Shown piece by piece: positions 1-64,000 of a stretch of 64,000 nt of DNA (position 1 is the stretch's first letter; every line of letters starts with the position of its first letter). Source of the stretch: Tetrahymena elliotti 4EA (taxonomy: Eukaryota; Ciliophora; Oligohymenophorea; Hymenostomatida; Tetrahymenidae); the NCBI GenBank assembly GCA_000231825.2, contig JH720309.1, forward strand, positions 85,381 through 149,380, in the 5' to 3' direction. Below the pieces are notes generated by a model. That model worked only from the letters and a program-made list of their open reading frames with translations, was not told the DNA's origin and searched no databases. The position numbers and the translations under genes are program-made.

Positions 1-401
1 ATTACCAAAGTGTAGAAATAAACTACACAATACTAAAATTAACAATAAACAATGAGGTAATGAATGGTATTGTTGTTAAAGCTTATCTATATCCATATGA
101 TGAAAATATTACAGAAGATACATTCAATTGTTATCGCTAAGCATTTTTCCGTGGTTTAACTTTTGAATTGACAGAAGATGGTAAACTCTAGTTCAGAATC
201 AATCACTTGACAGATGCTCCTCCAAGTAAATTATTCCACTCATTTTTATTTCATAACTAATTATTTGCTTATTAGAATACAAATAACTGGCAAGAAATAC
301 AAGAGAGTTTATGTATGAACTTAACAAATAATTTGAAAGTTACAACATCAAACCAAAATGAAACATATTTTTTATTTATTTCCCTAATAAAATTAGTATG
401 A
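1..401 (+). CDS. C-terminal part of an unrecognised protein (5' end outside window)
   Basis: A reading frame is open from base 3 to TGA at 399-401 when TAA and TAG are read as Gln. It contains three in-frame TAA and two TAG and gives about 132 residues of normal composition (for example TEDTFNCYRQAFFRGLTFEL). The protein is hydrophilic, has two Cys and no membrane segment, and I do not recognise a family. The last 30 residues come from more AT-rich DNA and could include a missed intron. Only the 3' end of the gene is in the window. Confidence 0.6.
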
Positions 402-2264
402 TCCTCACAATCTGCGTTCATAAATATTTGTCTTTCTATTTTTAAAATTGAAAATCTTTAATATTTATTAATATTCAAAAGGATGTAAAAATCATTTATT
501 TATTCATTCAATTATTTTTTTGTAAATTTTTCATAAAAAATATATCAAATAAGCAATTTTCTCAAATGTGCACTATCCTCAGCTTATTTTTTAATTATTT
601 GCTTACTTAAAAAGTTTTTTAATTTTTACAAGTTTCTTGTTTTAAATAATACCATTGTTTTATTTAATCTATTCTTTTTTTGAATTAATTCCATATTCTT
701 TTTTTTAACTACAAACATAGAATTTAAACACCCAAATAAAAGAGGGCCATGTTGTTAAATATTGAATTTTATATAAATTCGGTGCTTTTTTTTATTAGGT
801 CATCTATTAAGCAAGCAAAACATGAGCTAATAAGGGAAAAAGAAAATGATATGGTAAGGTGATAATCTAATTAAATATTTAGTTCAATTATTTTTTAAAA
901 TACTTATTAATGAAGATGTAATTAGCAATAAAAAAATTATTTTTAATTTTTTTCTAAATTGTCTTAAGAAAAGTTAGATTATTAGTTAATTTCAAGAATT
1001 TTTATTCTGCATATTTAAATAAAATTTCAATAAATTCATTTTAATTATTAAAGATAAGAAAAACATTTTACATTATTTTTTAAGAAAGATTTTTTTACTT
1101 TTTCATTATTTATTTAATGAATTATTAATTCCCACAATAAATATTTTTTGATTTTTAATTAAATTAATCATTCAAATTTTCTATTAATAAATTTATTATT
1201 TTCTTTGAGATGATAATCACTTTTTGGTAAAATATTGCAGAGGGAGCTATCAGGTTAACTAATGGGTGATTTAAGAAAATATAACTGAAAGTCTTTCTTA
1301 GTAATTGGCCTTATCTCATTTTATTTTTAAAAATAAAATTTTTGTCTAAAATCTTAATAAATATTTTAAAATAAAATTAAAATTATTTGGTAAAATTACA
1401 AATTTATATTTTCATTCAATTACTTTCAAAATTTTACCTCTATGACCTATAATTCCCTTTCAAAATTATTCTGAAAAAATTATTTTATTCTCTAACTTGT
1501 ATGAAAATACTATTTTACCTTAGTGAATGAGATAAATCTTAGAGATCTAATGCTTATAGCCTTTATCACTCTTTTATAGTTTTTTTCATCTATAATTCTA
1601 AAAAATATGAAGAATTTCATAGATTTATTACAATTAATAATTTATTTAACATTAAAGTATTTAAAATTATTATTGAAATTAAAAAAAATTTTATCTATTT
1701 TTATTTAATCTTTAATTTAGAATATTATGTGAATTTAGTGAATGCTCGGGGCTTTCTTTTTTTTTGAAATTAAAAAATTATGTCTATTTTGGATAAATTG
1801 AAGATGAAATTGATGAAGTTTATAAAAATTTATCAAAAAATAAATGAATGTCATAAAATAGTAAAGAAATTGAAAATTAGATATTATAAAGATTAAAATA
1901 GGAATATAGGAATAAAATAAAATATAAAATACAGACATATGATCATCAAATAATTATTTATTTTTTTGATTAGTAATGTTTATATTTTTTTGTTGAATAT
2001 AATGATGAGTTTTATTTATATTAGCCAATTAAAGTAGAAATTTTTATGTAAGAAGAAATCTTAAAGTATAAGCTTGCTTTTATTGCTACTATTGCAGATC
2101 TTTACATGATTGCATGTATACGAGTGCTTGTAGCATATGATTTAGTAGGATATTTTCATCCTGTCTCTCGTTTGGACAGCAAACTCTCTTAAGAGAGAGT
2201 TAATTTGCTTTTTGTTATTAGTTCACAAAAGAGAGTCAATTGATGAAAATAGGATGTTTTATCT
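402..2264. other. AT-rich intergenic DNA
   Basis: I see no convincing coding frame on either strand. An imperfect inverted repeat, AACTCTCTT / AAGAGAGAGTT, lies near 2185-2206 just beyond the stop of the small minus-strand gene and may be a 3' end hairpin of that transcript. Confidence 0.5.
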
Positions 2265-2459
2265 TCAAGAATTTTTGTTCAAGAAGTTCTTGTTAACATT
2301 CTTGCAGATATCAGCATATTCACCTACGTCTTCAGCAAGGAATTCGTGTTGAGCTTTATTTTTACCCATAGAGTGGTTATTCTATCTGTCGTTTCTTTCT
2401 TATTTTTCTTCAGGGAGCTTTGCATGCTTTTTGTCTTGAAGTTTGTTATTGTGTGACAT
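2265..2459 (-). CDS. Small hydrophilic protein, 64 residues, unrecognised
   Basis: On the minus strand an ATG in a good ciliate context (AAAAAATG, ATG at 2459-2457) opens 64 codons ending in TGA at 2267-2265. The protein starts MSHNNKLQDKK, is rich in K, E, N and H, and has a better-conserved-looking second half (HEFLAEDVGEYADICKNVNK). Base composition is clearly less AT-rich than the flanks, which supports coding. The overlapping + strand frame at 2443-2634 is only its shadow. Function is unknown. It has no signal peptide or membrane segment. Confidence 0.55.
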
Positions 2460-5400
2460 TTTTTCTGAGGAAGTTCTTAATATGTATATTGTTTGTGATT
2501 GTTTACTACAGATGAGTTTTATTTCTTTTGTTGGAGTGATGTGTAAAACTTATTTAGGCTTTGGGCTTTTAGTTTTGAGAAACTTTGTTGGCTTTTTTTT
2601 TGACGCTTTTTTTTGTATTGATAGTTTTTATTAATTTTTTATTATTATCAAATTATTTCTGATTTTTCTGGGCTGAGTATTTAATTTGCTTCTGTCTATA
2701 GCATTTTACCAACAATTATTAATTAACTATCGCAAAACTTAATAAATTCTGCTTATTTGTTAAAAAGCAAATTTTAATCAGATGAATCTTATTTTTAAAT
2801 AGTATTAACTTGAATTATTTAGAATGATTAACTGTTCTATCATCAATATAGAGTTAATATAATCAAACATAAATAAATTTCCCATTGTTTTTCTTTTTTA
2901 ATTTATCATCAGAAATTAATTTTCTTTTAATTCAATGAATTTCTGAAATCAAAAACAGAATCTTCTAGTAGATTCTTTTAAGATATTTCAAAATATCTGG
3001 ATGAAAGGCTCTCAATCAGTCTATTCCAATAAATTGTCTACTAACTAGCAACTTTAAAACCTATTTTTTGCAATAGATAATGATGCTTATAATTTATTTG
3101 TTTTCTTGAAAATAATCTAGTGGGATTGGGGAAAAATTATCTATATTATAATAATAAAAAAAATAAATTTCCCATCACATGAAAATTAATTAATTCAGTA
3201 TCAATAGTCTAGATTCTACTTAAAAAATGAAAGAAAAAATCCTTTTAATATTTTAGATTAATAGAAAAAATAAATCTGAGCATCCAACCTTTATCATAGA
3301 TTTTCTTATTGTTTCACTATTTAACATGGATTATGCCTATTAATTAATTACCAAAATCACCTAAAAGAACTCTATCCTTAGAATAGTTTTTGTATTCTAT
3401 TTTTACTTAGAGGTTTTTTAAGTTTAAGTAACCAATTTTATTATCAATCCTAAATTTTTCCATTTTTAAAACAAAACAAATATATATTTTTTGAGATAGA
3501 ATTCACTGGTAATATCTTTTTTTTTCCCTAAGAATTCATAAAAATTATGTAGATTTTCTTTTTATACTGTGAAAAAGATCTGCAGTAAAAGTAAAATTTC
3601 ATATTTGTATTACATAAATTTACTTATCTACATCAAAGAAAAAAGCATGTAAGGAAATAATTATATAAAACTATCTGATCAAGAGAAAATTTATAATAAA
3701 CATTTAAATATAAATAACTTTTATAATGAATTAGCTTATTCCATTATTAGGTACTTCTAGTTTTAGAATTTCAAAAACATTTTAAAGCAAAAGCAAAGAA
3801 ACTCAATCAAAAATAATTTTTAGTTGAGACAGTTTAGTTGTTCATGATAAATTGATTGATTCATTCTTTCAATAATAATGTATTTCTTTATTTCCTATTC
3901 AAATTACTATTAAAATCTATGCTGTAAATCTTAATATCCTTTTTTTTTTAATATAGATAGAAAATTTTTAGGTTTTAAACCTGTTAGATAAGCATCATTC
4001 AACATTCATTTTTCTAAAATATTTTTAATGTCTTAATTATTTACTCTTCCTCTTAAAAAACAATAAGCCAACTAGATTTCTTTTGACAAATTCTGTTGAT
4101 TAAATAACAATTTAAATTCAGAAAATTTTAAGATTTTCATTTATCTTGCTATCTCTACTTTATAATAATATCTTAGATATTTTTATATTATACTTAGCCA
4201 TTATTATGTAAATTTAAAGTAAAAGCAAAGCATGATAAGATAAATATGAGTTTTTTAAATAGAAATTTAAATCATTTTAGCTTTTAAGCAAAGTTTAAGC
4301 ATTTTATGATTTCCTTTAAGAATGATTGTAAACATTTTTAAAATACACACAAATTAATTCAAATTATGTATCTAGATTAATGCAATGGATTATAGAAATA
4401 TCTTTTAAAACTAATATATAGCTTGTATAAAGGTATTCAATTTTCAATAGATTATATTCCATTAGTAGTATAATGAATTCTAAGTGAAAATATAAATGCA
4501 CTAAATAAAATTAATAAGTATTCATGATTTTTATTTAGTTTCGTAATATTTTTCCTTCATATATACAAAATTATTTACAGCTTTGTGATTATAGACAAAA
4601 ATCAACTAATATTTTTGAAATCAACAGAAGTATTTGAGTAATATTAAAATAGCAAAATTAAATGGATAACTTCTTATTTTTAATATTAAGCAATTTCTTT
4701 TTCTAAATATTTTCAAAAATTTTTTAACATAAACTTAAACTTTCTTAATTACTTTAATTTTTTACAAAAAAAAAAAAATCATTTTTGTCATTCATAATAT
4801 TAAATAATATCATTTTTTTAATGAAATATTTACTCAACTACTTTGCCTTAAAAAGAATAAAATTTATTCTTTCACCTTTCAATTGTTTGCTTTAAAGGTG
4901 CTTTAAATTTTCTCTATCATACTTAAATATCTTAAAAAATAATTTTTTCTTTATTATAATTTTATTTCTATTTCTTTTCTTTTATTTTATATTTTTTTGT
5001 AATTTAACAAAATTTTTTATTCAATACAATCCAATTTTGTTGAAATTTTTATAAAATGTTTTTTTTATATCTCATAATATTAATATAACTGCTTTCTTCT
5101 AATTAACTGATTAAAAATAAATCTTTAAATTTTCTTTTATTTTTACAAAAAGATTATTAATATTTATATGATATTTATAAATGTTTATTTTAAAGTTTAT
5201 GAATTTTTGAGATAAAAATGCTTACGTTTTAAAATAATTAAAAGTCTTAAAACAATTAAAATTAGTTTTTGGTTGTAAGAAAAAAATTTTTTTGAATAGA
5301 ATTGGAATTATTATTCTATTTATCTCAAAATTATTTATGTTATTTGGTAAATGAATTTTATCATAATATTTTTTAAGAAAATTGGATGAATTTTTAAAAA

Positions 5401-5539
5401 ATTTATGTTTTTCTAAAATATAGGAATTAACTTATAATCAATTAAAAAAAAACATAAATCAACTAAAAAAACTAACTAACATTTGATCAAATTTGTTCTT
5501 TCCTTTACATTGAAAAAAGCTTAACATAATATCGTTTAA
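2460..5539. other. AT-rich intergenic DNA
   Basis: About 3 kb of very AT-rich sequence with homopolymer runs. I found no frame with protein-like composition and no RNA gene. It separates the small minus-strand gene from the large + strand surface-protein gene and must hold that gene's promoter. Confidence 0.5.
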
Positions 5540-8500
5540 ATGCTATTTATAGTATTTATAGTCTGTTTAAATAAGTTTTTAAATTGCTAGGTAGTAGATA
5601 AATGTAATAACCTTTAAGGATTTTACTTTGATATAAGCTAAAATGCATGTACACAATGCTTAAGTGAATGCTATTCATGCTTTGAAGATCTCAAATGTTC
5701 TTAGTGTTCTTAAGCATTATATTTGGTAATTTATTAATAAATCCATAATTCTAAATAAAAATAAACAAAAAAAGAATGAAAACATTGGTAGATGCTTGGA
5801 TTCATGCCCAGTTGGAACATTTAAATCTTAATTCTTCAATAAATGTCAACAATGTTCCATTGAGAATTGTTAAACTTGTAGTTCTTTTAACTCTTGCTCC
5901 TAATGCTAGCCAGGTTTTACTCTATCAAAAGATCATAAATTTTGTGTTCATGATTAATGCTTTGAAAACTAAAATTATTTCTTCAGTCCAGACTTGTAAA
6001 GTTGCCAAACTTACTGTCCAGAAGATAGAGATGAACAAACTAGAATTTGTACTTCCTATTTTTATAATGGAGATATTTAACTAAAATCTTTACCATAAAG
6101 TCTTTATGATGATTGTGTTTTAGTAAAATTAATTATTATTGAAATCAAGTAGAAGTAGAAGGTAAATTAAAAATAATAATTAAAGCTTAATTAATTTTCT
6201 TTATTATCTAGTTAGCAGCCGTTTGCTAAGGCAGGATTATACTTTATAGCTATGATGAGCTTTTGCCTTTTTATATATTAAAAATAAGCGAAACTATCTA
6301 AGATGCCATTTACACTGATAACATCTTATATCTCTTAATATAATCTTCAACAACATAAATAGCAACTTTTGACATTTAGAATATTTTTGTAAAATATTTT
6401 GATACTAAATTCAATTGCTATGGATAAATTTACTAAAATTAATATTTATTTTGTCAAGATAAAACTAAAAGTGACCCAACTACCATTTTTTTAATGGTGG
6501 ATATTTTTACATAAACAAGTTAGCAATTTATTTCTGATTAAACAACTATTCCAGAAATTTAGTCTCTAAATTCAAATATAGTAGGTAATGGTAGAATTTT
6601 AAGCTATAACAGGACTCTACTAAATTATGAAGAACACCATGAGCTCCAAAGAAAACTTCAAGCTGCTAATATAAATTATGAATTACAAGTTTTCGATTAA
6701 GCAAACTTAACTATTCCCTTTGAAATTCCACTCTTATAGGTTTTACCTAATTTAAATATATCAGCAGAATAACCTTATTAATACTATAAAATATATAAAA
6801 CAATTAATAAAGTTATCAGATTTTCAAATACTGATAATAATCTTTACTTTTTTAATAATTTAATCCCAAATTAAACGCTTCTAGTTGCAAAAATACTTAA
6901 TTCTGACTAAATACTATGTGATGGCCTTTACAATAACAATCCTATTTTTGTTATTACATAAAAGTCATAAAATTACTTCAGCTATTTTGTCACTATAGAG
7001 TACAATTCCACTTCTCAACAGTATTACTTAGATAAAGTAAATTCTGATTTCTATTTCAAGTCTTATCAATTTAATAAATAATTTAATTTGATTTAACTTA
7101 TTTCTTAAAACAATTGCTTTTACTTTGCAGACATATGCTAAATGATATCAGCAAATTAATATTTAATTTAAGGGTAAATCTTTTTTTTAATTAAAAGCTT
7201 ACACAGTTAGATCGGAGTTAAGGAAACCTTTTAAGTTGCAAATTTGATGATTCATCGTTATTATTAATTCTTTCTAATTAATAAGGTAACTTAAAATAAT
7301 TTCTTTTTTTTAAAAAAGTATTTTATTATTTACTAAAAAAATTTAGGATGCTAGATTCAAAATGTGGAAAATTTGTTTGAAAATAAGTTAAATTTAACAA
7401 ACAATAAGTATAATTTTACATCTAAAAATAACAAAACAATAGAAAAAACTGTTTTAATAAATTAACATTTTATTGTCACAACAATAATGACTGATTAAAT
7501 TAATTTATTCAGAGTAATTTATTTTGAAGAAAATAAATTTAAAACAGAAAATATTAGAGAATTTGAATTATTAATGGTGCTAACAAATCTTGAATAAATA
7601 AAATATGTTTTATTTGACTAAATAAACCAAAGATTTTATTTATCTAATTAACTTGAGATACAAATGATCTCATTAAACTAAAGTTTAGTGTAATCAGCTT
7701 ATACTTCTTTATAAGGAAATCTGATAAAATAAAAATATGGAGATTTAATAGATGTAGCTTTTTCAGAATAACTTGGAGCAACTTACTTTACATATTAATA
7801 TGGCTATAGCGTTATTTACCAAAATAATGATAAGCAATCATTCAATGGTTACGTTCATTTCCAAATATCTAATTCGAATATTTTTAATGAATATTTTTTC
7901 CTCTACAACAAAGTTTTCTGTCTAATTATAGATACAAAATAGAGACAAATTACAACATTTAATATTGGCTAATTTTAAACAATAAGTTTTTAAATTCTAG
8001 AAAATTAAAACTACTTGGTAGCAATTTTTAACAGTTAAAATTAATACTTAATCTTCTTATTTTCTGGTTATAAGTAAGTAAATGCTTATAAAATAAATTT
8101 TGATCCACTAATAAAGACAAAATAAATACAATTAATGGGAGATAGATTACTTATTTTAGTCTAACCAAAAATAATAATGTAGTTCATAATATAAAAAAAC
8201 ACTTTACTTAAAGAATTTTAATTAAATGGTGGAATCTTAACAAGTAAGTCATTCAAAAGTTAATATTTTTATTAAACATAAGGTTAATCTAATATTTTAT
8301 TAATTTATGATCAATTATCATAAGAGATAAAAAAATTAAACTATTTTTCAACATCCTCTTCACTTGTTTACTGTGATATAAATCCAACAGCAAATATTGT
8401 ATTAACTTAAATGTAATCTTAGTTAATTTTACTGAATATTTCGACATAGTAAAAAATTTTTGTCCCATGTTAAGCATATATTTCTTGTAATTCAAATTTA

Positions 8501-11500
8501 GGTTAATCATATTCTATGATAGCTACTCAAATTGGAAACTTTGCTAAATTAGATTATAATACATTTAATTAGACTTATATTAATTATGTTTCAGGTTCTT
8601 ATACTATAATCTAACAAAAACAACTCAATATTATTCAATCTTATAAGAAGAATAACATGTTATATGTTTTTCTTTTGATAAATAATGTAACTTGATTAAT
8701 ATTAAAAATATCTAACTTATTTTTTATGAAATAGAATCAAACAGTTGTGTATGATGTTGATAATATGAAATTCAAGCAAACAATTTTAGACTCTTATTTG
8801 GAAATTAATAAACAGTATAAAGTATTTGGAAAAGATAAAATTGTCTAATTTAATTCTACCTATTCTGCATTGATATATGATAGCATTAATGTATAAGCTT
8901 ACTATACTTTTTAGCTTGAAGATTTTTATTATGATATATATTCTTTTTAGAATTATTTTATCACTCAAAGAGAAAAAAAATATATAATCTTCAACACCTA
9001 AACAAAGCATTTCACAATAATAAGTAATTTTTCTATGATTTATCCATTTTAATGATATTAAAGTATTATCATTTTTTTCTGAATTAGATGAAAAATTTTA
9101 GAAATTAAATTTTTTTTTATAGTATTCTTAAACCCCAAAAGCAAGCATGGAATAATGTTCTAAATTAAACCCATATAAAAAATAATCTCTGTTAGAGGGG
9201 GATTAAGAAGAAGAAGAATAATTTTTTCTTTATTGGGGAAGTCTTTAAATAAAAAATCTAAATTTTACTCTAATAAAACTAAAAAAAATTATTAAACGAA
9301 AATTACATTAAATATTTTTGATAATATTTTAATTTATTTTTTTTTCGAAAAGTTTAAATAAATTTACTTATCTTTACCAATTTATCTTAAAATAATTAGA
9401 ACTTCAAGCTCCTTTTGATTAAGATCTTATTATTGATTAAAGATTATTTTTAATTGAGGAAGAATTTGTAGTTTTATTATAAACTGAGATAAATACCTTC
9501 TACTTAATAAATTAGAATAGTAAAATAGTAGAAACTTTTTTAAATACTACAGAAATATGGTATCTAAAAGATTTAAATGCATTTGTAATTCAAGATGGCT
9601 TAAATAATAAATTAAAGATCAAAGCATTAAAAACAAATGAAACTATAGAATATAGAAATGAACTAATCACATCTGATTCATTAATAATTAATGATGCTTT
9701 ATTGATTTAATAAAAAAATTTAATTTTACTGTAGTTTAGTTTATAAGATATGATAGCTGTTTTTAACTATGAAAATAAATCGTTTTATTTAATTAGTTTA
9801 GAAAATAAAGTAGCATTTTATTAGAACTAACTATTCTTAAAAGATAATATTGTAGTATGCCTAGATTTTAATACTTTAATCAAGTTTGAAGTATTTGAAA
9901 ATGATTATAAAGTTTTTAAATATGATCTCCCTTACAGCTTTTTTGAAACTATTCCAAAATACTAAACTACTATTATAAATTATTTTAATAATGACTAAAA
10001 TGCAATATACACCTTCTATAATCACAAAGTTATAGCTTATTAAATTGAGCCTATCTTTTCACTCATTTGCTCTTATGATGTTTAATAATTTATCGACCAA
10101 CTTATTTTTCCTGAAGTGAGAGTAAATTTCTTTTCAATTGAATATTAAAAATCAAAAGATTTTATTTTTTAAAAATATCCTTGCTTTAATCATATTTAGT
10201 ATATTTTTCATACTATTATTAAATCTAATTATAAAAATAACAAAAGTTAGATTTTTTATTATTTTTTTGGAGGTGGAGAAATTAAACTATTAACATTTTT
10301 TTAATAAAGAATTTTATTCCTAAGAGTTAAGAGAAATACATATTAAATAAAATAAATTAATTTTGACAAACCCCCCTTTTCCAAATTTGAAAATATTTTT
10401 AGCAATAATATTTATTTTTTTATTAATTAGAAAGCTATTTTAGTGTATGAAATAACAATATAAATTTTGGATTTAACAAATTGCTCTTCTTAGATAATTA
10501 ATCTGATTGATTTAAATTTATTAAGTATAGGTAACTTTTATTTTAGAAAAATATTTATAGATTAATAGAGTGATCTACTTTATGTTATAGTTAATGATAG
10601 AATGAATATATTTTAGTTATCTTCTTATTAATATATGATGTGCTATTAATATGATAAACAATTTAACAATTTTTTAGCACTTAAAATTGATCAATCAAGT
10701 GAAATAGTAATTTAATTTGATACTGAAATTTTTATCTTAGATTCTTTAACTATCTTATTTGCAAAAGATTAAAATATTAATTAAATAAATTAAGTTAACA
10801 AAATTCAATTTTAAAAGTAAAAAAATTCATCATTATTAGTTGTTTTAAATTAAAATACAGGAGTATTATAGTTTAAAGATTTAGATACCTATCAAAGTTT
10901 AAAATAGATAAAGCTATCAAAAGTATATGATCTTAATCAGTACTGCTTATAAATGAACAAAATTAATGAAACCTAATTGATAATTTTTATAAGTTCTACA
11001 GTTTACTAAATTATTGATATTGATTAAATGCAAATAATTTAAGAGACTTAACTTTAAGAGCCATGCTTAATAACTAAATTCATTCAGTAAGAAAGTTATT
11101 GCTTTTTATCTTCTCAAAAACTTTTAAAATTGTAAAATAATTTAGAGTTTTCTTAAATTTTTCAAAATGATAACTTAAACATTTAATTGATTGATTTTTA
11201 CCTACTTTCTCAAGATTTTATTGGATTCATTGATGAAAATTATTAACTCTGTTTATATTCTTAGAAATTACAAACAATTCAAGCTGTTAATACAAGGCTT
11301 TAAAGTTCATCAAAAGTAAATTCACTTTCTTTAAATTTTCATTAAATCAGTATCAAATTTAAATTAAAAATTTTTATCAAATAGGTTTAATTGTTCAATT
11401 AAACATACTTAGCAATCAGCTCTACTTAGTAATTAACCATTATAGAAATTAAAGTAAATTCAACTTAAATCGATGCAAGCAACATAATGTATAGTATAGA

Positions 11501-14500
11501 TCAATAAGATTTTATCAACGATTTTAAAATAATAACTAATTTTAATGCGCCTATTTTAATATATTCATCAAATTAATTTGCTTATGCATATGATTTAAAA
11601 AATTAAGTTATTCTTACCTACCTACAAAATGCCTCTTAAAAATCATGCAAAATTTTAAACAGTGAAAAATACATATATTCAATAGGTGTTGGTAATGTAA
11701 TTTTTTATGATTTACTATTGCTTAAACAAATCAATTATTACAAATTAAATTTGTTTGTTTATTCTCCGATTAAAGGAATAGAAAATATCTATAGAGATTA
11801 TTTTATTTTAATTTAAAAAAATGGATTTCAACTGATTAAAGTAAATTACTAAGAATCTATTATGATTTAGAATTTTGATAGTCTATTTTAGCCTGAATTA
11901 ATTTCTTTTAGTTTTGAGATTAATCTTAACAATCAATAACTACTATCACAAGTATAAATTAAATTCTTACAATAAAACTCTCTGTTTGTAGTAAATTCTA
12001 AGAATTTATAAAATAATAAAAAAGTGGAATAATAAAAATCATAAGTTATTGTGGTTTATACTCACTCTCCTCTTGATTACTACATCAAGGTAATTATTTT
12101 TAATTTTTAATTAAAATTTAATTAATATTTTTTTATGCAATTAATTGATGTCATAGAGCTAAATTTAGTAGAAAAATGCAGTTAGTTAAAATAAATCTGT
12201 AGGAAAATATATAATTTCTATCTAAAAATAAGAATAAGATTTAATAATACCATCTTTACCTTTATTTGAGAATTTCTTGAAACCATTCACTTTAATTTAA
12301 TACTAAACTAATGAAGAACAATCTGAAGAAAATCAAAATTTGATAATATAAGACTATAGCTTTTTAATTCCGAAGATTTAAGATGCTAGTGTAATGAAAA
12401 AAAAATATTTTATAAACAGAATAGCATTTATTAGAGTTAATTTATTATTAAATACAACTTTAGAATAAGCAGATCTTAATGAATTAGGAATAATAAATGA
12501 ATTAATTATGGATAAAGTTAATTTGGTTTTCTTTAATTAAACTTCTACAATATAAATAAGTAATATTCCCTAAATAAGTATTCAGTAAATTAATATTTAA
12601 AGCTAAAATTTAAGTAGAACAGAATCAGGTATCCTTATCTAAAATATTCAAAATGTTATTATTGATGAACTTAATATTTCAAATTTGGTATTTATCAACA
12701 CTAAAAATTCTAGCAACTAAGGATTAATTGTTTTTAAGAATGTATCTAATATAGTCATAAATAGTGTTAATGTTTAAGATATTTCTTTATTTGGCTAAAT
12801 TGTTTAGACATTCTTTTGTGCAAACATAACAATAAATAATCTAAAAATAGAAAATAGCAAATTAAATCAATTTAACTTCATTGAGATTACTAAAACAAAA
12901 TATTTAACAATAAATAAGATAATCTCTAACAATATTGAATTTTTTGACTATGTTTAGAACAAAAATTTCTTTTCAGAAGAAAACAAATATTTTTCTTACT
13001 TAATTTAAATTTCAGGAACTTATTAGACAATATTTAGTAAAGTTGATATAAAAAATTTAAAAAATTTAGGAATCATTAAAGCATAGAGTTACTATAATGA
13101 TGATGCTACTTTATCTTATAACTATTTAATAGACTTCAAGCAAATGAAATTAATAAACATAGCTAATGATAGTGAGAAATATTAATGCAATAGCATGATT
13201 TCTATTTCAGCTATTAACTCATTCTTTAAAAATATTTCATCTAAAGAAATAATACTAAATAATAATTTTATTTACGTTTAATCTTTCAACTAAGCAATAA
13301 TTATTGACTCATAATTTAATAATTTTACATTTAATTATCAATACCAAGGAAGCATTTTAAATTTTTTTGGAAAGACTTATGTTATTGATAATGTAAAGTT
13401 TGTAAACAGTTCATCTTAAGGAGTCGCTGTTAAGATAAAATAAAGTGACTATTTACAAATTATAAATAGCCAATTTATTGATTTAATTTGCTTTCAAAGC
13501 TTAGAAAATTCTCATTTATGTTAAGCAAGTGCTATTTAAATAAGCCAAGTAAATTAAGTTAATATATAGAATAGTTTATTTTAAAATTGCTCATCCTCAT
13601 CATTTGGAGGAGCTCTCTATGCAAATAATTTTAATATTTAATGCTCTATCTACATAGGATCAAGTAGATTTGAAAAATGTTAGTCATTATATAAATCTGG
13701 AGGGGCTTTATTTGTATCAAATACAAATAATTTTACAATTTTTTAGAGTATTTTTTAGATGAACAAAGCTTAGTCTGAAAGAGGTGGCGCTGTAGCAGTT
13801 ATGGGTACCAAATTTTAAGCCTATTAAGAAACAGTATTTGAAGAAAACTAAGCATAAATAGGAGGGTCTATATGGTATGATGAGCAAAGTAGTATTTAAA
13901 TATCAGAAGATACCAAATTCATCAACAACAATGGTAATCATTGAATTTTTTGGAATTTTTTAATTTGTTATTAAAAAAAATAGCATAATGTTATGGAAAG
14001 AACGTAGGGTCTTATCCTCGTTCAATTAAAAGAGTTGATTCTCAAAATAGAGAAATAGAAAATAACGTAATTGATTAAATTGCAAGTGGAAATGAGTTAC
14101 CAAATAAATACTATTTTAATTTGTTTGATGAAGAAAATAATTCTTTGAAATGCATAAGCATAAACGATTAGAATCATATCGTTTCTCCTGATTTAATAAA
14201 AGAATTTGATATCTATAAATTATAAATAGATCTAAAAAGGAATAAAGATATTGCTATTAAGCAGTAATCAATTTTGATAAAGAATGATGTGTTATAACTG
14301 TTTGAGTTTAATCCAATTCTTATCTATAAAGGTTCCTAAACACAATAATAGATAAAGGTTGTTTCCAACAACTTTTTTTCCTTTGATTAGTAAGATGGTT
14401 TATTATCATTAGAGGTATATTTAAGTTTTAGAGATTGCCAAAGAGGAGAAATTATTTAGGTTGAAAATAATTTCATTACGTAATTCAAATAAAAATAAAG

Positions 14501-16668
14501 ATAATTTTTCTTAATTTTTCTTAATTATTAGGTGTTATTTGTGCCCTTAGGATAGATATTCTGTTGCAATACCAAATATATCTACAGATTAAAACTAATT
14601 GCAATGCTTAAAATGTCCAAACTAGGCTTAAAGCTGCAGTGGAAGCAATATCACACTAAATGATGGTTATTGGAGACCTCATAAATATTCAGATAATATT
14701 TATCCATGCAAATCTTAAGGATGTAAAGAAAATGACATAAATAGTTAATTCGGATGTACAATTGGATATGTTGGTCCACTCTGTGATAGTTGTGATAGTA
14801 AAGCAAATGTTTGGATGGAGATTTACAGTAAAGATAGTAATCAGTCATGTAAAAATTGCAAATCACTTACTTATCAATATTTTTACTTTACACTAGTATT
14901 TATTTGCTACATTTTTTATCTAACAAAAAGCATTAATAATTAATATGATAAAAAAATAATGCTTTATACTTTGGATATTTTAGCTAGATTAAATATTTTA
15001 ATTACAAGCAGAACAAGATCATAATGTAATGATGATTTTCTTACAATAAAAATATTTATCAATTACTTCTAGATCCTTTAGATATTTGTTATTTTTGTTA
15101 ATGTCCCCATTTAGATTTAACCAATAATAGACATATTTGGACATCCGATTAAAATGACGATTACTAGCTTTGACTGCTTTATGAAAATGAGTGATATATT
15201 CCCATTGTGGTTATTCAGAATTTTGACATAAATTGGTTAAATAACATTATAGTATTTAATTGTAGCCTTTTTGCTTTATTTCTTGATTCAAAAAAAGAAG
15301 TGCAAACTAAAATTTGGATTAAAAAACTCTCATTAAATTTTTAATTTAGTTTTTATTTTCTTCTATTTATTCTACTAACCTAGCTTATCAAAGCTTCTAA
15401 TTTCTGGATTTTTCTGTTAAGAATTAGAATAAAAGCAATACCTTATATCTCAGCTTGATTATGAGTGCTATACTTAAACTCACATAATATATATAAGCGC
15501 TCTCCTAATTCCTTTAACCTTAGTTTGGTGTTTGCTAATACCTTTATATTATTTCATTAAGCTTAAAACAATTCAAAAATCTAAAGAAGTAAGAAATAAT
15601 TACCTTCAAGTTCTTATTTATGGAGTCTTATACAAAAGTTACAAAATAGATTATTCATATTGGGAAATAATAAAAATAATTAAGAAACTCTTTTTAATGA
15701 CATTAATAAATACAAATCTCAATCAGACAATACAAATAACTTTAATATAACTTACCCTACTAATTTACACCTTTTTATTAATTAAAACTTAACCTTATTA
15801 AAATATTAAGATGTATGAATGTGAAAAGAAGCTCAATAAAAGACTTAATATTATTTTCTTACTACTAAATATAATCAAAATAGATAATGCAAATAACATT
15901 TTCTTTGAATTAATTGTATATTGTATTATAGTATCTCTAAATATCTATGCTGTAGGATATTTAATTTTAATTCTATTAAATAAAATAGAGATTAAAATAA
16001 TACCTAATGCTGAAACATAAAATATACTAACTAATAATTTAATAAAACTTAAACATAGGTTTCCTAAAATATTTGGATTTATTAATTTACAAAAAGTTAA
16101 TCTAATTAGAGTTAATCTGCTTTGGAAAAAAGCTATCTCTAAATTTGTAAAAGAAAAAACTGATAGCTAATATTAATCGAAATTTAAAACTAAAGAAGGT
16201 CTAATAAGATCAACAAACATGAATAATATAAGTTTTCCTAAACAACTGCACTTTATAAGAAAATAGGTATCTTAATTAGATAGGTTTAGCATAGACTACA
16301 AAAATAGTATTGATTGTTTTAACATCAATTAAGAAGAATATAAAAGCTATAGTCCTCAATTAATACCAGAGCCATCTTATTAGTAATCTATTTTTGAATC
16401 AACTTAAATTCAAGAGAGTGTAATTTAATTCTACAAAATATTATAAATAATTTTATTTAATCTTAAAATAGGACTAATAAGTAACACTACCTTATAATGT
16501 GAAAAAGAGTTTTATTTAAGATAAAAATCTTTCACCTTCTAAATTTTTTTCCCCAAAATGAGTTTTATTGATTTATTTTTTTTAATGTTCTACAAATTAT
16601 TAGTATTTTATTTAAACACAAATAAATTATATCTTCTCTTTTGTTTAAAATTTAATTTAATTTTTTGA
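5540..16668 (+). CDS. Giant secreted/transmembrane protein with Cys-rich repeats, Pmp-like beta-helix and C-terminal membrane helices
   Basis: ATG at 5540 begins a signal-peptide-like N-terminus (MLFIVFIVCLNKFLNC) followed by furin-like Cys-rich repeats (CNNLQGFYFD, CTQCLSECYSC, CQTCSSFNSCSQC). Early exons are 5540-5725, 5775-6161 and 6212-7173. Many short introns follow; I did not resolve all of them. From about 12.2 to 13.9 kb the protein has N/I/S-rich beta-helix repeats ending in GGALYANN, GGALFVSN, GGAVAVMG and GGSIWYDE, the motif of Pmp/autotransporter-like beta-helices. A CTIGYVGPLCDSCDS EGF-like motif lies near 14756. Several hydrophobic segments follow at 14.88-16.0 kb, then a polar tail to TGA at 16666-16668. 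Such proteins are a large ciliate family, probably at the cell surface. The AT-rich stretch 9020-9400 is read as an intron but could separate two genes. Confidence 0.7.
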
Positions 16669-17194
16669 ATCATTTACTGAGTCACCAATTTTTTTGAAAA
16701 TTGATTTTTTATTAATCCCCAATAATTATAAAAATGAATGAGAATAATTATTAAATTTATAAAATTTTAAAAACTATTTACTAAAAATAAATATTGTTAA
16801 ATTCAAACAATTTTATGTAATTTTAAATGGAAAATTTAATTTTTAAAATTTTAAAATTAATAAAAACATTTTTGAAAAAATAACTATTTTATAATTTTCT
16901 CTGCATTAATTAGTAATTCAACGATTTTCTAACTTCTATTAATATATGACTTGCTAAATCAATAAATTAATATAAAAAATTATCTCAAATCAATTTTGAA
17001 TATGAAAAAACTAGTTAAAATGAGGGTAAAAATTAAAACAAAGATTAAATGAAGATTTTAAATTATATTTTTTATTCTTCAAGTAAACCAATTTAATTTG
17101 AAGATGAATATTTTTTAACTTTTTTTTTGAGACAATAAAATTAAAAAATACATAAGCTAAAATATTAATGATTTTTTAATTTTCAACTATAAAC
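16669..17194. other. Convergent intergenic spacer
   Basis: AT-rich spacer between the 3' ends of the surface-protein gene (+) and the P450 gene (-). Nothing else is recognised in it. Confidence 0.5.
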
Positions 17195-18850
17195 TCATAA
17201 TTATTATGATCTCTTTTTAAAGTAAACTAGATTATCTGGTAGTAGACCATATGTTAACTTCATTTCTTTTTTAGCCTCAACATCTTTTTTTGGAATAATG
17301 TCAAAATTAAGTAATACATAAGCTAGCATGCATTTTCCTTCTATCATAGCTAAATGCTACCCTATACAATTTCTAGGACCAAGAGAGAAAGGAGTGAAAT
17401 TGAATTGATTTTATCTGAATATTATTTAAATTAAAATAAAATTATTTAATTGTAAGCAATATAAAATTATTTACTCTTTTGAGTCGATCCACCTACTTGG
17501 ATCAAATTCATCTGGCTTCTTGTATACTTAAGGATTACTTTAGTTACAAATAAATGAAGTGTTCACAAAATCTCCTTTTTTAAGTTAGAAATTGCCTATT
17601 TTTATATCTTTTATAACTTTTCTAGGAAAAACAGCAGCAGCTGGGGGAATTAATCTGAGTGATTCCTTTAATATTGAGTTAATTAAGCTTAAATTTGCAA
17701 TATCTTCAAAATTCATAGAATTAAAGAGATCTTCTACATTTTTTTCCCCACTTTTATTGCTGATAAGGACAGAAATTACTTCTTCTCTTGCTTTCTTTTA
17801 GATTTCTGTATTCAAAGATAAATAGTAAAAAGCTGCTCCAGTCATATTACCAGTTGTATCTGTTCCAGCAAAAAGCAAAGCTAAGAAATTATCAATAATA
17901 TTGTCTTCTTTAATGTCTTCACTTCTATTCACAATTATCTCTTTCAAATACATATCTAAAAAGTTTTATTTATATTATGAAGGGTGTTTCTATAATTCAT
18001 TTTTTCTGTCTTAAATTATTTTATTACATTCTTCCCTGGCATTTTAAATTCTTAAAGCTAAATCTTTTTCTTATTTTGTTGGTAGAATTTAAAAGCTTCT
18101 CTATTTTACAAGTAAAAATTTGAAAAAAGCAAATTTACTAGATCTAAAAACTCTAAATGAGTCTAACATGATTTCAATAATTTCTTAAGCAACAGGTAAT
18201 TAAGTTCCATCTGATCTAGTTATTATAATATTTTAAGAAGTAGATCCAAAGAAAACCTTAACAACAACTTCTGAAGTCACTTTTTCACAAGTTTTAACAA
18301 CTTATACATCTAATTATTCAGAATCATTTAAGTTTTGTTTGATCTGACCAAAGACTTATTAAGAAGTTTACTTAATAACAGGTAAATAATTTCTAATCTC
18401 ATCGAAATGGAAGGATTTACCAAAGAATCGTCTTTATTTTTACCACGATTAACCTGATAAATACAGAATAGATTTAGAAAACAATGATATAATAGCAGGA
18501 TGACTAATTTATTTAATGAAATATTCTGGCTGTTAATGAATCTATTTGATCAGTTCAGGATCTATAAAATTATAAGCCATCTTCCCTGATGCATTATTGT
18601 GTATCAAAACCTTAGCATTAGGATTATTGGTCATTATTTTACGGATTGTTGCAAAACTATCACCTTCTTTTTCTAAACTTTATTTAAACTCCTACAACAT
18701 CCCAGATCCAAAATGGTAAATGATTTCAATTTCTTTGCCATATTTTCTTTTAAGATAAACAATTTATACAAAAGGATAAATTATTATCTTAATGGCTACA
18801 TAGGTAATGATAAAAGAAATTATGTAAAATATACTTGATAGAACTGTCAT
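17195..18850 (-). CDS. Cytochrome P450 monooxygenase
   Basis: Two exons, complement(17475-18850) and complement(17195-17414), with a 60-nt intron at 17415-17474 give 531 residues, a normal P450 length. The N-terminus is a membrane anchor (residues 1-30, MTVLSSIFYIISFIITYVAI), as in ER-bound P450s. The I-helix oxygen-activation motif AGTDTT is at 328-333, ExxR at 396-399 (KESLR), a PSRW version of the PERF motif at 451-454, and the haem loop FTPFSLGPRNCIG places the haem-ligand Cys at 475. The enzyme should oxidise small lipophilic molecules with electrons from a P450 reductase; its substrate cannot be read from sequence. All key residues are present and no damage is seen. The start is the first ATG of the frame and precedes the anchor directly. 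Confidence 0.95.
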
Positions 18851-20831
18851 TTATTTACTTTAATTTTTTTTGTTCTTGATTTATTTATTATTATGTTTCA
18901 GTAAATTAATTACCTTTATAAATTCATTAAATTTATGTAAAAAATCTTTGTAAATGTATATTTCTGGTTAATATTTAAGAAATATTAAAGATGATTTTAC
19001 ATACACTTTTAAGTTAATAATGTATATGTTTAAATTAATTCTGATAAAACCTATTAATTCTTTAAAGAAATCTTAACTTATTGAAGGTTATATTAAATGT
19101 AAGGATTCATTTGAAAGACTTCTTTGTAGTAAATTAATTGAGATATCAAAATAATAAATTGAAGTAAATTAATAATTCTGGTATTAAATAAACATTTTTT
19201 CATTATAATATTAATTTACTCTTTATTTTAATACATTTCTACTTTTATTGATGTAAAGATAGAATACATTCTTATTTAAATATCTTTAGAATATTCCCTG
19301 TAATTATTTTCAACATTTTAATTAAAGTTTTATTCATCATTTTTTTTTTTGAAATATATTTGAGAAATATTCTCCTAATCACTAAAAAATTAAAATATAG
19401 TAAACAATTATTGTATTTAAAAAAGTATATTTAACTTATATATTAATTTGCTATAATTTTAGTGAACTAATGCATCAATTAAAGAACAAATTAATAAAAA
19501 CTAAATAAATTTTAACAGGGGGGAGAGTCAGGTATTAATAATAAGATGTGTGTGATTTTTGGAGTAAATATATTTTAAGAAAGGATTAAGCTTAAATTTA
19601 AAATAATATATTTGATGGTCTTATTATTATTGGTTGAACTATTATGAGAACAATAATATTTATTAGAGTTTTTTATTTTAAATAAAAATTAGAATATAAT
19701 ATATTTTGTTTTTAGTTAAATTTTTTATAATACAAACTAAACAAATTTATTTACAATATTTTGGTTAATATTAAATTTTTTTTTATTTTGTATCAACAAT
19801 GAATAATTTTAATTGAATTTCGTTATGTTGGAATTTTTAGATAATCATATTATTCAAACCTTGGTATATTATTAATTTTAATCTTTTTTAGTGTAATTTA
19901 GTTGTATTAAAAATGTTATAAAACTTTAAGAATAAAAAATCACTCAATAAATTTTGTTTGGTTTCAATAAATTTGATTTTTAATGAATAAATTTATTTTA
20001 TTTTAGATAAGAGATGTTTTTGCTATTTGATATGGAGAATAGAAATTTTAATGAAGCAGACTATTAAAGAATAAAGTTTTTGATTAAAAGCAAATAATAA
20101 TTTAGATAGATATTAAGATTCATAAATTGCTATTAGTTATATTTTTATTTATAATTATCTAAGGCTAAAAAAATAATTTAAGAATGAATTACTTCTGCTT
20201 TTTAGAAATTGAATAAAACATTATCTAAAATAAAGTAAAATGTTTAAATTTACCAAATTTGTTTAATTTTATATTTCTTCTTTTGAAATAAATATTTTAT
20301 TTTTGTTTGAAGATAAAATTCATCATAACACTACTTATTTGTTCATAATTTAGATATTTAATGATATAAATGACATTTAAATAATAATTCTGTTATTTTG
20401 TTTATCAAAAGAGAACAACTCTAAGAAATTATTTTCTACGAAATAAAGAATTAGGATTTATTTCAGTTATTTTTATCCTTTTTTTTGGGAATATATAGTC
20501 TTATCAAATTTTGGTTGAATAATAATGCTTTTTGAAGTTTCTTATAATGGTTTAGCATAATCTGAAAGAAAAACGAAAAAAAATCATCATCATATAAACC
20601 AACTAAGTACTAATAATCTGTGAAGATACAAAAAAATAATTTTACAAAGCTGAATTTTTAACTTGTTTGAATATATGTTTTAAGTTTAGTTTACAAATTT
20701 TTAACCAAGTAGAAATTAGGTCTTATCAATAATCATTAATTAAATAGTTAAGTAGATCTATATTTATGAAAACCAAATTTAATTAATACAATTAATTGAA
20801 AAACCATAAAATTTAATAAGCTAATTTTAGA
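18851..20831. other. AT-rich intergenic DNA
   Basis: About 2 kb without a protein-like frame. A run of six G followed by AGAG lies at 19518-19527, unusual in such AT-rich DNA. The 3' part holds the U3 promoter. Confidence 0.5.
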
Positions 20832-20837
20832 TATAAA
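20832..20837 (+). promoter_or_regulatory. TATA-like element upstream of U3
   Basis: TATAAA lies 31-36 bp before the inferred first base of the U3 RNA, the right distance for a TATA box. Position is the only evidence. Confidence 0.4.
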
Positions 20838-20867
20838 GCAAATCTTAATCTTGATAAGAATTTCTTT

Positions 20868-21121
20868 AAGACTGTACTTATACAGGATCTTTCTTATAGT
20901 AATTACTTACTGTAAGTTTCTTCATTTGAAGACAACAACTCAATCTAGGATGATTAAAAGGACACTCTCATCCGTAAATGGGATACAGAAACCATTAGTA
21001 TTTTATTCTCTTCGGAGAGTAGGTATTTTTGCGTTTCACGATGATCATCCACCACTGCGTTTGACCGATCGTCTATACGAAAAGTCACCAGTGGTTGGAG
21101 GGTGTGAGTGCTTCTGACTAG
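20868..21121 (+). ncRNA. U3: U3 small nucleolar RNA
   Basis: A region of about 254 nt, markedly less AT-rich than its flanks, has the U3 layout. The 5' end AAGACTGTACTT matches the usual AAGACUxUACUU start. Box A is AGGATCTTTCTTATAG (20884-20899; most U3s have AGGATCATTTCTATAG). A C'-like GATGAT is at 20949-20954, a B-like CAGAAACC near 20986, box C CGATGATC at 21039, and box D CTGA at 21114-21117. Between boxes C and D lies a hairpin (CCACCACTG / CAGTGGTTGG) containing nested pairs; an upstream hairpin has a C(UUCG)G loop (TCTC TTCG GAGA, 21007-21018). U3 guides early 18S pre-rRNA folding and cleavage in the nucleolus. The frame at 20851-21117 here is not a gene. Confidence 0.85.
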
Positions 21122-21122
21122 A

Positions 21123-21749
21123 TTTACCTTTCCCCCCTTAATTAATCAAACAAAATAATATCTTTTCTTCTTAATAAATGATTGCATTTTCAAAACTTAT
21201 TTCAAAATAATTATAAATAATTTTAATTTATTTTTTTTAGATTAAAATAAATTTTTAAGAATTAATCAGAAAAAGTATAAAATTTTATTTTTAATTAACT
21301 TACCATTCTTCAACTAAAAATTTTAATTTAAATTATACTGATTTTTAATAGATTATTCAGATAGATTTATTGTTGAAAAAATGGATTTCAATAATTTTGA
21401 TAACCATCGTTTGAAAATATATGCCTGTGTTTGAGTCTCCAAATATGATTTTACTCATATTTTTATATTTACCAATAACTTAGATAGTCCTCTCTATCTT
21501 CATATACTCTAAGAAGTTTTACTCTCAAACTAAACCTAATAATTGTTTTTTAAATATGATTTGCATCAAATACCCCACAAGATTTTTTACATAAATTGTT
21601 TATATATGGCCATTAAATTAATTTTTATAGTAAATAATGTTTCTTAAAAAATAAATTAAAGATAAAAAATGTGAAAAAACATAACATTAGCACTAATGAA
21701 AATTTTTTAATTAAAATTATAAATGATGAGCTAATTTATTTTTAGATAA
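21123..21749. other. Intergenic spacer
   Basis: AT-rich DNA between U3 and the 3' end of the minus-strand N/Q-rich gene. A run of six C lies at 21132-21137 just after U3. No gene is seen. Confidence 0.5.
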
Positions 21750-23495
21750 TCATTATTTGCATTCATCATTAAAGCAGCTAAAACTTGCAAAACCATTTCC
21801 ATCAGGTTACTATATATCCCAAGGACCATAATACTCATCTTCTTTTTCTAATTTTTATTTGGCAATATTTTTTTAATGAATTTATTAGATTGCTTCACTC
21901 TTGTTTTTAAAATGAAGCACACTATTTGCGCTATTTCTTTATTTTTTGTTATTATTATTTGAATTATAATCATTGATAAAATTTTACTTTACAGGAGTAA
22001 AATATTGCTTTTTATTATTTGTTTTATCAGATGTTAAGAAGTTTTTATGTATATTTTTAATTTTTTCCATTAGATCTGATTTACTAAAGACTTGACTTGA
22101 TTACGAATCCATTTTGGAATCTTCATTATATGTACTATTTTTATTGTTTTCATCAAGTATACTTCTAGATGAATGGCTATTTTAATTGTTGATAAATTAA
22201 GATATTCTTTGTATTGATCTCTATTAATTGATTAAGCTTTATTGATTTTATTAATCTCCAATTATATTCTTACTTGAATTATTTTTAGTAAGCCCAATGT
22301 TTTAATTTTCCAAAAATTTTTCTGAAAAATTCCTTTTTAGTGGAATTTCATGAATCAAAGAAGATTATTAATCAGGCATTGACTACTAGGCTTAGCTTTG
22401 ACAAAATTTTTAGTAGCTTTATAAATTGATTACTTAGCTTAGCTTTTTTAATTTAAAATATTTTTTGATATTTTAGTCAATGTTTGAAATTTGATCAGAG
22501 TCTTTTTTAACCTCTGTGTTATGGATTTAATTTTTTTCAAGTATTTGTTGTCTTTTCTCTAAAGCTTCTTTCATTATTTCTAAGCAATTTTTAGATTAAG
22601 TCTTAAAATTATATGATCCTCTTTATGTTGAATTGTAACTGTTTTATAAAAAACTATTTCCTTAGCTTGTTAATATACTTGTTTACATGTTTTTTTGAGA
22701 AAAGTTTCTTTTCATGCCTTGCTGAAGGAAAAATTACTATGAATCAAGCACTGAATTTGACATCCTTTATGATTTAAGCTAAAGAGTATTATGGTTAAAA
22801 GAATTCTAGGGCTCAATCTAGTTTGTTATTATTTTTATAACTTTTTTCCCTTTTTAATTCAATTAAAATATTTATTTTTCCTATTCATTTGTTTAACTAG
22901 AGCTAGTTTATTTTTTAGTCAACTCTTTTTCAGTTATTTTACGCTGAATAAAATTCTTTTTTAGAGATTCTATTATATTGTTTGGTTAAATGTTATTTTT
23001 ACTATCATGTTAGTTTAAACTTCATAGTTATTGTTATTTAATTGTTTTACCTACTTGCTATTAAGTTAGTTAATAATCTGAATTATTATTTGAATTTGGA
23101 ATATTGCTTTGATGGATAATCACTGATGATAATCTTTTGCTCATTTTTTAATGAATTTATGGGTTTTCAGGTTCCTTCTTAAGGTATTACTATCCACAAC
23201 TACTTACTAAGCTTTTATCTTGATATCTTTGAAATTCTACATCAGAATTGTTAGAGTTTTACAAACTTTAAGATAGACTTTCCACATTTTACCTCAAATT
23301 GTTAATGTTAAAAGAAAAATTTCTCCTGGCTATATTACTATTTTACTTTGAAGAAGTTGTGCGAGATTGATTCAAGTTATTTTGGGTGTTTTAACTTTTC
23401 GAGTTATCACTTTTGAAATTCTCCAAGTAGTTATTGCTCTTCTTAATTAGGTTTCTCATTAAAGTTTATTTACTTTTAGAGCTAATATCTTTCAT
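21750..23495 (-). CDS. Asn/Gln/Ser-rich low-complexity protein, unrecognised
   Basis: Complement(23051-23495) and complement(21750-22969), with an inferred 81-nt intron at 22970-23050 that removes the only internal TGA and keeps the frame, give 554 residues. The protein is dominated by N, Q, S and K (for example NDYNSNNNNKKQRNSANS), with no membrane segment or domain I know. The C-terminus is different and probably structured (EDEYYGPWDIQQPDGNGFAS, then a Cys pair), ending TGA at 21752-21750. Start ATG 23495 follows AAA; an in-frame ATG at 23591 would add 32 residues. Low-complexity proteins like this are common in ciliates; function is unknown. Confidence 0.7.
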
Positions 23496-23983
23496 TTTAA
23501 ACTGTTTAAATTAAGAATAATCAACTTAGTTAGTTCTACTTAATTTTCTTCTATATTGGAAATATTATTTTTGTATAAAATTCTGAATCATAATATCAAT
23601 AAAAAAATTTCTCTTAATAGAAATCTATTATTAAAAGCATGAATTATTACGATTTTTCTAAAAAAAAACTTAAATTTGTTGTTCTTAACACTTTATAAAA
23701 TACTTAAATTTTTTAGTTAGCCTATTTCTAATTAATCCCTTTTTTGTATTAAATTTACTCTTATTTTTAGATGTTAATAATAAAGTATTATCATTAAAAT
23801 ATTGCTTATTTAAATTATATTTAATGTTTTCAAAAACAATTTAGGAGTGTCCTTTCCTATTAATTATTCATATTTTTAATTTATTCACCTCAAAAATAAT
23901 TATTTTATTATATTTTCAAATTGATTTTGATAATTGATGATATTTTTTCTTATTAAACAAATATGAAAAAATAGAAATAAGTA

Positions 23984-24106
23984 GGGGGGGTCTGTATACA
24001 TTTTTATTTATTTAAGAAATACTTGAAGTGGAGGATAAATTTTTAATATATACTCCATTCAAAATATAATTCCACCCTGTGAAATCCCCCCTCTCCCCCA
24101 AATTTT
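23984..24106. other. G-run and C-run pair around about 100 bp
   Basis: Seven G at 23984-23990 and a CCCCCC-TCT-CCCCC tract near 24086-24099 face each other about 100 bp apart in DNA that is otherwise almost free of G/C runs. They could pair as an inverted repeat or form G-quadruplexes. Polypurine A/G tracts are known to mark boundaries of some Tetrahymena eliminated sequences; whether this is such a site is not shown. Confidence 0.3.
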
Positions 24107-24189
24107 TTGATAAAGAAATTTTTAAAACAAACATTTAAAACTAAATTCAGAATTTTTTCTTTCAATTTAAAAAGATAATCACTGAAGTA

Positions 24190-24790
24190 CTTGTATCATT
24201 ATGACCAAACAAAAGAAAAGAAAATATTTCTGCAAATTCGGTTATTCTTTATCATTAATTGGATATCAGTACTTCCTCAATTAATAGAATTTGTTTAGAA
24301 CTTAATTTAAAAGTTTTCTTCGAGTCTTAAAATGTGTAAAAAGGATTTTTTTACTAAGGAAGAATGAGAAGCTTACATGCAAGTAGAGGGAAAATTGAAT
24401 TTACTTGAAATAGAAATTTTAAAGTGGAATTAAATGACAACATTAATTAGTAAATTAAAACAAACCTGCAACCTTTCTTACTAATCTATAAGCTATCTAA
24501 ATATTTAATTAAAGATACTCCTTTAAGTATCAAAGCTAATTTTTATTCTTAATCTAAAAAAATAGTAAATTCACATATAAATAAAGGAATTTAACCTTTA
24601 GCCCCTTAGCATTATATGAATAGCAAAGAAATGCCTCTATTGTTTTACTTATTATATTTCCACCTAAATAGTTAAAAAAATATAATATTCCATCCTTAAA
24701 ACTCCTAAATCTACCCCTAAACTTAATCATATTCAATTTATTTGACCATACTTGAAATAAAAATTAGCAAATAAAAAATATTATGTAAAA
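24190..24790. repeat. Duplicated 3' flank of the TPR genes, copy 1
   Basis: This flank resembles 28790-29380 and, in part, 33420-33665. Shared landmarks are AAACTTAATCA..TTCAAT..TT followed by CATACTTGAAATAAAAATTA (copies 1 and 2) and a stretch of short A/T runs. It lies just past the stop codon of the first TPR copy, so gene and flank were duplicated together. Copy 1 is the most diverged. Confidence 0.6.
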
Positions 24791-24944
24791 GAAATCGAAT
24801 ATGAAAGATTTAAGCTTTAACAATCATGTTATAATGCACTTGCAGTTACCATTATTATTCTAAAATATTAATTTGTTTTGTAACTTAAATGATTTCAAAT
24901 GATCATAACAAATAACATTTTTTTAGATATGCAATAAAACAATT

Positions 24945-26462
24945 TCAATTTATATAAAGATCAAAATGTGAAAATTAAGACTAAAAAGTTAGTTGATCTT
25001 ATATACATTTTTGGTAAGCTTTCAATTAAAGTAACTCTCTGAAGTTGTCAAACTTCTCCAATAATATAAATTTTATGTTCATTTAGTTAATTTCTATGCA
25101 ATTTTCTTGAATTTTTTATATTTACTTCTTATTATTTATTTATTTATGTTTCTATTATTTCTTTAAGAGATATTTTAATCTATTAAAAATGCAATTTATA
25201 AAATTTCTCTTTCATAGTTGCATCATTTTTTACAATCAAAACTAATTGTATTGAAGAATTCTTAAAGAGACTGCTTTTTTTAGTTTAACAAATAACAACA
25301 AGCAGCTATTTATGAATTGATTTTTGATTTGAAGCATAAGTAAGTATGTTTTTGTATACTTAATCTATAATTTTCAATTGTCTAACTAAATCTTTAATAA
25401 GAACAAAGAATATTTCCTAATTTGTAATAGTAGTAACCTTCTTCTGGATTAAGTTCAATACACCTGTTCATATACTTAACTGCGTTTATTTCATCTTAAG
25501 CTTCAAGAACTATATCTGCGAATGCACTAAAATTTTTTGAAAATTCAGGATCAATTATAATACCTTCTTTAAAAACTTGAATTGCTTCTTCTTTTTTACC
25601 TTTTTTGAATAAAAATTATCCCTATTCCTGACGACTAAGCTCTTCTAGTCTAAATATTATATGATTTTTTATAATTTTCTTCTTCTATCTACAAATCTCC
25701 AATTTATTTATAATACATAGCCATATTATGAAGAATTATATGATTATTTGGACAAAGTTCCTCAGCTTCAAGGTACAATTTATTTATTTCATCATTTTAT
25801 ATATTTTATACATTTTTTTCTTTCTTAATAAGTGCCAAATTATTTGCTATTCCTGGATATTTTGGATTAATATTATATCATTATTAAATCCATTTTTCTG
25901 CTTCATCCATCTTTTCATTATCATAATAAACACATGATAAAGTATTTGCAATATCTTATTTGTACTCATCTAATATTTCATAAGCCTTTTCTAAATCAGA
26001 AATGTAAGATAGATTCTTGTCTTCATCCCTGAATGTTTTGATAAACTAATACAAACCTTTTCCAAACAAGTAGACTCCTTCTTAATAAGATTCACAATTG
26101 AAATATGAATCTCTATAACTTCCACACACTTTCAAAAGAGTTTCATTTAAAACTTCTGACTTTGATAAATTTATGTACCACACCTAGAGTAAACATAAAG
26201 TCAAAGTAATTACATCAATAGAATCCATCTTATCTCCCTTTACTTATTAAATTTCTTCAATCAGTTTTTTTAATGATTAATTTGCCTATTTAGATACTCC
26301 TAGCTCAAATAAGCTCAAAGTTTTGTACAACTAAAGAGTTTAATGATAGACAAATGTTCTATCTTAATCATATTTATCTACTTTATCAATACAATCTTAA
26401 AGTTGACTATTAGAGTAATATTATTTAATTTATTTTATTAAATCTTGCTCAAAAATGTCCAT
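24945..26462 (-). pseudogene. TPR-repeat protein gene, copy A, broken by TGA and a frameshift
   Basis: This is homologous over its length to the intact paralogue at 39368-40879. The frame from ATG 26462 is open for 194 codons, then meets TGA at 25880-25878, where the intact copies have TTA or CTA (Leu). About 240 nt further on, a 2-nt deletion near 25630 shifts the frame relative to copy C. The remaining C-terminal TPR coding sequence is otherwise readable to TGA at 24947-24945. From about 25549 to 26490 it is nearly identical to copy C (30162-31105), whereas the 3' part is clearly diverged: a gene-conversion pattern. Either a 194-residue truncated protein is made or the copy is dead. Confidence 0.8.
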
Positions 26463-26790
26463 GCGTTTCTTTTATCTTTTTGGTTTTTAAGTAAAATCAC
26501 AATAATTAATAAATAATCTTTTTTGCTCTAAATTTTTATTCTAAAGATTAATTTGTTGAAATAGAAATTAATTTCTTAAAATTAGATTTTTACAATTATA
26601 AATATTTCAAAATCCTTTAATTTTTATAATTTTTTTATAGAAATACTGATTTCTATGAATTAGATAAACATTTGAAATATTAATATTAGTGAGAAAATTA
26701 AAAATTTTGAGCAAATAACAAAAACATAATTGGTGAAAAAGCTGAAAAATAAATTTAGATTTTTTTATCAAATAAACACTGAATGCTATT

Positions 26791-28301
26791 TCAATCTAAG
26801 TAGAGATCAAAATGTTAGAATTAAGATTTAAAGGTCAGTTGATCTTATATTTATTGTTGATAAGCTTTTATTTAAAGAAACTCTCTTAAATTGTCCAATT
26901 TCTACAATAGCATAAGTTTTATGTTCATATTAGTTAATTCCTCTGCAATTTAATAGAATTTTTTAATAGCTGGTTCTTATTACTTATTTACTATTTCTAT
27001 TGTTTCTTCAAGCGAAATATGATTTTAGTTTATTAATATTACAATACATTCAATTTCTCCTTCATTGCTGTAATTTTTACTATCTAAACTAATAGTTTTG
27101 AAGAATTCCACAAGAGATTAATATGTTTCACCTAATTAATAATAACAAACAGCTATTTATGAATTGCTTTTTGCTTTGATATGTAAGTGGCAATTTTTTT
27201 GAATAGCTAATCTAAAATTTTCAATGGCCTAGCTATATCTTTGATGAGAATAGAATATTTATCCTAGTTTGTAATAGCAGTAGCCTTCTTCTGGATTAAG
27301 TTCAATGCATTTATTCATATACTTAACTGCATTTATTTCATCTTAATTTTCTTCAGCTACTTCTGCCAATGTATTATAAATTTCTAAAATTTCAGGATCT
27401 ATTTTTATGCCTTCTTCAAATACTTCAATTGCTTCTTCTTTTTTTTGTTTTGTAAGTAAAAATTATCCATATCCATGACAAGACTAAGCTCTTCTAGGCT
27501 AAATATTATATGATTTTTTATAATATTCTTCTTCTTTTTACAAATCTCCTATTTATTAATAATAATCAGCCAAATTATGAAGAATTATATGATTATTTGG
27601 ACAAATTTAATCAGCTTCATGGTATAATTTTTTTACATCTTCATTATTTATATCTTAACGAGACTTAAAAACTGCCAAATTATTTGCTATTCCTGGATAC
27701 TTTGGATTCATATTGTATAATAATTACCCCCATTTTATTGCTTCATCTTCCTTCTCCTATTCATGATAAATCCATGCTAAAAAGTTAGCAATTTCTTATT
27801 TATACTCATCCAATAGCTCATAAGCCTTTTCTAAATCAGAAATAAAAAAAGATCCTTTACTTCTTCCCTATTTGTCTTGATAAACTAATAAATTCCTTTT
27901 CCAAACAAATAGACTCCTTCTTAATAAGATTCATAATTTAAATATGAATCTCTATAACTTTCACATGCTTTCAAAAGTTTTTCATTTAAAACTTCTGATT
28001 TTGATAAATTTATATACAAAACCTAAAGCAAACATAAAGTCAAAATAATTACATCAATAGAGTCTATCTTATCTCCTTTTACTTTTTAGGCTTCTTCAAT
28101 CATTATTTTCAAACATTAATTAGCCTACTTAAATATTCCAAGTTCAAATAAACTCAAAGTTTTGTACAGCTAAAGAGTTTAGTGACAGATAAATGTTCTA
28201 TCTTAATCATGTTTATCTACTTTATCTATACATTCTTAGAGCTGACTGTTTGAGTAATATTACTTTACTTGTTTTATTAAATCTTAATCTAAATTATTCA
28301 T
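26791..28301 (-). pseudogene. TPR-repeat protein gene, copy B, one frameshift in an A7 run
   Basis: ATG 28301 starts MNNLDQDLIKQ, homologous to the intact paralogue. At the A7 run 27844-27850 the copy is one base short compared with the intact gene; the frame then reaches TGA at 27710-27708, giving 197 residues. With the frame corrected it is readable to TGA 26793-26791 with normal TPR sequence, including AVKYMNKCIELNPEEGYCYY. A homopolymer miscount in the assembly is a real alternative to a pseudogene. It does not carry the TGA of copies A and C. Confidence 0.75.
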
Positions 28302-28339
28302 GTATATATTTTATCTTCTTGATCTTTAACTAAAATTAC

Positions 28340-28665
28340 ATTTATTTCTGATTCAAAATATTAATTTATTGATGAAATTAATTTCCTAAATTCTAAGATT
28401 TTTTTGATTATGACTATATTAAAATACTTAAAATTTTACAGATTAAAGCCTATCTATTTCAAAAATATCGAATTATTATGTGTTATTAAACAAATATTAT
28501 TCTGAAATCACATAATTCATAAGAAAAACTTTTTTAACAATAAATAAAAATTTTTATCAATTATCAATCAAATAAATAGTTCTAAAAGCTTTTTTTAGAT
28601 ATTTATGATGTTTATTGTGATCCTTCAAAATTAAGATTATGATTTTTGGTAAAATATTTTGAAAG
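28340..28665. repeat. Duplicated 5' flank of TPR copies B and C, copy 1
   Basis: About 320 bp upstream of copy B is closely similar to 31110-31435 upstream of copy C. Shared blocks include AATTTCCTAAATTCTAAGAT, ATTATGTGTTATTAAACAAA and GATCCTTCAAAATTAAGATT. The promoters of the two genes were therefore duplicated with the genes. Confidence 0.75.
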
Positions 28666-28789
28666 ATTTTTTAATTGTCGAGAAAATGTTGAGGGCTGTT
28701 TGACTTTTAGGATTTTGAGCTCGTTCACGTATTTCTACATATATCAATTAAATACCATAATAAAAGATAAACACTAAATAAATTAGTGT
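28666..28789. other. Spacer with a short less AT-rich patch
   Basis: A patch near 28680-28735 (GAGGGCTGTTTGACTTTTAG, then GAGCTCGTTCACG) is less AT-rich than its surroundings. No ORF or RNA fold is recognised. Confidence 0.3.
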
Positions 28790-29380
28790 CATTCATTATC
28801 AAAGAAAACAAAATAAACTTATTTAAGCAAATTCACTTATAGATATTATGAACTTGAGCATTAGTTGGTTATCAGGGCTTCGCCAAATAAGAATAGAACT
28901 TGCTTAAAACTTAGGTTAACAAATCTACAATCTTTTTTGTAAACTTTTAAGAATGATATCTAGATATGGAAATAGAATAAGTAAACAAATAGAGGTTATT
29001 AATTGATTTGCTATCAATAGAATTTTAAAAGCTTCATTCTATATTTATACATAAATTAGCTAATTTTTTACAAAAGTAGTAAAAAATAGCTTGAATTTCT
29101 AGAGGAAAAACTTTAATTAAAGGAAGCACTCCAAATAATTAGCAAAACATATTTTTTACTTAAACTTTATGTTTATAACTTGAAGATACTATAAAAATTT
29201 ATTCCTTTCTTTAAAATTAAGCAACTTATTATATTACCAGAGTAATCTTTAGAAAATTTTTAGATAATATATACTTTAAAACTCCAAAATAGCATCGAAA
29301 CTTAATCAATTTGAATAGAATTGATCATACTTGAAATAAAAATTACAAATAAAAAATATTATCTTAAAAAGATCTCATAT
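28790..29380. repeat. Duplicated 3' flank of the TPR genes, copy 2
   Basis: This is the 3' flank of copy C, similar to 24190-24790 and 33420-33665. The stretch 29100-29345 matches 33420-33660 almost base for base (for example TAGCAAAACATATTTTTTAC and AACTCCAAAATAGCA). Confidence 0.75.
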
Positions 29381-29556
29381 GAAAGATTTACACTTTGTTA
29401 AAGGATTTTCCATAAAACATCCTAATAAATGAAAAATTATCTTATCAAGTACTTATAGTTACAATTATTTGACTATATTAATATTTTTTTGTAATCTAAA
29501 TAACTTCAAACAATAACAAATACAATGAATGGTATTAAATATGTAATAAAACAATT

Positions 29557-31077
29557 TCAATTTATATAAAGATCAAAATGTTAAAATTAAGACTAAAAAG
29601 TTAGTTGATCTTATATATATTTTTGGTAAGCCTTCATTGAAATTAACTCTCTTAAATTGTCAAGCTTCTCCAATAACATAAATTTTATGTACATATTTGT
29701 TACCACCTATGCAATTTTCTTAAATTTTTTAATATTTATTTCTTATTATTTATTTATTATTTCTATTGTTTCTTCAAGTAATATTTTATTTTAATTTATT
29801 AAAAATACAATTGAATTGATTTCTTTTGCATAATTACATTTTTTACTATCTATACTCATAGTATTGAAGAATTCTTCAAGAGATTTTTTTTTTTAGTTTA
29901 ATTAATAATAACAAACAGCTATTTATTCATTAATTTTTACTTTAAAGCTTAAGTAAGTATGCTTTAGCAGGGCTAATCTAAAATATTCTAGAGCTTAGAT
30001 ATATCTTTAATAAGAATAAAATATACTTCCTAATTTATAATATTAGTAGCTTTCTTCTGGATTAAGTTCAATACACTTCTTCATATACTTAATTGCATTT
30101 ATTTCATCTTAAGCTTCATGAGCGATATCTGTCAATGCATTATAATTTTTAGAAAATTCTGGATCAATTATAATACCTTCTTTAAAAACTTGAATTGCTT
30201 CTTCTTTTTTACCTTTTTTGAATAAAAATTATCCATATTCATGACAAGACTAAGCTCTTCTAGGCTAAATATTATATGATTTTTTATAATATTCTTCTTC
30301 TCTCTACAAATCTCCAATTTATTTATAATACATAGCCATATTATGAAGAATTATATGATTATTTGGACAAAGTTCCTCAGCTTCAAGGTACAATTTATTT
30401 ATTTCATCATTTTATATATTTTATACATTTTTTTCTTTCTTAATAAGTGCCAAATTATTTGCTATTCCTGGATATTTTGGATTAATATCATATCATAATT
30501 AAATCCATTTTTCTGCTTCATCCATCTTTTCATTATCATAATAAACACATGATAAAGTATTTGCAATATCTTATTTGTACTCATCTAATATTTCATAAGC
30601 CTTTTCTAAATCAGAAATGTAAGATAGATTCTTGTCTTCATCCCTGAATGTTTTGATAAACTAATACAAACCTTTTCCAAACAAGTAGACTCCTTCTTAA
30701 TAAGATTCACAATTGAAATATGAATCTCTATAACTTCCACACACTTTCAAAAGAGTTTCATTTAAAACTTCTGACTTTGATAAATTTATGTACCACACCT
30801 AGAGTAAACATAAAGTCAAAGTAATTACATCAATAGAATCCATCTTATCTCCCTTTACTTATTAAATTTCTTCAATCAGTTTTTTTAATGATTAATTTGC
30901 CTATTTAGATACTCCTAGCTCAAATAAGCTCAAAGCTTTGTACAACTAAAGAGTTTAGTGACAGATAAATGTTCTATCTTAATCATATTTATCTACTTTA
31001 TCAATACAATCTTAAAGTTGACTATTAGAGTAATATTATTTTATTTATTTTATTAAATCTTACTCAAAATTGTCCAT
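29557..31077 (-). pseudogene. TPR-repeat protein gene, copy C, interrupted by TGA
   Basis: ATG 31077 opens 194 codons before TGA at 30495-30493, the same codon as in copy A. Beyond it the frame is intact to TGA 29559-29557 with ordinary TPR sequence, so one substitution separates it from a full-length protein of the intact paralogue's size. It is almost identical to copy A from its start to about 30162. Readthrough, a short functional N-terminal product, or a recent pseudogene are all possible; shared inheritance of the TGA by A and C points to one mutation spread by duplication or conversion. Confidence 0.8.
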
Positions 31078-31109
31078 GCGTTTCTTTTATCTTTTTGGTT
31101 TTTAAATCA

Positions 31110-31435
31110 AATCACCCTTATTATTTATATGAAATATTAATTTGTTGAATTGAAATTAATTTCCTAAATTCTAAGATTTTTTTCATTATGACTATATTAA
31201 AATACTTAAAAATTTACATAATAAAAATTAAATCCTATTTTAACAATATCTAATTATTATGTGTTATTAAACAAATATCATTCTTAAGTCCTATAATTCT
31301 TTAGAAAATCTTTTTTAAAAATAAATAAAAATTTTTATAAATTACCAAAAATAGTTCTAAAACCTTTTTTTAGTAATTTATGATGTTTATTACGATCCTT
31401 CAAAATTAAGATTATGAATTTTGGAAAAATTTTTT
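31110..31435. repeat. Duplicated 5' flank of TPR copies B and C, copy 2
   Basis: Partner of 28340-28665; see that entry for the shared blocks. It lies directly upstream of copy C. Confidence 0.75.
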
Positions 31436-31901
31436 AATTTTTTTGTTTACCTCTCTATTTTAAAATTTTAATTTAAGATATTAGATTTATTAAAAAATAA
31501 ATACATAATGAAACACTACTAACCACACATCAAATATTAAAAAAAAATCCATCCTGCCTACACTGAATTTGTTCTTATATTTATCCCCCATCATCACAAA
31601 CATAAATGCCATACAATTGCTGAAAAATAACTCTTACTTTATTAAAATATCTTTTTCAATTATTTCTTAGCTTAATTTTTACTTCATATATAAAATCCTT
31701 TAAGAGACACTAAATAAAATAATAAAAATATGAATTTAAAATTTCATAAATAAAAGAAAGGATCAAAATTTTAATATCTTCTTTGAGGGATAAGAACAAT
31801 TAAAAAAATATAATCAATCTAAAATAATAAAAGTGCGAAGTGAAATATCAAACAAATAGTGAGATTATTTTATAATTATTATTTAAGAGGAGAAATAAGA
31901 A

Positions 31902-32720
31902 ATGGTTGATGAGATCAATCATGAGAATTCAGAAGAGAATATGAATAGAACTACTTATCAGATGTAGACCTTTCAGATTAGGACTTACTCTATGTAAATT
32001 AACTATTAAAATAATTTGAAAAGTAATTCATAATAAAGGGTGGATATTAGGATGATGCATTTTAGTTCGTGATAAAAACTGGTCTGTTATACATTCCAAA
32101 ATGTTTAAATGACATGTAACTATCAAAGTATAAGCATGGTGCCTTTTAAAAGTATTAGAGTTGTATACCTTATGATAGAAGAAAAGTAAGAATATCAATA
32201 TGATGTAACCCTTTCCTGTCATTAAATTAATAGCCAATATATAAAATATTGAAATTTTTTTTAACTTTCTTACCAAGATAAGAAAGTTAAGATATTATCT
32301 CTATTGAAATGGGTATTTCACCTAAAATAATAACCAAAACTTGTAAATTGAGGAATGAAGCCATTGCTAATTATTACAAGCATCGCTATTCAGTAATTGT
32401 ATTAGGAAATACTAATTCTAAATTGATGAGTCGGCATTTCACCAAAAGTACCATAGAGGTAGGCAATTGCATAGATCCATCTATTGGATTTTTGGGATAA
32501 CAGAGAGGGGATAACCTTTTAATAGAACCCTTCTATTTCCAGTACACTCTAGGGATAAAGAAACATTGATCCCAATTATTGAAAAAATATCTCAAAATGA
32601 AGCAAAATCCTCATTTCAGATTCATGGAGAACATATCACTGTCTTACACAAATTGGATAGTGCCATCGAATGTTAAATCATAAAAAGGAGTTTGTGGTAA
32701 AAAAGTAATTCATTTCAATC
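31902..32720 (+). pseudogene. Decayed ISXO2-like (IS1595/Merlin-type) DDE transposase
   Basis: Fragments in shifting frames rebuild the order of an ISXO2-type transposase. A zinc-ribbon-like part (QLSKYKHGAFQKYQSC) near 32110-32170 is followed by the first catalytic Asp in IDESAFHQKYHRGRQ (from 32422) and IYWIFGITERG. PIIEKISQNEA comes next, and in a further frame LNHKKEFVVKK near 32675. In this family the second Asp lies in a SDGW-like motif; here that place reads FQIHGE, so the Asp is lost. TGA codons and frame changes separate the parts. A conserved-looking N-terminal frame starts at ATG 31902. No terminal inverted repeats were identified. Confidence 0.7.
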
Positions 32721-33734
32721 ATTTAATTTAATAAATATTAAAACCATTTGATCAGAAAGTATATTACTAATTCTTCTATCTATCCAATATTTTAAAAACT
32801 CTATTCTCTGCTTACAAAATGGATTGTTTTAGCTTATTTCTTATTACATTTCTAATCCTTTTACCATTGTTTGTGCAATACCTTTTGTTAACTGTATTTC
32901 AGTTTATTTTAATATTAAATTTGAGATTTACTAAAGAAAGGGTTTAATATCATTAGCTTTTCTATTTCTTATTAGAATAAGTTGATAACATCTTCTATTT
33001 TTCTTTGGTTATTCACAATATTATTTTTAACATTTGATTTGAAATTTTTCCTTCATAGTAATTGAATATGTTGCTTATTTATCTTAATGTTAAATTCAAG
33101 TAATCTTTGGTTATTTATCATAATGTTAAATTAAATTACTTCTTTAGTTTGGCAATAAGCCAGTTTTAATCATCTATGAGGGAGTGAGTATCTATTCTAA
33201 TTTCCTGAAAACATTTAAGTTGGTATAGACTAATTGTATCATAAGGTTATAAGGTATTTTAATATGAACAACTGAGATGCTTTACTTTCATTCTAAATAC
33301 AATCACTATAACCTATTGTATTAGAAAAATTAAACATTTATTATTTTGAAAAATATTATAGTAAAACCCAGCAATCAACTTAATTTAAGAAAGTAATGAG
33401 AAATATTAATAAAATAATGATGATTAAGGAGAAACTTTAATTAAAGGTAGTGCTCCAAATTTAGCAAAACATATTTTTTACTTAAACTTTAAATTTATAA
33501 CTTTAAGATACTCTAAAAATTTATTCCTTTGTTTAAAATTAAGCAACTTGTTATATACCAGAATAATCTTTAGAATACATTTTTAGATAATATATACCTT
33601 AAAACTCCAAAATAGCACCAAAACTTAATCAATTTGAATAGAATTGAATACTTGAAATAAAAATAAATAAATTAATTTTTTTTTATAAAAATTAAAGAGT
33701 GAATAAAGAAAGAATCATAGTGCTATCAACTCTG
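32721..33734. other. AT-rich DNA, includes copy 3 of the TPR 3' flank repeat
   Basis: No coding frame is recognised. The segment 33420-33665 is the third copy of the flank repeat found beyond TPR copies A and C, here without a TPR gene next to it. This suggests a lost copy or a breakpoint. Confidence 0.55.
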
Positions 33735-34032
33735 AATCTAAAATTCATCAAATATTTCAATAGATCAATCATCAATAAGCTTTTCATTTGGGATTTGGTT
33801 ACTATTTTATGAGTCGAATTTTTATTTTTTCATTGAGTTTCTAATAGGTATCAAAAAGTTTTCTCTCAACAAACTCTACATTATGTATGTATATTAGCTC
33901 AAATCATTGAAATTATAGCTTTTAGGTACAGGCTGAAGTCTTCCAAGATGATGGAAAAAAATTATTATTGATATTTAGAGATCTGTTGAGCTTTGAAAAC
34001 TGAGTCAAGGTTTCAGAAATAGAATTATCCAT
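33735..34032 (-). pseudogene. 5' fragment copy of the helicase gene
   Basis: About 300 bp match the first exon region of the intact helicase (37190-37532), beginning at the same start (ATG GAT AAT TCT at 34032). It lacks an internal segment, is frameshifted after about 25 codons, and has TGA where the parent has AGA in the [10 protein letters not shown] motif. It stops abruptly near 33735. It is a truncated duplicate with no coding capacity. Confidence 0.8.
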
Positions 34033-34550
34033 CTTATTATTGTTAATCGTGAAAACCAGAATAAATTATGAGGTATTGTGAGTAAAAAAAATAATTATTA
34101 AATTAATATCAATTTTTAGAGATAAATATGAAATTTAATTTAATTTGACAAAGATCATTCATTAAGCCAATTTTTTCTAGGAATCTTCTCCAGAAATTAA
34201 ATTTCATATTTGCCTTTCAAAATTGATATCTAGTAAATTTAATCTTTATTTTTTTTACGAACAGTGGCTCAAAATTTTAATTAATTATATTTGATGATAA
34301 AAGTTGTTTTTAATTACTAAGAGTATGAATAAAAGCCTTTTACTTTTAATTAAAGATAATTAGATTTATGTCTACATTAATAATTTACTAATATTAATTA
34401 GGATCTTTCAAAAATTAATTCTATCTATTTGTCTAGATTAAAAAAATTCATTGCACATAAGTGTGTCTTGATAATAAAGGTAGAAGAAATGAAATCAAAT
34501 AAAAATATTTTTAAATTATAAAATAGATAACTCAAAACAATTAAGTAGAT

Positions 34551-35014
34551 TCAATGATGATTATCGAATTGATACGTAGCTGGTTATGAATTTAAGCCAA
34601 AAATATTCTTTTATGATTTCTGTGTTTATTAGAATAATAAACCTTTTTAAATTTCTATTTATTAAATTTGCAAAGTTATTTGATTTGTTGCTAATTATTT
34701 ATAGCTTAATGAATTTTAAGTAATTAATGAATTAGTGTATTCAGTATCTTTTTTAATTGAATATATTTTTTAAGGTAGAGAAATAAGTACATTAAAATCA
34801 GATTTTTTAAAAATTTCATCAAGCTCATCTTAAGTGGCACATCTGTAATTGTTATTTCTTAAAAAATTTCCATAGCACTTAGAAATAATGATTTAAATAA
34901 TAAAATCATCTTGGTAAGGAATAAGTGCACTTTTAAGGAGCAATAATTGTTGTACATACATATAAAACAGGAGAAATTAATTAATTTTTAAATATAAAAG
35001 ATTTACTCATCCAT
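34551..35014 (-). CDS. Small two-exon protein, 128 residues, unrecognised
   Basis: The exons are complement(35007-35014), only 8 nt (ATG GAT GA), and complement(34551-34929), with an intron at 34930-35006 starting GTAAAT and ending AAAAG. The join gives MDDALIPYQDDFII and an open frame to TGA 34553-34551. The middle (YGNFLRNNNYRCATQDELDE, then SDFNVLISLP) has protein-like composition; the tail is Q/N-rich. No known domain is seen. It lies just downstream of the helicase, on the same strand. Confidence 0.55.
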
Positions 35015-35108
35015 TTCTAAACAAACAAAAATTGGAAAAATATAAACAAATAAATAAATTAGTTTTTTGTTTATGAAATTATAAAGTAAATCAAGAAACA
35101 CATCAGTT

Positions 35109-37532
35109 TCAACAGATTCCTAGATGGAAATTTTTATTGCAGTTTTCACATTTTATTTGTTGGATTTCGCTGTATTCTCTACATAAATTCTCAAACAAAT
35201 TCTACATCCACTTAAAATCAAAAGTAGTTTAGTCATAGAAGGAATGTTGCTACTTAGCCAATTTGTTAATTTTCTTCCACATTTCGCTCTTTTTTTCATA
35301 CATCAAGAAATTTCCTAAACAAATAAATCCTTATTTAGCTCTTGAGTAGGCAACATTAATTCTGTTCTCAAACCCCAAAAATCCGATTTCGTTTTGGTTG
35401 TTAGATCTTACACATGACAGAATCACGATTTCATTTTCTTCTCCTTGATACTAATCAACTGTACATACTTATATTTAGCAAAAAGGTTTCTTAGATTTTA
35501 TCAATCGCCAAATCAGTTGCTGTTGTGCTTTGTACATGCAAAGGATTGTGATTTCTTTTTCTTCAAATTTCTCTTTATATAAGATGTAAAAAGCTAACTT
35601 AATAGCATACAAAGCTTCGAAGTAGTTGATTTTTGAAGAACATGCACCATTTTGCTCGGGAAAACTATGCTGAATCATTTGCATACTGGTTTTATGATTG
35701 ATATAATTAATTTGATTGTATCTCTTCACACTTTTGTCATCAATATAGTTTTCACTATAGAAAAGTCTTGTGAAGTTAGCAAATTGAATTCTCATTCTTC
35801 TTTGGTTTTACAATTAACATACAACATATTATCCTTTTATCAGTCTTTCAAAGTAAGACAGTCTTAGGTTGTAATCATTTTATATCTCTTGACATCTTAC
35901 TAATGGTCTGAGCTGTTGGTGATCACCGATCTAGATCAAGTGCTTGAGCCAAGGAGAGAGAATCGATACGAAATCTGTTTCCAATATTTCACTTGCTTCT
36001 TCAACAAGAACTATTTCAGATTGGAGTTTATCTAAAGCTTCATAATTCATTTGATATCCAGAGACTGTCATACCAATGATTGCAAATTATGACATGAATC
36101 CTGACATACTGAAAGCATAATTTTATTCTGATTTATTTTGTCTATCTTAGAGATCTTTTGAGTAATTTTTCAATTCCTGATCAATATTATAAGCCAAATT
36201 CTTAAGTAATTTCTTAGGAACATCATTTTTACCAAGATTCTAAATGAGCTTGTTTAATTTACTCTTGATGTATCCCCATTTTTTTTCACTTGAAACTAGC
36301 ATTCTAGAAGGGCCTTTTTATTATTAGACTGAGTATTTCTTAATTTCTTCCTAACTGATTCTGCTTCCTATTCTCAAAATTGATTTTGTATATTTTTCTA
36401 ATTTGAGAAGGATAGAGTCTAAGCTCTTATTCTTTTTACTGATGATTAGTATAGGTTTGTGAGCCTTAGACTGATAAGTTTTCATCAAAGCATTAACTAT
36501 TTAGCATCCCAAATAGGTTTTTCCTGTTCCAGGTGGTCCTTAGATTATTGTGTTTGAGGTTTTAAGGGCATGCTTTAAGGTTTCGTACTAGCTTTGATCA
36601 AGAATTTATTCTTTAGCAAGGATCACTTTTTCTATTGATTCAAAGTACTCTTTTTTGTTAGACTCGTTTAAGAAATTGTATTAAGGTGATTCAGGTATAC
36701 CTTAGTTTTTCAAAGTGGTACTAGGAAAAGCAATAGAGTCCATGTTTTTCTAGAAATATTAGATGCTTTTTAGAGCTAACTCAAATGGATACCAGTATTG
36801 AGTGGGTTGAAGTAAAAGGTATTTGCTTTCAATCTGATTAATATTTAGGAGAAATTCTTTAAGATTTTAGTTCAAATCCAATAAGACTGAAATTTTTTCT
36901 TCTTTGATACAACTTGCTGAGTTCAATCCTCTTTCTTAACTTTCGAAGTCATCATCATCTTCTTCTTCATCACCATAAGGATTACAAAAGTTTTTTTGCT
37001 AGTTGTTGTTTTTATCTTATTTATTTTCTACATTATCTACTTTGCTTGTAAATATTTTACCAGATTGTTTATCTAAGAACACAATAAGCTAATTATTTTT
37101 TATTTGATTATTACTATCGACTGGTATTTTTCTTTTGATTATTAAATAGATGATAAATCCTTTGTCAAAATCAAACTCGAAATTACTAACTAAATATTCA
37201 TCAAATATTTCAATAGATCTATCATCAATAACCTTTTCATTTGAGATTTGGTTACTATTTTATGAGTTGAGTAATTATTTTTTGATTGATTTTCTGATTG
37301 GTATCAAAAAGTTTTCTCTCAATAAACTCTACATGATAGTGGTATATTAGGCCAAATCATTGAAATTATAGTTTTTAGGTACAGGCTGAAGTCTTACAAG
37401 AGGATGTGAAAACTCTTCATAAGTAGGAAAGATTCTAAAGTTTTTAATATTTTTCTGATTATTGCTGTTAAAAGATCTGTTGAGCTCTGAAAACTGGGTG
37501 GATGTTTAGGAAATACAGAAAGAATTATCCAT
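35109..37532 (-). CDS. UPF1-like superfamily 1 RNA/DNA helicase
   Basis: A single intronless frame of 807 residues, ATG 37532 to TGA 35111-35109. All SF1 motifs are present: Walker A GPPGTGKT at 332-339, motif II VEEAS at 510-514, motif [11 protein letters not shown], motif IV LQNQRRMR, motif [13 protein letters not shown], and motif VI VAYSRAKQGF around 727-736. This arrangement (AAA_11/AAA_12 halves) is that of UPF1/ZNFX1/SMUBP-type helicases, which translocate on single-stranded nucleic acid with ATP. The N-terminal 330 residues are not recognised, with an acidic run ([11 protein letters not shown]) near 205. A final Cys pair (CENC) follows the core. No zinc-finger array is present, so the UPF1 identity is only at family level. 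A broken 5' copy lies at 33735-34032. Confidence 0.9.
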
Positions 37533-39367
37533 CTTATTATTGTTATTACTATTTTTATCTTTAAAAGAACTTTAAATTTTATTAGGAATAAACTATTTGG
37601 AATTTTTTGATTTTTGTTTTAATATAATAATTATATTTGATGATAAATGTTGTTTTTAATTACAAAGAGTAGTAAATAAAAAACTTTTATTTTATTAAGA
37701 GTAATGAATAAAAGTATTTTATTTCTAAAAAAAAATAATTAGATTTGTGTCTACATTAATAATTTACTAATATTTTAATCGAAATCTATCAAAAATTAAT
37801 TTGATCAAAAGTTTTTCTATTTTAAAAAATTAATTGTGTCTAGCAAAAACAAAGACAGAAGAAATGCAATCAAATAAAATATTTTAAATCAATTTTATCG
37901 ATTGTAAAAACAATTTAGCTCAGGACTTTTGAAATACAAAATAGTAAAAGAATAATTAATTTATGTTATTATTTTAAGATAGATTTTTCTTCCTTAATTT
38001 TATTTCTGGTTAATCATCATATTTGCGTTTTTATCTTATTGAGTGTACAAATTTAATAGATTTTTTGAATATCATGGAATTACATTTAATTTAATTAGTG
38101 ATTTGAAATTTATCTCTCTATTATTATTATCAGAAACGAGAAAATACATTTATTATCTCATGTATTTTACAAAAATTATTTAGGTACTTCATTTAGAGCT
38201 AAACATTTTTAAATTTCAGGGCATTAATAAAAAATAAAGATATTTTTGCATATTTGAAGATTATTAATTTAAAATCATAAAATATACAAAATAAAATAGA
38301 TAAAAATCATTTAATAAAATTAAAAATTTTAAAGAAGTATTTTTATTCTTAATTAATGCATTCTCTAGTATTTTCAGTTCTCGGAATTCAATTGATATAC
38401 TCAAATCTCACTGTTTTTTTAAAAAACCTAAGCCTTTTATTTTATAAATTTTTAGTTGCCTTTAAACAAAAAAAATACAGCAACTAGTAATAGTCACAGA
38501 AAATGATAGAAATAAGTGTATTTTCATCAAAAAATTAAAACCGCGATAACATCAAGAAATTTGCAAAAGATACTTGTCAATTTGAAAAAAAGAGAATTTT
38601 AGTAAACTTTGCAATTTCTTCCACCCCTCTTCTCTAAGTAACACTGTCTATTTTATTTATAAACACAAAAACATAAATATACAAAATAAAACTATTTAAA
38701 AAAAAAGAAGCACAATTTCACGTAATCTGGCCTTGCAAATAAGCAGTGGGATTTGAGTATATTGGATTTTGGAGTAATAGAATATCAAATAGATAACATT
38801 TTATTTATTGAATAAAGAAGGTTCTGATTCAAATAATAGGTAATTTAAGCTAAGTAACAGTAGATATTAATTTAATTAAAAGGCCTAATTTCCTGTGGAT
38901 GGATGCAATTTATAGCAATTAATTATTTATTAATATTAACCTTCATTTTATTAAAAGGCTTTTCAGAAATGTCCATATCAGAATTTTATATTCTGATGAA
39001 GGATTTTTATTTAAAAAAATAGCCTAGATAGATTTAGGATTTAGACAATAATTAAATTGATAGCATTAATTATGTAAAGAGTTTATTTCACTCAACGGTT
39101 GTTAAATATTTCCTAGCCAATCGTTCATCAACTATTAAAATGAATTCTAATTACAAAGTAAATAAATAAAAAACCACACATGATTTGTAAATCATGGATT
39201 ATAAATAAACAACCTAAAAATTATTTTATTAAATGTTCGATTAAGTAATTGATTTTTTTAAATAATGGATAAGTAGAATTAGGTCCTGCTTAAAAATTAA
39301 GTAAAAAAACAAATATGAAATGATTGATTTCTAACTAAACCTTTAAGTAAAATAAAAAAAGATAATT
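37533..39367. other. AT-rich intergenic DNA
   Basis: About 1.8 kb with no protein-like frame on either strand. Short tracts at 37640-37800 resemble 34280-34420, the matching upstream flank of the truncated helicase copy, so the duplication includes some promoter DNA. Confidence 0.5.
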
Positions 39368-40879
39368 TCAATCTAAGAATAGATCAAAATGCTAATATTA
39401 AGATTGAAATGTTAGGTGATCTTATATTTATTTTTTGTAAACTATTATTTAAAGAGTTTCTCTTAATTTATCTAATTTAAATAATAGCAACTATTTTATA
39501 TTTTTATCATTTAAATTCTTTGATATTTAATCAAAGTAGTGAACAGATTTTCCATATTATTTATTAATAACTTCTACTATTTCGTTTAGAGTTATGTAGT
39601 TGTTGTTTATTATTATTGAAATAGATTTGGCATCTGATTCATAGTCTTAATCACTACTTTCTATACTTAAAGTATTAAAGAATTCTTCAAGAGATTTTAA
39701 GAATTCATATAAATAATAAAAGCAAGTAGCTAAGTAAGAGTTGCTTTATGCTTTTATAATTTTGTAATTTGGCTTTTACATTGATAATTTGTAATATTTT
39801 ATTGCTTCTGTGTATTTTGAATAAGTTTATAATGTCTTAGCTAATCTAAAATATTCACATCCTTCTTCTGGGCTTAATTCAACGCACTTCTTCATATACT
39901 TAACTGCGTTTTCTTCATCTTATTCATCATTAGCTATGTCACCAAGCTCACTGTAATTATCTAAATATTCAGGGTCAATACTAATACCTTCATTAAATAT
40001 TTTATTTGCTTCTTCTTTTTAATTTTTTCGATATAAAATTCTACCATATTAAGCACAAGATTAAGCTGTTCTAGGTTAAATTTCATATGATCTTTTATAA
40101 TATTCTTCTTCTTTCTAATAATCTCCTAATTATCCATAATAATAAGCTATGTTATGAAGAACAACATGACAACTTGGACAGAGTAACACTGCTTCTTCAT
40201 ATAACTTAATTACTTCTTCACTTTAGATACTCTTTTCCTTCTTTATCATTGCCATAATAGTAGAAATTCCTGGGTATTTTGGATTTAAGCTGTATAGTTA
40301 TTATCCTAATTTTTCAGCTTCATCTAACCTTTTCTCCTAATGATAGATCCATGATAAAAAACAAATTATATCATTTTTGTACTCATCCAATAATTCGCAA
40401 GCTTTTTCTAAATCAGAAATTAGAGTAGGGTCCTTTTTTTCTTCCCTGTTTGTTTTAATAAACTAGTAAACTCCTCTACCTGACAAATAAACTCCTACTT
40501 CATATGACTCAGACATTATATTTTAGTCCCTATAATCTTCACATAATTTCATTAGATTTTCATTTATAATCTCTGATTTTGATACATTACTGTAATGCGT
40601 TTCAATTAAACACAGAACTTAGGTCATTACATCAATAGAATCAACTCTATTTCCCTTTAGCTTTTATCTTTCTTCTGTAATAGAGTTAAAATTTTAGTAA
40701 GCTTGCTTAAACAATCCAAGTTAAAAAAAACTCATTGTTTTGTACATTTAGAGAGTTTAATGGCAGATAATACTTCTATTTTAGTCTAGCCTATAAACAT
40801 TTCCTATACATTCAAAGAATAACTAGTTACTGTACTATTCCTTTACTTCTTTTATCAAATCTTTCTCAATACTGTTCAT
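39368..40879 (-). CDS. TPR-repeat protein, intact paralogue (copy D)
   Basis: A single frame, ATG 40879 to TGA 39370-39368, gives 503 residues. Amphipathic helix pairs in the C-terminal two thirds fit tetratricopeptide repeats, for example AVKYMKKCVELSPEEGCEYF and EEAVLLCPSCHVVLHNIAYY. TPR proteins are scaffolds that bind peptide ligands; the partner is unknown. It is the only undamaged member of the four copies in this window and shows that the TGA and frameshift of copies A-C are derived. No signal peptide or membrane segment is present. Confidence 0.85.
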
Positions 40880-41834
40880 TTCTACTTTACCTATTTAATT
40901 CAATTCTAAATTGAAATAATTAATACTAACTTTTTGATAAAAATCTTTAATTTGTTAATTGTTATTTCAATTAGATAATTAATCAATTTATATAATTATA
41001 TTTTACATCAGAAACCCAAGATTTGTTAGGAATATTTTCAAAATAAATTATTGGTCAGAACCGTTTTGATATTCTTCCAAAAAAAATATCTATTTCAAAA
41101 ATTCTTAGAATATAAATGATGTTTGACTAAGTATTATCTAAAGTATTTAAAACATATCCTACATTGATTATGAGCAAAAACCATCTTAACCACATAAAAA
41201 TAAGTGTTGAAAATTTAAAATTGAAGACTAGTGTGAGATTACATAATTGGAGGTAGATATTGCTAAAATAAGAGCTAAGTTTAGAAATCTCTATACCTAA
41301 CTAAAAATTTGTAAACAGTTCTTTTTAATTAGATTAAATACATATGAAAATTATAATGATGTTATTCACAAAAAATATATTTTTAAGAGGCCATTTTGAG
41401 AATTGTTAAAATATAAATAAATGATTGAAAATTAATTTCTTCTAAAAAAAAATAATCAATTTTGCTGGAAATCATAAAATTCAATGAAAGAAAATAACTA
41501 AATTCTAAGATTAAATTAAATTGCCCGAACTAAATTTTTACTTTTTTATTATTAATGATATTTGCAATCAAATAAAAAAAGTAACCTTAAGTAATCTCTC
41601 GAAAGCAATTAAAAAGCTTAAATAAATTATTTATTTGCAAAAATAAGTTAAAATAAAATGTTTGATTTGTAAAATTTTGAAAAAATAAATTCAACTTATA
41701 TTATATAATAATATTGATGCCGACTAGCACTTTTTTCTTTTTATATCTTTGTCTGTTTGTTTTCTTTTTGCTTGATAGGTTTGAATATTTGAATTTAATA
41801 AAGAGGGTGTTTTAGTTAAATTTACTGAGAAAAT
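40880..41834. other. AT-rich intergenic DNA
   Basis: Divergent spacer between the TPR gene (-) and the HOP2-like region (+). I see no gene in it. Confidence 0.5.
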
Positions 41835-42137
41835 ATGACAGAAGAAAGTAAAAGGGTTTGGCTCCAATAATTTTTTACCGCTTGTAGGGAAATATCAGAT
41901 ATTTTTGAACTCAACAGCCATAAATAGAATGAAAAGGATATTTTTTAATTTAAAATCAATTAATTGATTATAATTTTTGTGCGCTCAAATTATCACATTT
42001 TAAGTAAAAATAATAATAAATCAAAAACAATTAGTAAATATATTTTTTACCTTTAATAATTTAGTATATCTCTAATTAATTAACAAGTGATAAATCCATA
42101 TATATTTATATAGATACATACCTAGATTATTAATTGA
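41835..42137 (+). CDS. Doubtful small ORF upstream of the HOP2-like gene
   Basis: ATG 41835 opens 100 codons to TGA 42135-42137. The first 35 residues look protein-like (MTEESKRVWLQQFFTACREI), but the rest is AT-driven low complexity. It could be a small gene, the first exon of something else, or 5' UTR of the HOP2-like gene that starts 77 bp downstream. Confidence 0.3.
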
Positions 42138-42213
42138 TAGATAGAGAGCAACATAATAAATAAATCAACAAATATTATCTAATTCCTACAACTGTTCATC
42201 CTAAATAAAATAA

Positions 42214-43853
42214 ATGAGTTAACCAGAAGAAAAAGTTGACGTTGAGGAAGGAGCTCAAGAAAACGACCAAGCTGAAGATACAGGAAGAAGAAGATCTTCC
42301 AGAGCTAGAGCTCCACCTGTTGCTACTACTCCTGCTCCTAAGAAAGATCCAAAAGCTGCTAAGGGAGCAGCTAAGAAGGGAGCAGCTAAAAAGGATCCTA
42401 AATAGAAAAAGGGAGGAAAAAAGAAAGGATCAGATGATGAAGAATCTGATGCTGTAAATAAAATTTTTGATAAATTACTTTAATGATTTAATTTTAAATT
42501 TATTGAAATGATAGGAAAATGTTGAAGACAAGCAAGACAAGATGGAAGATGAAGAAGAAATCAAAGAAACAAAAGATAATAAAAAAGATGATGATGTTGA
42601 TGATGAAGATGAAATCGAAGAAGAACCTTCTGAAGAAGATGAAGAGGAAGAAGAAGACTTTGATGATAAACCTAAAAAGAAGGGAAAAGGCGCTGCTAAA
42701 TCTGCTCCTGCTCCTAAGAAGGTAGAAATTCTGATCAATATATATGATTTATTTATTTTTTTATCTCTATCAATAAAAAAAGGGTAAGGCTGCTGAAAAG
42801 AATGAAAAAACTGAAAAGAATGAAAAGAAAGCCCCTGCAACTAAGGCTCCTGCTGCTAAGGGCAAAAAAAAAGCTAAAGAAAGTGATGATGAAGATGATT
42901 TTAATGATGAAAGTGAAGAAGTTAAACCTAAGGGAAAAGGTGGAGCTGCTAAAAAGGGTGCTCCTGGTAAGAAAGGCAAAAAAGATGATGACGATGGAGG
43001 CCCAGTTGATGGTAAATTAAAGAGAAAAAAATATTGAAAAATAATAATTTGTTTTATTCATTTTTTAGATGAAGTTGTTGTTGAATACATGAAGAAGGCT
43101 AATAGGCCTTATTCTTTGATTAACATTTGTGATAATTTACATGGTAAAATTAAGAAAACTGTCTTACAAAAAATGCTTGATGGTTTAGTCAATAAGGTAT
43201 TTATTTTATTAAAAAATATGAAATGGTTTACTTATTCATTCATTCATTTATTCAATAAAGAACAAACTCACTTGCAAAGAATTTGGTAAAGCTAAAATTT
43301 ATCTGATGAATTAAGACTTGTTGCCTTAAGTTGATAAATCAGAGTTAGAATAAATGCAAAATGATTTAAATGAAAAGAGAGTTTACTTAAGAGAAATCGG
43401 TGAAGAAATCAAAGAACTTACTAAAAAGATTGCAGTTTACAATAAACAACTTACCAATGCTTAAATTTAAGATGAAATTGCAAAGAATGAAAAAATGGTA
43501 AATTAATTCTTATTTAATGTTATTTTCATAACATTTTTTTACATTTTTTAATTAGATTAAACAACTTGAAGACAAAATGCATTTCTATTAGAGTGATAAG
43601 TTCGTTCAAGCTTCAGAGTCTGATGTTAAAAAACACGAAGAAGCATATCAAAAGATGGAGGTAAATTTATTTTTCTTTATTTATTTTACCTAACTTATTC
43701 TCATTTAAATATTTTTGATTTAAATTAATACAGAAAGAATACAAGAGACGTAGAAGAATGTGCAAGGATGGTATTGGTTAAATTGCTGAAGGTATGAATA
43801 AAAAGCTAGCTGAAGTCTAGGAATTAATTGGTATTGAAGAAGAAGATGAGTGA
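42214..43853 (+). CDS. HOP2: HOP2 (TBPIP) family meiotic recombination protein with long charged N-terminal extension
   Basis: Seven exons, 42214-42453, 42515-42721, 42783-43011, 43069-43196, 43261-43497, 43556-43660 and 43734-43853, give 421 residues. All six introns are 57-73 nt and GT-AG. Residues 226 to the end match HOP2: a winged-helix part (DEVVVEYMKKANRPYSLINI, LHGKIKKTVLQKML, CKEFGKAKIYLMNQD) and a leucine-zipper-like coiled coil (YLREIGEEIKELTKKIAVYN). HOP2 with MND1 stimulates DMC1/RAD51 strand invasion in the nucleus. Residues 1-225 are an extra tail of alternating basic (KKGAAKKDPKQKKGG) and acidic (EEEPSEEDEEEEEDFDD) blocks, roughly doubling the usual 210-230-residue protein. 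This may be a chromatin- or nucleic-acid-binding tail of a somatic HOP2 paralogue. Confidence 0.9.
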
Positions 43854-45090
43854 GCAAACTGTCTTAAAATAAATAAAAAAACAGGCATATTGATAACATG
43901 CTGCATGAATAAATAAGCAAACAATCAAGCAAATAAATATACTCTATTAATAATTAAGTTATACACTATTATAATATCAAAAATTTAACTAAAATTTACC
44001 AATTTATCAATCATTTCTATCCAAAAAATAGCTTGTGATTGATTGATTTATAAATAAATAAATAATCCATACACCTACCTACATACATACATATTCTTCT
44101 ATAAATCTATATATGTATGTTCTTATTTTCTTTTGTTCGTTCATTTTTCCCTTCAATTCAAATAAAAGCTAGAATAATTAGATTTATGCTTATCTACTAT
44201 ATTGACTATCTAATAACCTGATTTTCTTAAACAATAAATCAACATTTATCATTTAAAAAGTTGTATTTTCAAAAGAAATATTTATTTTAATGATAAACAT
44301 GAATGACAGCTTTTTATTTTTGTATTTTTAATTTGATTACCACACACAATAAAATAATTATTTACACACTTATTCTACAAAAAATATAGATATTTTTTTT
44401 GAATTCCTTTTTTACTCAACATTTTTGTTATTAAATGAATGATGTAATATTTTTTTAATAAAAGTAATTTTATTTGTAAAAATAAGTTAGTTTTTGAATA
44501 GTTATTTGTTTTAATATTAATTTAAATCATCTTTTCATAATTTTAATTTTTTATTAACAACTTTCATTTATTTGCTTTAAATAATTTTATTTTGTACCAT
44601 TAAAAATTCATTTATAAACTAAAACATTATTTAAAAATATTTCAAATAAATATAAAACTTTAATCTGTCTAATAAAATAATCACAAACTTTAAAAAATTT
44701 AATTTGAACATATATTTTTGTCAGAAAAACCCCAAATACTTATTAATAACAAATTTTTAAATGATGTAATTTATTTGTTTGCTTAGACAATAGTAACTCT
44801 TTTTAATTTTATTTAATGATATAATAAAATTATGACTTATTTATTAGCTAAGCTTATCACAATTCGATTAAAAAAATATTAATTTCTTATTTTTTAGGAT
44901 TTTAAATAAAATAAAATACTAAAAAAGAAGGAGGGATTGATAAATTTAATTAAAAAAAAGGCTTAGTATTGAATTGATTGATTGAGTGAATGAATGTTGG
45001 CATATTTGGTTATAGAGTTTATATGTATGGATTTGTACAGATTTCTTAAAAAATATATATTAAAAAATTGTATATAGTTTAAATTCAAAA
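43854..45090. other. Convergent intergenic spacer
   Basis: AT-rich DNA between the HOP2-like (+) and CFAP77 (-) genes, with short TTGATTGA-type microsatellites near 44970 and CATACATACATA near 44085. No gene is seen. Confidence 0.5.
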
Positions 45091-46334
45091 TCATGCAGCA
45101 TGCTCTGAGCTTTAATTGAGGAATTCGTCTGAATGATGAATTAAATTGAGGTTTTGATTTGATCTGGTTTGGATCTTAGGTTTGACATTTTTAAATCTTT
45201 CTAGCTTAAAATCGTTTACAATATTTTAAGCAACTTTTTACTAATCTAATCTTTCTTGGGATATCGATCTAAGTTGGCTGGCTTGATTAGATTTAATAAC
45301 GAGTTTTTTCTCCTTCTTTTACTATTATGAGTTATTTGGGAAAGTAAGTATTTAAATAATTCAACTAGAAAGTGAAAATAAATTACTTCTTATCTCTAGA
45401 TTGCATAATAATCTAACAGTTTTTTTTCATGCTCTTATAAATATTACAATTCTAAAATAAAATAATAATTTTAGCTTGGATATTTATAATAGAAATTAAA
45501 AATAAAACGTTCTTTGAATATTGATTAAAGTATTATTATTATTATATTTCAACTTAATTCTTCTTAATATTTAAACTAAATGCATTCATTCATTCATTTC
45601 TTACCTAAAACTTAGTTTATTGGTGTTGATGGTCTTTTTATTTAATTATAGTGATTACAATCTTATTTAATCTAAAAATGAATTATATTTTACTTGTTTC
45701 TGACGCCATAACGGAAATCATCATTAGGTAAATCCAATTCAATACCTATTTTACCCTTCTTTATTTTCTTCTTTACTTCTTAATGAGAGTCGCGATATTT
45801 TGATATTTCCTAAAAGTTAATATAAAATATTCATTCAAATTATATTTTTTTAAATTGAAATGTTATCAAATATCATTTATTTTCTTCACTTTTAATTTGC
45901 TTTTCATTAATTTTCTTTTAATTTGTGAATTTAAGTTTCATTTTACCTTAGGATTAAAGCATCTATCTTTTATACAATTGCGATTTAATTTTAAAAAGTC
46001 TCTTGGAGGTTCTTTGTCTTTGCTTTCATCATGATACTTCCAAGTCATTGTTACTATATTGTTATATTTATAAAATTATTTTCTTATTGTTGTTCAGCGT
46101 ATTCATTACAACTCAAAATTTAAATGCTATGAGTTTATTGAGACATTATAAATTAATTAAAATTTTACCTTCTTTGGCTCCTTCAGCATCCCTTTTGGGT
46201 GGTTTACCATAAACATGATTGATGGGAGGGAGATTGTAAGTTGATTATTTAGCCTTTCCAATCTCATTCTTTAAAAGCAACTTGTTTTGCTTGTTTCTTT
46301 ACCAAGGAAGAACTCCTTCTTAACTCAAATTCAT
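45091..46334 (-). CDS. CFAP77: Cilia- and flagella-associated protein 77 homologue
   Basis: Six exons on the complement, 46169-46334, 45947-46053, 45694-45809, 45605-45633, 45387-45451 and 45091-45321, give 237 residues. One exon is only 29 nt. All junctions are GT-AG and keep the frame to TGA 45093-45091. Conserved blocks are YNLPPINHVYGKPPKRDAEG, RDFLKLNRNCIKDR..KEISKYR, FRYGVRNKPSTPINQVLG, IKSNQASQLRSISQERLDQQ and DFKLERFKNVKPKIQTRS. CFAP77 is a microtubule inner protein of doublet microtubules in motile cilia. The family assignment rests on the order of these blocks as I remember them, not on a search. Confidence 0.85.
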
Positions 46335-47178
46335 GACTTATTCTAAATTTAGTAAACTTTTTAGCTATTTAACTAACTATCTTATTGATTATTTAACTCT
46401 GAAACAATAATTAATTAAACTAATTAATTTACTATTATCTATCTATTCAATTCAGCAATTTATTATAAATATCGCTGTTTACTTTCTTTTTCAAATTCTT
46501 AATGCTAATTATTCATTCAATCAATCAATCAATCCTTCTTTCTTTCACAATAATAAAGTCCATTGATACATTTACTCATTCAATCAACTCAAATATATAT
46601 TTTTGATTGAAACACAAATATTATTATTACCTTTCTATAAATATTTATAAATTTAATAAGTTGATTCATTCACTTTGCTTCTCTTTTCACTCAAAAATTT
46701 TCTTAATTACTCTATCAATCAAAAAAGTTATATATTTATTTGATTTTTATTGTCCTTTTATTTAAAAATTCAATTCTTTTTCATAAATTTTTGATAAAAA
46801 AAACATTTTTGATCATTTTTCACCTTATAAAAATTAATGTATTTCAAATAAAATCAATTTAAATTATTTTTATGTCCATTTCAAATTAATTTATAAAACA
46901 ATTATTAAATAAATTTACAAGCTTTAATTACTTTAATTCCTTATATTTTAAGACATTTTTTTTAAATCAAATTTATCTTCAAATTTTGTTGATATGTTTA
47001 AAATCTTAAGTAAAAATGTTAATTTGTTGAGATATTTGTGAAGGAGAGCAAGTAAATATTATATAACTATATATATACATATATAAATTTTTATAAATTG
47101 TGAGAGTATTTACAGTTTTTAATAAATTTAAATTATGAGAAATTTGTAATATATTTTTAGTAGATTATTTAATTTATT
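46335..47178. other. AT-rich intergenic DNA
   Basis: Spacer between two minus-strand genes, kinesin upstream and CFAP77 downstream. It contains an (AATC) microsatellite near 46517-46533 and the CFAP77 promoter region. No gene is seen. Confidence 0.5.
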
Positions 47179-50100
47179 TCATTTTTTTTGATTTTGATTA
47201 ACACTAAAGTACCTTCTTTCTAAATCTTTTATTTTAAATTCATAGTTTTTTAATGATTTTTATTGTCTTTATTGGAGGGTTCCAAGAACAAACTGCTGGT
47301 ATTAGCTCTATTAATAATTAAAATTAATATAAAAATGAATGCAAATAAGTGTAATAAAATTTACCATTTTATTAGAATTATGACCAATATTTTCTTAAGA
47401 GCTCAAAGAATATGATTTAGTATTATGAATAGGTTTTTTTTCAATAGAATCAAGAATATCAAGTTCTTTTTATAGTTTTTGTTGATTATATTTTTGTATC
47501 CGTTCTAGCTAGTCTAACCTTTCTAGAATTCTTTTCCTTTCTTTTTGATTCTTTTATTATTCCTGTAACATAATGAAAGTAAGTAAATTGTAAATTAACT
47601 TAATATTAATTTTAATTTAAATGTTTACCAATAAGTCTTGTTGATTCAATTCAATAAATCCATTTTATATTTTGTATTCTTATCTACCTTTAATTCTAAT
47701 ATTTACAGGAGTAGGATTAATCGAATTTATTCCAATAAAATTATTTGGTTTTAAAGCACTGCTGTTCATATTATCAATTGAGCTCCTATTAACTAAACTT
47801 GAATTTTTTATATTTGAGCTATATTTTCCAAAATTAAGACTCCTGTCATTGCTATTTAAGTGAGAGAAAGGAATAGAAGCTCCTACTGAAAATTAAGATT
47901 TGACATTAACTCCCATAATTCTTTCAGAATTATTCTTAACTAAGAATTATGAAAAATTTCTTGTACTTTAACTTGAGTTGACCATGTGATTGTCATTTGA
48001 ACCAGAATTTGATATACTTGGAAAAGACTTCAATGGAGAGTCTATATCTTCAAATGACTTTATTTTTTAAGAGTTAGAAAAATGCGAACTATCCTTTTGC
48101 ATGCTTTCACGCATGTAAAGCTATTAAATTTCAGTCTTTAAATGTCTATTTTCTTCAATAAGTTGCTCCACTTACTTCAAAGAAACATGATCTCTCTTAA
48201 GCTTTTCATTCTCAGCTTACAATTTTAAAAATTTATTATGAATATCATTTACACTAGCTCCTTTTCTTCTAAGATTAAGAATCTCTTTTAAGTATAGTAT
48301 CTTTTCATTATCAAAAAACAAATTAATAAATTAAATAAATTACTGACTGAAAATTAATTAATTTATTCAGTCTATTATTTACTTCTTTTTGGAGCTTTTT
48401 AACAATTTCATCGTCTTTAGAATTTATTTGATTTGGTTTTATCGACATTGTAATCTAAATTAATAAAAACATAATCTTCAATGCATATTTATTTATATTA
48501 TTGATAAATTAATTAATTACATGTCTAGCTCTTTCTGCAAACTTCAATGTGCTCACAGTTTCATCTACATTTTCTATTGCAGGAGATATAGTTGCTACTA
48601 TATATGTAATTGTGTTTCCGACTAGACTTTCTTGCAAAATTCTTGTTAATTTTGATTCTCTGAAGGGGATAGGGAGCTTACTTTTGCTGCTTAGACTGTG
48701 AATAACCTTACCTAATTAATTACAAAGAATATTATTCAGGTATTAATTTTATAAAAAGCTTCAATCTAATTAAAAAGAATCAAATATTAATTTCTTTTAA
48801 TTATTTACCCAAAGTAGTCAAAGATAAATTTATATTTCTTAGCTCGTTTAAGTGGCCACCTGCCATCACTTCACTTTTATTTATTTTTTCAGAACCAGCT
48901 AGATCACAAAGATTGATTCTTGATCTCTATATTTCAAATGTAAATAAAATTAGAAAACATTTTAAACTTGTTTTTATTAGATTTTAAAGTAGAAACAAAT
49001 ATCTCCTCCCCTTATATATTTAATTGTTTTTCTTTACAAATATTTATTTTTAATTGAAAAAGTCCCAAAAAAAATCTAAACAGCTTTTTCTAAATATTTC
49101 TAATTATTTTCCTTCAGTTTTTAACTGTAAGTTCATATGTTTTTCATTCATTTATTTTATCATTGAATTTCTATTTGCAATAATTTTCAAAATTCCTCAA
49201 AAAAAACTCTTTTTTCAATTTATTTTTGAGTTTTTGGTGTTCAAAGGATTTTTAGTTTGTTCTGTTTTTTAAAGTACTTTTTTTTTCATTTATTAAATCA
49301 TTAAATTTCTATTTGTAAAATCTTCCCTCTCAAAATTCATTTTATTTATTCAAAATATCTTCAAAAAAACTCTCTTCTAAATTATATTTTTGGAATTAAA
49401 TTATTTTTAATTTGTTTATGTTTTTATTCAATTTCAAAAACAAATTGATAAATTTCTTCCTACTTGCTATCTATTTAATCATTCTTTCATATGAAAGATT
49501 TATTTTTCTTTATCGAAAATGTAAACTAAATCTCAATTGATTTTTTCTTCATTTATCTTATAATTTTTAACTGTAACCCATTTAGTTATTCTCTGATTGA
49601 TTTTATTTTGATGTATTTTTCTCATTTGATCTTTTGAAAAATTAACTTGTTCACTAAAATCATTCTCTTTTTAGATCTCTTTTTTGTATTATTTATTTTT
49701 AAATATTTATTCTTAAGCACACTCTTTATTTTGAAGCTTTTTGTTCAAAATGTTATTATATTTTTAAAATTTTTAAATAGCTTTTATATAGAATGAAGGA
49801 TTTATTGTTTTTAGAATAATTTAAGACTGGAATATTAAATTAATAGAGTTTTTAGAATAACAAAAAATACTTTGATATTTCCACCATCTTGCTGAGATTC
49901 ATCATAGGTCTCAATTATGAGTTAGAATATAGTGTGTGAACGACTGCTTTTAGCATTCATAGAAGTACTTCTTATAGTTCTGTTTCTTTCTCCTCTTTTC
50001 ATGAGTTAGAGAGTATCTATGTAGTGCTGAACTTAGTATTCTGACAAACCTTCAACAAATATACCATCTAGTTTGCTTTCATGAATCCCAAGGGGTTTAT

Positions 50101-51337
50101 TTAAGTTATTATCCTATTATTTTTATCAGTATAAAATAAATCATTTTTGGTTCTTTTACATTTTTCATGTTTGATTGATTTTTGTGGCTAAATTTTTAAT
50201 TTCTGATTTACTAACTCACCTCAATTATTTTTTGAGTTATTAACTGTTTAGATTAAGATTGGCCACTAAATAACTACCAAACAGATAAGCAAATAAACAA
50301 ACAAAATATGGAACTATTTTTGGTATAGATTAAAATGTAAAATAAATTACCTATAAAAGATCATATATTTTTTCATTGTAAATTTAAAGGAAAGAGCAGT
50401 AAATAGAAATACTTAGGTTGCTATTTTCTTTCTTTTTTTGTTCAACGCTATTAAAAAGATAATATATTGTTCTTGGAATTATTCCTGCAAAATTCTCATC
50501 ACTATCTAGTGACTCAAAAAATGTCTACTGCTTTTGGTTTCTCTCTTGCTTAATTGACATGTTTTCCCAATCACTGCCAAACATGGTATAAGTTTTACCT
50601 GATTGTTTTAATTTCAACAAACTCATTATTTTTAATACAACCAAAATAATAATTTATTTATTTGTTTGTTTGTTTGTTTCTTGCTTGCTTGATTGTAATG
50701 TAATTGATATTCCTAAAAACTCTACAAGTAAACAAACAAAATATATCTTTGAAAATTACTTAGATAGTAAACTAATAAAAAAGTAATTAAATACCTGAAC
50801 TAGTTTGACCATATGCAAATATAGTGAAGTTGTATCCATCGAGTACTTGAGATATTGGATTTTAAAATTCTTAAAATACTTCTTACTGAGTATTCTCAGA
50901 TACAAATGCTTTATCAAATTTTGTCTAAATACAATAATTCCCTTCATTTAGCATCAGTAAATTATCCTATTAAAAAAAATCATCATCAATTTTATATCGC
51001 CAAATCAAAAAACGAGCTCTAAAATTGCTAAATGCTAAATGCTCCTGATTCATTTAATTCTTACTTGCTTGCTGATTTGAATAGAGCTTTCCTAAGAACC
51101 CTCACTAGTCAGTAAAGGACGAGATCTAATAAATACTTTAACTTTAGAATCAGTTGATAAAGATGGATTAGTAGAAACGCTTGAATCTATTAATGATGTA
51201 TTCTATAACCTACTTGAATTCTCCTTTTTTTACAACTGAGGAGTAGCCTTCCTTAAAGGAGAAGCTTTCTCCTCATCCTACTCATTTGAAGTATTTATTG
51301 CTATTGAATTTAACTACTTTTTAATATTGCTTCTCAT
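47179..51337 (-). CDS. Kinesin with N-terminal motor domain
   Basis: Ten exons on the complement, 51065-51337, 50795-50966, 50351-50598, 49871-50113, 48809-48926, 48521-48711, 48383-48454, 47629-48300, 47365-47562 and 47179-47307, give 771 residues with every junction in frame. The motor begins near residue 65 (KVKVFIRSRP). The P-loop GQTSSGKT (144-151) is split by an intron after the first base of its second Gly codon. Switch I SSRSH is at 287-291, switch II DLAGSEK at 320-326, and the motor ends at LKFAERARH (about 415). A neck and coiled coil follow (EIVKKLQKEILYLKEI, LKRDHVSLKQVEQLIEENRH), then a Ser/Asn-rich linker and a second short coil from 664. The N-terminal motor predicts plus-end movement; the subfamily is not clear. 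Intron 4 (48927-49870) is 944 nt, far longer than the others. Confidence 0.95.
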
Positions 51338-54300
51338 TTATTTGTTATTGCTAAATTCCAATTTAATTGCTATTTTACTTGTATTATCTATTTATTTATT
51401 ATTGATGAAAATTCTAAATAAAGCTAACTATTGATGCTTTTGCAAAACCAAATAGTTCTATTAATTAGTATTATCGATTGAATACTTACTTGCTTAATTA
51501 ATAATCAGTCCTTTGGCCTAAATTTGATTTTTTTATTACTATTTTTTTCTTTTGTTTATAAATTTTTATTAATTATTGATGATTTATTAAGTAATTTATT
51601 CTTTTAATTAATTACCATTTCTTCTCCTTCATTCACACAGACAGATTCATTCTATTGAATATTACTTTATATTAACAATTAATTTTCTAATCAATTTCCA
51701 AACACATTGAAATCAAACATCAGTCAATCAGCCAGTAAATTAATCAATGCCGTCTTATATATGAATTATTATTTGTATTTAGCTAGATCTATCTCATCTA
51801 AATTACACAAATTTATTAATTTGCATCATCTTCTTGATAATTATTTTTAAAATTATGAATTAACTGAATTGCTTTCAGTCAGCCAAATATTACTATCTAT
51901 TTTAATATTTTAAATAGAATAAAAAGTGAAACTTAGCTTACTCATATTTATTTAATTAAAAAAATGATTCTTAATCAGGGATTGATGCTTCTTAAAACTG
52001 GCTCTTTGTCCATGATTTTTAAAAGTTATGTGAACCTCGAGGATTTTGGCAAGAAAAAAAAAATTTATTAAAGCCCACCGCCCTTGATGAAAAATTGACA
52101 CATTTGCACATAGAAATGACAGCATGAAATAGAGAGAGTGACAAATCATTACAAAAATTTATTTCAAATTAAATGCTGTAATCAAACTTACTTTGATATT
52201 GAATTTTTTAATTAAAAATATTTGGCTTTTGCCTACTTTTTGCAAATCATTCACCCATTATATATATCATTATTAATTCATTTTGTAATTTGCAATAATT
52301 TGAATTAAAAAATTAATCTAATACTCTAATCTCTAAACTTTAACTCTTTCCCTTCCGTAAAAATAGTGTTTCAATATTAATTATGTATTTTTGAATGGAT
52401 CAATAAATGAATACATTAATTTACAAGTAATAACTGACTAATTTAGATTTTTTACTTGATATTAGTTTGGTTAATTCATTCATTTTTATTTGTTCTTTTC
52501 AGATTTTATTACATTTTTCTGTCTTTTTCTTTCTTTTAAATATTTCTTTATTCAATTTTTATTTTTAAAAGTGATAATAAGATTGGTAACATGGGTGCCT
52601 AAGGATTAGGATCTGAATTATCAAAATGCTCTAATCTCTAAACTTTGAATCTTTCTCTTCCGTAAAAATAGTGTTTCAATATTAATTATGCATTTTTGAA
52701 TGAATCAATAATACTGTAAATCCTCATATATTAAGGACCCCCTAGGTCAGTTTAAATTTTTAAAAAGTACCTTAACAATTTTTTTAAAAATTTTGTAATA
52801 AGTATTTTGTTTCTACTAGATACATACATACACGTATTTACTCTATTTATTTTGTTAATTTAAAGTAGTAAGCTTAAATTAATACAATTTATTTTCTCTA
52901 TTATTTCTGTAAAGTTTCATAAAATAATTCTTTCTTTTATAAAAATATTTAAAGCAAATTAAAATTGAGAATTAATAAAGACTATTTTTAATGCATTTTT
53001 GAGTTTAAACAAATCAGAAAAAAATATCTACAAAAATAAGTTGCTTAAACTTCAACAAATTGCTTATTTTTACTATTTGACATTGTTACTTAGTATAGTA
53101 TATTATAAAAGCAATCTCTAATATTAGTGTAGAATAAAGGTAGGAAAGATATTTGCTTTGTTTATTTTAATTGTTTCTTAAGTATCTAAATTTTTGTATT
53201 CACTTAAATATCATAATTGCTTTCCAATAAAATACTTATTTATAGCCTAAAAAAATAAGGATTGTATTTTTTTAAAATTATTTACAATATAAATTGCATA
53301 GTTTTAAATAAATCACATTATTTTAAATATAAATAAGTTAAAGTATTTTATCTGATATTCATAATCTTTAAGCTCTTTCATAAGATACATACATACACAC
53401 TTTAACAATTAGTTTTTTATCTCTGTAAACTAGAAAAACTTTGACAAAATTAAATTTTGGGAATAAAAATGAAAGTGTTTTTAAAGTGCAAGAAAATAAA
53501 TATCTTTATTTAAAGCCTACCATTTTATTGCTTTTTTCAGAATTAACTGTGAAAAATGAATAGCTTTGATATAGATATTAATTTACCTAAAACTAATTTT
53601 GGTTTTTGGTTTTCTTTCCTTTTTTAATTATTCTCTTCCTGTTCAAGATAGAAAATTATTGAAATTTAATTGGCTTATGAAAATAAAAATGAATTACTAG
53701 TATTTACCAAAAATAAATAAACTTGTTTTAATAAATTTAATTTAAAAATTTTTTTAATGTACAGCACTCTTTTTGGAAAGTAAATTTTTATTATTAAATA
53801 TTTTTACTATTATTTTTAAACTCATAAAAACCTAGATAAATTGTAAATAGCGAAATTTATTCATATCATTTTAACACTCTTACCTCTTAACTAGGAAATC
53901 ATTCGTTTTATGGTATTTAAAATAATTTCTTGATATTTGACTTAATATGATTTAAAATTTATTTAATCAAGCTAATTTCAAAGTTTTGCTTCTTCTATTA
54001 TTTTGCCAAGATTTGCTTTTGTGTTTCTATTTGCTTGTTATGAATTAGTATGATGTTTTTATTATTCTGTCATTTTGTTCTGTATTGATTGTTATTTCAA
54101 TGATAATACGTTGGTAGGAAGGTGATAAATGATCTCATTTTTTATGTGTATTTTCTTAATTTTAATATAAGAATATTTTATATTCAAATTATTATTCTAA
54201 TTTCTAAAAATTTATTATTCTAATTTCTAATTCTGAAATTTTATTAAATATTTTACCAGATTTTGAAAAAAAATAGACGAATAAAAACTTAAGGAATATT

Positions 54301-54359
54301 GTATATTAATTAAATAAAAATAATTTGTTTAATAAAAAAGTATTGAAAAATATAAAAAA
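51338..54359. other. AT-rich intergenic DNA with a 100-bp direct repeat
   Basis: Three kilobases between divergent kinesin (-) and kinase (+) genes. A direct repeat links 52317-52411 and 52615-52712 (for example CTCTAATCTCTAAACTTT, then CCGTAAAAATAGTGTTTCAA). A less AT-rich patch at 51960-52140 (CCCACCGCCCTTGATGAAAA) has no recognised gene. Confidence 0.5.
52317..52712. repeat. Direct repeat pair, about 95 bp each
   Basis: Copies at 52317-52411 and 52615-52712 are about 90 percent identical, sharing CCGTAAAAATAGTGTTTCAA and TTTTGAATG-ATCAATAA. They flank about 200 bp of AT-rich DNA. Their origin is unknown. Confidence 0.7.
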
Positions 54360-57300
54360 ATGGAATAAATTAGCTAAAACCTTGAAGGATCTTTAGAAGC
54401 TAAAAACAGGCTTGCTTCCCACATTGAAAAAAGGGAAAAAGTAAAAGAGATGTATAGAAATAAGGGTGTCCAAATGCTTGATAAGCCTGAATTAGTTTGT
54501 AAAAGATTTTTAAATTTTTTTTTACAATAAAATATTGTTATAGTTACTTATTCTATTACTTATTACTATTAAAATAACTCATAAAAATAGTTACAAAAAT
54601 CAAACTATCAATTAATTAATTTACTATATATTTTCATGTTAAAATCAAATAAAATTCTCTTAATAAATAAAAGTTTCGAATATCTAAGAACCTAAGTTGA
54701 AACCTTAGTAATCGTTGATTTATTAGGCTATGAAAAATGAATTAATTTAAAAAGACTACTCTGATTTTAGGTTTTTAGGGCAAGGATAGTAAGGATTAGT
54801 TTTGTTAGCAAAAGATTCAAAAACTAACATGAGATATGCTATCAAAGGTGTTTAAGTTAGAGATCATCAAGGAAATCTTGACGAAAATCTTAATAATTAA
54901 GTGAAGCAAGAAGTTGATATACTCAAAAAATGTAGAGATTCTCCTTATGTAGTGAGTTTTTTAAATTCATTTGAAGGATAATAATTTAGCTTCTTAGTTC
55001 TTGCTGAGTGTTAGGGTAAAGAATAAAAACTTACTCAATTAACTTGATTTAAACTTTTTAATTCATCATATAATAATATAAAAAGGAACTCTCACTGAAA
55101 TCTTAGAAAGTAGTGAAAACAAAAGACTGAATGAAATATCTGCAATAAAATATGCTAAAGACATTGCTGAAGGTCTTTACTATATTCATTCTAAGAACTG
55201 CCTTGTTAATGATCTGAAAATGGACAATATCTTAATAGATTACAATGGAAATGCTGTTATTTGTAAATAATTACTTTCTCAAAGCAATATCGAAATTCAA
55301 AAAAATAAAACAGCTGATTTTGGGTTCGCAGATCATCTAAAAAATAAATCTGGTTATGCTATCAATTAATATGTATAAACACTTCTAATTACCCTTCTCA
55401 TTAGATATTCAAATAATACTAAAAATTTAAGATGGGAAATATCTTGTATCAAGCACCAGAGTGTTCTGATCCAGCTGATCCAATTATAGGTAAGGTTTAT
55501 TATGAAGAATATTAAAAACTAGGTGTTAAAGTGACTAGAGAACCAAGCAACAGAGTAAATGCTTAGTTTAAATTAATTAACATCATCTGATAATATTATT
55601 TTTATTTATTTAATTAGAGCGAAGCATTTTCTTTAGGTAATAAAAGAAAAAAATTAACTCTTTTACTTAGAATTATTTTTAAATAGGATATCTAATTTAT
55701 GCGCTAGTTTAAGGAGTAAATTGTAATTTAACACTTAATAAGCATAAACCATTGAACTATGATAATGAATTTAAAAATTTTCTTTATCACTAATGGATTT
55801 AATAAATTATTGATGGACTAACAAACTATATTCCTAGAAATAGATTGTCAATTAAAGAGGCTCTGATTATTTTAAAAGGTATTATTTCTTTTGAATTTTA
55901 GTTAGATGACATGCTTATTGAGATGATAGATGAAAACACATAACAGTTCACTAGTTCACTCAAAAAAGAAATTGAGTTTGTTTAAGAGTTATCAAATAAG
56001 TTCTATCCAATTATGTACTTGATATCATAAAATCTAGTATTTTATTTAACTTTTTAATAAAGTAAAAACTAGTAGAATTTGATTCAAGAGCTGAAAGAAG
56101 ACCATCAAAAAATAAAATATGTTGCTAAAAATTTTTTTTACTGAAAATATTTTTAACTTACCTAAAATATTTCATAAAATAGGAAGAAAAAATAGCTGAA
56201 TTATTGTCAATTAACCTTCGACTTAAATAAACAATCAGTGAATAAGAAGAAACAATATACATTTTGTTAGAATAATTATAAAAGAATTAGAATTAATCAA
56301 TTAATCTACCCTAGAAAACAAAGGACATAAACTAGAAGCAAACTGCATTAGAAGAAATTAAAAAATAAGAAAAGAAAGACGAATAACCCTAAAATAAAAG
56401 CAAACTGTAATTAAAAAATTTGTTTCAAAAAGAAACCAATACAAATATTATTTAAAAATAGGTATTTACTTTTCTTCGAAATTCAAAAAATTAACTAGTT
56501 TTAATTTAATAATATAAAAGAATGTAAATCAATTTGAAAAATTATTTATTCAATCAAAATTTACAATATTTAAAACCTAAATAATTCGCACAATATAGTA
56601 AAATCCTTCAAGAGTAAGAGTAGAGCATTAAATACTTTTTTTAGATATATCACAGCTCAAACATTCTTCTCTAATGATTTTTTTTTTTTTTTAAATTATC
56701 TAACCTAACTTACTTTATCATACAAAAAATATTTAAATTGTAATAAAAGGAAGTAAATAAATAACTTTAAACTAATGATCACCAACCAATTTCAAAATTC
56801 TTTTAGAGGGTCAAATATTTTTCTTTAAAATGATTTTATTCTAATATTTCTCGAATATAGATTGTAATATTTGGTAATTTCCTAAAAACTTACAACTAAA
56901 TCAACTTTTATGTTCAAAATAGTATGTAATCTTAATCATAAAATCCTCAAATTAACTTTCGCTTTAAAAATAGCTAGTAATTAATTAAAATTTTTGAATT
57001 ATTTTTTTGAGAAAATGCTTAATTAACTCTCAAATTAAAAATAGAAGGTAATAATAATATATCTTAAAATTCCTTTAGATGAGAGAGAGATAAATTTAAT
57101 TTCATATTCAAAAAAGAACGTAATTATATTTTAGAATCATGTTTAATGAGAAAGTGCTGAATTAACTTTCATTTTATATAATATAGCTTGTAAGAAATTA
57201 ACATTTTATAATGATTTTTAATTAGAAGATAATCAATTTTCATGCTCAAAATAGTTGGTAATTAATTAATTAATTGCAATTTTAGTAAGATTTTTGAAGA

Positions 57301-60081
57301 AAAAATGTTTAATTAATTAATTTTCATATTCAAAATAGCTAGTAATAAATTAATATTTTAGAATGATTTTTGAGATGAGAGATGAGAAAATGTTGAATTG
57401 ATTTTCATATTTAAAATAGCCAGTAATTAATAGTTAAGAATGATTGAAGAGGATTCTAATTTAACTTTTATATTTCAAAATAGGAAGTAATTAATTAAAA
57501 TGCTAGAATGATTTTTAATGAAGCTGAATTAAACTCTAAACAGTGGGTAAACTTTAATATTTTAGAATGATTTTTGATAAAAAAAATACTAATTTCATAT
57601 TTAAAATAGGATGTAATTAATATTAATAGTGATTTTGATGAGTTTATGCAGAATTAATTTTGATATTCAAAATAGGGAGTAATTAATTAATACTTTAGAA
57701 TAACTTTTAAAGAAAAAAATCTGAATTAATTTTCATATTTAAAATAGGAGGTTATTAATTAAAATTTTGAAGAAAATTGTGAATCAACAAACTAATTTTT
57801 TTATTCAAAATAGCTAGTAACTAATTAATATTTTAGAATAATTTTTATAAAAAATACTGAATTAACTTAGCTAACTAACTTTCTTATTCGAAATAGCGCG
57901 TAGATAATTAGCATTTTAGATTTATTTTTGATGCCAAAATGAAAAACTAATATTCTCATTTAATTTAGAGTGTAAAATTTTTACTAGAAGAGGGTGAATA
58001 AAATAATATATTTGAAAACAGATTGTAATAATTATTTTGAATGACAATTTATGAATATTTATTTAAATAATCAAACAGAGAGTAAATTTATTTCAAAACT
58101 TTTTTTATTCATAATTAATTTAATTTGTTAAGTTCTTATGAGAGAGTGTAAAAAATTTATCAAAATTGACTATTGAGAGTGAATTATACAATAATTTGAA
58201 TAGAATGTAAATATTCAATTTTGATTATGAAATCTCATTGAAATATAATTCTTTTTTGCTTCATAGTGGGTAAAATTTATTAATAATTATTTTTAATTTT
58301 AATTATTGATTTAAATTTAATTTAAATTTAGATTGTAAGTTTCTATACTTAATTAGCAAATAAACTCATAATAATTTTAACTAGAATGTAAATACAATTT
58401 TAATACAAAATAATCATGGGATCATTCAAATTAAAACAGCAAGTAAATATTATACCTGAATAAAAGAAGATAAATTAAAATAAATAACTATATCAGACCG
58501 TATTTTCAGAATGTCTATATTGCAAGAGATTAAATAATTTATTATTAAAAGCGAAGATTGGTAAAATAGCATAGAATAAATTTAGCAGGCATAAAAAAAT
58601 TAATTAATTAATCCATTATAATAGGGAGTAATTAAGTTAGTTTATTGATTTTCAAAAGTTTAAAATTAAATTTTAATAATTTATTTAACAAAAATTAAAT
58701 TAAATTGAAAAAGAGGATAGTAAATTTTTCAGTTAGGAAAAGTCGTAGATGTAATTAACTAAAATTGAATTAAATATTAGGATGTAAATAATTTTATACG
58801 CTCTTTTAAAAAAATATTTATTATTAATATAAATCTAGGATGTAATGAATGATTTTTACTTAACCTATTTAATATCTAAAATTTAAATTGAATATGTATT
58901 AGGGTGTATTCATTTCTTTAAGATTAATTATATTGATATTGTTGATGAATAATTTATTCATTAACTTCTGAAATGAAATAGATTGTAACCTTTATATTTT
59001 CTGATCAACCCAACATATATTCAAGTTCTTACCTACTAAATAGCTAGTTAACAATTTATTTCTTGATTGATAGCTTATTTATCTATTTTTAAATAGCTAG
59101 TAATACTTTTCAATTATTTTACTTAACAAGAAGAAGAAATATGGTAAATAGGCTGTAAAGTTTTAACTTTAAAAATGATTCTCAAACATATTATTTAACA
59201 ATCTTTTAGCTAGTAAAATTATTTGACCATATTTATAAGAATATTCTAAAATATTTTTTATTTTTAAATAAGCAATTTGTAATTTTAAAAATTTAGTTTT
59301 AAGAAAAAATTAATAAAATGAATGATATAAATAGTAAGAAGTAAAGATTTATTTATCAATATTTTATACCATCTCTCTCTCTCGAATATAAACTCCATAG
59401 ACAGTAACTTTTTGAATTAAACTTTACAATGTTACAGTTTGTTTGTGCTAGATAATTTATCAAATTTAATAAAATAGAATGTAAATATTTTTTTATTTTG
59501 ATCTAAAAAATTTAAATTATTGACCTTTAAATAGTGGGTAATATTTTTACGAAGTGAGACTACATAATAATAATTATTGCTTTTCATTTATAATAAGCAA
59601 GTAACAGCTTTTACTACTCTAATATTATATATAATCCATACCTTTTCTTTTGATAGAATGTAATTTTAAAAAAAAATTTTTACAAATCTTTAAATATATT
59701 ACTTATTAAAGTAGTTAGTAATATTACAAAATTATTTATTTGGTTCTCAATATGTTTCCATACTTCTAACAGACTGTAAATTTTCGCATTTATTTGAAAA
59801 AAATTTTAATAATTTTAATGTTTATATCAATCAGTGGGTAACTTGATATAGCTCAGAAACATTCTTCAATAATTTGTTGTATTCTTAAAAGCATGTAACT
59901 TTTTATAAATATTTAAATTTTCCAATTTACTTTTAAATTAAAAATAGGATGTAACATTTATAATCATTATAGAAGGATGTATCATAATATGCTAAAAAAT
60001 AATTAAATTAAGGGTGTAATTAAAATTTTTAAATGATTTTTGATATAAAAATCTGAATTATTTTTATATTGAAAATAGTGA
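54360..60081 (+). CDS. Ser/Thr-type protein kinase whose C-terminus is encoded by an array of 3-nt exons
   Basis: Ordinary exons 54360-54498, 54674-55015, 55086-55262, 55314-55372, 55432-55554, 55618-55636, 55687-56120 and 56183-56461 give 524 in-frame residues. The kinase core has the glycine loop LGQGQQG (after DYSDFRF), the AIK lysine (YAIKGVQV), a catalytic loop VNDLKMDN in place of HRDxKxxN (catalytic Asp and Asn kept, His and Arg lost), DFG as ISDFGFAD, and an activation end GNILYQAPEC. A coiled-coil, K/Q/E-rich tail follows (INLRLKQTISEQEETIYILL). From 56462 the gene continues as 54 mini-exons, mostly single codons, to a TGA micro-exon at 60079-60081, adding 71 residues. A run of sense codons with a mixed composition through so many junctions, all in phase 0, argues for a real coding tail. 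Exon 8 could instead be near the true end, with the array untranslated. Intron 55373-55431 was chosen over a 32-nt alternative because it restores the normal kinase motif. Confidence 0.75.
56926..57968 (+). repeat. Block 1 of homologous introns in the array
   Basis: Consecutive introns here are recognisably copies of one sequence of about 65 nt. It begins GTAATTAATTAATATTTTAG, passes through AATGATTTTTGATGAGAAAA and TGCTGAATTAACTTTCATAT, and ends TTCAAAATAG. The intron body is conserved from unit to unit while the 3 bases between the AG and GT change every time (CTA, AAG, AAC, CTT, TTG, CTA, CCA, GAA, TGG, GAT, GGA, GAG, CTA, CGC). A simple satellite would also conserve those bases. Confidence 0.85.
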
Positions 60082-61161
60082 GTAATTAGTTAACGTTTTA
60101 GAATTATTTGATAATAAAATGCTGAATTTATTTTCATTTTCAAAACAGAAGGTAATTAATTTATCTTTTGATAATAAAATGCTGAATTGATTAACTTTCT
60201 TATTTGAAATAGCAAGTAATTTATTAATAGCAAAGAATGATTTTTATGAGAAAGTACTGAATTATATTATTATAATAGTGAGTAATTAGTTAACAGTTTT
60301 TTATGATTTTTGATCTGAAAATGATGAATCGATTTTCATTTTCAAAATAGCTAGTAATTAATAAATATTTTAGAATTGCTCTTCATGAGAAAAAGCTGAA
60401 TTAACTTCTTATTTAAAATAGCGGGTGATTAATATATTTTAGAATTATTTTTGATGAGAAAAGTGCTGAATTGACTTTCAATATTCAAATAGAATGTAAT
60501 AGATATTTTAGATAGAATGATAAAATTGTGAATTAACTTTCTTATTCAAATAAATAGTTTGTATTTAATTAATATTATTTTTGATGAGAAATGCTGAATT
60601 AAACTTTGATATCAAAAATAGCGAGTAATTAATTAAATAATTTTAGATTAAAAAATACTGAATTAACTTTTTTTTTTAAAAAAAAGTGAGTAATTAAAAA
60701 ATATTTTAGAATGATTTTCAAAGAGAAAATGCTGAATTAAATATCGTATTTAAAATAGCTAGTAATTAATTAAATAATTTGAGGGGGAAAAAGTCTAAAT
60801 AAACTTTGAAATTTAATATAGAACGTAATTAATTAAAATTTTAGAATTACTTTTCATCAAGAAATGCTGTATTAACTTTCTTATTTATAATAGAGGGTAA
60901 TTAATACATATTTTAGAATGATATCCAAGAAAATACTAAAAGAACAACTTTATTCAAAATAGAATGTAATATAAGGATTTTAGACGAGAAGGCGCTGAAT
61001 TAACTTTCATATTTGAAATATTTCTAAATAGGATGTAATTTAAAACTGTTTTAGATAATAAAGTACTGATAATTTTTTTTTTCAAAATAGACAGTAATTA
61101 GCTAACATTTTACAAAATTTTTTGAGAACAATATGCTGAATTGGTTTCATATTTAAAATAG
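60016..61161 (+). repeat. Block 2 of homologous introns in the array
   Basis: The same intron family as block 1 reappears after about 2 kb of more diverged introns. Units again share TTTTAGAATGATTTTTGATG, GCTGAATTAACTTTCATATT and CAAAATAG before the 3-nt exon. This indicates a segmental duplication inside the array or repeated multiplication of the same intron. Confidence 0.8.
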
Positions 61162-61949
61162 AAAGTAATTTATAATATTCTAATAAGAATATGTCCGTCC
61201 AATTAATATTTTTTTAAAAAATAGATAGTAAAATATTTTAGATAGAAAGAATTATGAATAGAAAATAAAGACTAAAAAATTGAAAATAGTGAGTAATATT
61301 TTAAAAGTTTAAATAAAAAAATATTTAATAATAAACATTCTTAAAAAATAGGTGGTAACTATATTAGAGAAAATAAACAAATAGATGAAAAATAATTTTA
61401 ATGTTGAACTAAAGCGAGTAATATTTTGGAGATTATAATAAGAATTTTATCAAAACTTATAAAAAGATAGTAAAATATTTGAAATGCTTTAAGAAGAAAT
61501 TATTCTCATTACAAATTTATGAAATTAGTGAGTAAGAGTTTTCAAATTGTTTGTTGATAAAATTGCAAACAAAATAACCTATTAAATCTCTAAATAAGAT
61601 TGTAAAATATTTGAGTGATTTAAATAGAATATTTAAAAATTGTTTCTAAAATTAGAAAGTAATTTTTTAGATCATTTTGGATTCAAAAAAGAAAAATTTA
61701 ATTAAAACAGCTGGTAATCACACAATACAATTTAGAATTAAATAATTTAAATAATAACTACTATATACTTATTCAGAAAGTAAAAATAATTTGTATTAGC
61801 AACAAATTTTCTTTAAGAATTTGAATAAAATAAATAGGGTAAATTTTGAGAGAGCAAGATTTAACAATAATAAATTAATGTATTAGAAAGTAAAATCAAA
61901 CCACTTCTAATCATCATCAAATATTTATTTTTTTTTATTTTTAAAAAAG
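60082..61949 (+). other. Second part of the micro-exon array, beyond the first TGA micro-exon
   Basis: The AG|NNN|GT pattern continues for 27 units: AAG 60149; CAA 60213; TGA 60279; CTA 60351; CGG 60422; AAT 60493; TTT 60558; CGA 60622; TGA 60687; CTA 60759; AAC 60822; AGG 60894; AAT 60963; GAT 61032; ACA 61091; AAA 61162; ATA 61225; TGA 61290; GTG 61352; CGA 61415; ATA 61467; TGA 61529; ATT 61599; AAA 61656; CTG 61711; AAA 61777; AAA 61887. A possible 1-nt exon lies at 61838. The last intron ends at 61949 and the next bases are TGA. Four of these 27 units are TGA, against none among the 71 codons before 60079, so this part is not under the same coding constraint if read as one frame. It may be untranslated, a decaying extension, or a set of alternative ends. 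Confidence 0.75.
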
Positions 61950-62033
61950 TGAGACACACAATATTTGTAAGATTCGGGGGACACATAGGGAACGCAATAC
62001 ATTCAATGAAGCCAGAAATGTCGCTTTTTTTTT
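61950..62033 (+). other. Less AT-rich terminal exon or structured RNA ending in T9
   Basis: Directly after the last array intron lies an 84-nt patch with unusual G/C content (GATTCGGGGGACACATAGGG). It contains a possible hairpin, with GC-AAT-ACATT at 61994-62003 pairing to AATGT-C-GC at 62017-62024, followed at once by nine T. It starts with TGA, so in phase 0 it is 3' UTR. The hairpin plus T run also fits a Pol III transcript end. I do not recognise the sequence on either strand. Confidence 0.4.
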
Positions 62034-62596
62034 ATGTGTTTTTTTGTTTTTTATGAATAAAATAATATCCTGAATTATTGTACAAAAATTATATTTAATA
62101 TGAACTTGTGAGAATTTTTATCTTTTCTATACTTGTAAACATAAACTTTTCGTAAATCTTTTTTTTAAACATAGCAAAAAATAATAACATAATTGATTTT
62201 TTACTTAATTTTTTGTAAAATCTTAGATGATTTTCTTAATTATTAATCTAATTAGTGAAAGAACTTCAAGCCGTTTTTTTCCAAATCATTTATAAAAATA
62301 ACAAAACATAAGATTATGAATTCTACTATCATTTTTCACTTTTGATACTTAAATTTAAAATAAAATAATAAAACTCCACTTTTAAAGTTATCAACAAAAA
62401 TTAGATATTATATCAGCATTTAATAGGATAAGATATAAGCAGCTGATAAAATTTATGTAGATCAAACCTAGAATTTATAATTTTTATTTAGAATAATATA
62501 TAAATAAATAAAATTTTTTTAAATAATAATATTTATCATTAAAAAAATAAAAGATACTAGAATATTTACTATCAATTGCTTTAACTTTATTTGTAG
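62034..62596. other. AT-rich DNA after the array
   Basis: No clear gene. A short frame near 62418-62493 (FNRIRYKQLIKFMQIKPRIY) may be a stray exon or chance. Confidence 0.3.
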
Positions 62597-62800
62597 GTTG
62601 TTTAAAGAAATAGAAGAATGTAGAAAACCTAATAGTTTATAACTTTATTGGGAGAATGATAAATAAATTAATAGTATTTTATATCCAGTACTTCTCCAAA
62701 TTTAGAATGCTTTATCTAACTAAGCATTTAGCTTACTAATTGAGAAAGCTAAGATAAGAATTTTGCTTAGTATTATTATTAAGTTTTAAAAATAGATTCT
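62597..62800 (+). CDS. Possible exon, unrecognised
   Basis: After a TTTGTAG acceptor a + strand frame reads LFKEIEECRKPNSLQLYWEN and QINSILYPVLLQIQNALSNQ, with more protein-like composition than the flanks. Start, end and partner exons are not found; it could be a gene remnant. Confidence 0.3.
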
Positions 62801-62901
62801 TTTTTAAGTAAAATTTTAAAAGTTTTTCAAAAAAAGAAATTTGAAAATGAAGAAAATAACTTTTTATTTAATTCTATTAAAGATTGAAAATTTAATTTAG
62901 A

Positions 62902-63102
62902 ATGTACAAAAGAAAAGATTTAAATTTAAGGTTTTTGAATGAGATTTCATAAGAAGTACAAAGTGAACAAGAAGAAGTACAAACAAAGATTAGCAAACGA
63001 ATTAGTGTTTAAATTAAAATGCAATTGAAAGAAAAATAAGAAATTGCTATATTTATAACGCAATAAATCTTTGGTTGCTGCAAGCTCCTTGTATTTGTTT
63101 GA
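62902..63102 (+). CDS. Possible small ORF, 66 residues
   Basis: ATG 62902 opens 66 codons to TGA 63100-63102. The middle is a charged, helix-prone stretch (EISQEVQSEQEEVQTKISKR) and the C-terminus is hydrophobic (IFGCCKLLVFV). It may belong with the exon at 62597-62800. No family is recognised. Confidence 0.35.
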
Positions 63103-63214
63103 ACTTTAAAATCTTTTCATCCATCCATCAATTAATCAAACTCAGCAATATAAAAGCAGCAGTTTTTAAATTAAATTAGTTATTTAGGTAATAAATAGCA
63201 ATTAAGCAAGCAGC

Positions 63215-64000
63215 TCATCTACCTAACATATTCTTGGTGGCCTTAGCACACTTGAAATCATCAGCAGGGTGACGATAGAAACTATTTATACAATTTAATA
63301 TTAAATAAATTCCTATTTAATAATCTATTAATCTTTATATCTAACTATCTTTCTGTCGGTAAATCAAAAGGTTTCCAAACAAACAGTCTAATTTAAACTT
63401 CAATGTAATAACGAAAATATTTACCTGATAACCTTTTTACCCCAAGCAAATCTATTTAAAATTAAAAAAAATTTAATTTAATAAAAGCTGAAATTTATAT
63501 CAAATAAATATTTGTTATTCAAATCAGATAGCAAATTAATGAATGAAATAATTAATTAATTACTGAGTGGCAAGATAACCTCTCAAGTTGATGTCATCCT
63601 TAGAACCAGGAATGTAGTTGTGGGCTTTTATATTTAAACAAAAATTTAGAAACTAAGAATTTATGTTTTATTTCAGCTAAAAATAATTTCTATTTTATCT
63701 GTATTATGAATAAATATATTAATAAATTGCATACTTTCAGTTAATTCTTCAAGCTTTTTATTTAATAAAAATATAATTTAGCATATTTATAAATAAACAA
63801 TAATAATGTTTAATTTACTTCAGTTTCAAGGCCTCTGAAGAAATCGAAGTTTTCGTGCATGAGGTAGTCCTTTTTTTAAAGAAAGAAGAGTTATTACTTA
63901 ATTATCCATTAATATTTTATTTCAAAATCTGCATTTAGGAAATCACTTTTGTGTCTTTCATATTTGCTAAGTTATTTTAAGAATTAATGAATATCAAGGT
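63215..64000 (-). CDS. 3' part of a multi-exon gene, unrecognised (5' end outside window)
   Basis: Exons on the complement are 63947-64000 (open at the window edge), 63819-63869, 63735-63753 (19 nt), 63564-63624, 63425-63451 (27 nt) and 63215-63281, ending TGA 63217-63215. The joined frame is continuous: NLANMKDTK, DYLMHENFDFFRGLETE, LEELTE, THNYIPGSKDDINLRGYLAT, QFAWGKKVIR, SFYRHPADDFKCAKATKNML. Codon use and the shared short-intron style support a real gene. The upstream donor (GTGATT at 63946) is atypical. I do not know the family; the size and sequence suggest a small soluble subunit of some complex. Confidence 0.7.

Follow-up and report, generated by a model that had tools for sequence, protein, structure and literature searches.

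Micro-exon genes (MEGs) of Schistosoma mansoni contain 10–20 exons, mostly of 15 bp and within a span of 6–81 bp by the text and 3–81 bp by the abstract, together with introns of 0.1–5 kb, and they encode secreted proteins, as given in the excerpt of PMC10526429. In Tetrahymena, leucine-rich-repeat (LRR) genes are built of arrays of 90-bp exons, which are supported by RNA-seq and in some cases are fused to kinase domains (excerpt of PMC6564038). The APC11 gene of Arabidopsis carries an exon of a single nucleotide, which was tested in plants, and intron definition with stepwise removal was proposed for it (excerpt of PMC4674806).

The locus considered here lies in a 64-kb stretch of DNA from Tetrahymena elliotti 4EA, called the window; coordinates of the locus are positions in this window, W denotes its array, and labels such as C3A or C23 denote other array stretches of the genome. 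An array of sites with strict 3-nt spacing is present at the end of a protein kinase gene, and its existence is confirmed. Like the MEGs, as far as the excerpt of PMC10526429 describes them, the array has very short exons, mostly of 3n length, whose skipping keeps the frame and which are hard for automatic annotation. It differs from the MEGs in its 80 modelled exons, of which 75 measure 3 nt, in the shortness of its introns (about 60 nt) and in codons that are split between exons. The many consecutive very short 3n exons that mark a MEG are thus found in it, but coding mostly in short exons with long introns is not, as the kinase is encoded in ordinary exons and the median intron measures 61 nt. 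The LRR genes share with the array the genus, the tandem units of a fixed 3n exon, the phase-2 introns and a proposed growth by unit duplication; in contrast to their 90-bp LRR exons (excerpt of PMC6564038), the array exons are of 3–15 nt, encode no LRR (no LRR family was found in the Pfam scan of the model protein) and are predicted from sequence. From APC11 it is clear that an exon may be only a few letters long and still be spliced, although that case concerns one exon in one gene, whereas the array has dozens of predicted exons consecutively; the ratchet points of recursive splicing resemble the array in their adjoining 3′ and 5′ splice signals and stepwise removal (excerpt of PMC4674806). 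No report of arrays of 3-nt exons was found among the papers listed from open-licence PubMed Central, the scope of the search. Micro-exon genes as such are already known; dozens of 3-nt exons with split codons are, as far as found, a new form.

The best explanation predicts that the array belongs to the coding part of the kinase gene: about 80 exons, of which 75 measure 3 nt, are likely joined in phase 2 by ordinary GT-AG splicing. Almost all codons of the 89-residue C-terminal tail would then be put together from two exons. The probability of this reading is estimated at roughly 0.87. Phase 2 means here that a codon takes nucleotides 2–3 of one exon and nucleotide 1 of the next, and TGA is the only stop (table 6) throughout. 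The parts of the locus are as follows.

54360..56018, forward strand: kinase-coding exons, the first from the ATG at 54360, later exon ends approximate (PF00069, tblastn, open spans)
56183..56406, forward strand: coiled-coil-like exon preceding the array, best donor 56407 (GTAATT), phase 2 (open frame)
56521..61713, forward strand: array of 80 modelled exons, phase 2 (spacing, decode, final model)
56599..56613, forward strand: 15-nt array exon (decode and final model)
58552..58560, forward strand: 9-nt array exon (decode and final model)
58714..58719, forward strand: 6-nt array exon (decode and final model)
59273..59340, forward strand: 6-nt exons 59273–59278 and 59335–59340 with the intervening intron (decode and final model)
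60016..61351, forward strand: introns similar to one another and also to the introns of 56524–58021 (pair scores, tandem repeats)
61352..61777, forward strand: conserved end, GTG, CGA, ATA, TGA, ATT, AAA, CTG and the A at 61777

The gene upstream of the array is a protein kinase, as the sequence-only reading had already stated. The model protein matches PF00069 over residues 70–342 (E=3.3e-33, 115.6 bits against a cut-off of 31.7), and related kinases match the window at 54360–56300 by tblastn. The relatives found are 40 proteins: 29 from T. thermophila SB210 (best identity 70%), 3 from other Tetrahymena and 8 distant kinases. The phase-2 tail of W reads LIKILQEKGFIQRTFCYQNGMESYAVLEVIGLIKPEDWEGQMMVFYQLYNFKKQIGKIQLGMMVESNDYGIFDDQTGMIQKYECEYELN-stop. 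The spliced tail gave no Pfam family over the cut-off, and a search of the tail region against 5.8 billion proteins returned 18 candidates, none with E<=10.

The strict spacing is the most direct evidence for the array. On the forward strand of 56462–61949, AG-N(k)-GTAA has 69 occurrences at k=3 and 0–6 at any other k between 0 and 15; the reverse strand of the same region has a single one at k=3. The motif TAGNNNGTAA has 62 occurrences when both strands of the window are counted, compared with 10.2 (sd 2.8) in 100 dinucleotide-preserving shuffles of the window, none of which reached 62. A splice-site dynamic programme without a length-3 term gave 72 exons, 64 of them of 3 nt, the others being three of 6 nt and one each of 9, 15, 31, 33 and 1 nt; the programme is not wholly independent, as its site models were trained on AG-N3-GTA and its exon cost climbs slightly with length. 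The final array model, partly hand-picked from the computed results, consists of 80 exons from 56521 to 61713, with a total of 267 nt and 89 residues, and the order of exons around 56521–56752 is its least certain stretch. All 80 exons have lengths of 3n, within a range of 3–15 nt, and each is preceded by AG and followed by GT, the sites having been chosen that way; the donor is GTAA in 72 and another GT donor in 8. Modelled introns measure 48–226 nt, with a median of 61 nt (n=79, the exon at 56599 left out). The spacing of the units therefore fits short ciliate introns, with AG and GT flanks at every unit, as in an array of GT-AG exons and introns. Two further claims of the sequence-only reading are borne out by these counts, namely that dozens of consecutive 3-nt exons carry intron signals on both sides and that insert lengths are multiples of three; the latter also holds for 402 of 433 exons in an unconstrained decode over 12 loci.

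The exon pieces of W contain 33.7% G+C, compared with 18.7% in the array region and 28.5% in the kinase codons. Retention of a single modelled intron (n=79) would shift the frame in 46 cases and introduce an in-frame TGA in 15, with neither effect in 18. Introns of about 60 nt are likely recognised singly, as units, by intron definition, and adjacent ones would likely be removed in succession, because two spliceosomes would hardly fit around a 3-nt exon.

The frame of the tail was assessed in five arrays (W, C3A, C3B, C23 and C18). TGA occurs 15 times in phase 0, 14 times in phase 1 and once, in C23, in phase 2; the open reading would therefore be phase 2, with each codon split over two exons. 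When the exon order was shuffled, phase 2 contained 7.8 TGA on average, and none of 2000 shuffles had as few as one. Codon-usage log-odds, trained on 658 kinase codons, summed to −17.3 for phase 2, as against −105.6 for phase 0 and −92.9 for phase 1, and shuffling the exon order in phase 2 lowered them to −64.2 (sd 9.5), with 0 of 2000 shuffles as high as observed. In W alone, the open phase-2 frame runs from the coiled-coil exon, whose end is at 56406, to a TGA that CTG (61711–61713) and the A at 61777 form together. The lack of a stop is weak evidence in this single array, as 14% of the shuffles also have none; the codon usage of W in phase 2 was equalled by 2 of 2000 shuffles. The phase-0 and phase-1 readings were rejected on stops and codon usage.

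The predicted peptides of different arrays are alike in some cases. In 4 of 10 locus pairs, the similarity of the phase-2 peptides exceeded that of all 500 exon-order shuffles. The score of C3A and C3B is 194 in phase 2, with 170 and 160 in the other phases; C3B and C23 reach 87 versus 25.0 (sd 4.5) in shuffles, C3A and C23 reach 73 and W and C18 reach 48, the last two each above all 500 shuffles. For the other pairs, the shuffles that scored as well, out of 500, numbered 139 (W–C3A), 46 (W–C3B), 36 (W–C23), 7 (C3A–C18), 58 (C3B–C18) and 12 (C23–C18). Phase-2 peptides also align between loci with non-collinear introns, such as C3B and C23; filtered blastn of these two gave 7 short matches, and the 2 listed lie off the diagonal.

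A common end of the arrays was sought in 16 stretches as the series (CGA, TGA or CCT), ATA, (TGA or TGT), and 8 array ends were found, which read C-E-Y-E in six, C-L-Y-E in one and C-L-Y-V in one. Three features outside the scan pattern accompany them. First, the exon preceding the signature finishes in TG at all 8 ends. Second, an xTG exon follows three exons on at 7 of the 8. Third, the next site begins with A, giving TGA, at 6 of the 8 (W, C3A, C3B, C17b, C122 and C23). The end of C80 has no xTG and no stop at the expected place, and the C18 end has no A-starting next site nearby. Synonymous differences occur at the ends as TGC/TGT in C122 and GAA/GAG in C3A. The conserved end of W, 61352..61777, reads ..C-E-Y-E-L-N-stop in phase 2. 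A tail like that of C3A and C3B, with the end C-E-Y-E, was also observed in L050 (C23:704001-712000), where 74 exons were decoded and no kinase match occurs in the 2.2 kb fetched ahead of the array; this type of tail may be common to different genes.

One alternative is that the array is skipped entirely or for the most part, either because a far acceptor is used or because the units are stepping stones of recursive splicing in one long intron, so that the 3-nt pieces would rarely enter the mRNA. Very short exons are frequently skipped in other organisms (excerpt of PMC4674806), and the symmetric units would keep the frame. This explanation nevertheless leaves unaccounted for the coding statistics of the exons in one phase, their G+C content close to that of the kinase codons, the peptide likeness between loci and the stops at a common place, and it is judged improbable. 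Classical recursive splice sites, the ratchet points, leave no letters in the mRNA, unlike the array, which has 3 nt between its signals that read as protein.

The second alternative, about as improbable, is a decaying array, which was formerly coding and has lost its constraint in many copies, perhaps including W. The comparison of C3A with C3B bears on it from both sides. Sites of the form AGNNNGTR are kept in 60 of 66 cases, compared with 19 of 39 for pooled control motifs, and AG-N2-GTR, AG-N4-GTR and AG-N5-GTR do not occur in the C3A array. Identical exon letters number 52, 45 and 47 of 61, and the rest of the sequence is 82.0% identical, which means that the exons are no more conserved than the introns, as expected of decay. 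Codon positions 1 and 2 in phase 2 vary more than position 3, and this pattern, by itself, would suit phase 1 no less. Judged from this pair, the splice design is kept, and the putative peptide is fast-changing or little constrained. Eight donors of W that are not GTAA and the C80 end without a stop would also suit decay, whereas the kept splice sites and the phase-2 frame of W, which stays open through 80 exons until it stops at the common place, argue against it. Under the preferred reading of a spliced phase-2 tail, the tail would be a working part of the protein.

The third alternative, very improbable, retains the splicing of 3-nt exons and makes each of them a whole codon in phase 0, with a tail of about 63–71 residues and the TGA exon at 60079 as its stop. 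The sequence-only reading had proposed this form, with the preceding exon ending at 56461 and 71 sense codons before TGA. A donor at 56462 (score 2.2) would provide such a phase, and among the modelled exons ahead of 60079 none is TGA. The donor at 56407, however, scores 4.9, is in phase 2 and replaced 56462 as the entry to the array; it moves the probable end of the exon to 56406. In the three paralogs C80 (287998), C3A (1771251) and C3B (1780540), the last long open frame ahead of the array likewise has its best donor in phase 2, which makes 4 of the 4 kinase genes examined, all phases having been counted by hand from coordinates. Five of the 3-nt exons of W are TGA when read as whole codons, the codon-usage log-odds of W are −29.4 in phase 0 versus 5.5 in phase 2, and W and its paralogous arrays run beyond TGA exons to the common end. 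The list of phase-0 exons gives 63 codons before the TGA, and the array continues for a further 1.7 kb. When a decode was made to begin at 56462 in phase 0, without limits on exon length but with TGA excluded, its best path shifted to phase 2 before 56807 and remained there; it passed through an exon of 140 nt, which is probably an artefact.

The preference for phase 2 varies between loci. When 17 clusters were decoded in each phase, phase 2 was uniquely best in 4 (W, C3A, C3B and one in C18), tied for best in 9 and beaten in 4 (C1, C5c, C16 and C17b). The C17b cluster extends beyond its stop, which may explain the result there, and the arrays of C1 and C16 may use a phase other than 2. In these two contigs, the genes with the 3-nt exon arrays L031 (C1:449001-459000, reverse strand) and L041 (C16:847001-857000, forward strand) have no match to this kinase family, and phase 0 scores best in the arrays, with a lead of 5.1 and 1.7 units, respectively. 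From L031 and L041, the array class may not be tied to phase 2.

Arrays of this kind occur across the genome, which comprises 89.95 Mb in 134 contigs. Three sites in a row were found at least 326 times, versus 6 for the reversed pattern, and a stricter form 77 times on 17 contigs, versus 0 reversed, where 326 and 77 are counts of pattern matches and not of arrays. In all 16 stretches of 10 kb picked for a pattern match, k=3 is the commonest spacing (0–12) on the array strand, narrowly in L037 (6 vs 5), and k=6 is also elevated in many of the 16, not in all. The unconstrained decode of 13 loci gave chains in 12, and 332 of the 433 exons are of 3 nt. Kinase relatives lie upstream of the arrays of W, C80, C3A, C3B and C3d and in the C18 stretch (16 stretches, some analysed in part); the relative in C18, at 1238117–1239896, is not ahead of the compared C18 array at 1229203–1231661. 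In C5c, kinase matches are on the strand opposite to the array, and no kinase relative was found in the analysed stretches, some in part, of C1, C3a, C3b, C5a, C5b, C16, C17b, C20, C122 and C23. Since several array stretches lack a kinase match, such arrays are apparently not confined to genes of this kinase family. C80 represents kinase and array duplicated together, with 72.8% identity over 1640 aligned positions of the kinase region.

Such an array could hide from gene models, as is suggested by two of the 17 related proteins that were fetched. The C-terminus of the SB210 model P0005 fits unspliced TTTAG-AGG-GT, ATATAG-ATT-GTAATA and ATAG-CAT-GTAAA, and that of the SB210 model P0013 fits unspliced ATAG-CAT-GTAA, both readings being derived from protein, not DNA. 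At the corresponding place, C80 has the exons AGG, ATT and CAT. Both gene models are probably wrong at their ends.

The array may have grown by duplication of a unit composed of a 3-nt exon plus an intron, which would keep the frame because the units are symmetric. Introns within 60016–61351 have a pair score of 0.592 among themselves and 0.538 against the introns of 56524–58021, compared with 0.490 for shuffled letters; the introns of 56524–58021 are hardly alike among themselves (0.495). Parts of the W array contain tandem repeats with periods of 64–72 and 137–138 nt. Intron likeness and tandem repeats would fit growth by duplication of units or blocks. That these periods reflect nothing more than a non-coding tandem repeat whose unit carries AGNNNGTAA by chance is hardly credible, given the same sites in dissimilar sequence in the middle of the array and at other loci, the coding statistics, and the kinase gene that precedes the array, on its strand, at five other fetched places. 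Elsewhere in the window, the tandem unit TACATTTTATATATTTCA occurs in equal copy number at 25774–25816 and 30389–30431, 4.6 kb apart, perhaps as a duplicated stretch, and the open frames 26791–27930 and 39368–40966, both on the reverse strand, encode proteins that by eye are alike and may be TPR-like. A helicase gene of the window has, among the proteins found, at most 62% identity with T. malaccensis and 57% with T. utriculariae.

A wider possibility, tentative and rather doubtful, is a class of Tetrahymena genes with a domain that has an intron inside nearly every codon. Each unit would add one residue and could be duplicated, or skipped without a frameshift, since a 3-nt unit is symmetric. 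One locus could then yield a wide range of kinase tails, and the class would extend over many loci of the genome that stay hidden from ordinary gene models.

If RNA confirms the reading, about 80 successive splicing events would build one tail from exons too short for an exon signal, and the locus would offer a direct test of intron definition and of how small an exon can be. Correction would then be needed in gene models that run through such arrays, apparently the case in two T. thermophila models. The price of the division is about 5.4 kb of DNA for 267 coding nucleotides. A coding stretch would then be divisible until hardly any codon remains whole, with unit duplication as a plausible route.
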